DNA from: a virus
Direction: 5' to 3' (one strand)
DNA: 45,884 nt
Virus record (IMG/VR): IMGVR_UViG_3300042691_056007
Span: 1 to 45,884 of that record
Shown here: piece by piece, positions 1-45,884 of the stretch
Position numbering within the stretch: position 1 is the stretch's first letter
How the letters are laid out: each line of letters opens with the position of its first letter
Program-made: the position numbers and the translations under genes
The notes under the pieces: model-generated
Told to the model about the DNA's origin: nothing
The model's input: only the letters and a program-made list of their open reading frames with translations
Databases searched by the model: none

Positions 1-381
1 TTATTTTTTAATTTTTTGTAATTCTTTAGTCCATTTCAATTCTTCTTCTAGCTCGTCTGAGTAAAATCTTTCTATAATTTTGTATTCTTCCTCATTTAAT
101 CCCAATTTTTCCCAAATCTTTTCAGATTTTTCATTTTGAGCACTTTTTGACCAAAACCATTGTGGATATGGTTTATCCTTCATGAAATTAAACCATAAAT
201 CCATACCAACGACTGGATTTGTTCCGGAAATATTGAGTAGTTGTGAGAATTCGGGATAACGTTTTGAGAAGAATCTATTAAAAATGAAGAGAAAGTCTCC
301 TTTTTCTTCATCTGTAACTTCTGACCATTTTGAACGGTCTTTAAACATTATATTTGAAATTTGTAATAAGTTTTTTTTCAT
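1..381 (-). CDS. Hypothetical protein downstream of the FEN exonuclease
   Basis: A 126-residue soluble protein whose function I do not recognise. It is rich in charged and aromatic residues, with a central Trp/Phe/Pro-rich stretch (about residues 62-80, WFNFMKDKPYPQWFW), and ends in a Lys-rich helix. There are no membrane segments or metal-binding motifs. Its ATG overlaps the stop of the FEN-like exonuclease gene by four bases (ATGA at 378-381), so the two are almost certainly co-transcribed and translationally coupled. This suggests a role in DNA metabolism, but only by position. The stop codon lies at the very edge of the window, so the gene is complete. Confidence 0.75.
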   Translation of the reverse strand: MKKNLLQISNIMFKDRSKWSEVTDEEKGDFLFIFNRFFSKRYPEFSQLLNISGTNPVVGMDLWFNFMKDKPYPQWFWSKSAQNEKSEKIWEKLGLNEEEYKIIERFYSDELEEELKWTKELQKIKK

Positions 382-1358
382 TTTTTAACTTTTTCGAATT
401 CAAAATCCATTCTTTCTAAGATATCTTCTGGTAACTGATTTGTGTCCAAAAGAATTAATTTCATATTGAAGTTTATATTACTTTCTATCCATTTGATATT
501 TGTCTTAGACAATCTTTTTTTCTCACAAATCAAATCAGCAATGTTCTCAGCTAAATCTTGATCATCTAAATTAGGCTCTCCCCAATTTAAAATATATTCA
601 TCATAAATAGATTTAGCTCCCTTCTCAGCTATTCCCCTCTTTCTTCCATTCTTAACAACTGACCACACTGATGGAATATTGTCAGAGGTGTCACCAGAAA
701 TCAATTTAACAACTAAGGACTCTATAGAACTGACCTCATGAATTTCATATTTTTCAATAAAACTTTTCATTAAATTGATGAAATCATTATTGTCATTCAA
801 ATTGAAAATATCATTAGTTTCTAATTTACCAATTTTACTCAGAAACATCTGATAGTTTTTTGGTAAGAATAGTTTTTGTTTATTAAATATTTCATTAGAC
901 ATAAAGTTGATGTAAAGAGGATCTAAAGAAAAATAAACTAATTGCTTAATATCATAATCATTTGAAATGATGATTACACTTCTTGATTCAGAATTTGACT
1001 TCTGAACAAGATAAGAAATCCAATCATCTCCTTCAACTTCTGGTGCTTCTAAAATCTTCACACCTCTATTTTTAACATCATCTTTGAATTCGTTGTAAGC
1101 ACTAAAAACGAATTCCCAATCAATAGTATTATCTTTTTTTCTTGTTCCTTTGTAGGTTGTATGAATCTTTTTTCGCCAAGATTTCTCTTTTGAATCTGAA
1201 ACAAGATAGACATTTGCAAAAGGATACCATTTTCTATATCCAGATATTGCACCATCTAAACTGGCACCAAGTGCGCCAAAAAGTAAATTATTTTTATGAA
1301 GAGTAAAAACCAATTTATTCAACAAAAAATTCCCATCTATTATTAAATCAACTAACAT
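378..1358 (-). CDS. rnh: T4 RNase H-like 5'-3' exonuclease (FEN family)
   Basis: A 326-residue 5' nuclease of the T4 RNase H/FEN-1 type, which removes RNA primers and flaps from lagging-strand fragments. The acidic metal-site residues lie in family order: D8 in IIDGN, D55 in VSDSKEK followed by a basic stretch (WRKKIHTTYKGTRKK), E109/D111/D112 in EVEGDDW, D134/D136 in SNDYD, and D223/D226 in ISGDTSDNIP, which starts the helix-hairpin-helix DNA-binding part. T4 RNase H is about 305 residues, so the length fits. It is the first gene of a minus-strand pair with the unknown gene at 1-381. The nearby topoisomerase genes support a replication role. The assignment rests on motifs, not an alignment. 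Confidence 0.9.
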   Translation of the reverse strand: MLVDLIIDGNFLLNKLVFTLHKNNLLFGALGASLDGAISGYRKWYPFANVYLVSDSKEKSWRKKIHTTYKGTRKKDNTIDWEFVFSAYNEFKDDVKNRGVKILEAPEVEGDDWISYLVQKSNSESRSVIIISNDYDIKQLVYFSLDPLYINFMSNEIFNKQKLFLPKNYQMFLSKIGKLETNDIFNLNDNNDFINLMKSFIEKYEIHEVSSIESLVVKLISGDTSDNIPSVWSVVKNGRKRGIAEKGAKSIYDEYILNWGEPNLDDQDLAENIADLICEKKRLSKTNIKWIESNINFNMKLILLDTNQLPEDILERMDFEFEKVKK

Positions 1359-1507
1359 TATATTAAGTTATTTTTAAGTTATAGTGGTAAATAAATATTT
1401 TGTTCTTATTTCAAAAAACAATAGAAATCTTTAAAAATATAAAACATTCAACAGTCTAAACTAAAAAATGTTAGAAAAAGAATTAGCGATTTTATCTATT
1501 CTAAAAA

Positions 1508-1517
1508 TAATATATAA
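1508..1517 (+). promoter_or_regulatory. Candidate promoter element TAATATATAA
   Basis: A copy of the recurrent AT element, 16 bases before the ATG at 1534. Its position supports that ATG over the upstream ATG at 1468, which lies before the element. It is a predicted promoter; no transcription data are available. Confidence 0.5.
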
Positions 1518-1533
1518 AAGAAAAATTTTTGAA

Positions 1534-1650
1534 ATGGCAAATAAAAAGAAGAAGATTGAGAAGTATCAAAAGAATATGAAAACTGTGAAAAAAGCCTACA
1601 AAATCATGGATAACAATCGCAGAGTTTTGGAAAGCCTCAAACAATCTTAA
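1534..1650 (+). CDS. Small basic protein (38 residues)
   Basis: A short, very Lys/Arg-rich helical protein starting MANKKKKIEKYQK, with no recognisable family. The frame is open upstream to an ATG at 1468, which would add 22 hydrophobic residues. I prefer 1534 because a promoter-like element (1508-1517) sits directly before it and a strong terminator follows the stop at once. The gene then forms its own small transcription unit between the divergent exonuclease gene and the next + strand gene. The composition would suit a nucleic-acid-binding or internal head peptide, but that is a guess. Confidence 0.55.
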   Translation: MANKKKKIEKYQKNMKTVKKAYKIMDNNRRVLESLKQS

Positions 1651-1656
1651 TTTTGA

Positions 1657-1686
1657 AAATGTGTCACCTAAAGACACATTTTTTTA
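1657..1686 (+). terminator. Rho-independent terminator
   Basis: A 9-bp stem AAATGTGTC / GACACATTT with a 7-base loop, followed by a T-rich run. It lies 6 bases after the stop of the 38-residue gene. Confidence 0.85.
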
Positions 1687-1731
1687 TTTTCCATTGAACT
1701 TTCATCTAAAGTTAAACATTAATATATTATT

Positions 1732-2085
1732 ATGAGAGGTAGAGCCTGGAGAAGAACAATCGTGGATCTTAAAGTAAAGAAGAGATTGAAAAACAATCTC
1801 AACTGCGTTCTTTTATATAATTGGGCTTTAGAAGACGTTTGTGGTAATCTGATAGACTCCCCAAGATGGTTTGATTGGATCGGAACACCAACAGCTTACA
1901 GATTAAAAACTAGTCCAAGAAGAGTATTAGAAAGAATTGGAAAATGGCGTGATAATCCAGGATCTCATATCTATTTTAGAGATCATGAATGTAGGATACG
2001 AGATAAAAGAAAAACAAATAAATATTATGAAAGTATTGGATTTAAACACTTTCCTGCCGAACTCGGACATCAATTGGATTATTAA
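1732..2085 (+). CDS. Hypothetical Arg-rich protein
   Basis: A 117-residue basic protein beginning MRGRAWRRTIVDLKVKKRLK, with no family I recognise. Arg/Lys/Trp-rich blocks (RRVLERIGKWR, RIRDKRKTNK) suggest a nucleic-acid contact. A TTAATATATTA element at 1719-1729 ends only two bases before the ATG, closer than at most other genes, so either the transcript is leaderless or the motif is coincidental here. The 3' end overlaps the next gene by 59 bases in another frame. No hairpin or slippery site makes a fused product compelling, so I treat them as two genes. Confidence 0.65.
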   Translation: MRGRAWRRTIVDLKVKKRLKNNLNCVLLYNWALEDVCGNLIDSPRWFDWIGTPTAYRLKTSPRRVLERIGKWRDNPGSHIYFRDHECRIRDKRKTNKYYESIGFKHFPAELGHQLDY

Positions 2086-2569
2086 AAATAATACAATTTA
2101 TTATAAAAAAATTATAGAAATTCCACTCTTGACCATAAATCACGGAAGAGTTTGGATTATTTTAGACTTCAAACTAAAAAATATCTTAATAAAATTAATA
2201 AAGAAGCTTTCCCAATTACAAGTTGACTTTCTTTTTCTAAATAATCAGATTTGGTTCGAAAAAGAAATATATGAAGAAGATATCGAAAGAACTGTTCAAG
2301 GTTATATAAGCGCCTTAACAAACTTACCATTTTTTGAGGATTTAGAAAAAATAGGATTTGATTGGTCTAAAAATCTTTACAAGTTTATTAATGAATTTGA
2401 TTGTTGGTACTATTTCAGAGAATCATATGCCAGAGCAAAAAGAGTTCTACTCAAAGAACACACAGATTGGAGAACTGGAAAAAAGTTTTATACTTTAGAA
2501 AGTGAAAAATTGAGGAAGTATTTAGAAACATTAGACAGAAGATTGAAACTAAATATGTTACTTGATTAA
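2027..2569 (+). CDS. Hypothetical protein, start inside the previous gene
   Basis: A 180-residue protein of unknown function with an Ile/Lys-rich N-terminal half and an aromatic, charged C-terminal half (FDCWYYFRESYARAK). The frame is open from 1931 and could begin at a TTG (1937) or ATGs at 1985 or 2027. I choose 2027 because it gives the smallest overlap with the preceding gene and begins a plausible MKVLDLNTF. The stop overlaps the end of the convergent gene at 2558-2962 by 12 bases. A frameshift fusion with the preceding gene cannot be excluded from sequence alone. Confidence 0.65.
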   Translation: MKVLDLNTFLPNSDINWIIKNNTIYYKKIIEIPLLTINHGRVWIILDFKLKNILIKLIKKLSQLQVDFLFLNNQIWFEKEIYEEDIERTVQGYISALTNLPFFEDLEKIGFDWSKNLYKFINEFDCWYYFRESYARAKRVLLKEHTDWRTGKKFYTLESEKLRKYLETLDRRLKLNMLLD

Positions 2570-2962
2570 AGTATCAAGCTTCAATATTCTTATTAAGGAC
2601 TCTAATGAATCCATATCAATATCTTGTTTAAATTCAAAATTTTTTACACTGAATTCCAAGATAAAAGTTGAAAATTCACCATTATATCTCTGATATTCCT
2701 GATAAAATCTGGTGAATTCAACTTCAAATATTTTTCTATTAACTACAATATTCTCGTGAATGTGAATATCCAAAACTATCCACCCAATATCTAAAAAGTT
2801 ATAATTTGTTTGAATAGTTTCAACAAGTTCTAATCTCAATTTGCTTTCACTTTCAACTGGTGTTAGATCAATTGCAACTGAATCTATAAATAGTTTTTCT
2901 TTTTCAAAATTTTTATAGATCATATAAATTTCAAAATCTTTCTTTCTGAGGTTTTTACTCAT
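2558..2962 (-). CDS. Hypothetical protein coupled to the topoisomerase gene
   Basis: A 134-residue soluble alpha/beta protein starting MSKNLRKKDFEIYM; family not recognised. A longer frame begins at 3007, but the ATG at 2962 overlaps the TGA of the topoisomerase large-subunit gene as ATGA. That is the coupling seen repeatedly in this genome, so I take 2962 as the start. The C-terminal half alternates hydrophobic residues as in a beta sheet (STFILEFSVKNFEF). It is co-transcribed with the topoisomerase subunit; no functional motif is visible. Confidence 0.75.
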   Translation of the reverse strand: MSKNLRKKDFEIYMIYKNFEKEKLFIDSVAIDLTPVESESKLRLELVETIQTNYNFLDIGWIVLDIHIHENIVVNRKIFEVEFTRFYQEYQRYNGEFSTFILEFSVKNFEFKQDIDMDSLESLIRILKLDTLIK

Positions 2963-4803
2963 TTCATAATTTCTATTTTTCTTAGATCGGTTTCCTTTCC
3001 GAACCAAATATTTAAATAATTCTTTGAGAGTTCGTCTGTTTTTATTTTGGTTAAAATCGGATTCTGTATTATATCCTGATACTCATCATCCAAAAGAGCC
3101 GCTAAACCCTTTTTATATTCAATTTCCCAATCTTTGGTGTTAATATTTTCTAACCACTTATTATATTCATTTTGTGTATAAAAATAGATCTTCTTTTTAG
3201 TTTTATTATTTTTGGTAACTACAATAGGAGTCTCTACTTTGTAAATCATTTCATTTTCAAATAGCTCTGGCCAAAACTTAAAGAAGAAATTTATAAGTAA
3301 AGCAGCAATCGAGTTCCCATCGGAATCAGCGTCAACATATAGTAATATCTTACCATATCTCAATTTATCCACTTCTAATTTTTGACCCAATTTCAATCCA
3401 AGCGCAGCCATTAAATTGACAACCTCGTTATTTTGAATTAATTTCTGAGTTGTTATTTCAGCAGCATTCGTGAATTTTCCCCTCAAGGAAAACGCACCCT
3501 GTGTCTGAGGATCTCTGTATTTTCTGAAAGAACCTGATGCAGAGTCACCCTCATACAAACCCAAAGAGCAACTTTTTCTATCTTTGCCTTTTGCGTCAAT
3601 TAATTTTTCAACTTTTAATTTAGAAAGATTTTTATTTAATTCTCTTGTCAATTTATTTTCATCAGCATCTTTTTTCCTTTGAATCCAATCTAACACAGAT
3701 TGAACTATTTCAGATTTTAAAATCCATTTTGTTAATTTTTCAGATATTTGATAAGTATATCCAAAATCTTTGACTTCAGTAATTAATTTCTCTTTAGTTT
3801 GTGATGAAAAACTTGGATTTATAATTGTAGAGTTTATGTAAATAGAAATATGTGATTTTAATTCGGATGGTTTGATATCAACTTTGTGCTTTTTCTGAAA
3901 AAACTCTCTTAAATTTGTGAGAATTTGTGATAAAATATATTCAACATGTGTTCCACCATCATAGGTCTCTGTAGAATTAACAAAACTAACTTGTTGGAAA
4001 CCATCAGAAGAAGGCGCAACAGCAATTGACCAAGATTTATCACTATTCGTTTCAAAAAAATAATCATTTTGATATAACTTAACATAGTCCTCAAAAGACT
4101 TGAATTTTATTTCTGCACCATTGAAATAAAATTTTATATCAGGATTACAACCGGCTAAATCATATACCCTCTTTTCAATCAATTTGAAATGAGTCTCGTC
4201 GATACCATCTAACGAAAACTGTGCAAAGTCCGGATAATATTTAATACAGGTGTGGTTCGATTTTGATTTTTTAACTTTTGGCTCAGTTCTGTCACGCATA
4301 TTATTAGTGAATATCTGAGTGAATAGATTTTTACCATCACAAGTTGAAACTTCAAATTTTTTCGAAAAGATATTAGTTAGTTTAGAACCTAATCCATTTA
4401 CACCAGCACCAGTTCTTTCATCAGTATCATCATAGTTACTTCCCGACATAAGATTACCAAAAATGACTTCAGGTACATATTTGCCGTGATCTTGATGTAT
4501 GACCACAGGAATACCACCATCATCAAACACAGAAATCCAACCTTCCTTAATATTAATATCAATTTTAATAGTTGTGATCTCCTTTGTTCTTTGAAATTCA
4601 TCAATACTGTTTGTTGCAACTTCATCGAATATTTTCAAAAAAGATGGTATATATGTTAACTCTTTTTGTAATATTGAGTTTTCATTGATGATACTTTTAC
4701 TTGCTGTATGAGGTTTATTGGAACCCACATAAGTTGTGGGTCTCAAAATTACATGTGATATCTGATCTAATACTTTATATTTATCCTCTATCTTTTTTGA
4801 CAT
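2959..4803 (-). CDS. 39: Type II DNA topoisomerase large subunit (gp39+gp60-like)
   Basis: The ATPase and TOPRIM subunit of a T4-type type II topoisomerase, 614 residues. The GHKL ATPase site is visible as E61/N65/D68 (FDEVATNSIDEF), DDGG at 94-97 and the glycine-rich lid 132-139 (GAGVNGLG), with the QTK loop at 335-337. The TOPRIM half has EGDSA at 419-423 and DADSDG at 491-496, the Mg2+-binding and cleavage residues. In T4 the TOPRIM part is encoded mainly by gene 60. Here both parts are one uninterrupted frame, as in many T4 relatives. The partner gp52-like gene is divergent, 124 bases away. A TTATATATAG element (4826-4835) lies 22 bases before the start. Confidence 0.97.
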   Translation of the reverse strand: MSKKIEDKYKVLDQISHVILRPTTYVGSNKPHTASKSIINENSILQKELTYIPSFLKIFDEVATNSIDEFQRTKEITTIKIDINIKEGWISVFDDGGIPVVIHQDHGKYVPEVIFGNLMSGSNYDDTDERTGAGVNGLGSKLTNIFSKKFEVSTCDGKNLFTQIFTNNMRDRTEPKVKKSKSNHTCIKYYPDFAQFSLDGIDETHFKLIEKRVYDLAGCNPDIKFYFNGAEIKFKSFEDYVKLYQNDYFFETNSDKSWSIAVAPSSDGFQQVSFVNSTETYDGGTHVEYILSQILTNLREFFQKKHKVDIKPSELKSHISIYINSTIINPSFSSQTKEKLITEVKDFGYTYQISEKLTKWILKSEIVQSVLDWIQRKKDADENKLTRELNKNLSKLKVEKLIDAKGKDRKSCSLGLYEGDSASGSFRKYRDPQTQGAFSLRGKFTNAAEITTQKLIQNNEVVNLMAALGLKLGQKLEVDKLRYGKILLYVDADSDGNSIAALLINFFFKFWPELFENEMIYKVETPIVVTKNNKTKKKIYFYTQNEYNKWLENINTKDWEIEYKKGLAALLDDEYQDIIQNPILTKIKTDELSKNYLNIWFGKETDLRKIEIMK

Positions 4804-4825
4804 CTTTAGAAAATTTGATTTTTGA

Positions 4826-4835
4826 TTATATATAG
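4826..4835 (-). promoter_or_regulatory. Candidate promoter element for gene 39
   Basis: CTATATATAA on the minus strand, 22 bases before the topoisomerase start. It is a variant of the recurrent AT element. Confidence 0.4.
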
Positions 4836-4927
4836 AATCATTCTTTTTGTTCCTAAAAAATTTTTTTTCGAATCATTCAGAATATCTCAGCAAAAACAAA
4901 ACATTGACTCGACCATATATAGGAATT

Positions 4928-6274
4928 ATGAACGACAAGACAATCTCAAAATTTTTATCAGAAGAGTATAAAGACTTTGCTCTTTATACAATCGAAAACA
5001 GAGCCATACCCTCTGTGATAGATGGATTCAAACCAACTCATAGAAAAGTTATTTTCATCAGTAATCAAACTTGGAAAACTGGAACTGAGAAACCCTTGAA
5101 AGTATTTCAATTGGCAGGTAAAATCGCAAATGAAGCATATTATCATCACGGACCAGCAAGTCTTGAATCCGCCATTATAACGATGGCACAAAGTTTTAAA
5201 AATAACTTACCACTATTAGAAGAAATTGGTCAATTCGGTTCTCTACGATCACCCGAACCCGGTGCAGCCAGGTATATAGGAACCAGATTAAATAAGAATT
5301 TTAGGCTTCTCTATAAAGATTTCGAGCTTTTACAAAGTAAGTGGGAAGAAGGAACCGAGATAGAACCACATTTTTTTCTACCAATTATTCCAACTGTTTT
5401 GATTAATGGTTCATCAGGAATAGCAGTTGGATTTGCATCAAATATACTTAATAGAAATCCAGTTGATATAATAACTGCTTGTGAATCTATAATAAAGTCA
5501 AAAAAAATTGCTGAAATCAAACCTTTTAATAACTTTTTCAACGGAATTTATACACAAGATACACAAAATCACAAAAAATGGTTTATAAGAGGTTGTATTG
5601 AAATAACTAATACATCAACAGTTAAGATAACTGAACTACCACCTTCGCTCACCTATGAGAAATATGAGGCTATATTAGATAAGTTAGTTGAAGATAAAAT
5701 AATTCAATCCTATGATGATAATTGTAAAGATTCAACCAATTATACAATAAAATTCACAAGGGAATCCTTAGCATCCTTAGATGAAGAAAAACTAATAAAA
5801 CTTCTTAAACTCGAGGAAACCGAAACTGAAATTTTCACGACTCTCGATGAATTTGGCAAACTGAAGATATTTGAAAATGCTGAAGACATAATTACTTATT
5901 TTGTTAATTTCAGAATGACCTACTATCACAAAAGGAAGGCAGTCAAATTAGCGAAATTAGGAGAAGAATTAAAAGTATTATCGAACAAGGGTAGATTCAT
6001 AAAAGCTATTTTAGATGGCAAATTACAAATAAATAACAGGAAGAAAAGTGAAATCATAGAAGGAATCAAATTATTAGGATTAGATGAAATTGATGGTGAT
6101 TATGACTATCTTTTGAGAATGCCTATTTATTCTTTGACACAGGAACTTTGGGAAAAACTGAAAGAGGACTTTCAGACTAAAAAGGCTGAGTGTGAAGAAT
6201 ATTCAAAAATTGAACCTAAAGATATGTATCTTTCGGATTTAGCTGAATTAAAAAAGAAATTAAAATACAAATAA
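4928..6274 (+). CDS. 52: Type II DNA topoisomerase medium subunit (gp52-like)
   Basis: The DNA-cleaving subunit (GyrA/ParC-like) of the phage topoisomerase, 448 residues from the ATG at 4928; T4 gp52 is of similar length. The frame is open to a TTG at 4847, but the sequence from MNDKTISKFLSEEYKDFALY onward matches the family N-terminus (ALYTIENRAIPSVIDGFKPTHRK). The catalytic tyrosine is Y116 in PGAARYIGTR. The conserved LINGSSGIAVGFAS segment follows. It pairs with the divergent large subunit to relax DNA and support origin-driven replication. A CATATATAG motif ends 6 bases before the ATG. The C-terminal part is helical and charged, as expected for the coiled-coil gate. Confidence 0.96.
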   Translation: MNDKTISKFLSEEYKDFALYTIENRAIPSVIDGFKPTHRKVIFISNQTWKTGTEKPLKVFQLAGKIANEAYYHHGPASLESAIITMAQSFKNNLPLLEEIGQFGSLRSPEPGAARYIGTRLNKNFRLLYKDFELLQSKWEEGTEIEPHFFLPIIPTVLINGSSGIAVGFASNILNRNPVDIITACESIIKSKKIAEIKPFNNFFNGIYTQDTQNHKKWFIRGCIEITNTSTVKITELPPSLTYEKYEAILDKLVEDKIIQSYDDNCKDSTNYTIKFTRESLASLDEEKLIKLLKLEETETEIFTTLDEFGKLKIFENAEDIITYFVNFRMTYYHKRKAVKLAKLGEELKVLSNKGRFIKAILDGKLQINNRKKSEIIEGIKLLGLDEIDGDYDYLLRMPIYSLTQELWEKLKEDFQTKKAECEEYSKIEPKDMYLSDLAELKKKLKYK

Positions 6275-6322
6275 TCCTAAACTTTTTATTCAGTTTTTAT
6301 ATTATCAATCTAAACAATATTC

Positions 6323-6895
6323 ATGAAAGTTTCCACCGCACTTATTACAATTAATACATTAGTATTTATATTTTTTGTATTTCTACAGTATTATAATTCC
6401 GACTTTGTTCTCAATTTTATACTTTGGAATCCCAAATCAGATTTTTTCAATCCTCTACAGTTTTTATCCTTTCAATTTATTCACGTTGATATTTTTCATA
6501 TACTTTTTAATCTCGCTCTCTTCGGATATTGTGCATACGACATAGAAGAAAAAATCGGTTCTTTAAAATTTCTTTTGTTTTACTTGATATGTGGTTTCAT
6601 CGCTGGTTTTTCACATATTCTTTTTTCAAATTTTCCAGTTGCAGGTGCTTCGGGTGGAGTCTGGGGATTAATTGTTATTTACGCATTTCTATTTCCAGAT
6701 AGATATTTAGAAAGTTTCTATACCAAAATTCCAATAATAACCTTTGTCCTTTTTCTATTCTTAGTTGAAATCTTCGACTTGATAACTGGTCTTGGAAAAG
6801 AAGTATCCAATATAGCTCATATTGGTGGAGCCTTAACTGGATTACTTCTTTTTAAACTGAATAGTTTGATGGTCAAATCAAAGATTTCTGATTAG
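6323..6895 (+). CDS. Rhomboid family intramembrane serine protease
   Basis: A 190-residue polytopic membrane protein with the full rhomboid signature. H54 and H59 with N63 lie in the second hydrophobic segment (FIHVDIFHILFNL), the catalytic serine S110 in GASGG, and the catalytic histidine H166 in AHIGGA. About six membrane segments can be drawn (roughly residues 6-24, 46-70, 82-101, 106-124, 136-154, 163-180), the minimal bacterial rhomboid core. Rhomboids cut single-span membrane proteins within the bilayer. The gene sits just after the topoisomerase subunit and converges on the coiled-coil gene, overlapping its end by 18 bases. A rhomboid in a lytic-type phage is unusual; the substrate is unknown. 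Confidence 0.92.
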   Translation: MKVSTALITINTLVFIFFVFLQYYNSDFVLNFILWNPKSDFFNPLQFLSFQFIHVDIFHILFNLALFGYCAYDIEEKIGSLKFLLFYLICGFIAGFSHILFSNFPVAGASGGVWGLIVIYAFLFPDRYLESFYTKIPIITFVLFLFLVEIFDLITGLGKEVSNIAHIGGALTGLLLFKLNSLMVKSKISD

Positions 6896-8545
6896 ATTTT
6901 CAAAGTAGCTCATATTAAATCCAGCTCTTTTTTGATCATCAATTATATTTTGCAATCTTTGTCTGCTGATATATTCTTTAGGATCTATTGTTTCAGCGAA
7001 TCTTCTATCTACTTCTAATTCACGCTCATCCAACACATCAGAAAATCTCTTCAACTGGGAATCTAATGTTTTAAGTTGTTCTTCTCTTTCTTCTAAACTT
7101 CTTTCTTTGAATTTAAGTTCTGATTCTATTCTTCTCAAATCATCACCTTTTCTCTCTAATTCATTTTCCTCGTCAGTTAGGTCATTTTCTCTTTGGCGGA
7201 TCGACTCTTCTCTTTTCAATAAATCCTTTTCCAAATCTTTTATTTTTTTCTCGATTTCTTTTTCACTATTTTTAACGGAAAGTTCTCGCTTATCTAAATT
7301 CGATTCTCTTTCCTCTATTTCCTTAATCATTAGAGAGCTATCTTTAATATTTATCTCTTTTTGATTTAGTTTTTCTTCTAATTTTTTTAGATGATTATTT
7401 TTTTCCAAAATCTCATATTCTCGTTCTTCAATATCTTTTATTTTAGATTTATTTTCTTTATCCAAAATTTCAAGTTCTGATTCTAATTGCTTGAGTTTTG
7501 TTTCACGCTCGCCTAATTTTTTAACATTTTCTTTTTCAAAAGTTTTAATTTCTGATTCTAACTGATTTAGTTTAGACTCACGATCATTCAGTTTTTTTAT
7601 ATTCTCTTTTTCTAAGTTTTTAAGAGCTAACTCACGATCCTCTAATTCATTCTCTTTAATGTTTAGTGAAGATTCTCGTTCATTTAATCTCTTTTCACGC
7701 AAATCATTTTTAGATGATAAACTTTCAAGTTCAAGCTGAAGTCTTGTTATTTCAGCTGTATTTTGATTATTAATCTTTGATGAGTTTTCTAAAATAGATT
7801 TTTCACGCTTTTCAATTTCAAGTTCACGATTATTCAACTCTTCTCTTTCGAATAAAAGTTGCTTTTCTCTCAATTCAAGTTTTTTATTTTTCTGTGTTAA
7901 CTCCAATTCTCTATTAGAAAAGTCATCATAATTAGCTTCAGATAATTTTTTTTCTTTTTCAATAATTTCTTTTTCCTTGATCATCAAGTTTCTCTCTCGG
8001 TTCAAAACATCTTCTAAGTCTTCAGTTAGTTTCTTTTCTCTGATTTCCAACCTTTCTAATTTAGATTCTCTTTCGAATAAACCTTTTTCTTTCTGTGAGA
8101 ATTCCAATAACTTCGAACTGATTTCCTCTTGATCAACCAGCAATTGTTTTTCTCTGACTTCCAATCTTTTCAATTTAGATTCGTATTGTGATTCTCTAAA
8201 AGTAAATTCCTCTTCAGAGATAGTGTTCTGTGGCACAACAAACTCTTGCTTAGCAGCATTCATAATAAACATGTCCTCTATAAATGGGACTAATTTCTTG
8301 GTGAGAACCGCAGGTTGTGGAATTTTATGTGATTTGATATAACTATTTAATTCTTCTTTCCAATCAATTGGCTTAAAAAAAGATGTATTATTATCAATGA
8401 TATCTTTATCGACTTTAATTAATTCATTATTTACTTTATTGAAATATGTGTGATTTTCAAGAATAGTTCCCGCTTTAAGTACAACAATTTTTTTATCGCT
8501 CGTAATAAATTGATAATCCGTAATTACTCTATGTTTGATATTCAT
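6878..8545 (-). CDS. Long coiled-coil protein
   Basis: A 555-residue protein with a globular N-terminus (about 1-115) followed by a very long predicted coiled coil (about 120-520). The coil is built from Glu/Lys/Arg/Leu heptads in which variants of LEEREKQL and ERESKLxxLE recur dozens of times. The last 35 residues look globular (IDPKEYISRQRLQNIIDDQKRAGFN). There are no ATPase motifs, so it is not an SMC protein. It could be a filament-like or scaffold protein or a long fibrous virion part; sequence alone does not decide. An ATG start and an AT-rich element near 8576-8587 precede it. Confidence 0.85.
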   Translation of the reverse strand: MNIKHRVITDYQFITSDKKIVVLKAGTILENHTYFNKVNNELIKVDKDIIDNNTSFFKPIDWKEELNSYIKSHKIPQPAVLTKKLVPFIEDMFIMNAAKQEFVVPQNTISEEEFTFRESQYESKLKRLEVREKQLLVDQEEISSKLLEFSQKEKGLFERESKLERLEIREKKLTEDLEDVLNRERNLMIKEKEIIEKEKKLSEANYDDFSNRELELTQKNKKLELREKQLLFEREELNNRELEIEKREKSILENSSKINNQNTAEITRLQLELESLSSKNDLREKRLNERESSLNIKENELEDRELALKNLEKENIKKLNDRESKLNQLESEIKTFEKENVKKLGERETKLKQLESELEILDKENKSKIKDIEEREYEILEKNNHLKKLEEKLNQKEINIKDSSLMIKEIEERESNLDKRELSVKNSEKEIEKKIKDLEKDLLKREESIRQRENDLTDEENELERKGDDLRRIESELKFKERSLEEREEQLKTLDSQLKRFSDVLDERELEVDRRFAETIDPKEYISRQRLQNIIDDQKRAGFNMSYFENLIRNL

Positions 8546-8626
8546 ATATAACCTTTAATTTTTTTGAAATTTTAAGGTATATATAAATATAACTGACTTT
8601 CTTTTCGATAAATCGTTTATTTTTTT

Positions 8627-8637
8627 TTAATATATAA
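8627..8637 (+). promoter_or_regulatory. Candidate promoter element TTAATATATAA
   Basis: A perfect copy of the recurrent element, only 5 bases before the ATG at 8643. If it acts as a -10 box, the transcript would be nearly leaderless. Confidence 0.55.
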
Positions 8638-8642
8638 GTGTA

Positions 8643-9146
8643 ATGAAAGAAGAAGACAAAAAAGAATTTTCTGGAATAGGATTTGATTTGGAACAAAATC
8701 CAACTATAAGCTTCATTTATAGAGTTCAGATTGTTGCAAGAAGAATCGATTTCTTCAAAAATCACTATAAAAAGTATTGCTCTCAAGATGCAATAAAAGT
8801 CATCATTGAACCAGATTTAGAATACACAAGCTACAAGGGAATTGAATTCGTTAAATTAATTTTTGTTTTCAAGGAGTTCAAAACAGAGGAAATTGTCAAG
8901 TCGATTATAGCTATAAACGATTGTGTTAGATTCATCAGTGAACTTTTCGGATACACAGAAGATAACGAAGAAGTTATACTTGCAGAATTTTTACCAGGCA
9001 GTAAATTGAAAGTCATAAATAGAATTGAAGAAGGATACTTTACTGTGATTGGATATGATTTTAATCGAGACAAAAAAACTTTGAAATATAAAGTCTCTAA
9101 AAAGGATGAAATTTTAATTTTAGATCCTCATTTTTTAATAAACTAA
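8643..9146 (+). CDS. Hypothetical protein
   Basis: A 167-residue soluble alpha/beta protein of unknown function. It begins with a charged MKEEDKKEF segment and has a helix-rich centre (EEIVKSIIAINDCVRFISELFGY). It opens a same-strand run of five unknown genes (8643-11663) that ends at a strong terminator, so these genes are probably expressed together. No catalytic motif, signal peptide or membrane segment is visible. The start is fixed by the promoter-like element 5 bases upstream. Confidence 0.8.
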   Translation: MKEEDKKEFSGIGFDLEQNPTISFIYRVQIVARRIDFFKNHYKKYCSQDAIKVIIEPDLEYTSYKGIEFVKLIFVFKEFKTEEIVKSIIAINDCVRFISELFGYTEDNEEVILAEFLPGSKLKVINRIEEGYFTVIGYDFNRDKKTLKYKVSKKDEILILDPHFLIN

Positions 9147-9182
9147 TATATTTTTTTTCAATACAACTTTTCAATTTTAAAA

Positions 9183-9569
9183 ATGAAAAAGATAGTTGTC
9201 AGTGATAAATTCATAGAAATCTATAAGAATTTCAATGTTGTTCCACAAATAAGTAAAATGATGGAACTTTCAAGAGAAGAATTGTTGTTAATGTTAGTAG
9301 TTACTTTTAGAGTGTATGACTACAATGATGTTGTAATGACGACTTATAAACATTATGAGAAAGATTTGAGTTATATTGATAGTGTGATGTTTGATAGTAA
9401 ATTAACTGATCCTGAGAAAATCAAAATGAGAGAAATTATACTCGAAAACTATCTTGAGACAGATAAAATTTTTGATAAGTTTGACAACCTTTTACCAGAA
9501 GCAACAACAGAGGAAGAAGCAATCAATCTAAGAAGATTACTTAATATAAATAATATTTTAAACTCTTAA
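9183..9569 (+). CDS. Hypothetical helical protein
   Basis: A 128-residue, apparently all-helical acidic protein (SREELLLMLVVTFRVYDYND; ending TTEEEAINLRRLLNINNILNS). I do not recognise a family. It lies 36 bases after the preceding gene and 11 bases before the next in the same-strand cluster. There is no sign of truncation. The A-rich sequence before the ATG, without a Shine-Dalgarno core, is typical of this window. Confidence 0.78.
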   Translation: MKKIVVSDKFIEIYKNFNVVPQISKMMELSREELLLMLVVTFRVYDYNDVVMTTYKHYEKDLSYIDSVMFDSKLTDPEKIKMREIILENYLETDKIFDKFDNLLPEATTEEEAINLRRLLNINNILNS

Positions 9570-9580
9570 ATAAACGAAAT

Positions 9581-10720
9581 ATGAGCGAAGAAACTTTAGA
9601 AAAAACAATTGGAGAATTCAAGACAGAAACCAAATTTCTTGAATTCGTTGGTGCAAAAGGCAACCTTAATTTTATAGCAAATGAAGCAACAATCGAAGGA
9701 AAATATCTTTCTGGACTTGGATTAGATGGTGTGACATTCAAACTCACAATTTGTGACGAAGGAACGGTGAATTTCGAAGAGGTTGAAACTAATCAAACTA
9801 CAACAGAACAAAGAGCTCGATTATTAGAAATAATTGAAGAAAAAACAATACAACCATTCAGAAAAAAGATGGTGGTTAGTGAATTACCATTTCTATCTAT
9901 AAATGAAGTGTCAGGTAAAAAAGTTCATCTATATCTTTCAGTTGAATATGTCAAACCTATAACTAAATTAGCATCTTTTATTCAAAATTTAGAAGTTAAA
10001 GTCGATGAAACACATGTCAATAAAATAAGTTCTCTAATGGATCTCTTAGGTGGAGATGAAGTGGAAGCAGAAGTAGAACAAGAAGTTAAATTAGAAGAAG
10101 AAGAAGAAGTCAAAAATGAAGTTGTTGAATCTTGGAGAAAAAACATAGAAGAAAATATGAATCTCATGAAATCTTCAAAAAAAGCAGAATTGGAGGAAAA
10201 ATTAGAAAAAAGAAAACAAGAACTTTTCATCTTGGAAAGAGATTTTTCTTTAACTAGTTCTAAATTGGAAGAATGTAAATCTGATATTGATTTATTAAAA
10301 TCAAGATTGAAAACCTTTGAGCCAGAGAAAGATAAAAATGGTTACATATTCAATGTTTCTGAAGCCTTAAACGAAACAGTTGATTTAGAACCAGAGTTTG
10401 AAGTTATACTCAGGAATAAACTAACAAAAGTAAAAGGTATAAATGTTGATAACTTCATTAAACTTTTCTCTATGGGTGAGCATAGAATACGTCTCTGTAA
10501 GAAAGTTAATGGTGAGTTCAACGAAGTAAAAAACTTCGAAGACATGGATGATGAGTTGAAAAGAATACTTAGCGAGTGTGAATTCAAATTCTTCATCGAA
10601 GATGATTCACTAATGTATAGAGGTGAAATGAGTTGGGCGGAAATAGTAAACCAAATGATTAAAGATGGATTTGAACAGGATTCAGATTGGGATAAAATCT
10701 GTGGTTCCAATTCTTATTGA
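9581..10720 (+). CDS. Hypothetical protein with acidic and coiled-coil centre
   Basis: A 379-residue protein in three visible parts. The N-terminus (about 1-140) has beta-like alternation. Next comes a Glu/Val-rich acidic linker (about 155-180, EVEAEVEQEVKLEEEEE) leading into a Lys/Glu/Leu coiled coil (about 180-255). The C-terminus (about 260-379) is globular. Similar acidic Glu/Val linkers occur in the next gene's product (near residues 125-142), so the two may be related or form a complex. No enzyme motif is visible and the function is unknown. Confidence 0.8.
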   Translation: MSEETLEKTIGEFKTETKFLEFVGAKGNLNFIANEATIEGKYLSGLGLDGVTFKLTICDEGTVNFEEVETNQTTTEQRARLLEIIEEKTIQPFRKKMVVSELPFLSINEVSGKKVHLYLSVEYVKPITKLASFIQNLEVKVDETHVNKISSLMDLLGGDEVEAEVEQEVKLEEEEEVKNEVVESWRKNIEENMNLMKSSKKAELEEKLEKRKQELFILERDFSLTSSKLEECKSDIDLLKSRLKTFEPEKDKNGYIFNVSEALNETVDLEPEFEVILRNKLTKVKGINVDNFIKLFSMGEHRIRLCKKVNGEFNEVKNFEDMDDELKRILSECEFKFFIEDDSLMYRGEMSWAEIVNQMIKDGFEQDSDWDKICGSNSY

Positions 10721-10746
10721 AAAAGTAGAAAAATTATTTTAAAAAT

Positions 10747-10757
10747 TTAATATATAA
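10747..10757 (+). promoter_or_regulatory. Candidate promoter element TTAATATATAA
   Basis: A perfect copy in the 68-base gap between two same-strand genes, 31 bases before the ATG at 10789. Its presence inside a gap otherwise made of A/T tracts argues that it is a real internal promoter. Confidence 0.55.
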
Positions 10758-10788
10758 TAATTATAGTTAAAAAAATTAAAAAAAAACT

Positions 10789-11457
10789 ATGTTCGAACAA
10801 ACAATCAGAATGAATATCAATAAGATTGATAATGATTTGAAATCACTATTCAAGACTGTTGATATAAAAGAAAAAACAGTTGGTAAAAATTTCTATTTTG
10901 AAATTTCCGCAACTTCCGATTTTCAGAATCTAACTGAATCTTTTGAAACGAAAAGAGCTAAAGTTGTTGTAAGGATCGAAAAACGATTTCTTCAACAGGA
11001 GTGTTTAGAAATGATAAATTGGTCATATTCTGTTAATCCTCTAAGAGAATCTTCTGATTGGATTGAAAGAACATCACATATCGAAAACTTATCCAAAGAC
11101 ATAAGAAATGTTGTACTAAAAAAGCAACTATCAAGTGAATACATGAAAACTTTGAAAACTGTTTTCGAAGAAATTGAAGAAGAAATTGAAGAGGTGGAAG
11201 TGGAAGTTGAACCGCAAGAAAGAATTAAAGATCTTTTAGATGATTTAGAAGTTCCTGTGACTAAAGTAGAAACTCAAGTTCTTGAATCATTCGAAATTTT
11301 TTCTGTTCCTGATAGAGTATTTAGATACCATCACAAAGGTTGGATTAAACTATCTGATATGTTTCGTATTGAAACAGTTCTTTTAAACCAAGAAGGTGTT
11401 AATTTAGTTCTTTTTAAAGAAAATTACATAGAAGTTAATTTTTCACCTGTATTTTAA
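10789..11457 (+). CDS. Hypothetical protein with acidic hinge
   Basis: A 222-residue protein of unknown function. The N-terminal part (1-120) is mixed alpha/beta. It is followed by an acidic Glu/Val segment (about 124-142, FEEIEEEIEEVEVEVE) and a C-terminal beta-rich part (RYHHKGWIKLSDMFRIETVLL). The hinge resembles that of the preceding gene's product. It has its own promoter-like element and is followed after 8 bases by the 65-residue gene, sharing its terminator. Confidence 0.8.
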   Translation: MFEQTIRMNINKIDNDLKSLFKTVDIKEKTVGKNFYFEISATSDFQNLTESFETKRAKVVVRIEKRFLQQECLEMINWSYSVNPLRESSDWIERTSHIENLSKDIRNVVLKKQLSSEYMKTLKTVFEEIEEEIEEVEVEVEPQERIKDLLDDLEVPVTKVETQVLESFEIFSVPDRVFRYHHKGWIKLSDMFRIETVLLNQEGVNLVLFKENYIEVNFSPVF

Positions 11458-11465
11458 TAAATATC

Positions 11466-11663
11466 ATGTTTACAATAGAACAAAAAATAGAATTAAACAA
11501 AAAAATAAAAGCTTACGAAGGAAAAAATACATTTGTGCTTTCCCTACAAAAACAACTTAAAAGTTCCAAATACTTAGATAAAGAAGATAACGGAAAGGGA
11601 AGAATGATAAAGGTTTTATCCGAAAAACAATATTCAGTCGCTCAAACACTCGTAGATAAATAA
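11466..11663 (+). CDS. Small hypothetical protein
   Basis: A 65-residue basic helical protein (MFTIEQKIELNKKIKAYEGK...LSEKQYSVAQTLVDK). It lies 8 bases after its upstream neighbour and directly before a bidirectional terminator, so it is the last gene of the 8.6-11.7 kb unit. The C-terminal LSEKQYxxAQxLV helix resembles a small module seen in other phage proteins, but I cannot name it with confidence. Confidence 0.7.
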   Translation: MFTIEQKIELNKKIKAYEGKNTFVLSLQKQLKSSKYLDKEDNGKGRMIKVLSEKQYSVAQTLVDK

Positions 11664-11689
11664 AACCAGATTTCTCAATCTGGTTTTTT
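11662..11689. terminator. Bidirectional rho-independent terminator
   Basis: An 11-bp stem AAAACCAGATT / AATCTGGTTTT with a TCTC loop, flanked by A and T runs. It lies between the convergent genes ending at 11663 (+) and 11692 (-), so it can serve both. Confidence 0.9.
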
Positions 11690-11691
11690 CT

Positions 11692-12018
11692 TTAAGAATT
11701 AATTTGTTGAATCGGTTGTTCTTGTGGTTGCTCAGGTTGAATCGGTTGTTGTGCCGGAGATTTTTCTTTCTGATGAACATTTCCAGATTTAGCAACTTTT
11801 CTCACACCCAAAAGAGTTACACCAATACCAACTAAAATTATTGATTGGGTAATGATATCCACACTTTTTGTGAAAAACATTTTATCGATACAACCCATGA
11901 GAAAACATAGAGTTCCAACAAGTGAAATTATAACTCCCGCAAATCCAGAAGCACTTGTTTTACCTGTTTCATTTGAGAATAATTCAGCCCAAGAGAATTT
12001 AGAGATATTAGGTTTCAT
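11692..12018 (-). CDS. Small two-span membrane protein (holin-like topology)
   Basis: A 108-residue protein with two hydrophobic spans (about residues 24-50, GFAGVIISLVGTLCFLMGCI; and 56-74, ITQSIILVGIGVTLLGV). It ends in a hydrophilic Pro/Gln tail with repeated QPIQPEQPQEQPIQQ. The frame extends to a TTG at 12024, but the ATG at 12018 is the better start. Size and topology would suit a holin or other small phage membrane protein, but there is no sequence proof and no endolysin gene is adjacent. A TTAATATATAA element lies 19 bases upstream. Confidence 0.75.
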   Translation of the reverse strand: MKPNISKFSWAELFSNETGKTSASGFAGVIISLVGTLCFLMGCIDKMFFTKSVDIITQSIILVGIGVTLLGVRKVAKSGNVHQKEKSPAQQPIQPEQPQEQPIQQINS

Positions 12019-12037
12019 AAACAAAGGTTATTTTTGT

Positions 12038-12048
12038 TTATATATTAA
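12038..12048 (-). promoter_or_regulatory. Candidate promoter element TTAATATATAA
   Basis: A perfect copy on the minus strand, 19 bases before the ATG of the two-span membrane protein. Confidence 0.55.
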
Positions 12049-12071
12049 TTAAAAAAAGAGATAAATAGTTA

Positions 12072-12539
12072 ATGTTTAATAAATTAAAAGACATTATATT
12101 TCACAGAGAAGAAACATTTATAATTGTAGATTTTGACTTTTATAAAAGATGGAGATGGTTGATAATCTTGATTGTATTTTTTAAAAAGAACTTTGTCAAT
12201 GTTGAAATCTACAGGAAAGAATTCAAATTTTATAAAAATATTGTAGTCGTTGGACTAAAATACTCAGGTAAAAAAATTAAAAGAAGAGTTAAAGGATTCG
12301 CAAAACAATATCTTCTAAAGAATGGTGAAACGAGTTGTATATACTGTGAAACACCACTAACAGAAGAAAATTCAACAACAGATCATATAATTCCAGTCTC
12401 AAAAAAAGGAAATAACTGCCAAGTTAATTTAGTCGTGACCTGTAAAGATTGTAATAACGAAAGAGGAAATCTCGAATTCAAGAAATATCTCAAATTAAAA
12501 AATCCGAAATTGGGAAGTCAGAAACATCCATTTGTCTAA
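12072..12539 (+). CDS. HNH endonuclease
   Basis: A 155-residue protein with a C-terminal HNH nuclease domain. Zinc-knuckle cysteines are C89/C92 (CIYC) and C124/C127 (CKDC), the catalytic D104-H105 lies in TTDHIIPVSK, N119 in the second helix, and CNNERG follows. The N-terminal 85 residues are basic and hydrophobic (FYKRWRWLIILIVFFKK) and look unlike a nuclease domain, perhaps a membrane or DNA anchor. It may be a free-standing homing endonuclease or a packaging or host-DNA nuclease; the neighbours do not settle this. Its stop overlaps the convergent primase stop by four bases. Confidence 0.88.
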   Translation: MFNKLKDIIFHREETFIIVDFDFYKRWRWLIILIVFFKKNFVNVEIYRKEFKFYKNIVVVGLKYSGKKIKRRVKGFAKQYLLKNGETSCIYCETPLTEENSTTDHIIPVSKKGNNCQVNLVVTCKDCNNERGNLEFKKYLKLKNPKLGSQKHPFV

Positions 12540-13687
12540 ATAGTCTTTTTCCATTTAGTCCACCTTTGAACTTTGGGTATCCATCTAAGGTCTAAAATAT
12601 CTTTTGAAAAAAAGCTCTCCAGATTCAATTTCTGATAAGGATTAGGAACTAGTTCAGCCAATTTATTCAAGTCTTTTACTTTATTAATTCTCCACATCAA
12701 TTGATAGGGATCTTCAACATTTCTACTTTCAACTATCCCTTCAAAGAGTTTTTTCCAAAGAAATACAGGATATCCAGCTTTTATTTTTAATTCTGATTTA
12801 TTGAATCCAGCCTCATCATTATCATAAAAATATTGTAGATCCAATTCATTAGACTCTAAGAACTTCATATTAGTACTCACACCAACAACTCCGATACTAT
12901 TTGGATAAAAAAGAGAATCGAGATAACCTTCAAATATAGTTATTCTGTCACCAAAGTCAACATTTAAGATATTGAAAAAATAAGACAGTTGATTGTAAAT
13001 GACTAATTCAGCTAGATCAATATCTACTTCTTCCACATCATGAATTGATTTCCAAAGTGATTCATAGTTGAATATTTTGAAAGTTCTTTTCTTTCCATCT
13101 TTAAGATTTCTCATCTGAGCACCTAAAACCTTATCATCTCTACGATTGAGAATGATTATGACACTTTCCCATCTTTCAGAACCCAACCAATGTTTTGCTT
13201 CCCAAATATTTTCACAGAGATTTTCACTTATTCCGCGATTTATTAGATATTGATGAACATACCCACCTTTTTTTATAGGACTGAAGTCAGTCATTCCTAC
13301 TTTACCACTATTGAAGAGATTTTTAATATCATCTAACTCTAATAATTTATTTAATTTGTACTCATAGACATCATCTTGAATATCCTTATAAGATATTCTT
13401 GAGTTTAGGTGTTCTATAATTTCTAACTTTCTATCAGGCTCTATGTTAATATCAAAGTCTTTACAAAATTTATCAAGTGTTGTTTTCTTACTACATCTAA
13501 AACAAACATACAATAACTTGTCGAAGTAGATATTACCTCTTTTTTTAGTCTTTGTTCTCCCTTCTTTACAATATGGACACCTGAAGTTCAATCTATTTTC
13601 ATGAGATAAAACTGATCTTTCAACAGATGTGTTGAAACTCTTATCAATTATACCTTGAACTATTTCCCTTACAAATCCTGTATCCAT
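12536..13687 (-). CDS. 61: DNA primase (gp61/DnaG-like)
   Basis: A 383-residue primase that would lay down RNA primers for lagging-strand synthesis. An N-terminal zinc-binding domain shows C37-P-Y-C40 and C62-F-R-C65 around a basic loop. The TOPRIM catalytic core shows E253 in IFEGYLDSLF and D289/D291 in FYDNDEAG. T4 gp61 is about 340 residues, so the length fits. The C-terminal 80 residues have no obvious motif and may contact the helicase. It sits as a single minus-strand gene, 79 bases from the HAD-like gene end. The UvsW and topoisomerase genes in the window support a phage replisome. Confidence 0.9.
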   Translation of the reverse strand: MDTGFVREIVQGIIDKSFNTSVERSVLSHENRLNFRCPYCKEGRTKTKKRGNIYFDKLLYVCFRCSKKTTLDKFCKDFDINIEPDRKLEIIEHLNSRISYKDIQDDVYEYKLNKLLELDDIKNLFNSGKVGMTDFSPIKKGGYVHQYLINRGISENLCENIWEAKHWLGSERWESVIIILNRRDDKVLGAQMRNLKDGKKRTFKIFNYESLWKSIHDVEEVDIDLAELVIYNQLSYFFNILNVDFGDRITIFEGYLDSLFYPNSIGVVGVSTNMKFLESNELDLQYFYDNDEAGFNKSELKIKAGYPVFLWKKLFEGIVESRNVEDPYQLMWRINKVKDLNKLAELVPNPYQKLNLESFFSKDILDLRWIPKVQRWTKWKKTI

Positions 13688-13728
13688 ATCTTAAATTAAA
13701 AAATCATGTCTTATATACATAAATTAAA

Positions 13729-13758
13729 AAAAGTCTTAAATTTATATTTAAGACTTTT
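13729..13758 (-). terminator. Rho-independent terminator after the HAD-like gene
   Basis: A 13-bp perfect stem AAAAGTCTTAAAT / ATTTAAGACTTTT with a 4-base loop and a T run on the minus strand, 8 bases beyond the stop of the gene at 13767-15155. Confidence 0.85.
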
Positions 13759-13766
13759 GGTTGAAC

Positions 13767-15155
13767 TTATCTCTTTATTCTTTTTGTAACTTTTCTTTTT
13801 TCAGAAACTGTTTCTTCAGGAACTTCTCTACACATTTCTTTCAATTTTAGATCAGAACAAGTATCCAATTCCCACCTTTCATAACCAGAATTACAAAGTT
13901 GTAGAATCATTTCTTCTCGGGACTTCTCTGTTTCCATATAAGATTCAAAAGATTTTAGTTTTTTTACAACTTTCTTTTTCTTTTTGAACTTCTTAGGTTG
14001 AGACTCATTCGCAGTTTTTCCAAATTTAGAGTAAAGATCTCTTGCCAATCCATTGAAGTTTATAGATTGTTTGTGCATTGAATCAGCAGCATCTTTCGTA
14101 TTCGTGAAAAATCTTTGTGAAAGACTAGTTTGTGGCATCATAGAAGTTACTGAACTATCTAATCCTACTGCTCTGTGTGAAGATTCGTTAACTTTCTTAT
14201 TTAAATTATTTCTGAATCTTTTTGCTTCAAATTTAGTCATCTCTCCACCCTCAATCTCTGGATTAGTAGTTTGATAATAATAAAGTATGGCAGACAATCC
14301 ATTTTCTTTTTTCTCATTAAAATAATCTTTAATATGTGAAGAAGTTTTTGGATCATCATCAGACATACCAAACTTAACTACAACTTTTTTATTAATACCA
14401 TTTCTGTAAAAGATATCTTGTAATTGTTTTCCAAATTCAATACAATCGTCAATAGCAACATTCAATGCTTGCATTTTAGAAACCTCTGGTGATTGAGCAG
14501 AACCTAAACCAAAATCTCTAGCGAAAGATTCTGAACTAACACCCCAGAAATTGCAATGATCTAAATACTCTCTGACCAAAGAATTTTTTGATGGTGTTCC
14601 AGTTAACTCAGATTCTGCAACATGACCTTTCTCAAAAAGATACATATACATTTTAAGATTCTGAAACATATCATCTGCTAATGTTCTACCAGGATTTTTG
14701 CTTGGTGTCTTCGCTAAAACATTATCAATTATCCACTCAACACCTTCTCTAATTGTTTCATCTTCATGACCACGTGCCGTTATAATCGAAAATATAGCAC
14801 CCACTGAAAGACATTGTAAAAAGTTTTTCCATGATGCCGCTGTTCTACCATTAGAATATGCTTCTATGACATCTTCAAGAAAAGCACTCTTAGCTCTTGG
14901 CCCATTGTCTCTGAATTCAGAGAAAGCTTCCTGAATACTTCCGTTTCTAATTCTATAATCTGGATCATTTCTAACTTCTGCAAATCTTGATGTAGAAACT
15001 TCTACTGGTAACCAATCTTGTCCGACTTTTTGATCCATTAAGATCTTAGTTCCCATTCTAAGAATATTGTCATCCCAGTCAAAAGCGAAATATCTAAGTT
15101 CAAAAATTTCCTGAATTTGTGATTCTGATTCAAAAACTCTTTTAATTCTTATCAT
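13767..15155 (-). CDS. HAD-superfamily phosphatase-like protein
   Basis: A 462-residue protein with HAD hydrolase landmarks. Motif I is D26-W-D28 in FAFDWDDNILRM, motif II is T126 in FSIITARGH (the TxR form seen in polynucleotide-kinase 3' phosphatases), and motif IV may be D266/D267 in KFGMSDDDPK. A large cap-like insertion (about 140-255) separates motifs II and IV. The C-terminus is basic (KKFKKKKKVVKKLKSF, about 390-410). The N-terminus MIRIKRVFESES resembles the recurring capsid-targeting-like peptide of this phage. The substrate is unknown; nucleotide or nucleic-acid ends would suit the TxR motif. Call based on motifs only. Confidence 0.65.
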   Translation of the reverse strand: MIRIKRVFESESQIQEIFELRYFAFDWDDNILRMGTKILMDQKVGQDWLPVEVSTSRFAEVRNDPDYRIRNGSIQEAFSEFRDNGPRAKSAFLEDVIEAYSNGRTAASWKNFLQCLSVGAIFSIITARGHEDETIREGVEWIIDNVLAKTPSKNPGRTLADDMFQNLKMYMYLFEKGHVAESELTGTPSKNSLVREYLDHCNFWGVSSESFARDFGLGSAQSPEVSKMQALNVAIDDCIEFGKQLQDIFYRNGINKKVVVKFGMSDDDPKTSSHIKDYFNEKKENGLSAILYYYQTTNPEIEGGEMTKFEAKRFRNNLNKKVNESSHRAVGLDSSVTSMMPQTSLSQRFFTNTKDAADSMHKQSINFNGLARDLYSKFGKTANESQPKKFKKKKKVVKKLKSFESYMETEKSREEMILQLCNSGYERWELDTCSDLKLKEMCREVPEETVSEKRKVTKRIKR

Positions 15156-15180
15156 TTTATTTTATTCTATTTTTTAAATT

Positions 15181-15221
15181 AAAAAAGGTGAGTCAAAAGA
15201 ATTTTCAACCCACCTTTTTTT
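15181..15221 (-). terminator. Rho-independent terminator after the acidic repeat gene
   Basis: On the minus strand, AAAAAAGGTGGGT pairs with ACTCACCTTTTTT through a G-U wobble, starting 4 bases after the stop at 15225. It separates the acidic repeat gene from the HAD-like gene. Confidence 0.8.
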
Positions 15222-15224
15222 ATT

Positions 15225-15743
15225 TTACCATCTTCTATATCTGTTTTTGAAGAAAGAGTTGAATGATTCTAACTGAGCTTCTTTCTGACCCTGTGCTGGT
15301 TTCTGAGCTTGTGCTTGAGAACCTTTTTGAGCTTGTGCTTGAGAACCTTTCTTCATCATTGGCATTTCATCTTCATCATCTTCTTCCTCATAATCTTCCA
15401 TTTCATCCATATCATCTTCTTCATCTTCGAAATCCTCTTCATCGTCCATGTCCTCATCTTCCATGTCTTCATCATCTTCGAAATCCTCTTCATCGTCAAA
15501 TTCTTCCATGTCTTCATCGTCCATGTCCTCATCTTCCATGTCTTCATCATCTTCGAAATCCTCTTCATCGTCAAATCCTTCCATGTCTTCATCGTCCATG
15601 TCTTCATCTTCAAACTCAGATTCGTCTCCGCTTAACTCAAATTCTTCAATGACTTCACCATCTTTTTCTGCAAAAACAGTGACTACACCATTTGCTTCTT
15701 CAATTGTTATTTCATAACCATTAACTTCTATTGTTGTTTTCAT
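15225..15743 (-). CDS. Highly acidic tandem-repeat protein
   Basis: A 172-residue protein in three parts. Residues 1-38 form a small beta domain (MKTTIEVNGYEITIEEANG). Residues 40-128 consist almost only of Asp, Glu, Met and Phe, with two 25-residue tandem repeats at 50-74 and 75-99 plus a degenerate third. The tail has two SQAQAQK units and a basic end (FNSFFKNRYRRW). Such extreme acidity suggests a DNA mimic, a scaffold-like protein or a charge partner for basic proteins; none is proven. The gene has its own promoter-like element and terminator, so it is a single-gene unit. Its Phe-rich basic C-terminus resembles the N-terminal cargo-like peptides elsewhere in the window. Confidence 0.88.
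   Translation of the reverse strand: MKTTIEVNGYEITIEEANGVVTVFAEKDGEVIEEFELSGDESEFEDEDMDDEDMEGFDDEEDFEDDEDMEDEDMDDEDMEEFDDEEDFEDDEDMEDEDMDDEEDFEDEEDDMDEMEDYEEEDDEDEMPMMKKGSQAQAQKGSQAQAQKPAQGQKEAQLESFNSFFKNRYRRW
15447..15596. repeat. Two 75-bp in-frame tandem repeats
   Basis: Copies at 15447-15521 and 15522-15596 encode 25 residues each and differ at very few positions. A shortened copy follows below 15447. They lie inside the acidic protein gene and probably vary in number by slippage or recombination. Confidence 0.9.
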
Positions 15744-15764
15744 GATATTATCAATTTTTTTTAT

Positions 15765-15775
15765 TTATATATTAA
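15765..15775 (-). promoter_or_regulatory. Candidate promoter element TTAATATATAA
   Basis: A perfect copy on the minus strand, 21 bases before the start of the acidic repeat gene. Confidence 0.55.
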
Positions 15776-15847
15776 AAAAATAAAGTCAATTTTTAATTTT
15801 TCAACTTTTTTATTTTACAATTAAAAAAAAACTATTAACCGAAATAC

Positions 15848-15856
15848 TAATATAAT
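15848..15856 (+). promoter_or_regulatory. Candidate promoter element TAATATAAT
   Basis: A shortened variant of the recurrent element, 16 bases before the ATG of the clpP-like gene. Confidence 0.4.
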
Positions 15857-15872
15857 CTAAAAATTGAATATC

Positions 15873-16523
15873 ATGCACGATTTTGAAAAATACCTTAAAT
15901 CATCTAATGTAAATTATTCACATTATGAACATTACAGGAGAATGATCAATTTAAGTAATCCTATTTTTGCAATGGATAATGTAAGTGTTTTTTCGAAATT
16001 ATTTACTCAGCGAATTTTAGTTCTTACTGGTGATGTTGATGATTATATTTGTGATTTACTTAAAGCACAACTACTCTATCTTGAATCTGAGAGCGATGAT
16101 GATATTACTCTACAAATAAATTCTGGTGGTGGATCAGTCTACGCTGGTCTTGGTTTACTTGATACTATGGAATATGTTAAACCAGATATAATTACTATTA
16201 ATACAGGTTTAGCAGCATCAATGGCTGCAGTTCTTCTTTGTTCTGGAACCCAAGGTAAAAGAAAATCTTTGAAAAGAAGTAGAACTATGATTCATCAACC
16301 AATGGCTGGATTCCGAGGGTTTTTACAAGCATCGGATATTGAAATAGACGCAAAACAAATGAATTCTATCAAAAAAGAATTATTACAGATAATTTCTGAT
16401 AGAACAGGTCAGGACTACGACAAAGTACAAAAAGATTCTGATAGAGACTATTGGATGAATTCAGATGAAGCTCTAAACTATGGAATGATTGATGAAATTA
16501 TTGGTAAAAAATCAGGAAAATAA
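15873..16523 (+). CDS. clpP: ClpP-like serine protease
   Basis: A 216-residue ClpP-family peptidase. The catalytic triad is visible as S116 (GLAASMAAVLL), H141 (RTMIHQPMAG) and D192 (SDRDYWMNSDEA). The oxyanion-loop glycines are present (INSGGGSVYAGLGLLD), and the C-terminal EALNYGMIDEI is typical. The length matches bacterial ClpP, so it is not a truncated fold. The frame extends to a TTG at 15864; the ATG at 15873 is preferred. No Clp ATPase is encoded nearby, so it could join host ClpX/ClpA, replace host ClpP, or work alone. In some phages this fold matures the prohead, but no scaffold or capsid gene is adjacent. Confidence 0.93.
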   Translation: MHDFEKYLKSSNVNYSHYEHYRRMINLSNPIFAMDNVSVFSKLFTQRILVLTGDVDDYICDLLKAQLLYLESESDDDITLQINSGGGSVYAGLGLLDTMEYVKPDIITINTGLAASMAAVLLCSGTQGKRKSLKRSRTMIHQPMAGFRGFLQASDIEIDAKQMNSIKKELLQIISDRTGQDYDKVQKDSDRDYWMNSDEALNYGMIDEIIGKKSGK

Positions 16524-16919
16524 CTTTATTGTCAAATTCAGAAGTTCTTGTATTTTTTTGACTTCTCTTAAATCTAAAACCTTAGCAGTGATGAATTTCT
16601 CACCTAGGGTTTTGGCTTTCAATAATCTGTGATTGCCATCGATTATTCTTGAAAATTCACCATCTAAATCTCTACAAATTATTATTGGAAAACTTAAATC
16701 AGATTCATCTGATCTTTCTTTAGTCACTTTATTGAGTTTCTCTTTATGAACACATAGATTCCAGATATCATCTATCGGAATTTCAACTTTTTCCGAATTT
16801 AATTTTTCCATTAAATTCTCAAGTTCTAAAATTCCGATAGTTTTATCTTTTCCAATTGTCCAAGATGTTTTTACCCAATCTTCAAAACCGGAACTCTCGA
16901 AAGTCGAAAACTTTTTCAT
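16512..16919 (-). CDS. ParB-like domain protein
   Basis: A 135-residue protein with a ParB/sulfiredoxin-type core: two beta strands and a helix, then RIIDGNHRLLKAKTLG (DGNHR at 94-98) and an end strand (ITAKVLDL). The typical [D/E]GxHR motif of ParB-fold nucleotide-binding proteins is therefore intact, but there is no helix-turn-helix domain, so it is not a partition ParB. The N-terminus MKKFSTFESSGF resembles the recurring capsid-targeting-like peptide. Its ATG overlaps the stop of the gene at 16916-17383, and its end overlaps the convergent clpP-like gene by 12 bases. ParB-fold proteins include nucleases, kinases and CTPases; which applies is unknown. Confidence 0.68.
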   Translation of the reverse strand: MKKFSTFESSGFEDWVKTSWTIGKDKTIGILELENLMEKLNSEKVEIPIDDIWNLCVHKEKLNKVTKERSDESDLSFPIIICRDLDGEFSRIIDGNHRLLKAKTLGEKFITAKVLDLREVKKIQELLNLTIKLFS

Positions 16920-17383
16920 TTTTTGTTTTTCTTAGAAGGTTTATCTTCCTTGGATTTCTCTGACTTTACATCTGACTTAGTTTTTTCAGCAGGTTTGCTA
17001 GTTTGATTTTTAACTTCAGCTTTTTTAGAAGAGGATTTATCTTTTTTAGATTCTGATTTTTTATCCTTCTTTCCTTTTTCAGTTTTTTCAGTTCCTCGGG
17101 AGTTTTCATCAACTGACATTATTTTTTCTACCACACTTTCCTCAGCAGTAATTGTTGATTCGATATCAATTTGTTCAACCGATTCTTGCGCTGGGGTTTC
17201 TTCAACTGTTTCGACTACTTCTTGAGTAATTGACTCTTCAATCGATTCTTCAATAACAACTTCTTCTTTAATGGTTTCAACAGTTTCTTCTTTCGAAACA
17301 ACTTCTTCTTTTTCAATTTTAGTATCTTCATTTTTCTTCTTTCCAAAACCGAAAAGATTTTTAACTCTATCAAAAAATTTCAT
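16916..17383 (-). CDS. Low-complexity Glu/Lys protein with amphipathic N-terminus
   Basis: A 155-residue protein that begins with a basic amphipathic helix (MKFFDRVKNLFGFGKKK), a likely membrane- or protein-docking peptide. It continues with an acidic Glu/Val/Thr/Ser region (20-95) and ends in a Lys/Ser-rich disordered tail (96-155). No globular domain is visible. It is coupled by ATGA to the ParB-like gene downstream, so the two may act together. A TTAATATATAA element lies 18 bases upstream. The function is unknown. Confidence 0.8.
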   Translation of the reverse strand: MKFFDRVKNLFGFGKKKNEDTKIEKEEVVSKEETVETIKEEVVIEESIEESITQEVVETVEETPAQESVEQIDIESTITAEESVVEKIMSVDENSRGTEKTEKGKKDKKSESKKDKSSSKKAEVKNQTSKPAEKTKSDVKSEKSKEDKPSKKNKK

Positions 17384-17401
17384 ATATTCAATTTTTTTCT
17401 T

Positions 17402-17412
17402 TTATATATTAA
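17402..17412 (-). promoter_or_regulatory. Candidate promoter element TTAATATATAA
   Basis: A perfect copy on the minus strand, 18 bases before the start at 17383. It would drive the two-gene unit with the ParB-like gene. Confidence 0.55.
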
Positions 17413-17457
17413 GTTCATATAGTCCGTTTCTTTAATTTAGAAACATTTTCGAAAAAA

Positions 17458-17467
17458 TAATATATAA
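17458..17467 (+). promoter_or_regulatory. Candidate promoter element TAATATATAA
   Basis: Lies 5 bases before the uvsW-like ATG. It is divergent from the element at 17402-17412. Confidence 0.5.
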
Positions 17468-17472
17468 TTTAT

Positions 17473-19203
17473 ATGAATTTTAGATATGACCCTACATCTG
17501 AAAAATTAATTGTTTCTACAGCAACAAGAGTTGAATATCACCAAATAAAAATTTGGCTGACAAGGAAAACCAAAGGTTGGAGGTTTTTACCTGCGGTCAA
17601 AATGGGTGTTTGGAACGGTGACGTTTCCTATTTCGATAATGGTAAAGTAAATTTAGGTCTTTGGAAAGAATGTCTCAAAGCCTGTAATGAAATAGGTGTT
17701 CCTTTCAAAATTGATAACAAAGAAGAATTTCCAATAGATAGAAGTGTAACTTTAGAAGCAGTTCAAGATTTTTGTGTCGACTTTTTCAGAAATCATAAAG
17801 TTAAAAATAAAAAAACTGAAGAGTGGCATACATTTATGCCCTATGACTATCAAATAGAAACAGTTTATAAAATTCTCAAAAACAGATATTGTATGGTTGA
17901 AATCGCTACGAGTGGTGGTAAATCACTAGTAATTTCAACACTTATATTCTATATTTTAGAAAATATTAATCCAGATGCAAAGTTTTTAATTATTGTTCCA
18001 TCTATAACACTTGTTACACAATTTTATGATGAAATAAAAAAATATTACTATGGTGAAAATCAGTTAGATAATATTTTCGATTGGAAAATAGAAATTGAAT
18101 TAGAGAACGGAATTATTTTACAAAAGAATCCAAATGAAACTATACAAACCGAAAATAGAGGTGAAATAAATATTCAAGATTTAAAAGAAAAGGATAATAT
18201 CGGCGAGAAGATAAAAAGAATAACCAAAGTCAAATCTGAAGCACCAATTAGACTTGAAGAAATAATGAGTGATAGACCCAGAAAACCTATCAACGAAAAT
18301 CCTAATATCTATATTTCCACCTATCAATCTTTGGAAAAATATCCAAAAGAATTTTTCCAACAGTTTCATACAGTTGCTTGCGATGAAGCACACGGATGTA
18401 AAAGCGCCACACTATTATCAATTCTCAAGAAAACATTTGGACACGCCTACAATCGTTTTGGTGTAAGTGGAACATTTCCATCAGATGATTCACTTGAAAT
18501 ACTTTCTATACAATCTGTGTTAGGACCAAAAGTAACGCAAATTGAAGCAAAAAAGTTAGTCGAGATGGGAACGATAACACCAATGAAAATAAAAGCTGTT
18601 ATTTTAAATCACAATCTACCAGATATAAATGAGAGAATCAATTACATAAAAAAGATGGGTGCCGGTTCTGACGCATTCAGATTAGAAAAACAGTTTATTC
18701 AAGAATCGGATAAAAGATTAGATTTTATTAAAAAACTTGTAGAAAAATGCAGTGATAACACTCTTTTACTTTTTCACAATATTGAATATGGCAAAAAAAT
18801 ATTCGAAAAATTGAAATCTGATATCAGTGATAAGGATTTCTATTATATTGACGGAGAAGTGAATAACAAAAAAAGAGAAATTATAAAGGCTGAAATGGAT
18901 AAAACTGATGGTAATGTCAAAGTTCTAGTAGCCTCGTACATGACACTGGGAACAGGTGTGTCAATCACAGCAATTTTCAATGTTATTTTTGCCGATTCAT
19001 ATAAATCCGAACAAATTGTTATTCAGTCAATCGGAAGAGCCTTAAGAAAACATTCAGAAAAAAAAGTTGCAACAATATTTGATTTAGTTGATATTTTTGA
19101 TCCAAAAGATATGAATAATATTCTATATAGACACTTCAAAGAAAGAGAAAAATTTTACAAAAATAGGGAATATCCATATAGTGAAGTAAAAATAAACTTA
19201 TGA
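17473..19203 (+). CDS. uvsW: UvsW-like ATP-dependent helicase
   Basis: A 576-residue SF2 helicase of the T4 UvsW type, which unwinds R-loops and branch-migrates recombination and fork intermediates. An N-terminal DNA-binding region (1-105) precedes the Q-like PYDYQ (123-127), Walker A ATSGGKS (145-151), DEAH (304-307), VSGTF (331-335) and motif VI QSIGRALRKH (518-527). T4 UvsW is about 500 residues. The extra length lies largely in an insertion (about 200-275) between motifs Ia and II that looks like part of a Hint/intein beta fold without catalytic residues. Its TGA overlaps an ATG that opens a decayed-looking short frame. The promoter-like element is 5 bases upstream. Confidence 0.94.
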   Translation: MNFRYDPTSEKLIVSTATRVEYHQIKIWLTRKTKGWRFLPAVKMGVWNGDVSYFDNGKVNLGLWKECLKACNEIGVPFKIDNKEEFPIDRSVTLEAVQDFCVDFFRNHKVKNKKTEEWHTFMPYDYQIETVYKILKNRYCMVEIATSGGKSLVISTLIFYILENINPDAKFLIIVPSITLVTQFYDEIKKYYYGENQLDNIFDWKIEIELENGIILQKNPNETIQTENRGEINIQDLKEKDNIGEKIKRITKVKSEAPIRLEEIMSDRPRKPINENPNIYISTYQSLEKYPKEFFQQFHTVACDEAHGCKSATLLSILKKTFGHAYNRFGVSGTFPSDDSLEILSIQSVLGPKVTQIEAKKLVEMGTITPMKIKAVILNHNLPDINERINYIKKMGAGSDAFRLEKQFIQESDKRLDFIKKLVEKCSDNTLLLFHNIEYGKKIFEKLKSDISDKDFYYIDGEVNNKKREIIKAEMDKTDGNVKVLVASYMTLGTGVSITAIFNVIFADSYKSEQIVIQSIGRALRKHSEKKVATIFDLVDIFDPKDMNNILYRHFKEREKFYKNREYPYSEVKINL

Positions 19204-19313
19204 TAAATATAGAAAAGTTGAAATAATTGGAAACTCAGGAAATGAGATATAGTCTAATTGTCGAAGAAAAAATTTTGGTGAATGTCGAAGATCTATCTAA
19301 AAATAATTATTGA
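19200..19313 (+). pseudogene. Possible decayed small gene after uvsW
   Basis: An ATG overlapping the uvsW stop (ATGA) opens a frame of eight codons (MINIEKLK), then a TAA. The same frame continues as LETQEMRYSLIVEEKILV and on to a TGA at 19311-19313. This would be about 37 residues if the TAA were a sense codon. It could be a small coupled gene broken by one substitution, or chance. Re-initiation at the ATG at 19242 would give 23 residues. Confidence 0.3.
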
Positions 19314-19342
19314 ATCTTATAAAAAAAAGATTCAATAAAATG

Positions 19343-19369
19343 AAAAAGTCAGAAAATTTCTGACTTTTT
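19343..19369. terminator. Bidirectional terminator
   Basis: The near-palindrome GTCAGAAAATTTCTGAC is extended by five A and five T, followed by further T. It sits between the convergent uvsW region and the tail-spike gene. A weaker AATCTT/AAGATT hairpin lies just upstream at 19314-19332. Confidence 0.85.
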
Positions 19370-19377
19370 TTTTATTT

Positions 19378-20958
19378 TTAAAAATCCCTCTCTTCTAAAA
19401 GTGTATAGGTGAAACTGTTTTTATGTTTTTCAGAATGTATTTTACACAAGTTCATGAAATGTGTCCACTCACTTCTAGTAGCAAAAACTTGACAACCTTC
19501 TGACCAATTATCGACTGTAATACTTGAGGAGTTACCTGAGAGGTGAAAAAAACAAGCATTTCCCCAGTCCGGTTTATCTTTACCTGAAGTGTACTTAATT
19601 TTTTTACCAGTAGATAAATCCCTGTAAACTGGTTGAGGTTTGCTAGTTCTCAATGCAGGTCCTTTGTAATCACCATAATAATAAGTATCAATCATCTGAC
19701 TGGGTCTTAACATACCCAGACCATTTCTATTTATAAATCTTTTTGATTGTTTATTATTTATAACGGCCTTAGCTATTTTTCCATTTGTCATCTGCCAACC
19801 AACTTTGAAAAAAAGAAACTCACCATCTTTCGAACCATCTTCCTCACCATAATAGAACCCAGGCATTGTTGTAATTCTGTACTTGTGTGAAACCCATTTA
19901 CCACTGTCATTTTTGTATATTAAATAGCAATCATCAATGAAAGCATTACTGTAGTCCATACCTTCATACTGTCTTCTAACACCAACTATATTCATCTGGA
20001 ATGGCTTTTCATATATTATATAATTTTTACTTCTCATAACACTGAATATCTTATCTATATCTGGGTTTTGAGTCGCCACAGGTGGTGGTAGAGTTCCAGA
20101 ACCTAAATTAGGATTATTTTGGATATTAGGGTTTGGTGTTATCGAACCAGCTGGACTGTCAGTGCTTCTAGCGTCTGTAGGTTTGAAATTGATAGTTTCC
20201 TGTTTAGTAAAAGGATTTTCTGATTTAGTAGACTTCCAAGAATCACCGATTTGACCATCCGCTATTCTTTGTTGAGTGACTACATAATTATTATCAACTA
20301 TTTTAACATGATGTGAAAGAAATTTATCCTCTCTCAATTCTTTATATTTTAACAAACATCTCAAAAATTCTGGATTCGGAATAACAGGTGTTCCTCCAGC
20401 TAAGTAGGGACCAGCATTTTTTGAAAGTAAATTATTTACAAATTCATCAAACCAATTTAAAAAATGATTTCCTAAAATAGCCTGTTGATTTGCAGTTGTT
20501 GTTCCAAGATTTAATGTTCTGGTATTGTCTTTCAGATTCATGTCAATACCAGATTCAGTTACGTTTATATTATTGAATTTGTAATCAATTTTTAGACCTT
20601 CTGCGTCATTAGAATAAATTTGTGTCTTATGGTCGAACATCAAAGCTCTCATTGATGTGTAGCTACTACCTTGTAACTCTTGTAATTTTTTTTCTAAATT
20701 GGCGTTAAAATGCTCCGCGTAAATATACTCTGGCTTATAAATATTTCCAGAATCAAAAACAACAGATACAACTTTTCCCACATCCGGTACAAAAAAAGCA
20801 TTTCCGTTCAAATCTTTCCAAGGCGTTGCCCAAGGTATATCTTCGATTGGTATTTCATCAAAAACATTTAATACACGAACTCGACATCTACCCAATTTTT
20901 TAGGATCATTGTTGTCTTCAATGACACCAACAAACGTTTTATTTTTGAAATTTTCCAT
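19378..20958 (-). CDS. 5: gp5-like baseplate spike protein with YkuD-like C-terminal domain
   Basis: A 526-residue protein. Residues 8-90 look like the gp5/VgrG OB-fold (FVGVIEDNNDPKKLGRCRVRV, then IPWATPWK and VPDVGKVVSVVF), which caps the tail hub. A Pro/Asn/Thr-rich linker (about 240-305) leads to a C-terminal domain (about 310-526). There H472 (FFHLSG) and C489 (WSEGCQVF) are spaced as in the HG...SxGC motif of YkuD-type L,D-transpeptidases, which act on peptidoglycan peptides. T4 gp5 carries a lysozyme domain instead, so this would be a functional substitution. It is the last gene of a minus-strand unit with the gene at 20971-22491. The OB-fold is fairly secure; the enzyme call rests on the motif. 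Confidence 0.75.
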   Translation of the reverse strand: MENFKNKTFVGVIEDNNDPKKLGRCRVRVLNVFDEIPIEDIPWATPWKDLNGNAFFVPDVGKVVSVVFDSGNIYKPEYIYAEHFNANLEKKLQELQGSSYTSMRALMFDHKTQIYSNDAEGLKIDYKFNNINVTESGIDMNLKDNTRTLNLGTTTANQQAILGNHFLNWFDEFVNNLLSKNAGPYLAGGTPVIPNPEFLRCLLKYKELREDKFLSHHVKIVDNNYVVTQQRIADGQIGDSWKSTKSENPFTKQETINFKPTDARSTDSPAGSITPNPNIQNNPNLGSGTLPPPVATQNPDIDKIFSVMRSKNYIIYEKPFQMNIVGVRRQYEGMDYSNAFIDDCYLIYKNDSGKWVSHKYRITTMPGFYYGEEDGSKDGEFLFFKVGWQMTNGKIAKAVINNKQSKRFINRNGLGMLRPSQMIDTYYYGDYKGPALRTSKPQPVYRDLSTGKKIKYTSGKDKPDWGNACFFHLSGNSSSITVDNWSEGCQVFATRSEWTHFMNLCKIHSEKHKNSFTYTLLEERDF

Positions 20959-20970
20959 ATATTAATATTT

Positions 20971-22491
20971 TTATCTAAACCTTATATTTGATAATGACCT
21001 ATTCAAAAGTGCTGCTTGTCTGAGAAGTTCTGTATTGAGTCTTCTTTGTCCTCCTCTCAATAATCTATTACCGGCTCTAGAAAGTGTTGGTGATTGACCA
21101 ACCGTAGATTGATTCAAAAAAGCATTTGTTCTGTCCAGTAACTGAGATTGTGGCAAATCATTCAAGTTTCTCTGAGCTGCTGCCGATCTGTCTCTAGCCT
21201 GACCACTTATTCTTTCCAATCTAGCAACCGTTTCTCTTCTTCTTCTAACAGCATCACTCTCAGTATCTGGCTTATTTGCGTTTTCTACTGCTTGTTGTTG
21301 GTCTGGAGCTACACCATTTTTTTTATTTTCATCACTCACCTCATCCTTCTTATTCTTATTTTTAGATTTTTCAGAATCTTTAGCATCTTCTAAAGCCCCT
21401 TCTTTTCTACCTTCATCTGTTCTCTTTTTTGAAGGCAAATCGAAAGTATATAGTTTTACTAAAGGATAAGTATTAGGTGTACTTTTTATTGAACCACCGT
21501 CTGTTGAATTATTTGTAGTGTCTTTTGATTTTATTTTCGATAGGTCATATCTTGAATTATCTATTGCGAACTCTATTTTTTTTGCTAAGTTTTGGGGATC
21601 TATATTTAGTTTATTGAAACTAAGAGTCGAAAATTTATAATTGAAACTAACCTCAAAATCATCTACTTGTTCTTTTACTGTTGCGGTGGATAAAGAATCC
21701 CCATGTGGAAATTTACTAAATATAAACTGACATTCAAATAATGAATACTTATAATGTGTTAATTTATCAGCATAAACCTCTAATTTATTTTCTTTTATAT
21801 TCCTGACGATCCTATTGAATTTCCTCAAGTCTGTAACAACTATCTCAGCATCAAAACGCAACAAATTTTCGGGTATGATTTGTTTACCATTAATTCTTGA
21901 CCAACTCAAACTTTTGTATAAAGCAGATAAATATCCTAAATTTTGTGTAACATCTTCATAAAATTTCATTCCTATCATATCTGTTCCGTATGTAGTAAAT
22001 TGCTTGGATTTTTCACCACCTATAGTCTGCGTTAGATTATCTAATCCAGTTATTTCTTTCAAATAATATGCTTTTGGACTATTCTGTCCTAAGAATTGAG
22101 GTACCTGACCAGCTGTTAATTGAGCATCAACTCTAAAAAAATTCAAGAATTGTTTTTTAAATTCAGAAATAATCACATCTCGACTACCAATTTCGGTGTT
22201 GCCTAATTTTTTATATGTTTCTATAAATTTTTCAACTGATCCATTGAAGAGTGGTGATTCATTCCATTTGATATACAAATCAAAACTAAGAAAAGTTGGA
22301 TCTTCATTCTCATTCGAACTCGATACCCAAGAAGCTAAAGCTATGTCTGGTGTTGTTGGAATGTTCTCGGTTAGCCTTCTATTACCATTTTCATAATAAT
22401 CTAAAAGGTGCACAAACTGTTTACCTACATAATCTTTATAAAAATTATAGGTATTATATTTTCTACTAAGAAGTTCTAAGTAACTGGACAT
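20971..22491 (-). CDS. Probable baseplate/tail-tube-like structural protein
   Basis: A 506-residue protein that I assign to the baseplate mainly by position, 12 bases upstream of the gp5-like gene. Residues 190-300 (FDAEIVVTDLRKFNRIV, then YKYSLFECQFIFSKFPHG) resemble the tube-type folds of gp19/gp48/gp54 proteins in strand pattern, but not clearly enough for a specific name. The C-terminal third is charged and disordered (KDSEKSKNKNKKDEVSDENKK) and ends in Arg/Gln/Leu-rich helices. No enzyme motif is visible. The unit has its own promoter-like element. Confidence 0.5.
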   Translation of the reverse strand: MSSYLELLSRKYNTYNFYKDYVGKQFVHLLDYYENGNRRLTENIPTTPDIALASWVSSSNENEDPTFLSFDLYIKWNESPLFNGSVEKFIETYKKLGNTEIGSRDVIISEFKKQFLNFFRVDAQLTAGQVPQFLGQNSPKAYYLKEITGLDNLTQTIGGEKSKQFTTYGTDMIGMKFYEDVTQNLGYLSALYKSLSWSRINGKQIIPENLLRFDAEIVVTDLRKFNRIVRNIKENKLEVYADKLTHYKYSLFECQFIFSKFPHGDSLSTATVKEQVDDFEVSFNYKFSTLSFNKLNIDPQNLAKKIEFAIDNSRYDLSKIKSKDTTNNSTDGGSIKSTPNTYPLVKLYTFDLPSKKRTDEGRKEGALEDAKDSEKSKNKNKKDEVSDENKKNGVAPDQQQAVENANKPDTESDAVRRRRETVARLERISGQARDRSAAAQRNLNDLPQSQLLDRTNAFLNQSTVGQSPTLSRAGNRLLRGGQRRLNTELLRQAALLNRSLSNIRFR

Positions 22492-22507
22492 TTATTTTAT
22501 TTTTTAT

Positions 22508-22518
22508 TTATATATTAT
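22508..22518 (-). promoter_or_regulatory. Candidate promoter element ATAATATATAA
   Basis: A near-perfect minus-strand copy, 16 bases before the start at 22491. Confidence 0.5.
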
Positions 22519-22541
22519 TTATTCACTTCTTAGAGCATTAT

Positions 22542-25500
22542 CTAAGCGATAATTCTATTAAAATTACTTTTATCTTTAGGATAAATACCAACAAAAGTTA
22601 AATAAACATTCCCTGTTTTTTCACCAACGGTATCTGTCCATTTCAGGAAGGATTTATACAACCATTCCTTTCCTTGAACAGGCTTCAAAGTATTTAAAAT
22701 AACTCCCGAGGCACCACCTACATCGTGGAAATAATATTCACCAGCCTTTCCTTTTCCAACTACCACCATGAAGTGATCTGAGCTTTGGTCTGGATTACCT
22801 GAACTGAATTTTGGTATACCCACTCCGATTATTATTGGAATACCATTACGCAAATTGGCATCCATATAAGACATAGCTTTCTCTGAGTCACTTGATTTCG
22901 TAAATGTTCCACTGTTATTAGCTTCTCTTGTCACCGATACATATGAAAGTGGTCCACCGAAAAGCAAATCTATCTCATATCCACCCATTTCAACTTTCGG
23001 ATTTAAGTCTACTGCATATAAAATTAGTGATGGAACAGTTTTCAGTGAGGTGTCTAAGAACTTTCCTTTACCTCTTTTATCTAAATATTTATAAACTAAA
23101 AGTCTCGATGTCGCATCACAGTTGTTGACTTGACCTTGATAAACGAATAAATTTTTCAAACCATTTGTGCTCAAACCAATTACAAATCTAGGATCTGGAC
23201 TTTCACCCATCATCAAATTATCAAGTCCATTGTTCGTTACTGGTGTCTGAGGTGTTGGTTGTGGCGTCGGAGTGATAGATTGACTCGAAACAGTAGTTGA
23301 TTGTCCATCTGTAGTTGTTGTTGGATTCTGATTTTCTGTTCTATTACCCTGATTTTGAGTTGCTTGTGTTCCAGGAGAGGTTCCCTCTTTTTGTTGTTCT
23401 TCAGGTGATAAATCGAGTTCTCTTTTAACTAATTTTATTCTTTGACTAAAACCTTTTCCATCGAACATATAATAGATGTCAACAATCAACCATTCACCAC
23501 TTAATCGATTATTGATATGAGAAGCAGAAGGTGTTGAATGTTGGTTTGATAAAATAATATGCACTTTCTGAAATTTTATCAAGTTGTAATTAGCGTGACC
23601 CATGACAATTTCCATTCCAATTTTCTGCAAGTCTATTATATTTCTATCGTTTTGTATAGTTGAGTAGATATAGTTTTTGTGCATATTATCCACATCTAGT
23701 TTCCCTTTATAAACTAAATTAGCATTTTCTTTATAAAAATTTTCATCTTGTGGATTGCCTTTCAAAATAATTGTACTATCACCTTTAGAAGTTATCGAAT
23801 CTATGTCAAATATCAGAAAGTCCTTTTTTAACTGATCATAGAACTTAACTTTAGTCAAATATCCCTCTTCTATTGCAATACTTGTCGACATATTTAGGAT
23901 TGTGTAAGTGCTGAAATAACTATTACTAGTCTCCATAGATCTATCATTTGTTAAAAATAATCTAGAAACAAGGTCTTTATCTTTGATTTTCAATATTTCA
24001 GCGATTCCTATATTAGGAATACCCAAATCTGCTTTTATATCTCTATTCAGCTCCTTTTCTATTTCAATATAATTTAAACCATAAAAATAATCCAGATAAG
24101 ATATCAAAAAAGCTTCATCTGATTTGTAAGACTTGTCTACAATTTTTTGAATAAATTTATGTAGTTTATCACCTGTATTTATCCAAGTCATTTCATCATC
24201 AGTATTATCGATGTTAGAATTAAATCCTAATCCAACTTCCTCAGCAATTGTTTTTAAAGCATTGAAAGAAGTTTTTTTAGGAATGGATCTAAACTTTTTT
24301 GTGTATAATTGGTTAACATCAATCACTCCGGTTATATCATAAATTTTACCATCAATATTAAATTTTACAATCTTGAAATCCATGTGTATTGGCTTTAAGT
24401 TTTCACTTAAAGTATTAATAAAAATACTTATTTTCGTATCATCTAAAGGAAATGCCTTATCCTTCATCATATTATAGGTGTCTTTAAATGTAACTTTAAG
24501 AGTCGGTATACCATCTATTGTAGATAGACTTATAAAATCAACATCACTTTGTTTTATTTGATATGCTCCATACCAAATAATTGGAACTTTACCAAAATTC
24601 AAAGCTATTTCTTGTTGTTGGTCTTTTTGTGGTGGTAAATTAAATCTTATCTCACGAGCTTTCAGTTTAGGTTGTAAAATAGTAATTATATTTTTAGAAG
24701 CACTTGAATTTGATTTTTGTCCTTCATTTACACCACTTTCACCTCTACCCTGACTTTCCTGAATAGCCGGATTAGATACTGTTCCTGATTGTGAACCCGA
24801 ACCTTGTACGTTTACATTATTACTGAATGTTCCACTACCTTGGGCTTGTTGATTGACAACTATATTAGTTCCCTCAGTTATTGGTATTGATTGTGAAGTT
24901 CCAATTATCGAAACAGTTCCAGTCAAAGGATTTGCACCAACTTGAGTCAGTGGATTATTTGCAACTGATTGTGTATTGCCTGTTAATTGTGGTATATTTG
25001 GGATGTTTGATCCGACACCACCAAATTGAGAAGCTAGTGAAGAAGATTGATTTTGATTTCCAGTTCCAAATATTTGAGGAAAAGAAAGTTGATTACTTAA
25101 TCCACCTTGTGATGTGAATGACTGTTGTGAATTTCTATTATTTCTAATAACTTCACTTTCTTTGAATGCGTTTGGATCCGGTGTTAAATTTTCTTTTTTT
25201 AATATCCAATCATAAAATTCTCTTACATATACATTAACTCTATCCCAAGTCCCTGCTTTGATACCAATATCAATAACCTTTTCCTTAGTATATGAAACAC
25301 CCATAGTCACATGAAAAATTACACCAACGGCATCTGCTAAATTCTTAGCACTGTTGATATCTTTCATATTCCAAGAAGCCAAAACTTTTGGATTTTGCTT
25401 AAAACTCTTGTTATAGAAACCCATCAAAACAGGAGCGGCGACTTTACCATCATTCATTAAATCCGGATTTTTAACAATATCATTTCCCTCTGCAAAGGAC

Positions 25501-25925
25501 AATAAGTCTTTGTAATTTCCTTTGAAGGTAAGATTGTTAAACCCTCGACCTCTATATTTGAAACCCTCACTTTTAGGTAAAGATTGGTTTATAGATTTGA
25601 AATATCTTTGTTCTGTTGAATTTCCATTTTTACCACCATACAAAAAGTCGAACCATTCTTCTGGATTGTTTTTTAAGTCACGAATTTCAGTATCAGTAAA
25701 TGAACTAAGAGATTTGTATATCGTTCTGATCTTGCTAATATCATCAACATCTCTATAATCAGATTCGGTCTTTAACTGAAATCCACTTTCTTTTGCAGTA
25801 ACAGCAAGAATACCAGCTTGCACAAACTTGTTTGTTATATTAGCTTTTTTCATGCTCTGATATAACAGTTCCAAGTTTTGTTTACTTTCAGGGGATAACA
25901 ATGGCACTAACTTAGTAAGATTCAT
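22542..25925 (-). CDS. 27: gp27-like baseplate hub with GH19-like and cysteine-peptidase-like domains
   Basis: A 1127-residue multidomain tail-tip protein. Residues 1-245 resemble GH19 chitinase/endolysin domains: E46 in TAKESGFQ, and YRGRGFNNLTFKGNY at 124-138. A Gln/Asn/Ser/Gly linker (250-415) follows. Residues 425-865 look like a gp27/VgrG-type hub (IIWYGAYQIKQSDVDFISL; later LDYFYGLNYIEIEKEL). After a second Thr/Gln/Pro linker (868-905), the C-terminal domain (917-1118) carries C936 (VNNCDATSR), H1051 (SDHFMVVVGKG) and D1068 (YYFHDVGG), matching papain-like C39-type peptidases. The hub would thus carry both a glycosidase and a peptidase. It lies 15 bases after the gp53-like gene. Confidence 0.75.
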   Translation of the reverse strand: MNLTKLVPLLSPESKQNLELLYQSMKKANITNKFVQAGILAVTAKESGFQLKTESDYRDVDDISKIRTIYKSLSSFTDTEIRDLKNNPEEWFDFLYGGKNGNSTEQRYFKSINQSLPKSEGFKYRGRGFNNLTFKGNYKDLLSFAEGNDIVKNPDLMNDGKVAAPVLMGFYNKSFKQNPKVLASWNMKDINSAKNLADAVGVIFHVTMGVSYTKEKVIDIGIKAGTWDRVNVYVREFYDWILKKENLTPDPNAFKESEVIRNNRNSQQSFTSQGGLSNQLSFPQIFGTGNQNQSSSLASQFGGVGSNIPNIPQLTGNTQSVANNPLTQVGANPLTGTVSIIGTSQSIPITEGTNIVVNQQAQGSGTFSNNVNVQGSGSQSGTVSNPAIQESQGRGESGVNEGQKSNSSASKNIITILQPKLKAREIRFNLPPQKDQQQEIALNFGKVPIIWYGAYQIKQSDVDFISLSTIDGIPTLKVTFKDTYNMMKDKAFPLDDTKISIFINTLSENLKPIHMDFKIVKFNIDGKIYDITGVIDVNQLYTKKFRSIPKKTSFNALKTIAEEVGLGFNSNIDNTDDEMTWINTGDKLHKFIQKIVDKSYKSDEAFLISYLDYFYGLNYIEIEKELNRDIKADLGIPNIGIAEILKIKDKDLVSRLFLTNDRSMETSNSYFSTYTILNMSTSIAIEEGYLTKVKFYDQLKKDFLIFDIDSITSKGDSTIILKGNPQDENFYKENANLVYKGKLDVDNMHKNYIYSTIQNDRNIIDLQKIGMEIVMGHANYNLIKFQKVHIILSNQHSTPSASHINNRLSGEWLIVDIYYMFDGKGFSQRIKLVKRELDLSPEEQQKEGTSPGTQATQNQGNRTENQNPTTTTDGQSTTVSSQSITPTPQPTPQTPVTNNGLDNLMMGESPDPRFVIGLSTNGLKNLFVYQGQVNNCDATSRLLVYKYLDKRGKGKFLDTSLKTVPSLILYAVDLNPKVEMGGYEIDLLFGGPLSYVSVTREANNSGTFTKSSDSEKAMSYMDANLRNGIPIIIGVGIPKFSSGNPDQSSDHFMVVVGKGKAGEYYFHDVGGASGVILNTLKPVQGKEWLYKSFLKWTDTVGEKTGNVYLTFVGIYPKDKSNFNRIIA

Positions 25926-25940
25926 TCGTAATTACAATTT

Positions 25941-26405
25941 TTAATCTCTACCAATTATCAATTGGTTATTTTCAATTCTTACTTGCGATGTTGGTTCACT
26001 AGCAACAGTCGGAGGTAAAGAAAAATTCTGTTCAACATATGCCTGACGACTTGTATCTTTTTTGGTGCTTTTATTTGGATTGGTTAATAGTCTGACATTC
26101 TCCTCTTCGACTTGTGTTTTCAATCTAAAATCTTCGATAGCGCTTAGAGGCGGAAATAAAAAATTATCCCCAATCATTATATTCAAAGGGTTGTCAATGT
26201 CGTTGATACTCAATAAAACATCTAATTCATCCAATGAATCATATATTTTTTTACAAACAGAATCAATTCTCATGAATTCACCCTCTTCAGCAATATGATT
26301 CTTAAATGGAATGTCTACCCTAAACTTAAATGTTGGGGTAAATAAATTATATAAATTATCTTGCTTCGTATCTCTGAATATGGTATCAATGTCGTATATT
26401 TTCAT
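25941..26405 (-). CDS. 53: gp53-like baseplate wedge protein
   Basis: A 154-residue protein with a LysM-like core as in T4 gp53 relatives: EGEFMRIDSVCKKIYDSLDE, then LLSINDIDNPLNIMIGDNFLFPP (about 42-88). The N-terminus MKIYDIDTIFRD and the C-terminal tail (about 105-154) are less conserved-looking. gp53 joins the wedges to the hub during baseplate assembly. It lies 18 bases downstream of the gp48/54-like gene and 15 bases upstream of the hub gene, a consistent baseplate operon. Confidence 0.7.
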   Translation of the reverse strand: MKIYDIDTIFRDTKQDNLYNLFTPTFKFRVDIPFKNHIAEEGEFMRIDSVCKKIYDSLDELDVLLSINDIDNPLNIMIGDNFLFPPLSAIEDFRLKTQVEEENVRLLTNPNKSTKKDTSRQAYVEQNFSLPPTVASEPTSQVRIENNQLIIGRD

Positions 26406-26423
26406 AAAATAAAAATTATTTTT

Positions 26424-28466
26424 TTATCTTCTCCTTCTCGCCTCACTTCTTCTTTTTGTATATTCCGCTCTAACATAGTCTAACGCTCTATTCTGAGCCT
26501 TTAACCCATTAGCAAACTTAGATTTAGCTTTAGAAACACCATCTACAAATATTTCATATTCATTTTCAACTTCTGTTCTTTGAACTTCCCAAGATATAGG
26601 TGGAACATTGTCAGTCGTTCCAGATTTCTTCTGGTCTGAAGTCTGACCGACTTGTAGAACACCATTACTATCAAGACCTGGTGTCCACTGAACTTGAGCC
26701 TGAGGCGGTGTCGATGGTGTTGCACCTCCAGCTGTTGAAGCTGTTCCAGTTGTTTGAACATTGACTCCCTCTGGACCTGGTGTTCCAGCTGATTGATTTG
26801 ATAAATTATTAGAACCAGTATTACCAACTGATGGGTTTGTATTATCTTGATTTTGATTGGGTAACGCTTGTGGAATGTCATATAATAAGTAGTCAGTTTG
26901 TTGTGTGTCACCGGACCAAGGTAATATATATGGGTCATTCAAATCTTGTACAATAATAGGTGTAACTGGATATGAGGACGCACTAGATGAAACATATAAA
27001 CTATCAATATCAGAACTTGTTGCGAACTTAGCATCAGGTGATTCAACAAACGATTTCTCTAATCTTACATAACTTCTACCTTTACCAGTATTTAATCTGT
27101 TGAAAATTTCCTGAGCACCTAAATTTCTACCACTCGTAAAATTCAAATCTAATTTTATAGAAGATGGAAGATCGTTAAATGCCAAAACCTTACCTAATGT
27201 TAAGGTAACATCCGTACATAACATATCACCAGAACTAAAAACTGGTTTTCTTGGATTTCCAATTGTTATGTGCCAAGGTGTTGATGGGCTACCGGTTAAA
27301 GCATTTGCAATACCCATTAATCTAATTTTATATTTACTCACTACATGACCAATTGTAGAAGCAAAAGCTACTTTCAAAAAATTAGCTATCGCGTCTGCGG
27401 AAAAAGTATCCTGCACATCTTGTGCTTCAGCATTTATCAATAAGTTGGCAAACTTTAAAGCTAAATCAGAAATCGCACTAAGAAGTGAAGAGACAAACCC
27501 AGATAGAGCTTTGAATATAGCTCCTATATTTCCACTTATCAAGTCACGTATTATACCCGTAACACCTGATCCAAATGCTGAACTATACTTGAATGCTGAA
27601 TCAGAAGTACCAAAGGTAAGTGCGTTTTGAATTATATCCATATAAACAAGTGTTGGATCAACCCCATTTATAAACTTTTGTTCATATTCAACAGTCATTT
27701 TGACACTGAATTTAGCCGCCAGACCAGAGTCACCAGAGCTAAAATCAATTGTTTTTCTACGCATAGCCTCAGCTATAATGTTTGGGTTACCAAGTGGTGA
27801 ATTACCTATACCAGCATCTGTTAATCCCATTCTTTTCTTAACCTCATATTGAAGACCCTCTGAAAAACCTGGTAGAGGTATTATATCGAAAGCTCTTTTC
27901 GCTAAACTACCTAAACCGGAACCTTGATCTTGAGATGCCTTTACATCTTCACCTATATCATTTAAAACCTTTTCAAAATCAGCTTCTGCTGCAGTCCACT
28001 CTTCATTATATTTGACTGATAGAAAATCTTCTTCCTCAGATACCCAAGATATCAGAGTCGCTAAAGGTGATGATTTAATTGCTGTTAAATCGTTACCGAC
28101 GCCACCACTGAATCTTCTAGCTATTATTATCCTATTGTTAGGATAAACACCAACATTTTTCAAGTAAGCAAAATCCGCGAAATCAAGTTTCATACTCGAA
28201 AAATCTTTACAATAATTAATGATTCCAGATATTGATAAGTCATACAATTCATCTTTATGAACATCAGCTGCCCCAGAAATACCAGTTACATTACCACTTT
28301 CGGGATCAACACCCTTCGGAAATGGAGAAAACTGACCGACACCATTGCTGAATAAAGACCTAATACCACGACCACTTAAAACTCTGTAAGTTCGATTAGT
28401 CCCGGATACAGACGGAATACCAACATCATTGGGTGATAAATTTGTTAAATTTAGTGGTGAAGCCAT
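26424..28466 (-). CDS. Baseplate tube-junction protein (gp48/gp54-like)
   Basis: A 680-residue structural protein, first in the minus-strand baseplate unit. The segment STPWHITIGNPRKPVFSSGD (about 398-417), followed by TLTLGKVLAFNDLPSSIKLD and SGRNLGAQEIFNRLNTG, has the look of T4-type baseplate/tube junction proteins. A hydrophobic Ala/Leu/Ile region (about 300-350, SAFGSGVTGIIRDLISG onward) may form an amphipathic or tape-like segment. The C-terminal third is low-complexity Gln/Asn/Thr/Pro, ending in Arg-rich RRSEARRRR. T4 gp48 and gp54 are about half this size, so a fusion or added domains are likely. The identity is moderately supported. Confidence 0.6.
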   Translation of the reverse strand: MASPLNLTNLSPNDVGIPSVSGTNRTYRVLSGRGIRSLFSNGVGQFSPFPKGVDPESGNVTGISGAADVHKDELYDLSISGIINYCKDFSSMKLDFADFAYLKNVGVYPNNRIIIARRFSGGVGNDLTAIKSSPLATLISWVSEEEDFLSVKYNEEWTAAEADFEKVLNDIGEDVKASQDQGSGLGSLAKRAFDIIPLPGFSEGLQYEVKKRMGLTDAGIGNSPLGNPNIIAEAMRRKTIDFSSGDSGLAAKFSVKMTVEYEQKFINGVDPTLVYMDIIQNALTFGTSDSAFKYSSAFGSGVTGIIRDLISGNIGAIFKALSGFVSSLLSAISDLALKFANLLINAEAQDVQDTFSADAIANFLKVAFASTIGHVVSKYKIRLMGIANALTGSPSTPWHITIGNPRKPVFSSGDMLCTDVTLTLGKVLAFNDLPSSIKLDLNFTSGRNLGAQEIFNRLNTGKGRSYVRLEKSFVESPDAKFATSSDIDSLYVSSSASSYPVTPIIVQDLNDPYILPWSGDTQQTDYLLYDIPQALPNQNQDNTNPSVGNTGSNNLSNQSAGTPGPEGVNVQTTGTASTAGGATPSTPPQAQVQWTPGLDSNGVLQVGQTSDQKKSGTTDNVPPISWEVQRTEVENEYEIFVDGVSKAKSKFANGLKAQNRALDYVRAEYTKRRSEARRRR

Positions 28467-28489
28467 TTAAAAAAAATAATTTTATATAA

Positions 28490-28500
28490 TTATATATAAA
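28490..28500 (-). promoter_or_regulatory. Candidate promoter for the baseplate operon
   Basis: TTTATATATAA on the minus strand, 23 bases before the start at 28466. It is a variant of the recurrent element and would drive 28466 to 22542. Confidence 0.4.
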
Positions 28501-28519
28501 ACTAAATCATCTTCATAGA

Positions 28520-28912
28520 TTAATAATCTCTGATTATCTGTGATGCCGAGAACTTTGATAAATTCGAAAGAACATCACCTAAAATATCTGAATTCTTTCT
28601 AAATTCATTATAAAAAATAAGAACATTGAAATTATTTTCCTCACCGAGAATTTTTCTCATATTTAGAAGTTTTTCAATAGAAAACTCCATTTCGAAATCT
28701 GGTATATAATAGACATCTTTACCCTTTTCAATTGCCTGTTGAATTTTTTGATAAACTATTATTTTTAGATATGTTTTCTCTTTATCAAAAGAAATTTCTT
28801 CCTCTTCAATAATTTTTTTAATATCAATAATATATTTATTCCTGATCTTATTAACTTTGATATACTTATCAAGTTTTTTCCGAGTTTTCACATAGACACA
28901 AAAGAAATCCAT
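28520..28912 (-). CDS. Hypothetical protein
   Basis: A 130-residue, Lys/Ile-rich alpha/beta protein (MDFFCVYVKTRKKLDKYIKV; KGKDVYYIPDFEMEFSIEKL; NNFNVLIFYNEFRK). The alternation of strands and helices suggests a small Rossmann-like fold similar to nucleotide-binding proteins, but no P-loop is present. It stands between the baseplate operon promoter and the DHH gene terminator. The function is unknown. Confidence 0.7.
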   Translation of the reverse strand: MDFFCVYVKTRKKLDKYIKVNKIRNKYIIDIKKIIEEEEISFDKEKTYLKIIVYQKIQQAIEKGKDVYYIPDFEMEFSIEKLLNMRKILGEENNFNVLIFYNEFRKNSDILGDVLSNLSKFSASQIIRDY

Positions 28913-28994
28913 TCACATAATTAAATCTTTTCATAATTACTTACGATATAGATATATTTATTTAATTTATCCTTTCCTCCTACACAAAAAAGTT

Positions 28995-29023
28995 AAAATC
29001 CATAGAAATTTTCTATGGATTTT
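28995..29023 (-). terminator. Rho-independent terminator after the DHH gene
   Basis: A 13-bp perfect stem AAAATCCATAGAA / TTCTATGGATTTT with a 3-base loop and a T-rich tail on the minus strand, starting 4 bases after the stop at 29028. Confidence 0.88.
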
Positions 29024-29027
29024 GAAT

Positions 29028-30566
29028 TTAATACTTGAATTTACCAAAATTAACAACTCTCTCAGGGATAATTACATTCCCATACTTATCAATTTTAGTA
29101 ACTCTTTCTGTTGGAATAACTTTATAATCAGGATCTGGCTCCTTAGGCGTACCCTCAGACCTCTCACCCCATTTCAAATCTATATCAAATTTTACTCCAG
29201 ACAAGTCAGAAATAATTTTATTTTTGAACATGTCAATAAATCTAACACCACTATATTTACCTACTTTACACTCACCAAATATATTCGAGATACTTCCTAT
29301 ACCACCGTGACCACCAGAAACAGTGATTTCATCTTGTCCAATTGTAGTATCCGGATCATAATAATCCAAGTGAGCTCTAAAATTATTCAATAGACTTGTC
29401 ATATACGCACCCAAATCATTCACCTCTGTACCATCTTTTAGTTTAGGCAAAGATTCGATCTGAGACATCGGCTTATAAGAACAAATCTGAAGTGTTCCAC
29501 CATATTGCAAAAGTATGAAATCAGGTTCAGACTCAATGATGCCATCCATAAAATCCTTTTCAATTATAGATCTCGCTCTTAAAGCATTAGCCCAAGTTCC
29601 AGTTGGAACAAAAGCCAATTTACCAATGATTTGATAACCAGAACCAGATAAATCAATTTTATATCCTGACTTGAAATCAGTCAAAAATTCAGTCATCGAT
29701 TGATAGATTTTTTTAGAGTCCGTCTTAGTTCCTCTCGTCATTCGTTGCATCTTAGCCAATCTTTCTTGTGCATCTGTTTTGAAATCAGTAATAACACCAG
29801 TTTTCGGTCCTCTCTTAGGTATGTTATGATAAGGAGATACTCTACTCATCACATTGTAAACACTGTAAATAGAAACATCCTTACAATTTTCTATTACAGA
29901 GATAATTGTCTTTGTATCAGATCTTTTCAAAAATTGATTAAAAGCTGCCGCAAACTCTAAACGACCTTGAAGAGAAATTTTACCAGCTTCTTTTTTGGCG
30001 ATAGCTTCTTTTGCAACCTCAACTATTTCAGATAAATCGAAATTCAAAAGTCTTTGCCAGGTAACTTTATATTGATCATATTTCGCAGCATCAACCATAT
30101 CAATGGCATTAGTTTTTAATTCATCTTGTGGCAGACCCAAAGCAATCAAAACAGCTTCATATGCCGATGCGGTGTGTAATTTCTTAACAGGTGAATTTTT
30201 ATATTTTTCCTTTTGTTCCGGAGTGAAATCACCGTGATGATCTAAATAGTAATCAACCAATTCATCCCTTTCGTCTCCAGGCATATTCGCAAAATCTAAA
30301 ACTACATTTATTAGTGTAGGATCTAATGTCGTATATTTCCAACCATCTGAATAATTTAAGATTCCATATTTAACAATATTGAAACCTCTACTGATAAGCC
30401 AATTTTTCATTTCGATCGCACTAAAAATACCATCTAGGTCATCGTGAGTATAAAGAGCGACATCCTTACCACTTTTTCCCTTTCTTTTCCAATATTCGAT
30501 ATCAACTGGCATTCTAGCGGCACCTTCTGTTATCAATTCGAATCTATTAAATTTCTTAATTCTCAT
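29028..30566 (-). CDS. DHH/DHHA1-family phosphoesterase
   Basis: A 512-residue predicted phosphodiesterase. Metal-binding motifs are in order: H41-D42-D43-x-D45 (THDDLDGIF), D91 (VVLDFANMPG), D109-H110-H111 (YYLDHHGDF) and D156/D159 (AIDMVDAAKYD). A DHHA1-type substrate loop follows at 418-424 (SGGHGGIG). This is the layout of nanoRNases and cyclic-dinucleotide phosphodiesterases (NrnA, GdpP), so the substrate may be short oligonucleotides or cyclic nucleotides. A 200-residue helical insertion (about 170-330) lies between the domains. The N-terminus MRIKKFNRFELITEGAAR resembles a capsid-targeting peptide with a possible ITE/G cut site. It is the second gene of a two-gene unit with the amidoligase-like gene. 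Confidence 0.85.
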   Translation of the reverse strand: MRIKKFNRFELITEGAARMPVDIEYWKRKGKSGKDVALYTHDDLDGIFSAIEMKNWLISRGFNIVKYGILNYSDGWKYTTLDPTLINVVLDFANMPGDERDELVDYYLDHHGDFTPEQKEKYKNSPVKKLHTASAYEAVLIALGLPQDELKTNAIDMVDAAKYDQYKVTWQRLLNFDLSEIVEVAKEAIAKKEAGKISLQGRLEFAAAFNQFLKRSDTKTIISVIENCKDVSIYSVYNVMSRVSPYHNIPKRGPKTGVITDFKTDAQERLAKMQRMTRGTKTDSKKIYQSMTEFLTDFKSGYKIDLSGSGYQIIGKLAFVPTGTWANALRARSIIEKDFMDGIIESEPDFILLQYGGTLQICSYKPMSQIESLPKLKDGTEVNDLGAYMTSLLNNFRAHLDYYDPDTTIGQDEITVSGGHGGIGSISNIFGECKVGKYSGVRFIDMFKNKIISDLSGVKFDIDLKWGERSEGTPKEPDPDYKVIPTERVTKIDKYGNVIIPERVVNFGKFKY

Positions 30567-30578
30567 CTTATAGTTTAA

Positions 30579-31967
30579 TTATTTTTTGAAAACTTTCATA
30601 ACACCCTTATCATTCTTGAAATCATAAGAGTCATCATCAAAACTTGTATCAAAGAAGTTGTCAGAATCTCTAACAACCTTTGTTTCAGAACTTATGTTAG
30701 CATAAGGCCCCAATTTACCACTTCTAAACACACCACCAATCATATCACAATTTAAATAACCATTCATAAAGAAACAATCCTTTATTTCAGATGCCTCAAC
30801 TCCAGTATTCAAAAGTTTTGTTTTAGAAACTCTTGAACCGTGAACCTTTGATTTAATAATCTGACAATTTTGTATCTCACAATTTACAAAATGACAATCA
30901 TCAAAAATGCCATCTACAATATTACAGTTTATGAAATCAAAATCTTTTACATTTTGGGTTAGCTTCACTTGGGCATCAATTATTTCAAACTTCTGAAGAG
31001 CAGTTACATAATTTATTATACAATCTTTCAACGAATCAGTAGAATCAATGATTGTGTGTAACTTACCGAATATTTTGGGGTAGTAAGCATTCACAACATC
31101 ATAGTCACCGACCTGATCGACTTGAATTGCAATCGTTGGAAAATCAGTAAGAAAATTGTTATATTTAGAAAAGTTTTTGAAATTACTTATATTCATTTTG
31201 AGATACGTCTCTAGATCTCTTATATTTTTGTTTGTAAAAGTTCCATCTATCGATTCCCAAACATCAAGAATAAATCTATCCATAAAATACAATATTTGAC
31301 CAATATTCTTTTCATAATCAGCTCCACCGATGTATCTGTACTCTAATCTTTGACTTTCTCTTGGATTATTTATGTGTAAAAAATTAATACCATAGTATTT
31401 ATCATCAGGCAATCTAAGAGTGTTTTTTATGGAATCGACAGCAACACTATTATAATCATATTCTTTGAATGGAATGACTTTCTTGATAGTTTTAGCATAA
31501 ACATTACCCTTTCTTGAAGGATAAACTCTGTAAATTTCATCTTCGTCAGTTGATAAAATTAACTTCAAAACATTTAGATTATTCAGATTTTTATCACAAC
31601 CTTCTGAAAAGGAAATGTTAAAATGAATAGCACACTTTTCTGTTGTATATCCATAATCCTGTATAAACTTGAGTATTTTTATCAAATAATGTCTTGCTGT
31701 AAAATATTCTAAAGGCCCGGTGATCAACTCAACACCATTAGACCCAAGTGATAAATCAGGTTCTATTTTGAAGTTCTCTGCGTCTGGTTTAAAATCAGAG
31801 TGATACTTTCTGAAACCATGAACTTGCACTGGTTCCAAATATTGATTAAGCAATTCTAAAGTTTTATAATAGGATAGGTCGGTCATGTATAACTCGAATT
31901 CAAAACCGATTCTTGCCCACTTTAAAAAATTAGAACTGTTTATAAATGCTTCTGAATATTTCTTCAT
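30579..31967 (-). CDS. Amidoligase-like enzyme with C-terminal pentapeptide-like beta-helix
   Basis: A 462-residue protein. Residues 18-215 show COOH-NH2 ligase (amidoligase) landmarks: GFEFE (21-25), EPDLS (69-73) with E80, H115-x-N117 (IHFNIS), and R207-E209-R211 (RLEYRYIGG). Such enzymes use ATP to form amide or peptide bonds. Residues 342-420 form about 15 five-residue steps (FDFINCNIVDGIFDDCHFVN) typical of a right-handed pentapeptide beta-helix. The C-terminal tail is acidic (DTSFDDDSYDF). The N-terminus MKKYSEAFINSSNF resembles the cargo-like leader. It lies 12 bases upstream of the DHH gene, so the two are co-transcribed. The fusion is unusual; the substrate is unknown. Confidence 0.75.
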   Translation of the reverse strand: MKKYSEAFINSSNFLKWARIGFEFELYMTDLSYYKTLELLNQYLEPVQVHGFRKYHSDFKPDAENFKIEPDLSLGSNGVELITGPLEYFTARHYLIKILKFIQDYGYTTEKCAIHFNISFSEGCDKNLNNLNVLKLILSTDEDEIYRVYPSRKGNVYAKTIKKVIPFKEYDYNSVAVDSIKNTLRLPDDKYYGINFLHINNPRESQRLEYRYIGGADYEKNIGQILYFMDRFILDVWESIDGTFTNKNIRDLETYLKMNISNFKNFSKYNNFLTDFPTIAIQVDQVGDYDVVNAYYPKIFGKLHTIIDSTDSLKDCIINYVTALQKFEIIDAQVKLTQNVKDFDFINCNIVDGIFDDCHFVNCEIQNCQIIKSKVHGSRVSKTKLLNTGVEASEIKDCFFMNGYLNCDMIGGVFRSGKLGPYANISSETKVVRDSDNFFDTSFDDDSYDFKNDKGVMKVFKK

Positions 31968-31972
31968 ATTTC

Positions 31973-31983
31973 TTATATATTAA
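31973..31983 (-). promoter_or_regulatory. Candidate promoter element TTAATATATAA
   Basis: A perfect minus-strand copy, 5 bases before the amidoligase-like ATG. It would drive the amidoligase-DHH unit. Confidence 0.55.
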
Positions 31984-32055
31984 ATTTCAATTCCAAAACT
32001 TAATAACTTTATAAACTTTCATAAAAAAATTACTATATAGAACAAAAAATTATTT

Positions 32056-32967
32056 ATGGTACTTACACTTGATATAATTAGGGAAAATCTCAATATTCTT
32101 GAAAGATCAAAAGAAGTCTTCAAAATTCTTGATGATTATCAGAAAACACTTAAATCATTAAGAACTAACTCAGATTCTGAATTACTTTCAAAAGAAAACG
32201 TGCTAAGCAGAGAAATCCAAAGATATGGATTGCACCATTACGCAGATTTTATAAAGTTCATAAATAAAACAGAATCTATCGGACAAAAAGTAATCTATGA
32301 GGAAAAAATAAAAACTAAATCATTCCAAAAAATTTTAGAAGACAATGCTATCGATGAATCTGCCAAAAAGACTTTAAGAAATAAAACAGTTAGGTCAATG
32401 CCTATATTCATGAATTCAGAAAAATGGCTAAAACTTCACGGATATCAAGGGAATAGAGGTAGATTAAGATTAAGTGATAATCTTTCAAAATCCGAGTCTA
32501 TAATTGCCAATTTCTTACAACAACAAGAAATTGATCTGGATCATTTAGCTTATTCAAGGGTAAATAGATTCTACACAAGTTTGATTCCAGAACCAGATTT
32601 AACAATTCTTGAAGAAATGAAACGCACTCAATTCGTCATTGACTTTCTAATCGATAAAATAACCGAATCTGGAACAGACTTTAGGAAACTCAATTCAAGA
32701 GCACTCATTGATAATCTCTCAGAAGAATTCAAAAAAAGAGTTTTAGCAATTGACAATAATGAAACCGTAAAATGTGTTGCAAAACCGGATGTGTACGGAG
32801 TGAGTATAGGAACTATCTACAAAGTAATTGATAAAAGCCTTGATTATGCTGGAAATTTAAGAATACTTATACAAAATGATCACGGAACAAATGTAAACTG
32901 TAGTTTCAAATTTTTTGAAACTTTAAACTCACTCAGAAGCAATATGTTGAAGGATTTATTCGATTAA
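32056..32967 (+). CDS. Hypothetical helical protein
   Basis: A 303-residue, mainly helical protein of unknown function with conserved-looking Tyr/His segments (IQRYGLHHYADFIKFINKTE; HGYQGNRGRLRLSD). The C-terminal 50 residues are beta-rich (VYGVSIGTIYKVIDK), like a small SH3 or KOW barrel. It is a lone + strand gene among minus-strand genes, with a variant TTACTATATAG element 15 bases upstream. Its stop overlaps the convergent gene at 32964 by four bases. Confidence 0.78.
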   Translation: MVLTLDIIRENLNILERSKEVFKILDDYQKTLKSLRTNSDSELLSKENVLSREIQRYGLHHYADFIKFINKTESIGQKVIYEEKIKTKSFQKILEDNAIDESAKKTLRNKTVRSMPIFMNSEKWLKLHGYQGNRGRLRLSDNLSKSESIIANFLQQQEIDLDHLAYSRVNRFYTSLIPEPDLTILEEMKRTQFVIDFLIDKITESGTDFRKLNSRALIDNLSEEFKKRVLAIDNNETVKCVAKPDVYGVSIGTIYKVIDKSLDYAGNLRILIQNDHGTNVNCSFKFFETLNSLRSNMLKDLFD

Positions 32968-33431
32968 TTTATTTTAATCAATTTAAGTGGTGAATTTTGA
33001 AGAATATGGCAAAATTCTCCATTTTTAATAATTGTTGCCGAGTCAAAATTACCTAAAATAAAATCACAGGAATCAAATTCGAATATTAGCTTATCTGTGA
33101 ATAAATTCGAGTCTTTTAAGTTTTTGTAAAAGTTTTTTGGACTAAGAATCCAAGAAAAATTCTCAGATTCTTTTGAAATAAATTTTATTAGATGATTTGT
33201 ATCCCTTTTAGAAAAGAATTTTTCGAAAAAATTTCTTTTAAAAAAATTGTATTTACTTTCTATTTTTTGAAAATCTTCCAAAAACGAAATTGATGACTCT
33301 CTCTGCAATTTGTACTGTTTTTTATCGACCTTTGTTTCTATTCTTTCACCTCTTTTAACAGTCTTGAATATTTCGATTTCACCTTCGAAATTATCAACTT
33401 TAACCTCTTCAAATATCAAATTCAAATTCAT
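32964..33431 (-). CDS. Hypothetical protein
   Basis: A 155-residue, Phe- and Lys-rich protein (KYNFFKRNFFEKFFSKRD), with beta-like ends and no recognised motif. The ATG overlaps the preceding gene's TGA (ATGA at 33428-33431), so it is translationally coupled to the gene at 33428-34012 and probably shares its function. Confidence 0.75.
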   Translation of the reverse strand: MNLNLIFEEVKVDNFEGEIEIFKTVKRGERIETKVDKKQYKLQRESSISFLEDFQKIESKYNFFKRNFFEKFFSKRDTNHLIKFISKESENFSWILSPKNFYKNLKDSNLFTDKLIFEFDSCDFILGNFDSATIIKNGEFCHILQNSPLKLIKIN

Positions 33432-34012
33432 CCTTGTAATAGTTTAGATCTTCTTAAATAAGAATCCCTCACTGCAACTAACTGAGTTTTTTTTAAATGT
33501 GAAAATGAAAGATCCTCTATCATTTTATTCACAGTTTCTGCTTTGTTTTGAGCATCAAAAGACGAATTTATTCTAGATGTCCAATTTTCTAAAACTAAGA
33601 TAAAATCAGAATCTTGACCATGTGTCTTCAGAAACTTCTCTACTTTTTTAACAGTGCTTAGATTTTCTTTCAAAAAATTTTTTGTAGTTAATTCTTTGTT
33701 AATATTATAAACAGCTCTTTCTAATATCTCACCACCTTTCAAAGATTCTAAAACTTCTGATTTAGCTTTCAGACTTTTCTCAGAAATCAAATCCATGATT
33801 GCATCAGCTAAATCTTCTTTACCGGAAATAGAGACACTATTATTGAAGTTTTGTTTTCTGACAGATCCATTTGATCTGATGACTAATATGTCATCTATCA
33901 AACTCATTATTTCGAATCTAAGATTTTCTCTTTCAATATCACCTTTAGGAACTTCTACTGCTTTTGGTTCATTTGTAACTTTTTCTCCAGTTAATTTGCT
34001 GAATTTTTTCAT
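33428..34012 (-). CDS. Hypothetical helical protein with cargo-like leader
   Basis: A 194-residue, almost entirely helical protein beginning MKKFSKLTGEKVTNEPK. The leader is shorter than the typical [F/Y]-x-E peptide of this phage but similar in its basic/Phe start. The rest is charged helices (NLRFEIMSLIDDILVIR; SHLKKTQLVAVRDSYLRRS). No catalytic motif is visible. The promoter-like element 24 bases upstream abuts the terminator of the preceding unit. Confidence 0.75.
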   Translation of the reverse strand: MKKFSKLTGEKVTNEPKAVEVPKGDIERENLRFEIMSLIDDILVIRSNGSVRKQNFNNSVSISGKEDLADAIMDLISEKSLKAKSEVLESLKGGEILERAVYNINKELTTKNFLKENLSTVKKVEKFLKTHGQDSDFILVLENWTSRINSSFDAQNKAETVNKMIEDLSFSHLKKTQLVAVRDSYLRRSKLLQG

Positions 34013-34036
34013 AAGTTGATTTTATTTTTTCTTTCA

Positions 34037-34047
34037 CTATATATTAA
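34037..34047 (-). promoter_or_regulatory. Candidate promoter element TTAATATATAG
   Basis: A minus-strand copy with one mismatch, 24 bases before the start at 34012. It lies within the T-rich tail of the adjacent terminator. Confidence 0.5.
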
Positions 34048-34050
34048 AAA

Positions 34051-34076
34051 ATAAACCCACAAAGTTGTGGGTTTAT
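34051..34076 (-). terminator. Rho-independent terminator
   Basis: Stem ATAAACCCACA / TGTGGGTTTAT with a 4-base loop and a T run on the minus strand, 1 base after the stop at 34078. The tail runs into the next promoter-like element. Confidence 0.88.
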
Positions 34077-34077
34077 T

Positions 34078-34308
34078 TTAAATTGTCTTTTTATGCTCTT
34101 GAACTTCAATTCTAATCTGCTCTGCCTCTCTTCTAATTAATTGCATCACTTTTCGAATTCTCGTTCCCGCAGTTTTATTTCCTTTAATATAAAACTTTTC
34201 AAAATCGTCTTTCAAATGGACGTACATACCATCGACCTCTATCTCTTCCGTTAAAAGCTTCAACAAATTTTCCCATCTGTCAATATTCTCTACTTTTTCT
34301 TTTGACAT
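34078..34308 (-). CDS. Small hypothetical helical protein
   Basis: A 76-residue charged protein (MSKEKVENIDRWENLLKLL...GTRIRKVMQLIRREAEQIRIEV). The central KGNKTAGTRIRKVMQLIR segment resembles the N-terminal part of histone-like phage proteins (a KxxxxxGRRxR-like basic stretch), but this is a weak likeness. It is a single-gene unit with a promoter-like element and terminator of its own, suggesting abundant expression. Confidence 0.72.
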   Translation of the reverse strand: MSKEKVENIDRWENLLKLLTEEIEVDGMYVHLKDDFEKFYIKGNKTAGTRIRKVMQLIRREAEQIRIEVQEHKKTI

Positions 34309-34327
34309 AATCTATTTTATTTTTAGA

Positions 34328-34339
34328 TTATATATTTAA
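34328..34339 (-). promoter_or_regulatory. Candidate promoter element TTAAATATATAA
   Basis: A minus-strand variant with one extra A, 19 bases before the start at 34308. Confidence 0.4.
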
Positions 34340-34358
34340 GAAATAGTCTTTCCCTCTT

Positions 34359-35474
34359 TTAATCCATCTTGAAGTGTTTCTTTAGTATCTCTTGAGCAGT
34401 TTCTTTTGTCTTAGAAAAATACTTACTACTACCCGAAGATTTGAATATACCCAAAGAGATCATCAACTTATTAAAATCCTGTATATCTTTATTCAACAAT
34501 ATTATCCCATTTACTTTACATAAATCTTGAATGTTTTTTCCACTCATTAACTTATCATTTACTTTTGTATCTGAAGTGATAATAATCTCAAGAATTGCAT
34601 TATAATTATACCACTTTTGAAAGTTCGAATCTTTGTCTAATTTTTTCCTAAACTCTTGGTAAGATCTCCATTTGTAATACTCGTTGAAGTAAACACCAGC
34701 AAGAATAATCAACTCTATTAAAGTAGAAATAATAATGAAGAAAAATGAATTGTCTTTATTTTCTGTCTTTTTTTCTTTAGCTTCTTCTTTAGAGTCAGTC
34801 TCGTATTCTTTTACTTTAATTTCTACTTCTTTTTTAAGTTCTTTCTTTGTGATCTCTATTTCTTTATTGTCCTGTCTTAATTCAGCAAGCTGTGTTCTTA
34901 AATCTTTCAACCTTGGTTGATATGGATTAGTAGAAGCTATTTCAGTACTTTCTTTATCCTTAGATTCAATTTTTTCTTTGTTAGCTATAATTATTTTGTC
35001 TAGTGAATCAACCTTCATTTTTAGTTCTCTGTTAAGACTATCTTCAAAAGTTTTAACATTTGATACAGCTTTTGTTTCGATTTCCTTTGCCTTGGAAGAA
35101 AATTCTGAAGCACCTTTCAATGATGAGTAAAATGAAAGTGTAATCAAAAGAAGACTAATAATTGCCAAAGGTAAAACATCTTTTTTTATTAAACTATTGT
35201 GTTTGAGTTGTTGCAGACTAAACTTATCAAAAATCTCTCTTTTTAACAACTCAAGTCCACCCAAGAGTATTACTGAAGCAACACCAACCAAAATAGGATT
35301 ATCTGTAATAGCACCAGATAAAATTTTACTTAATAAAAAGTATGCTAAAAATATAGAAGCAGCATTACCAAAAATTGAAAGCCAAAACATCACCAAATTA
35401 ATGTTTTTATAACTTTTATTGAAGTCTTGCTCCTCCATCGACTCTTCTAATTTCTTAAACTCAACTAATTTCAT
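34359..35474 (-). CDS. Four-span membrane protein with coiled coil
   Basis: A 371-residue membrane protein. Spans are predicted at about 25-50, 58-76, 100-117 and 244-263, with a long charged coiled coil between the third and fourth (about 125-235) and a soluble C-terminal domain (about 270-371). The N-terminus MKLVEFKKLEESMEEQD is basic then acidic and loosely resembles the cargo-like leader. The arrangement suggests a coiled coil exposed on one side of the inner membrane. No enzyme motif is visible. The start lies inside the end of the preceding gene (14-base overlap), so they form one operon with the AAA+ gene. Confidence 0.8.
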   Translation of the reverse strand: MKLVEFKKLEESMEEQDFNKSYKNINLVMFWLSIFGNAASIFLAYFLLSKILSGAITDNPILVGVASVILLGGLELLKREIFDKFSLQQLKHNSLIKKDVLPLAIISLLLITLSFYSSLKGASEFSSKAKEIETKAVSNVKTFEDSLNRELKMKVDSLDKIIIANKEKIESKDKESTEIASTNPYQPRLKDLRTQLAELRQDNKEIEITKKELKKEVEIKVKEYETDSKEEAKEKKTENKDNSFFFIIISTLIELIILAGVYFNEYYKWRSYQEFRKKLDKDSNFQKWYNYNAILEIIITSDTKVNDKLMSGKNIQDLCKVNGIILLNKDIQDFNKLMISLGIFKSSGSSKYFSKTKETAQEILKKHFKMD

Positions 35475-35808
35475 TTTCTTTTAATATTATTTTTCCCAAA
35501 AATCTTTCTTTCAAACTCAATTTTCTATTTAATATCGACTTCATTCTTTCGACTTTTTTCTCTGCTTCAATTTTTTCAAATAGATATTTCTCAACTTCTT
35601 TATTTTTATTTTTTTTGAAATCCTCCCATTCACTGAGGTTTTTATCTAAAACTATCTTCATATTTTCATTTTTGCCATAAGAAACTCTGTAAAAATTACG
35701 AAATTTACACAATAGAAAAATAAACTCATCCGGACTTAATCCTTCTTTGAAATCAGAAGTCATAAGGTAGTTCAAAATATCTTCTTCTGATAAATAATTC
35801 ATATTCAT
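35461..35808 (-). CDS. Hypothetical protein between the AAA+ and membrane genes
   Basis: A 115-residue helical protein of unknown function (MNMNYLSEEDILNYLMTSD...). The frame is open to 35889, but that would overlap the AAA+ gene by 71 bases. The ATG at 35808 falls 10 bases after the AAA+ stop and directly behind a TATATAC element, so I prefer it. A Lys/Glu helix (KNKNKEVEKYLFEKIEAEKK) fills the C-terminal half. It overlaps the following membrane-protein start by 14 bases. Confidence 0.68.
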   Translation of the reverse strand: MNMNYLSEEDILNYLMTSDFKEGLSPDEFIFLLCKFRNFYRVSYGKNENMKIVLDKNLSEWEDFKKNKNKEVEKYLFEKIEAEKKVERMKSILNRKLSLKERFLGKIILKENEIS

Positions 35809-35818
35809 GTATATATTT

Positions 35819-36898
35819 TTATTTGTAACCGAATTCATTACCATTTTTGGAGAGTCGTCGCTTAATTGATTCATTTGTTCTTTTTCCATTCATTCTTTTA
35901 TTAGAAGAATTTGAAAAAGTTACATGTTCTTTAGATTTTTCATCAGACAAATGTTCAACTTTAATAACATCTAAGAGGTTGTTACATTTCAATAAATTAG
36001 AATCAACTTCATTCAAATTTTTATTGTTAAGAATTAAAATGATATTCAAATTTAGATTTTTTGAACCTAAACCATCTACCAGTTGTAAAAGATTACCAGT
36101 AAAAAAACTATTTTTAGAAAAATAATCACTAAATTGAATTTCAGCGTCGTCAATCACAAGAATAGCATTTTTTCTCAATTTTAAGAATTTAAAAAAGTCT
36201 GGACTACTTATAGTCAGATCTAACATATTCAAAGGAATATAAATTACTATATTCTCAGTTTCAGAGATTATATAATTAGATAGAGTTGTTTTACCCGAAC
36301 CTCTTTCTCCCCATAAAATTGTTAAACCAGATTCACCCTTTCTTATCAATTTTATTAATTTTTCAACTCTGTTTATAGTTTCATCGTTATAAAAGAACTC
36401 AATATCTTCTAATTCTATTTTGGGTAAGTTTAAATGATTTAATTCATATCCATTTTGTCCAACTGAAATGATATTTGTTCTCTCTGGTCTTATCTCACCT
36501 TCTTCATCTTCACTAAATTCTATAAAATCTTGTAAAGCTAATGTCCATTCTTCTACTTTCTTTAAATGTGATTCATTCCAAATAATTGAAACATCTCCAA
36601 CCATTTTTTCTTCGCCTAATTTGTCAAATAGTGTGAATGAAATATAAAATCCATCCTCGATTTTATATAAATTCTTTTGATTTATGATTGGAACATCACC
36701 AATCGGCATCACTTCACTGAACTCACCACATCTTTGGTAACCAAATCCTTCTAAAAATTGTAAAAATTGTAAAGGATCATAAAAACTATGAAATAAAGTT
36801 TTATTAGGTCGGTTTCCAATTTCTGACCAGCAATAAAGGTAGTCATTTTGCTCCATGTCTTCTTTATTGATAGTCAATGTCATTTTAGAGTTTTTCAT
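35819..36898 (-). CDS. AAA+ ATPase with unknown N-terminal domain
   Basis: A 359-residue protein. The N-terminal 160 residues are unrecognised (aromatic-rich, DYLYCWSEIGNRPNKTLFHS). A C-terminal P-loop ATPase follows: Walker A GERGSGKTT at 197-205, Walker B ILVIDDAE with D250/D251, and a sensor-like asparagine run at LILNNKNLNE. The helical lid of a typical AAA+ protein is short, and the tail is basic (RMNGKRTNESIKRRLSK). It may load or remodel a phage complex; which one cannot be read. It is first in an operon with the 115-residue and membrane-protein genes, so ATP-driven work at the membrane is one option. Confidence 0.82.
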   Translation of the reverse strand: MKNSKMTLTINKEDMEQNDYLYCWSEIGNRPNKTLFHSFYDPLQFLQFLEGFGYQRCGEFSEVMPIGDVPIINQKNLYKIEDGFYISFTLFDKLGEEKMVGDVSIIWNESHLKKVEEWTLALQDFIEFSEDEEGEIRPERTNIISVGQNGYELNHLNLPKIELEDIEFFYNDETINRVEKLIKLIRKGESGLTILWGERGSGKTTLSNYIISETENIVIYIPLNMLDLTISSPDFFKFLKLRKNAILVIDDAEIQFSDYFSKNSFFTGNLLQLVDGLGSKNLNLNIILILNNKNLNEVDSNLLKCNNLLDVIKVEHLSDEKSKEHVTFSNSSNKRMNGKRTNESIKRRLSKNGNEFGYK

Positions 36899-36907
36899 TT
36901 ATTTTTT

Positions 36908-37126
36908 TTAAATTTGTGGACCCAAAAATTGATTAGGGCTAGCATTCGGTAGTTCCGCACTTGGCAGTGGTTGAACTGGCGAATTAAACGCACCACTTTC
37001 CTTTTCTTTTTGTATTAACTTCCTAAGAAAATTCATGGCTACTCTTTCTTGACTCTTTTTTTCGAGTTTCATTTTTTCGTTTCTTTTAGCAACTTTTTTT
37101 CTATGTTCTTTGGCTTTTTTTCCCAT
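36908..37126 (-). CDS. Small basic protein
   Basis: A 72-residue protein whose first 30 residues are extremely basic (MGKKAKEHRKKVAKRNEKMK), followed by a helical segment and a Pro/Ala/Asn-rich C-terminus (SPVQPLPSAELPNASPNQF). It probably binds nucleic acid or sits inside the virion; no family is recognised. It lies 9 bases before the AAA+ start. Confidence 0.7.
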   Translation of the reverse strand: MGKKAKEHRKKVAKRNEKMKLEKKSQERVAMNFLRKLIQKEKESGAFNSPVQPLPSAELPNASPNQFLGPQI

Positions 37127-37171
37127 AATATTTTAATTTTTTTATTTTATATTAAAACAATTTTTGAATGT

Positions 37172-38920
37172 TTAAACTTCACCCTTAAAGGTTAAGGTAT
37201 ATTTATTTTTATAAAACTCAACAGCTTCTTCAGATATACCAAAAATTGTAGTTCCATCAGGTAACTTTATATCATAAACAAATTGTTCAAATTCAGATGT
37301 GTCTTTCGGAACGGCTGGTAAAGCACTGTTCTCCAGTTCTTTGATCAAAGTTTTAATTAAATCTTCAGGCTCAGTATCTTGATCTTTGAATTTTATTTTT
37401 TGTCTATATGCAACCACTCTGTTATTTTTAACAACAAAGGTGTCCAATAAACCGATAATTTCTGTAATATCATCAGGTGAAAAAGAATAAACTGTTACTG
37501 GTGTTTCGTCTTGCAACTTTAATTTCTCACCATCGTTATTAGGTGGATCACCATCATTTTCATATTTTTTTCCTCTATTATCTGTTCCCCAAAAAACTTT
37601 AGTGATAAGATTTATTGCTTCTTCAGGGATTGGTAGATCCAATTTTTTTAGATGACCGAGTTTTTTAAGTTTTTTAGTTGCTTTTCTGAAGGTAGATTCC
37701 TTTGTATTAGCTAAAAGACTAAGCAAAAGATTCAAAAGCGTGAAAATTATATTTTCAAATCCTTGAATCGGAGCTAATATAGCAAAAATACCCTCTATAA
37801 TAGGATTCATAATTGTTCCAAGTATTGCTAAATTTTCAGCAGAAGTAACTAAAGTTAAATATTTAATCGGTTTCAAAAATGGTATCAAATCCTTTACTAC
37901 AGCAATTAAATCCAAAAGACACTGCACTAAAACTAATACACCTTTTAGAGCGTCTGGAACATTGAACGGAGGCAAGGTTATCTTCAAAACAGCAGCAGGT
38001 ATAGCAACCGCAGCAGAAATCAGCGAATTAATTAATTTAGATACAAGTTCTTGTAGTTTAGCTTTAAGAATAAAAAAAGCAGTCTGTATCTCTTTTTTTA
38101 TCTCCTTAACTTTCTTCTTGATTTCATTAACTTGCTCTTCATAGATTTCTTTTGCTAAGTCAACAAATTCTTTAATCTGTCGTTTTCTTATCTCTCTTTC
38201 CTCTTTTTTTCTTTGTTCTCTTTCTTGTCTTCTTTTCTCCTTTTCATCACTCGGATTCGCAGGTGTTGTAGTATTCGATGATGTTGCATCGCCACTTTGT
38301 GGCGTTGTCTGTTGAGCTGGCAGATCTGGTTCTTCCCTAATCAGATTACCATTTTCATCAAGGTGACCTTCATTTTTCCCCTTTTCTTTAAGCAGCGCTG
38401 TTGCTCCTTCCATACCTAAGGATCTTGGTAATCTTTCTTCCCTAACTTTTTTACCTTTAAAATAAATTCGAACAAGTGTTACCTCACCATCTGGTGTTTG
38501 TTGGTAAAAAGATGTATATTCAAATTTAGCCGGTGTAGTGGTTTGTTGAGTTTGTTGATTACCACTACCACCACTCGTTTGAGGTGAACCACTTGTATTT
38601 GTATTTGAAGTTCTATCACCAGATGCACCGCTTGTATTAGTGTTTTCATTGGTATCTTTTGATGACTCGGATAGATTTTCTTCAGAATCTGATTTTCTTT
38701 TATTTTCGAATTTTTCTTCCAACTTTTTATAAAGTTCATCGGCACCATCCACCATTAAATCTATGTCATCACGAGACATCTGAGGATTCAACATGGCAAT
38801 ATACTTCTTTACAGCCTGCTTATCAGGTAACATGAATTTTTCTATGGAAAGTCCACTCTCGAAACTTGTTTTCTCCAGTTTGTCAATGTTTTGAATAAGT
38901 TTGTTAAACTCACCACTCAT
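37172..38920 (-). CDS. Large protein with disordered N-half and hydrophobic centre
   Basis: A 582-residue protein. Residues 80-240 are low-complexity Ser/Thr/Asn/Gln/Pro with charged blocks. Residues 230-275 form a charged coiled coil (REQRKKEEREIRKRQIKEF). Residues 275-405 are strongly hydrophobic and helical (LINSLISAAVAIPAAVLKIT; LLNLLLSLLAN), with several possible membrane or amphipathic spans. The C-terminal 150 residues are globular alpha/beta. This resembles virion proteins such as tail tape measure or pilot proteins in style, but it is short for a tape measure. It is probably a structural or membrane-active protein. It has its own TATATATAA-type element. Confidence 0.6.
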   Translation of the reverse strand: MSGEFNKLIQNIDKLEKTSFESGLSIEKFMLPDKQAVKKYIAMLNPQMSRDDIDLMVDGADELYKKLEEKFENKRKSDSEENLSESSKDTNENTNTSGASGDRTSNTNTSGSPQTSGGSGNQQTQQTTTPAKFEYTSFYQQTPDGEVTLVRIYFKGKKVREERLPRSLGMEGATALLKEKGKNEGHLDENGNLIREEPDLPAQQTTPQSGDATSSNTTTPANPSDEKEKRRQEREQRKKEEREIRKRQIKEFVDLAKEIYEEQVNEIKKKVKEIKKEIQTAFFILKAKLQELVSKLINSLISAAVAIPAAVLKITLPPFNVPDALKGVLVLVQCLLDLIAVVKDLIPFLKPIKYLTLVTSAENLAILGTIMNPIIEGIFAILAPIQGFENIIFTLLNLLLSLLANTKESTFRKATKKLKKLGHLKKLDLPIPEEAINLITKVFWGTDNRGKKYENDGDPPNNDGEKLKLQDETPVTVYSFSPDDITEIIGLLDTFVVKNNRVVAYRQKIKFKDQDTEPEDLIKTLIKELENSALPAVPKDTSEFEQFVYDIKLPDGTTIFGISEEAVEFYKNKYTLTFKGEV

Positions 38921-38940
38921 ATATAAAAATAATTTTTATT

Positions 38941-38950
38941 TTATATATAG
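38941..38950 (-). promoter_or_regulatory. Candidate promoter element CTATATATAA
   Basis: A minus-strand copy, 20 bases before the start at 38920. Confidence 0.4.
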
Positions 38951-38973
38951 AAAGCGGTGGTTTTCAGCGCAAT

Positions 38974-39288
38974 TTAAGTCAATTTATTATAGAAACTTCT
39001 AGGATGTGAAACTTTGGTTCCAAAAGGCCAATCACCAAGCAAAATTCCATGATTTCTTGGTAACCCACTATCTCTCAATTTGTTCGAAAAAAGATCAAAT
39101 AGATAAATGTGGAATTGATCTACGTATTCGATTACACTCTGTGGATTTTCGAAATATTCACTTTGCTCAAAATCAGAACAAAGTGTCATAGAACCTTCAC
39201 CCCAACCATGTGTTGAACGTAAATCTTTTTTTATTCTATCATAATCAAATGATTGAAATATTTCATTAAAACGCCTAATCTTAATCAT
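38974..39288 (-). CDS. Hypothetical protein with cargo-like leader
   Basis: A 104-residue protein starting MIKIRRFNEIFQSFDYD, a good example of the recurring basic/aromatic leader with F-N-E. The rest is aromatic and acidic (HGWGEGSMTLCSDFEQSEYF; NHGILLGDWPFGTKV) with no recognised family. The ATG overlaps the TGA of the 473-residue gene upstream (ATGA at 39285-39288), so the two are coupled. Confidence 0.75.
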   Translation of the reverse strand: MIKIRRFNEIFQSFDYDRIKKDLRSTHGWGEGSMTLCSDFEQSEYFENPQSVIEYVDQFHIYLFDLFSNKLRDSGLPRNHGILLGDWPFGTKVSHPRSFYNKLT

Positions 39289-40706
39289 TTCGAAACCGAC
39301 TGCATCATTTTATTTGAAATCAACATATTAAAATTAGAAGCTGGTTTGAATTTAAAAGTTGCAGAAAGTTTAGAATTTAATTCACCACCACTAAATTTGA
39401 CGACCACATCACAATCTAACAAAGTTTTCTTATCCAATATTAATTTAAGTTTTAAAACAAATTGATTACTTTCTTCTTGATCACTCACCATCATCTTAAC
39501 ATGATAATCAAAACGCATTCTCATGTCATCATAAAATTCTCTGAAAAATCCACGAGATGGGACAAGATTGAAATTATTTCCTCTGTTACCTAAATAGTAA
39601 ACTGGTCTTTCGAGACATCCCATTTTAATAACAAGTGACTTAATCAATTTCATTTTTATTTTACCCCATCCTAGTTTCCAACCACCATCTAATTTTTTAA
39701 TTTCATCCGAATTATTTTTAGTTAGTGATTCAGTCAGTATGTGTTCCAATATTTTGGAATTTAATAAATATATCTTTTTCTCCATCCATTCATTATAAAC
39801 TAATTCTGGATCCATGAAACAATCTTCTCTTTTTTTCCAAATTTCATTTAAAACATCTGATAACCAAATGAAATTTTTATCAAACTCTTTTATATGTTCA
39901 CCCAGAATCTTGAATTTAGGATCTCTATGTCTCAAATCAAAAAAGTCAAACCAACCTAAACTAGGAATTCTATCCGGATCAATAAATTTTTCAATTATCA
40001 ACTGATAATTCTTTTTAGCATTTTCATAAATTATTCTTACCCAATTTTGTACCAACTTATCCCATTTAGGAAGATACTCCTCCGAATATAAATTATCAAT
40101 CTCTAATCCAATTAGATCATCAGCGAGAGCATTAAATGAAGAAGTTTTGGACAGATTTAAGTTTTTATTCAACATAAAACTAAATTGTTTACCATCATTA
40201 GTCTCGACAACTAAATCTTCCATCACCTCTTTACTTTTATTAGGACCTATCCAATAAATAGTTCTTATCATCTCAGTTGTAAGTTTTTCCGAGGTAAGTA
40301 ATTTATCAATTATATTTCTAGCAATAATTCTTGAATCTATCAACGTGTTCCAATCTTCTTCTATTGAGAAATCAACAGATTCAAATAATCCACTTATCTT
40401 TGCACTTTCTTCATCAACTACAAATCTATTGTCTTGAAATTTTCCCAACTGTAATCTATTTTTAGCGAGTAAAAGATTCTTTAAATCAGTTAAAAAAACT
40501 TGAGAGTTTTCATTATATCTCGCCTTCATTCCCCTGTCCAAAATATTGTCGAGAAACTGATTGTTAAGTAAAATCATCGCAACACAAACTTCTTGAACAA
40601 TGTTTGTTGGTTTATAATATGATTTAGTATCCTCTAATTCGGATTGATCGAGAACAAATATATCTCTCGCCTCATTAAACTGTTTATATGTTCTATAAAA
40701 TTTCAT
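39285..40706 (-). CDS. Hypothetical protein, possible PD-(D/E)xK-like core, cargo-like leader
   Basis: A 473-residue protein beginning MKFYRTYKQFNEARD, close in form to the T4 capsid-targeting peptide. Around residues 150-200, YWIGPNKSKEVMEDLVVETN then DGKQFSFMLNKNLNLS has the D-x(n)-[aliphatic]-x-K layout of some restriction-endonuclease-fold nucleases. This is only suggestive, because the usual Glu is replaced by Phe or Met. The C-terminal 110 residues are beta-rich. The gene diverges from the one at 40760 across a palindromic AT element. The function is otherwise unknown. Confidence 0.7.
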   Translation of the reverse strand: MKFYRTYKQFNEARDIFVLDQSELEDTKSYYKPTNIVQEVCVAMILLNNQFLDNILDRGMKARYNENSQVFLTDLKNLLLAKNRLQLGKFQDNRFVVDEESAKISGLFESVDFSIEEDWNTLIDSRIIARNIIDKLLTSEKLTTEMIRTIYWIGPNKSKEVMEDLVVETNDGKQFSFMLNKNLNLSKTSSFNALADDLIGLEIDNLYSEEYLPKWDKLVQNWVRIIYENAKKNYQLIIEKFIDPDRIPSLGWFDFFDLRHRDPKFKILGEHIKEFDKNFIWLSDVLNEIWKKREDCFMDPELVYNEWMEKKIYLLNSKILEHILTESLTKNNSDEIKKLDGGWKLGWGKIKMKLIKSLVIKMGCLERPVYYLGNRGNNFNLVPSRGFFREFYDDMRMRFDYHVKMMVSDQEESNQFVLKLKLILDKKTLLDCDVVVKFSGGELNSKLSATFKFKPASNFNMLISNKMMQSVSK

Positions 40707-40721
40707 TTACTATAAATAAAT

Positions 40722-40739
40722 TTTAATATATATATTAAA
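40722..40739. promoter_or_regulatory. Palindromic divergent promoter element
   Basis: A perfect 18-bp palindrome TTTAATATATATATTAAA in the 53-base gap between the divergent genes at 40706 (-) and 40760 (+). It presents a TTAATATATA core to both strands. Confidence 0.5.
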
Positions 40740-40759
40740 TAAATATCTTCAAAAATAAG

Positions 40760-41389
40760 ATGAAATTTCTTAAAAACTATAAAAAATTTTCAGAATCACT
40801 ACAAATAGATGTATCAATCATAAATATTGACATCAATGAATCACTATCAACTTTTTATGAAAACATTTTAAAGTCGATTGGTGCAGAAAAAATGAATATA
40901 TTTGACAAATTCGTTCTACCAAGTGAAGATTTCAATACTGAAATAGATTTCTTAGATAATAGCTCTGATTTCATCAATTCACTTTCAAGCATCGGATTAA
41001 AAAAATCATCTATTCAAAACACAAGAGACTCCGAAACCTTCGTGAACAAACACTGTAGATTCGTTTTAATTTATAGAATAGAAGCATTTGAATTAGAAAA
41101 TCCCGAATACATCCTTATACAATCTTGGAATGAAACATTATCAAAATGGGAAAATACAGAACTTTATAAAATAAATCCAGATATTGATTTCAATAAATTC
41201 TATGATAAATTGTCAACTAAGGAAATTGAGATAGAACACGATGGAAAAAAATATAAGTATAGTTCTCAAAACAAAAATGAATGGACACTCAAAGATCAAA
41301 AAGGTGACGACACATTTAAAAAATATTTGAGAAAAGACGAATTAGAAAAAATAATCAATGATAATAAAGTTAGATTGACTATTCTTTGA
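40760..41389 (+). CDS. Hypothetical protein with cargo-like leader
   Basis: A 209-residue protein starting MKFLKNYKKFSESLQID, a clear member of the recurring leader set (F-S-E). The body is acidic and mixed alpha/beta with no recognised motif (HCRFVLIYRIEAFELENPEY; KKYKYSSQNKNEWTLKDQKG). It diverges from the 473-residue gene that carries a nearly parallel leader, which suggests a shared fate for the two products. The stop overlaps the J-domain gene end by 11 bases. Confidence 0.75.
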   Translation: MKFLKNYKKFSESLQIDVSIINIDINESLSTFYENILKSIGAEKMNIFDKFVLPSEDFNTEIDFLDNSSDFINSLSSIGLKKSSIQNTRDSETFVNKHCRFVLIYRIEAFELENPEYILIQSWNETLSKWENTELYKINPDIDFNKFYDKLSTKEIEIEHDGKKYKYSSQNKNEWTLKDQKGDDTFKKYLRKDELEKIINDNKVRLTIL

Positions 41390-41987
41390 TTAATTGACTC
41401 TTTATATAGGAAAGTATTATTTTCTCTTTTGTTGAATTCAAGTTTTCTGTCCACCATTGATATGTGTATGTAGTTTCCAGAAATTTTATCCTTTCTCTAC
41501 CAGACTTGATCTCTTCTTTAATGGTGTTCAATTCTTCATCAGATAATTGAACAGACAAATTCAATTTATGACATATTTTGTAGATGGAAAATATTTTACC
41601 AGCTTTGTAAGCTTCTGTCGCTTCTGAATACAGATGATTTAAGGTTTCCGTGCCGTTTTTATCAGGATGTATCAATTTAACAATTTGTCGATATAAATTT
41701 TTAATCTTACTATCAACTACATCAGTGTCAACAACCACATCTTCATTATTTTCTTCATCACAGTGTAATTCTTTAGAGATAGTTTTCTCACTATTCAACA
41801 AATTAGAGGTAACCTGATCTTCATAAACAGTTTTGAGATGTGGATGATCATTCAGAAAATGTGTGACCGAATCCATAAAATGAGAATCGATATTACGAAT
41901 CAACTCCGATTTGAATCTTATTTCAGATTCAATGAAATCCAATTCTTTAATTAATTTATCAAATTCTAAATATTTTAATTTTTCCAC
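41379..41987 (-). CDS. J-domain (DnaJ-like) protein
   Basis: A 202-residue protein with a GTG start. Residues 92-130 carry a J-domain core: IKNLYRQIVKLIHPDKNGT with the HPD motif at 107-109 and the following helix (LNHLYSEATEAYKAGK). J-domains stimulate Hsp70 (DnaK) ATPase, so the protein may recruit host DnaK to a phage target. The N-terminal 75 residues are charged helices, and an acidic linker (EENNEDVVVDTDVVD) precedes the J-domain. No Gly/Phe or zinc-finger region is present, so it is not a full DnaJ. A TATATAT stretch lies directly upstream. Confidence 0.8.
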   Translation of the reverse strand: MEKLKYLEFDKLIKELDFIESEIRFKSELIRNIDSHFMDSVTHFLNDHPHLKTVYEDQVTSNLLNSEKTISKELHCDEENNEDVVVDTDVVDSKIKNLYRQIVKLIHPDKNGTETLNHLYSEATEAYKAGKIFSIYKICHKLNLSVQLSDEELNTIKEEIKSGRERIKFLETTYTYQWWTENLNSTKEKIILSYIKSQLIKE

Positions 41988-42027
41988 AATAATATATATC
42001 TAAGAAAGCTTTTTCAAATCACAAAAA

Positions 42028-42037
42028 TAATATATAA
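42028..42037 (+). promoter_or_regulatory. Candidate promoter element TAATATATAA
   Basis: A perfect core, 4 bases before the ATG at 42042. Confidence 0.5.
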
Positions 42038-42041
42038 TTTT

Positions 42042-42671
42042 ATGAAAAATAAAAAATATACACTCGAAAAACTTTTTCAAATTAGACAAAACTTGATTCT
42101 CGAAGGAAAAAGTATAAAAGAAATCAACAAGATGATTGAAGAAGCAGAATCCGAATACATAGATTCACTTTTTGAAGACGTAAGTGCAACTGGAGGACCC
42201 GCCGGCGCAGCTGGCGCAGCTTCAATAGGTATTAGTGGCATGGGTGTTGCATATGGAAATGCAACAACTGCTGGAATGGGACCAGTCACACCATCACAAC
42301 CATCAAGTTATGCTGGTGTCACGACAGAACCAGGTTATAGTGCAGGAGGTGGTAAATCCGGTTCCGGCGACGTTTCAATACCTTATAACGCAACTATTTC
42401 TTCGAAGGATTCTCCTAAGAAAATTATTTCTCAAAAAGGTGATTCACTGAATAAAGGAAAAAAAGATAGAAGAAAAGGTAAAATTTTAGCAGGATTGAAA
42501 CAAGCTCTAAAATCAAGAAAAGATTTTACTGCCGGACAAGGTGGTGTTCCAAAATACTCAGCATCATCACAACCAAGAGAGCCAAAAGTTATGAACTTTG
42601 ATGATTTTGCAAAAAATCAAATAAATAAAGTAACACACGTTAAAGAAAATAATAAAATAATAAAAAAATAA
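42042..42671 (+). CDS. Gly/Ala/Ser-rich protein, probable virion-associated
   Basis: A 209-residue protein. A charged helical N-terminus (1-46) is followed by a Gly/Ala-rich stretch (48-110, ATGGPAGAAGAASIGISGMG) and a basic C-terminal half (KGKKDRRKGKILAGLKQALK). It ends near VMNFDDFAKNQINK, which again has a Phe-rich cargo-like pattern. Composition and base usage (more G+C in the Gly/Ala stretch) differ from its neighbours. Such proteins are often structural or internal head proteins, but this is inference. Confidence 0.65.
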   Translation: MKNKKYTLEKLFQIRQNLILEGKSIKEINKMIEEAESEYIDSLFEDVSATGGPAGAAGAASIGISGMGVAYGNATTAGMGPVTPSQPSSYAGVTTEPGYSAGGGKSGSGDVSIPYNATISSKDSPKKIISQKGDSLNKGKKDRRKGKILAGLKQALKSRKDFTAGQGGVPKYSASSQPREPKVMNFDDFAKNQINKVTHVKENNKIIKK

Positions 42672-42717
42672 AAAAACTTTTACAAACTTTTCATTAGAAA
42701 TTAAAATTTAATTTTTA

Positions 42718-43242
42718 ATGAAAACAGAAAAAGTTATTCTTGTAGGACCATCCGGTAGTGGAAAAGATTATTTATTAAGGGGTCTTCTTAGAAGAGATTT
42801 GAACTATGCTCCAAAATTTACAACTAGACCAAAAAGAAAGTTTGAAACAGAAGGTTTGGAATATGAATTCATAACAAACGATCAGTTTCAAATCTTAAAA
42901 TCTGAATCTAAAATCAAAACACATCAAGAATTCATCATCGGTAATCAAATTTGGAACTATGGCGTAACAACAGATAACTTTGAAAAAAATCAGTTGTTTA
43001 TTTTGACTCCACACGAGATTAATCAATTATCAGAATTAGATCTTAAAAAATGTTTTGTTGTTTATCTTGATATCGACAAAGAAACTAGAAGAAAAAGATT
43101 AGTTAAAAGAGAAGATCAAAACGATTCTATTGATAGGAGATTAAAATCCGATGAAGTAGATTTTATGAATTATAACTATTACGATTTGAAAATAACCGAT
43201 CCAGATTTTGATTCCGATTCAATTTATGATTTAATGTTGTAA
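42718..43242 (+). CDS. Guanylate-kinase-like nucleotide kinase
   Basis: A 174-residue P-loop kinase. Walker A is GPSGSGKD (10-17). The GMP-binding-like motif FTTRPKRKFE (34-43) is followed by an EYEFITNDQF segment, and a basic lid RRKRLVKRED lies at about 124-133. The length and order match guanylate kinases, which are near 190-210 residues but trimmed in phages. It may supply dGDP for phage DNA or, like T4 gp1, phosphorylate a modified dNMP; the substrate cannot be read. It lies between the Gly-rich gene and the gp6-like gene on the same strand. Confidence 0.8.
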   Translation: MKTEKVILVGPSGSGKDYLLRGLLRRDLNYAPKFTTRPKRKFETEGLEYEFITNDQFQILKSESKIKTHQEFIIGNQIWNYGVTTDNFEKNQLFILTPHEINQLSELDLKKCFVVYLDIDKETRRKRLVKREDQNDSIDRRLKSDEVDFMNYNYYDLKITDPDFDSDSIYDLML

Positions 43243-43259
43243 TTTAGAAGAAAGTTTTT

Positions 43260-43270
43260 TTAATATATAA
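43260..43270 (+). promoter_or_regulatory. Candidate promoter element TTAATATATAA
   Basis: A perfect copy, 23 bases before the gp6-like ATG at 43294. Confidence 0.55.
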
Positions 43271-43293
43271 TCAATAAAATTTATATTAAGAAA

Positions 43294-45009
43294 ATGAATT
43301 TAACAGAAATAAGCTTTGAAAAAATCAAAAGAGAAATTGAAATATTCTTAAAACAAGAACATTCAAAAGCAAACATTCTCTACAGTCCAAGTTCTCCATA
43401 TGGACAGATTCTTTCTGTTCTAGAAAATTTATTTCAGTTATCACTTTTATATCTTAAAAACTCAATTAAGCAATATGACCTTTCAGTTTTAGCCTCTGTT
43501 AACGAAAGAGTTATAAAGAACGCAGCAATTTTTGCTGGTCACATACCAGGAAGAAATATAAGCGCAACAGGAACAATTAAATTTACACTCAAAACTAGCG
43601 CTGATTTAGAACGAGATATACCTGGTGGTAGAATCACTCTAACAAATAGAGGTGCACTTAAAAATAAAACAAACGGTCTTGAATATTGCTTGAATTTGGG
43701 ATCAGAGAGAGTTACCTATAAGGTAACCTCAAACTCACAATTCTTCTGTACAATCATACAAGGTTCTTGGGGTAGAAAAATCTTCACAGGCACTGGTAAT
43801 GATAATCAAACATACCAAGTCACGACAAGAGGTCAAAAAGAAATCGAAAACTTCAACTACGAAATATTAGTCAATGGTGAATATTGGACTACAAAAAAAC
43901 ACATTTATGACTTATTACCTGAAGAAAAAGCTTGTGTTGTTAGAACTAGCTTTGATAAAGGAATAGATGTCATTTTCGGAAATGGCGGATTCGGTGCAAT
44001 TCCAACTCTAGGATCAATAATAGAAGTTAATTACCTAATAAGTGATGGATCATCTGGCTCAATTTTTAGAAGAACGTTAAATGATTGGACTTTTATCGAC
44101 CAAGCAACTGACGGATTCGGGAACACTATAGATCTATCGAGACTTTTCGACATATCTATATACACAGATATAAACTTCGGAGCAGACAAAGAAATAACAG
44201 GATTTACTAAAAGTATCCTACCAATATCAAGCAATAATTTTGTAATTGGATTACCAGAACAATTTGCCTACCAAATAAAAAAACTTGGTGTTTTTTCACA
44301 CGTTAATGCTTATGAAAGAAATGGTACAATATTCATAGTAGCAACACCAAACATAAAATTATTCAAAAGTCAAAATTCAAACTATTTCAATATAAACATA
44401 AGAGCCTTTGAACTTGATGAGTATGAAAAAAGTAAAATAGATTCATATTTAAGAGCCGGTGGTAATTTAATGTTGACTAGAAATTATGTCATCAGTTCAC
44501 CTAAACTATCTTATTATGTGATTAATGTATTTATAATAACTTATTCAGACGCACAAGACGATAGTGTAAACGCACAGATTTATGAAAAAATATCAGAATA
44601 CTTTTTAAACTTCACTAGATTAAATAGAGTTCCCAAAAGTGATTTGATATCAGAGATTTCAAGTATATCAGATATTCACTCTGTTGACATCTCATTCATG
44701 TCTAAGAAAAACGAAGACTATCACAGACAAAACATCATTTTAGATGAAAACCGAAAAAATCAATTCGCCTCTAAAGACGAACTCAAACTAGTAAGACCAA
44801 ATCCAAACTATAATCAAAATGCGGCTCTTGGTTTAGACCCTGTGTTAGGTGACATCCTTTTTGAGCCAGAAGAAATACCAGTAATCAGAGGTGGTTGGTA
44901 TGATAGAAACACAGTTTACTTCTCAGATGACATAGAAGAAAAAGGTCTTAAATCAGTGAATATAATCAAAAAAGGGACTGTCGACTCAAGTAAGAGACAA
45001 AAAATATAA
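43294..45009 (+). CDS. 6: gp6-like baseplate wedge protein (baseplate J family)
   Basis: A 571-residue structural protein resembling T4 gp6/baseplate J. It has a helical N-terminus with LYSPSSPYGQILSVLENLFQ (about 29-48), then NERVIKNAAIFAGHIPGRNI and SATGTIKFTL, the typical start of the J-type domain. GIDVIFGNGGFGAIPTLGSIIEVNYLIS follows, a characteristic baseplate J motif. gp6 dimers form the outer ring of the baseplate wedge. T4 gp6 is about 660 residues. It is followed by a short gene 7 bases later, suggesting co-expression. It lies on the + strand, far from the minus-strand hub genes, so baseplate genes are split. Confidence 0.82.
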   Translation: MNLTEISFEKIKREIEIFLKQEHSKANILYSPSSPYGQILSVLENLFQLSLLYLKNSIKQYDLSVLASVNERVIKNAAIFAGHIPGRNISATGTIKFTLKTSADLERDIPGGRITLTNRGALKNKTNGLEYCLNLGSERVTYKVTSNSQFFCTIIQGSWGRKIFTGTGNDNQTYQVTTRGQKEIENFNYEILVNGEYWTTKKHIYDLLPEEKACVVRTSFDKGIDVIFGNGGFGAIPTLGSIIEVNYLISDGSSGSIFRRTLNDWTFIDQATDGFGNTIDLSRLFDISIYTDINFGADKEITGFTKSILPISSNNFVIGLPEQFAYQIKKLGVFSHVNAYERNGTIFIVATPNIKLFKSQNSNYFNINIRAFELDEYEKSKIDSYLRAGGNLMLTRNYVISSPKLSYYVINVFIITYSDAQDDSVNAQIYEKISEYFLNFTRLNRVPKSDLISEISSISDIHSVDISFMSKKNEDYHRQNIILDENRKNQFASKDELKLVRPNPNYNQNAALGLDPVLGDILFEPEEIPVIRGGWYDRNTVYFSDDIEEKGLKSVNIIKKGTVDSSKRQKI

Positions 45010-45016
45010 TCAAAAT

Positions 45017-45271
45017 ATGTACTACGAAGAAAAAGATTTACCAGAAATTCATTTCATGAAACATAGACACGACGATGACAAAGAATTTGTTGATTACGAA
45101 AAAGAGATACTAAATAGAACCTTATCGCCTTACTTATTCAGTAATAATATGATGAATGGTTTTTTATCAAGACTACAAAGACCAGTTTCAATGCTTTTTG
45201 ACAATGTTAATATAATAAAAAACTTCAAAAATTACATGGTAGATAAATATTATTACAAACATAAGAAATAA
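45017..45271 (+). CDS. Small hypothetical protein downstream of gp6
   Basis: An 84-residue charged protein (MYYEEKDLPEIHFMKHRHDD...NILNRTLSPYLFSNNMM-like course), with His/Asp-rich start and a basic Tyr/Lys end (DKYYYKHKK). No family is recognised. It lies 7 bases after the gp6-like stop, so it may be a small wedge or assembly protein; this is inferred only from position. Confidence 0.65.
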   Translation: MYYEEKDLPEIHFMKHRHDDDKEFVDYEKEILNRTLSPYLFSNNMMNGFLSRLQRPVSMLFDNVNIIKNFKNYMVDKYYYKHKK

Positions 45272-45304
45272 TTTAAAAAAAATAAAAAAACCAAAAGAAT
45301 TATA

Positions 45305-45314
45305 TAATATATAA
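45305..45314 (+). promoter_or_regulatory. Candidate promoter element TAATATATAA
   Basis: A perfect core, 24 bases before the ATG at 45339. Confidence 0.5.
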
Positions 45315-45338
45315 CCATACAAAAGAATTTTTAAAATA

Positions 45339-45884
45339 ATGAAGAAAAAAATAAACGAAGCTCAAGAAAGTAAATTGCCAAAATTCAGAAAGTTTTCAGA
45401 GATATCTGGTGATAAAAAATTAAAAGATAACTTCAGTAATCCAATCGAATCAGATGATGATGATGATAGACCGGCTTTTCCCAATTTACCAATTAACAAA
45501 GGTAAAACACCGAAAAGAATGAAGACAGATTATATGATGCCAAGTGGTCAAAATCCAGATACAGAAGATGATTCAAAATCAAGAGACGAAGTGAAAAAAT
45601 CTTTAGAATCTGGCGATGATGTCAAATTCTATGGTAAAATAGCTAAACTTCCAAAAGGCACAAAAGCTTCAAAAGGATATAGTTTTCTTGAAAACGTGAA
45701 AGTATCCAAATCATCAATCTGGTACATCATGGTAGAGAAGCAAGAAAATGAGCTCCAAATGGTTAAATACAACCACAAAAAAGGAGTTGATCTGTCTAAG
45801 TTTGTCTCAGAACTCAAAGAATATTACAAATCCAAATTCACAGGCAATATAAAACTACAACAACTAATCGAAGCTATACATATC
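45339..45884 (+). CDS. Hypothetical protein with cargo-like leader, cut by window end
   Basis: An open frame from the ATG at 45339 that stays open for 182 codons to the end of the window. It begins MKKKINEAQESKLPKFRKF and continues SEIS, so it has the F-S-E leader pattern slightly displaced. A disordered acidic stretch with five consecutive Asp (about 39-43) is followed by a Pro/Lys-rich part. From about residue 95 a compact alpha/beta region begins (DDVKFYGKIAKLPKGTKASK; SIWYIMVEKQENELQMVKYN). The function is unknown. The promoter-like element upstream supports the start. Confidence 0.75.
   Translation, partial: MKKKINEAQESKLPKFRKFSEISGDKKLKDNFSNPIESDDDDDRPAFPNLPINKGKTPKRMKTDYMMPSGQNPDTEDDSKSRDEVKKSLESGDDVKFYGKIAKLPKGTKASKGYSFLENVKVSKSSIWYIMVEKQENELQMVKYNHKKGVDLSKFVSELKEYYKSKFTGNIKLQQLIEAIHI

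Follow-up and report, generated by a model that had tools for sequence, protein, structure and literature searches.

A DHH/DHHA1 phosphodiesterase gene with a predicted capsid-targeting leader occupies an exchangeable site beside an amidoligase gene in T4-like phages

Why would a phage carry, directly behind an amidoligase gene, a gene for a DHH/DHHA1 phosphoesterase whose product begins with what looks like a signal for entry into the phage head, and on what might such an enzyme act? We analyzed this question in a single window, the whole of the linear IMG/VR record IMGVR_UViG_3300042691_056007 (45,884 bp, 30% GC, tRNA count zero). Because it encodes both subunits of a topoisomerase, a helicase of the UvsW type, a baseplate wedge protein and a baseplate hub resembling gp5, the window was identified as a fragment of a T4-like myovirus, and it is kin to the 634-735 kb Mahaphages. 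In the annotated-phage collection, its relatives were exclusively uncultured genomes of 462-735 kb. Phages larger than 634 kb were previously assigned to the Mahaphage clade (genomes of 634, 636, 642 and 735 kb) and predicted to replicate in Bacteroidetes (Al-Shayeb et al., PMC7162821), which the giant relatives are thought to infect. The relatives used below are in part metagenomic fragments, and all searches cover the collections at hand. Elsewhere, the window encodes a Rhomboid-family membrane protease (6323-6895, + strand; Pfam E 2.3e-26).

The first-pass annotation had described the pair as two genes 12 bases apart under one promoter-like element, with a terminator after the second. We recovered both reading frames on the minus strand with the amidoligase gene first (30579-31967, 462 aa, Amidoligase_2-like, GS-like COOH-NH2 ligase), followed by the 12-base gap (30567-30578, -) and the gene for the DHH/DHHA1 phosphoesterase, hereafter type A (29028-30566, -, 512 aa). 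The terminator was likewise found, as a hairpin of 13 bp with a T-rich tail located 3' of the DHH gene (29023-28995, -; -13.8 kcal/mol, z -4.2). The promoter did not hold up: sigma-70-like matches crowd the whole region, which has 30% GC, and the start of the pair is not singled out by any of them, the TATATAA motif near an ATG occurred 5 times against 3.0 +/- 1.8 by chance, and we rejected a unit-specific promoter because its candidates were indistinguishable from background. The presumed promoter location is the 88-bp divergent intergenic region 5' of the pair (31968-32055), where the consensus was not significant. The gene adjoining the pair on its other side (28520-28912, -) encodes a protein of 130 aa with 66-88% identity across relatives, among the most conserved of the region.

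To the DHH protein we assigned a DHH domain with its metal-site motifs (about residues 35-165; 30072-30464, -) and a DHHA1-type substrate loop, TVSGGHGGIGSISN (residues 415-428; 29283-29324, -). Against the Pfam DHH profile the window protein alone gave a weak match (E 0.038, 14.7 bits for a cut-off of 28.1). The profile was matched by 19 of 25 relatives (best E 1.3e-6), and together with the fold described below these matches make the family assignment firm. Across 37 type-A homologues, with identity to the window protein as low as 41%, the motifs H41-D43-D45-G46, D91, D109-H110-H111 and D159 were invariant, as was the loop G418-G419-H420-x-G422-I423-G424 (GGHxGIG), so that none of the metal ligands was replaced in any sequence. 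When the window protein or A2 was compared by sequence with solved structures, nothing meaningful was returned, an NCBIfam search gave weak scattered matches only, and a pattern scan of 84,980 bacterial and archaeal genomes, which sees close matches only, found no relative.

We modeled the type-A protein once with AlphaFold2 using the 37-sequence alignment (pLDDT 84.4, pTM 0.82), in place of an 8-sequence alignment that had given a poor model (pLDDT 53). VIA-align placed the PAP phosphatase 8a8k at the top (Z 17.7, 286 aligned residues, 3.9 A), then the pGpG phosphodiesterase PggH (7d62, Z 16.2), and, lower, RecJ (13.7), DhhP (12.4) and the SAM-AMP phosphodiesterase NrN (9lqb, 12.2); alignments to DHH/DHHA1 chains spanned both domains. 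The phage protein thus shares the DHH and DHHA1 fold of 8a8k and PggH, its best structural matches, at about 15% identity, and differs from them in its leader and in long segments intervening between the two domains. Sequence and model support the protein as a DHH/DHHA1 phosphodiesterase with an intact predicted active site, and it is very probably an active one. The nearness of the predicted fold to small-nucleotide phosphodiesterases points to small nucleotides as substrates.

The first-pass annotation had also given both products cargo-like leaders and complete-looking active-site motifs; the motifs proved complete in both, and the leader stood for the DHH protein only. Its N-terminus reads MRIKKFNRFELITE followed by GAAR, the pattern of a T4-type capsid-targeting leader (30525-30566, -), with a predicted prohead-protease cut after E14. 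This glutamate is at least 90% conserved among the 37 sequences despite the varying length of the leader, and residues 1-17 are disordered in the model (pLDDT < 50). The N-termini of type-A proteins vary in sequence and length, keep basic and aromatic residues, and end with hydrophobic-x-E followed by E, S, G or A. T4-type prohead proteases cleave after Glu (PMC5694885). We searched 14 records of relatives for the two head proteins concerned and found matches to the S77 protease in 9 (1 over the Pfam cut-off, most below) and to the Gp23 major capsid protein (MCP) in 12 (10 over the cut-off); in the relatives the two are encoded close together, and neither was found in the window fragment itself. 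The prosegment site of the relatives' MCP, cut between INE and NAY, is of the same class as the leader site, and many DHH proteins read INE followed by EAS. Conservation of E14, disorder and the MCP-like site suggest that the DHH protein is probably packaged in the virion.

The amidoligase matched Pfam Amidoligase_2 (PF12224) at residues 19-162 (31482-31913, -) just under the cut-off (E 2.3e-4, 21.6 bits for a cut-off of 22). All motifs expected of this family are present (GFEFE, EPDLSxGSxxVELxTGP, HFNIS and, further on, ExR with R211), and the residues G21/E23/E25, D71/S73/E80/T83/P85, H115/N117/S119 and E209/R211 were invariant in 24 homologues. Beyond the family, the phage protein adds a pentapeptide-repeat-like part towards its C-terminus (residues 339-393; 30789-30953, -; Pfam Pentapeptide_4 E 6.3e-5). 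Its N-terminus, MKKYSE/DKFLN, is conserved residue by residue and runs directly into a catalytic strand, and at the sole candidate cleavage site (Y-S-E, residue 6) about half of the relatives carry Asp where the window protein has Glu. We therefore rejected a capsid-targeting leader of the T4 kind for the amidoligase.

To assess how regularly the two genes occur together, we scanned with the amidoligase alignment and retained the best 80 loci, in which 47 distinct proteins form the group nearer to the window's. Among these loci, a DHH gene lay 3' of the amidoligase in 44 of the 47 and never 5', in 36 pairs co-directional and in 8 convergent, with gaps from -11 to 2,143 bp; orientation and spacing thus vary, and other genes sometimes intervene. 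The DHH genes of these 44 pairs belong to type A (27) or to a second type, B (17), the two being about 25% identical. Type B conserves HxDLDG, DHH and GGHxxITN (12 homologues; Pfam DHH 27.7 bits), and adjoins the amidoligase in LR756502 and LR745206, for example. No record among the 35 searched, including five genomes of 462-735 kb, carried both types, and weak cross-matches between A and B map inside the resident DHH gene. The hydrophobic-x-E leader was present in 26 of the 27 type-A and 14 of the 17 type-B proteins. A few members, L038 and L127 (type A) and L181, L186 and L188 (type B), lack a leader, so packaging would not be universal.

Mapping the A/B label onto the amidoligase tree, a quick tree with some long branches, required 10 changes, of which branches with good support force at least 5, and the grouping of all B in one clade was rejected (p-AU about 1e-94). 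The replacement can be located in the sister phages L139 (type A) and L141 (type B), which share about 73% DNA identity and are collinear up to the stop codon of the amidoligase; past the far end of the DHH gene collinearity resumes almost at once, and what lies in between, the DHH gene, is replaced (L139:10387-13797; L141:10379-14068). Comparison of L142 with L141 gave the same pattern. Between L139 (A) and L144 (B), DNA similarity spans the leader to the cleavage site, with 22 of 25 bases identical over the last stretch, and then vanishes. The leaders of the B genes of L141 and L144 score 55 to A leaders against at most 23 to other B leaders. At the opposite end, a C-terminal tail of about 45 residues (V[ST][KR][DE][DEQ]F[VIL]KAG...KKVIAKFE) is common to some A proteins (L149, L153, L167) and some B proteins (L146, L155, L171). 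The simplest reading of these sequences is that recombination exchanges the body of the enzyme within a slot that itself stays in place. The internal proteins of T4 are diverse injected counter-defence proteins in which the capsid-targeting sequence (CTS) alone is conserved (PMC3012670). By analogy, the DHH slot resembles the internal-protein cassettes of T-even phages, which hold packaged, exchangeable counter-defence cargo: those proteins (IPI and others) likewise carry a short basic leader ending in hydrophobic-x-E, likewise use the S77 and Gp23 head pathway, and likewise have a body that varies and can be exchanged while the leader is conserved. They differ in that the putative cargo here would be a conserved DHH/DHHA1 enzyme in place of a small inhibitor.

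We tentatively propose, at close to an even chance, that the DHH protein is a head-internal small-nucleotide phosphodiesterase, injected against defence signals and encoded in an exchangeable cargo slot. The enzyme would be made late, together with the amidoligase, and its short basic leader would bring it into the prohead core, where the T4-type S77 protease would cut the leader off after E14. The mature enzyme would be ejected along with the DNA and, in the new host, would hydrolyse a short or conjugated nucleotide used as a defence signal, for which the candidates are SAM-AMP, linear pApA-like intermediates, cyclic oligoadenylates, and CBASS or Pycsar nucleotides. In the slot beside the fixed amidoligase, the DHH body would be exchanged between the two distant families, with leader and tail remaining alike. 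That the enzyme acts on a defence signal is, taken by itself, a serious possibility short of an even chance.

Clearance of pAp or of 2-5-mer RNA or DNA from the breakdown of host nucleic acids, by an enzyme like PAP phosphatase or nanoRNase, perhaps packaged and with no defence target, would account for the same fold, and is the alternative that survives best, if somewhat unlikely. The top structural matches are indeed a PAP phosphatase and the pGpG-specific PggH, and a Bacteroides nanoRNase also aligned to the model (3w5w, Z 11.3). For a housekeeping enzyme, at least five replacements at the same site by a distant family, with the leader kept in some, would be unusual, and in several amidoligase-bearing relatives (W04, W05, G026-G030), some of them fragments, neither DHH type was found. 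Repeated replacement, together with the leader and the pairing with the amidoligase, favors a counter-defence role over housekeeping and stops short of proof.

The tight association of DHH genes with amidoligases of the nearer group would equally suit a single pathway of modification, in which, for example, the amidoligase joins a conjugate through an amide bond, and a phosphoester by-product or a nucleotide group is taken off by the DHH enzyme. We consider this improbable, given that distant type-A DHH genes occur with no neighboring amidoligase (L122-L134), that the two genes lie 50 kb apart in LR756501, and that, among the best 80 loci, no DHH gene was found near amidoligases at most 45% identical to the window's. 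The varying layout of the pairs, with their intervening genes, and the lack of a leader tag on the amidoligase also speak against it.

A RecJ-like nuclease acting on DNA in replication, recombination or host DNA degradation is suggested by Foldseek, whose list for the type-A model was headed by RecJ chains (E 4e-7), with about 300 residues aligned. We regard it as quite improbable, as the shorter chains of small-nucleotide enzymes scored clearly higher by VIA-align (17.7 and 16.2 against 13.7 for RecJ). A protein confined to the producing cell, with a leader that amounts to ordinary variation of the N-terminus, is most implausible: a few natural members do lack the leader, yet two families about 25% identical both keep its pattern and Glu despite variable sequence and length, the MCP prosegment has the same site, and such leaders are enriched on unrelated genes, being present on 69 of the 463 genes of a 464-kb relative (IMGVR_UViG_3300023174_000033, L071-L094) against a mean of 19 and a maximum of 32 when the first 30 residues were shuffled, and 2.6% at internal Met.

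Turning to which signal an injected DHH enzyme might destroy, the nearest solved enzymes by fold act on linear or conjugated small nucleotides (pAp, pGpG, pApA, nanoRNA or SAM-AMP), so one would not think first of a cyclic CBASS trinucleotide; judging from the model, it is no likelier a substrate than SAM-AMP, linear dinucleotides or type III CRISPR signals. PADLOC gave no defence-family match beyond one weak match. The outcome proposed here, removal of defence nucleotides, is that of Acb1, Acb2 and Apyc1, which differ in fold and are not relatives: Acb1 is a 2H phosphoesterase, Acb2 a sponge and Apyc1 a metallo-beta-lactamase. A DHH enzyme that handles a signal is NrN of the type III-B CRISPR system of B. 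fragilis, which acts on SAM-AMP in a Bacteroides host (PMC10600005); it has the DHH fold in common with the phage enzyme (Z 12.2), and the predicted hosts of the large phage relatives are Bacteroidetes (PMC7162821). NrN differs in belonging to the host and in its length of about 250 aa, and its likeness to the phage enzyme is by fold only.

A counter-signal role for jumbo-phage DHH enzymes has already been proposed in print: Iyer et al. 2021 (PMC7824862) suggested that DHH phosphodiesterases of jumbo phages act against the nucleotide signals of SMODS and CRISPR systems. The likeness to that work is at the level of the DHH superfamily; the leader, the pairing with an amidoligase and the allelic exchange were not found in the excerpts of that article, and are what we add here as a packaging leader, locus-wide pairing and repeated replacement. 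In the open-licence literature searched, virion packaging, amidoligase pairing and type swapping of DHH proteins were not found, and amidoligase, DHH and phage occurred together only in that jumbo-phage review. A broader version, in which Mahaphage-like phages keep a slot for enzymes that erase alarm signals, with an injected DHH enzyme that destroys them as the DNA enters, families A and B differing in signal specificity and interchanged through recombination behind a conserved capsid-targeting leader, and the amidoligase in the same counter-defence program, appears unlikely.

If the proposal is true, giant phages would send in, along with their DNA, an enzyme that destroys a signal by catalysis instead of making it after infection, and the principle of the T4 internal proteins would widen from small inhibitors to enzymes that degrade signals. 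Naturally matched phages, such as L139 and L141, would then be on offer through the A/B swapping to find the signal of each enzyme, and the unrelated genes with leaders, dozens in each genome, could be searched as a catalogue of injected cargo.

In the 464-kb relative, about 15% of genes bear a leader like those for capsid targeting, many of the type MKYLKLFESF, and dozens of injected proteins may be listed among them. Within the window, four further leader-bearing genes with no Pfam match are candidate packaged cargo (13767-15155, -; 16512-16919, -; 39285-40706, -; 40760-41389, +). Their leaders read MIRIKRVFE before SES, MKKFSTFE before SSG, MKFYRTYKQFNE before ARD and MKFLKNYKKFSE before SLQ. 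A less clear cargo candidate is the gene at 38974-39288 (-), whose product starts with MIKIRRFNEIFQS and fails the strict leader pattern.
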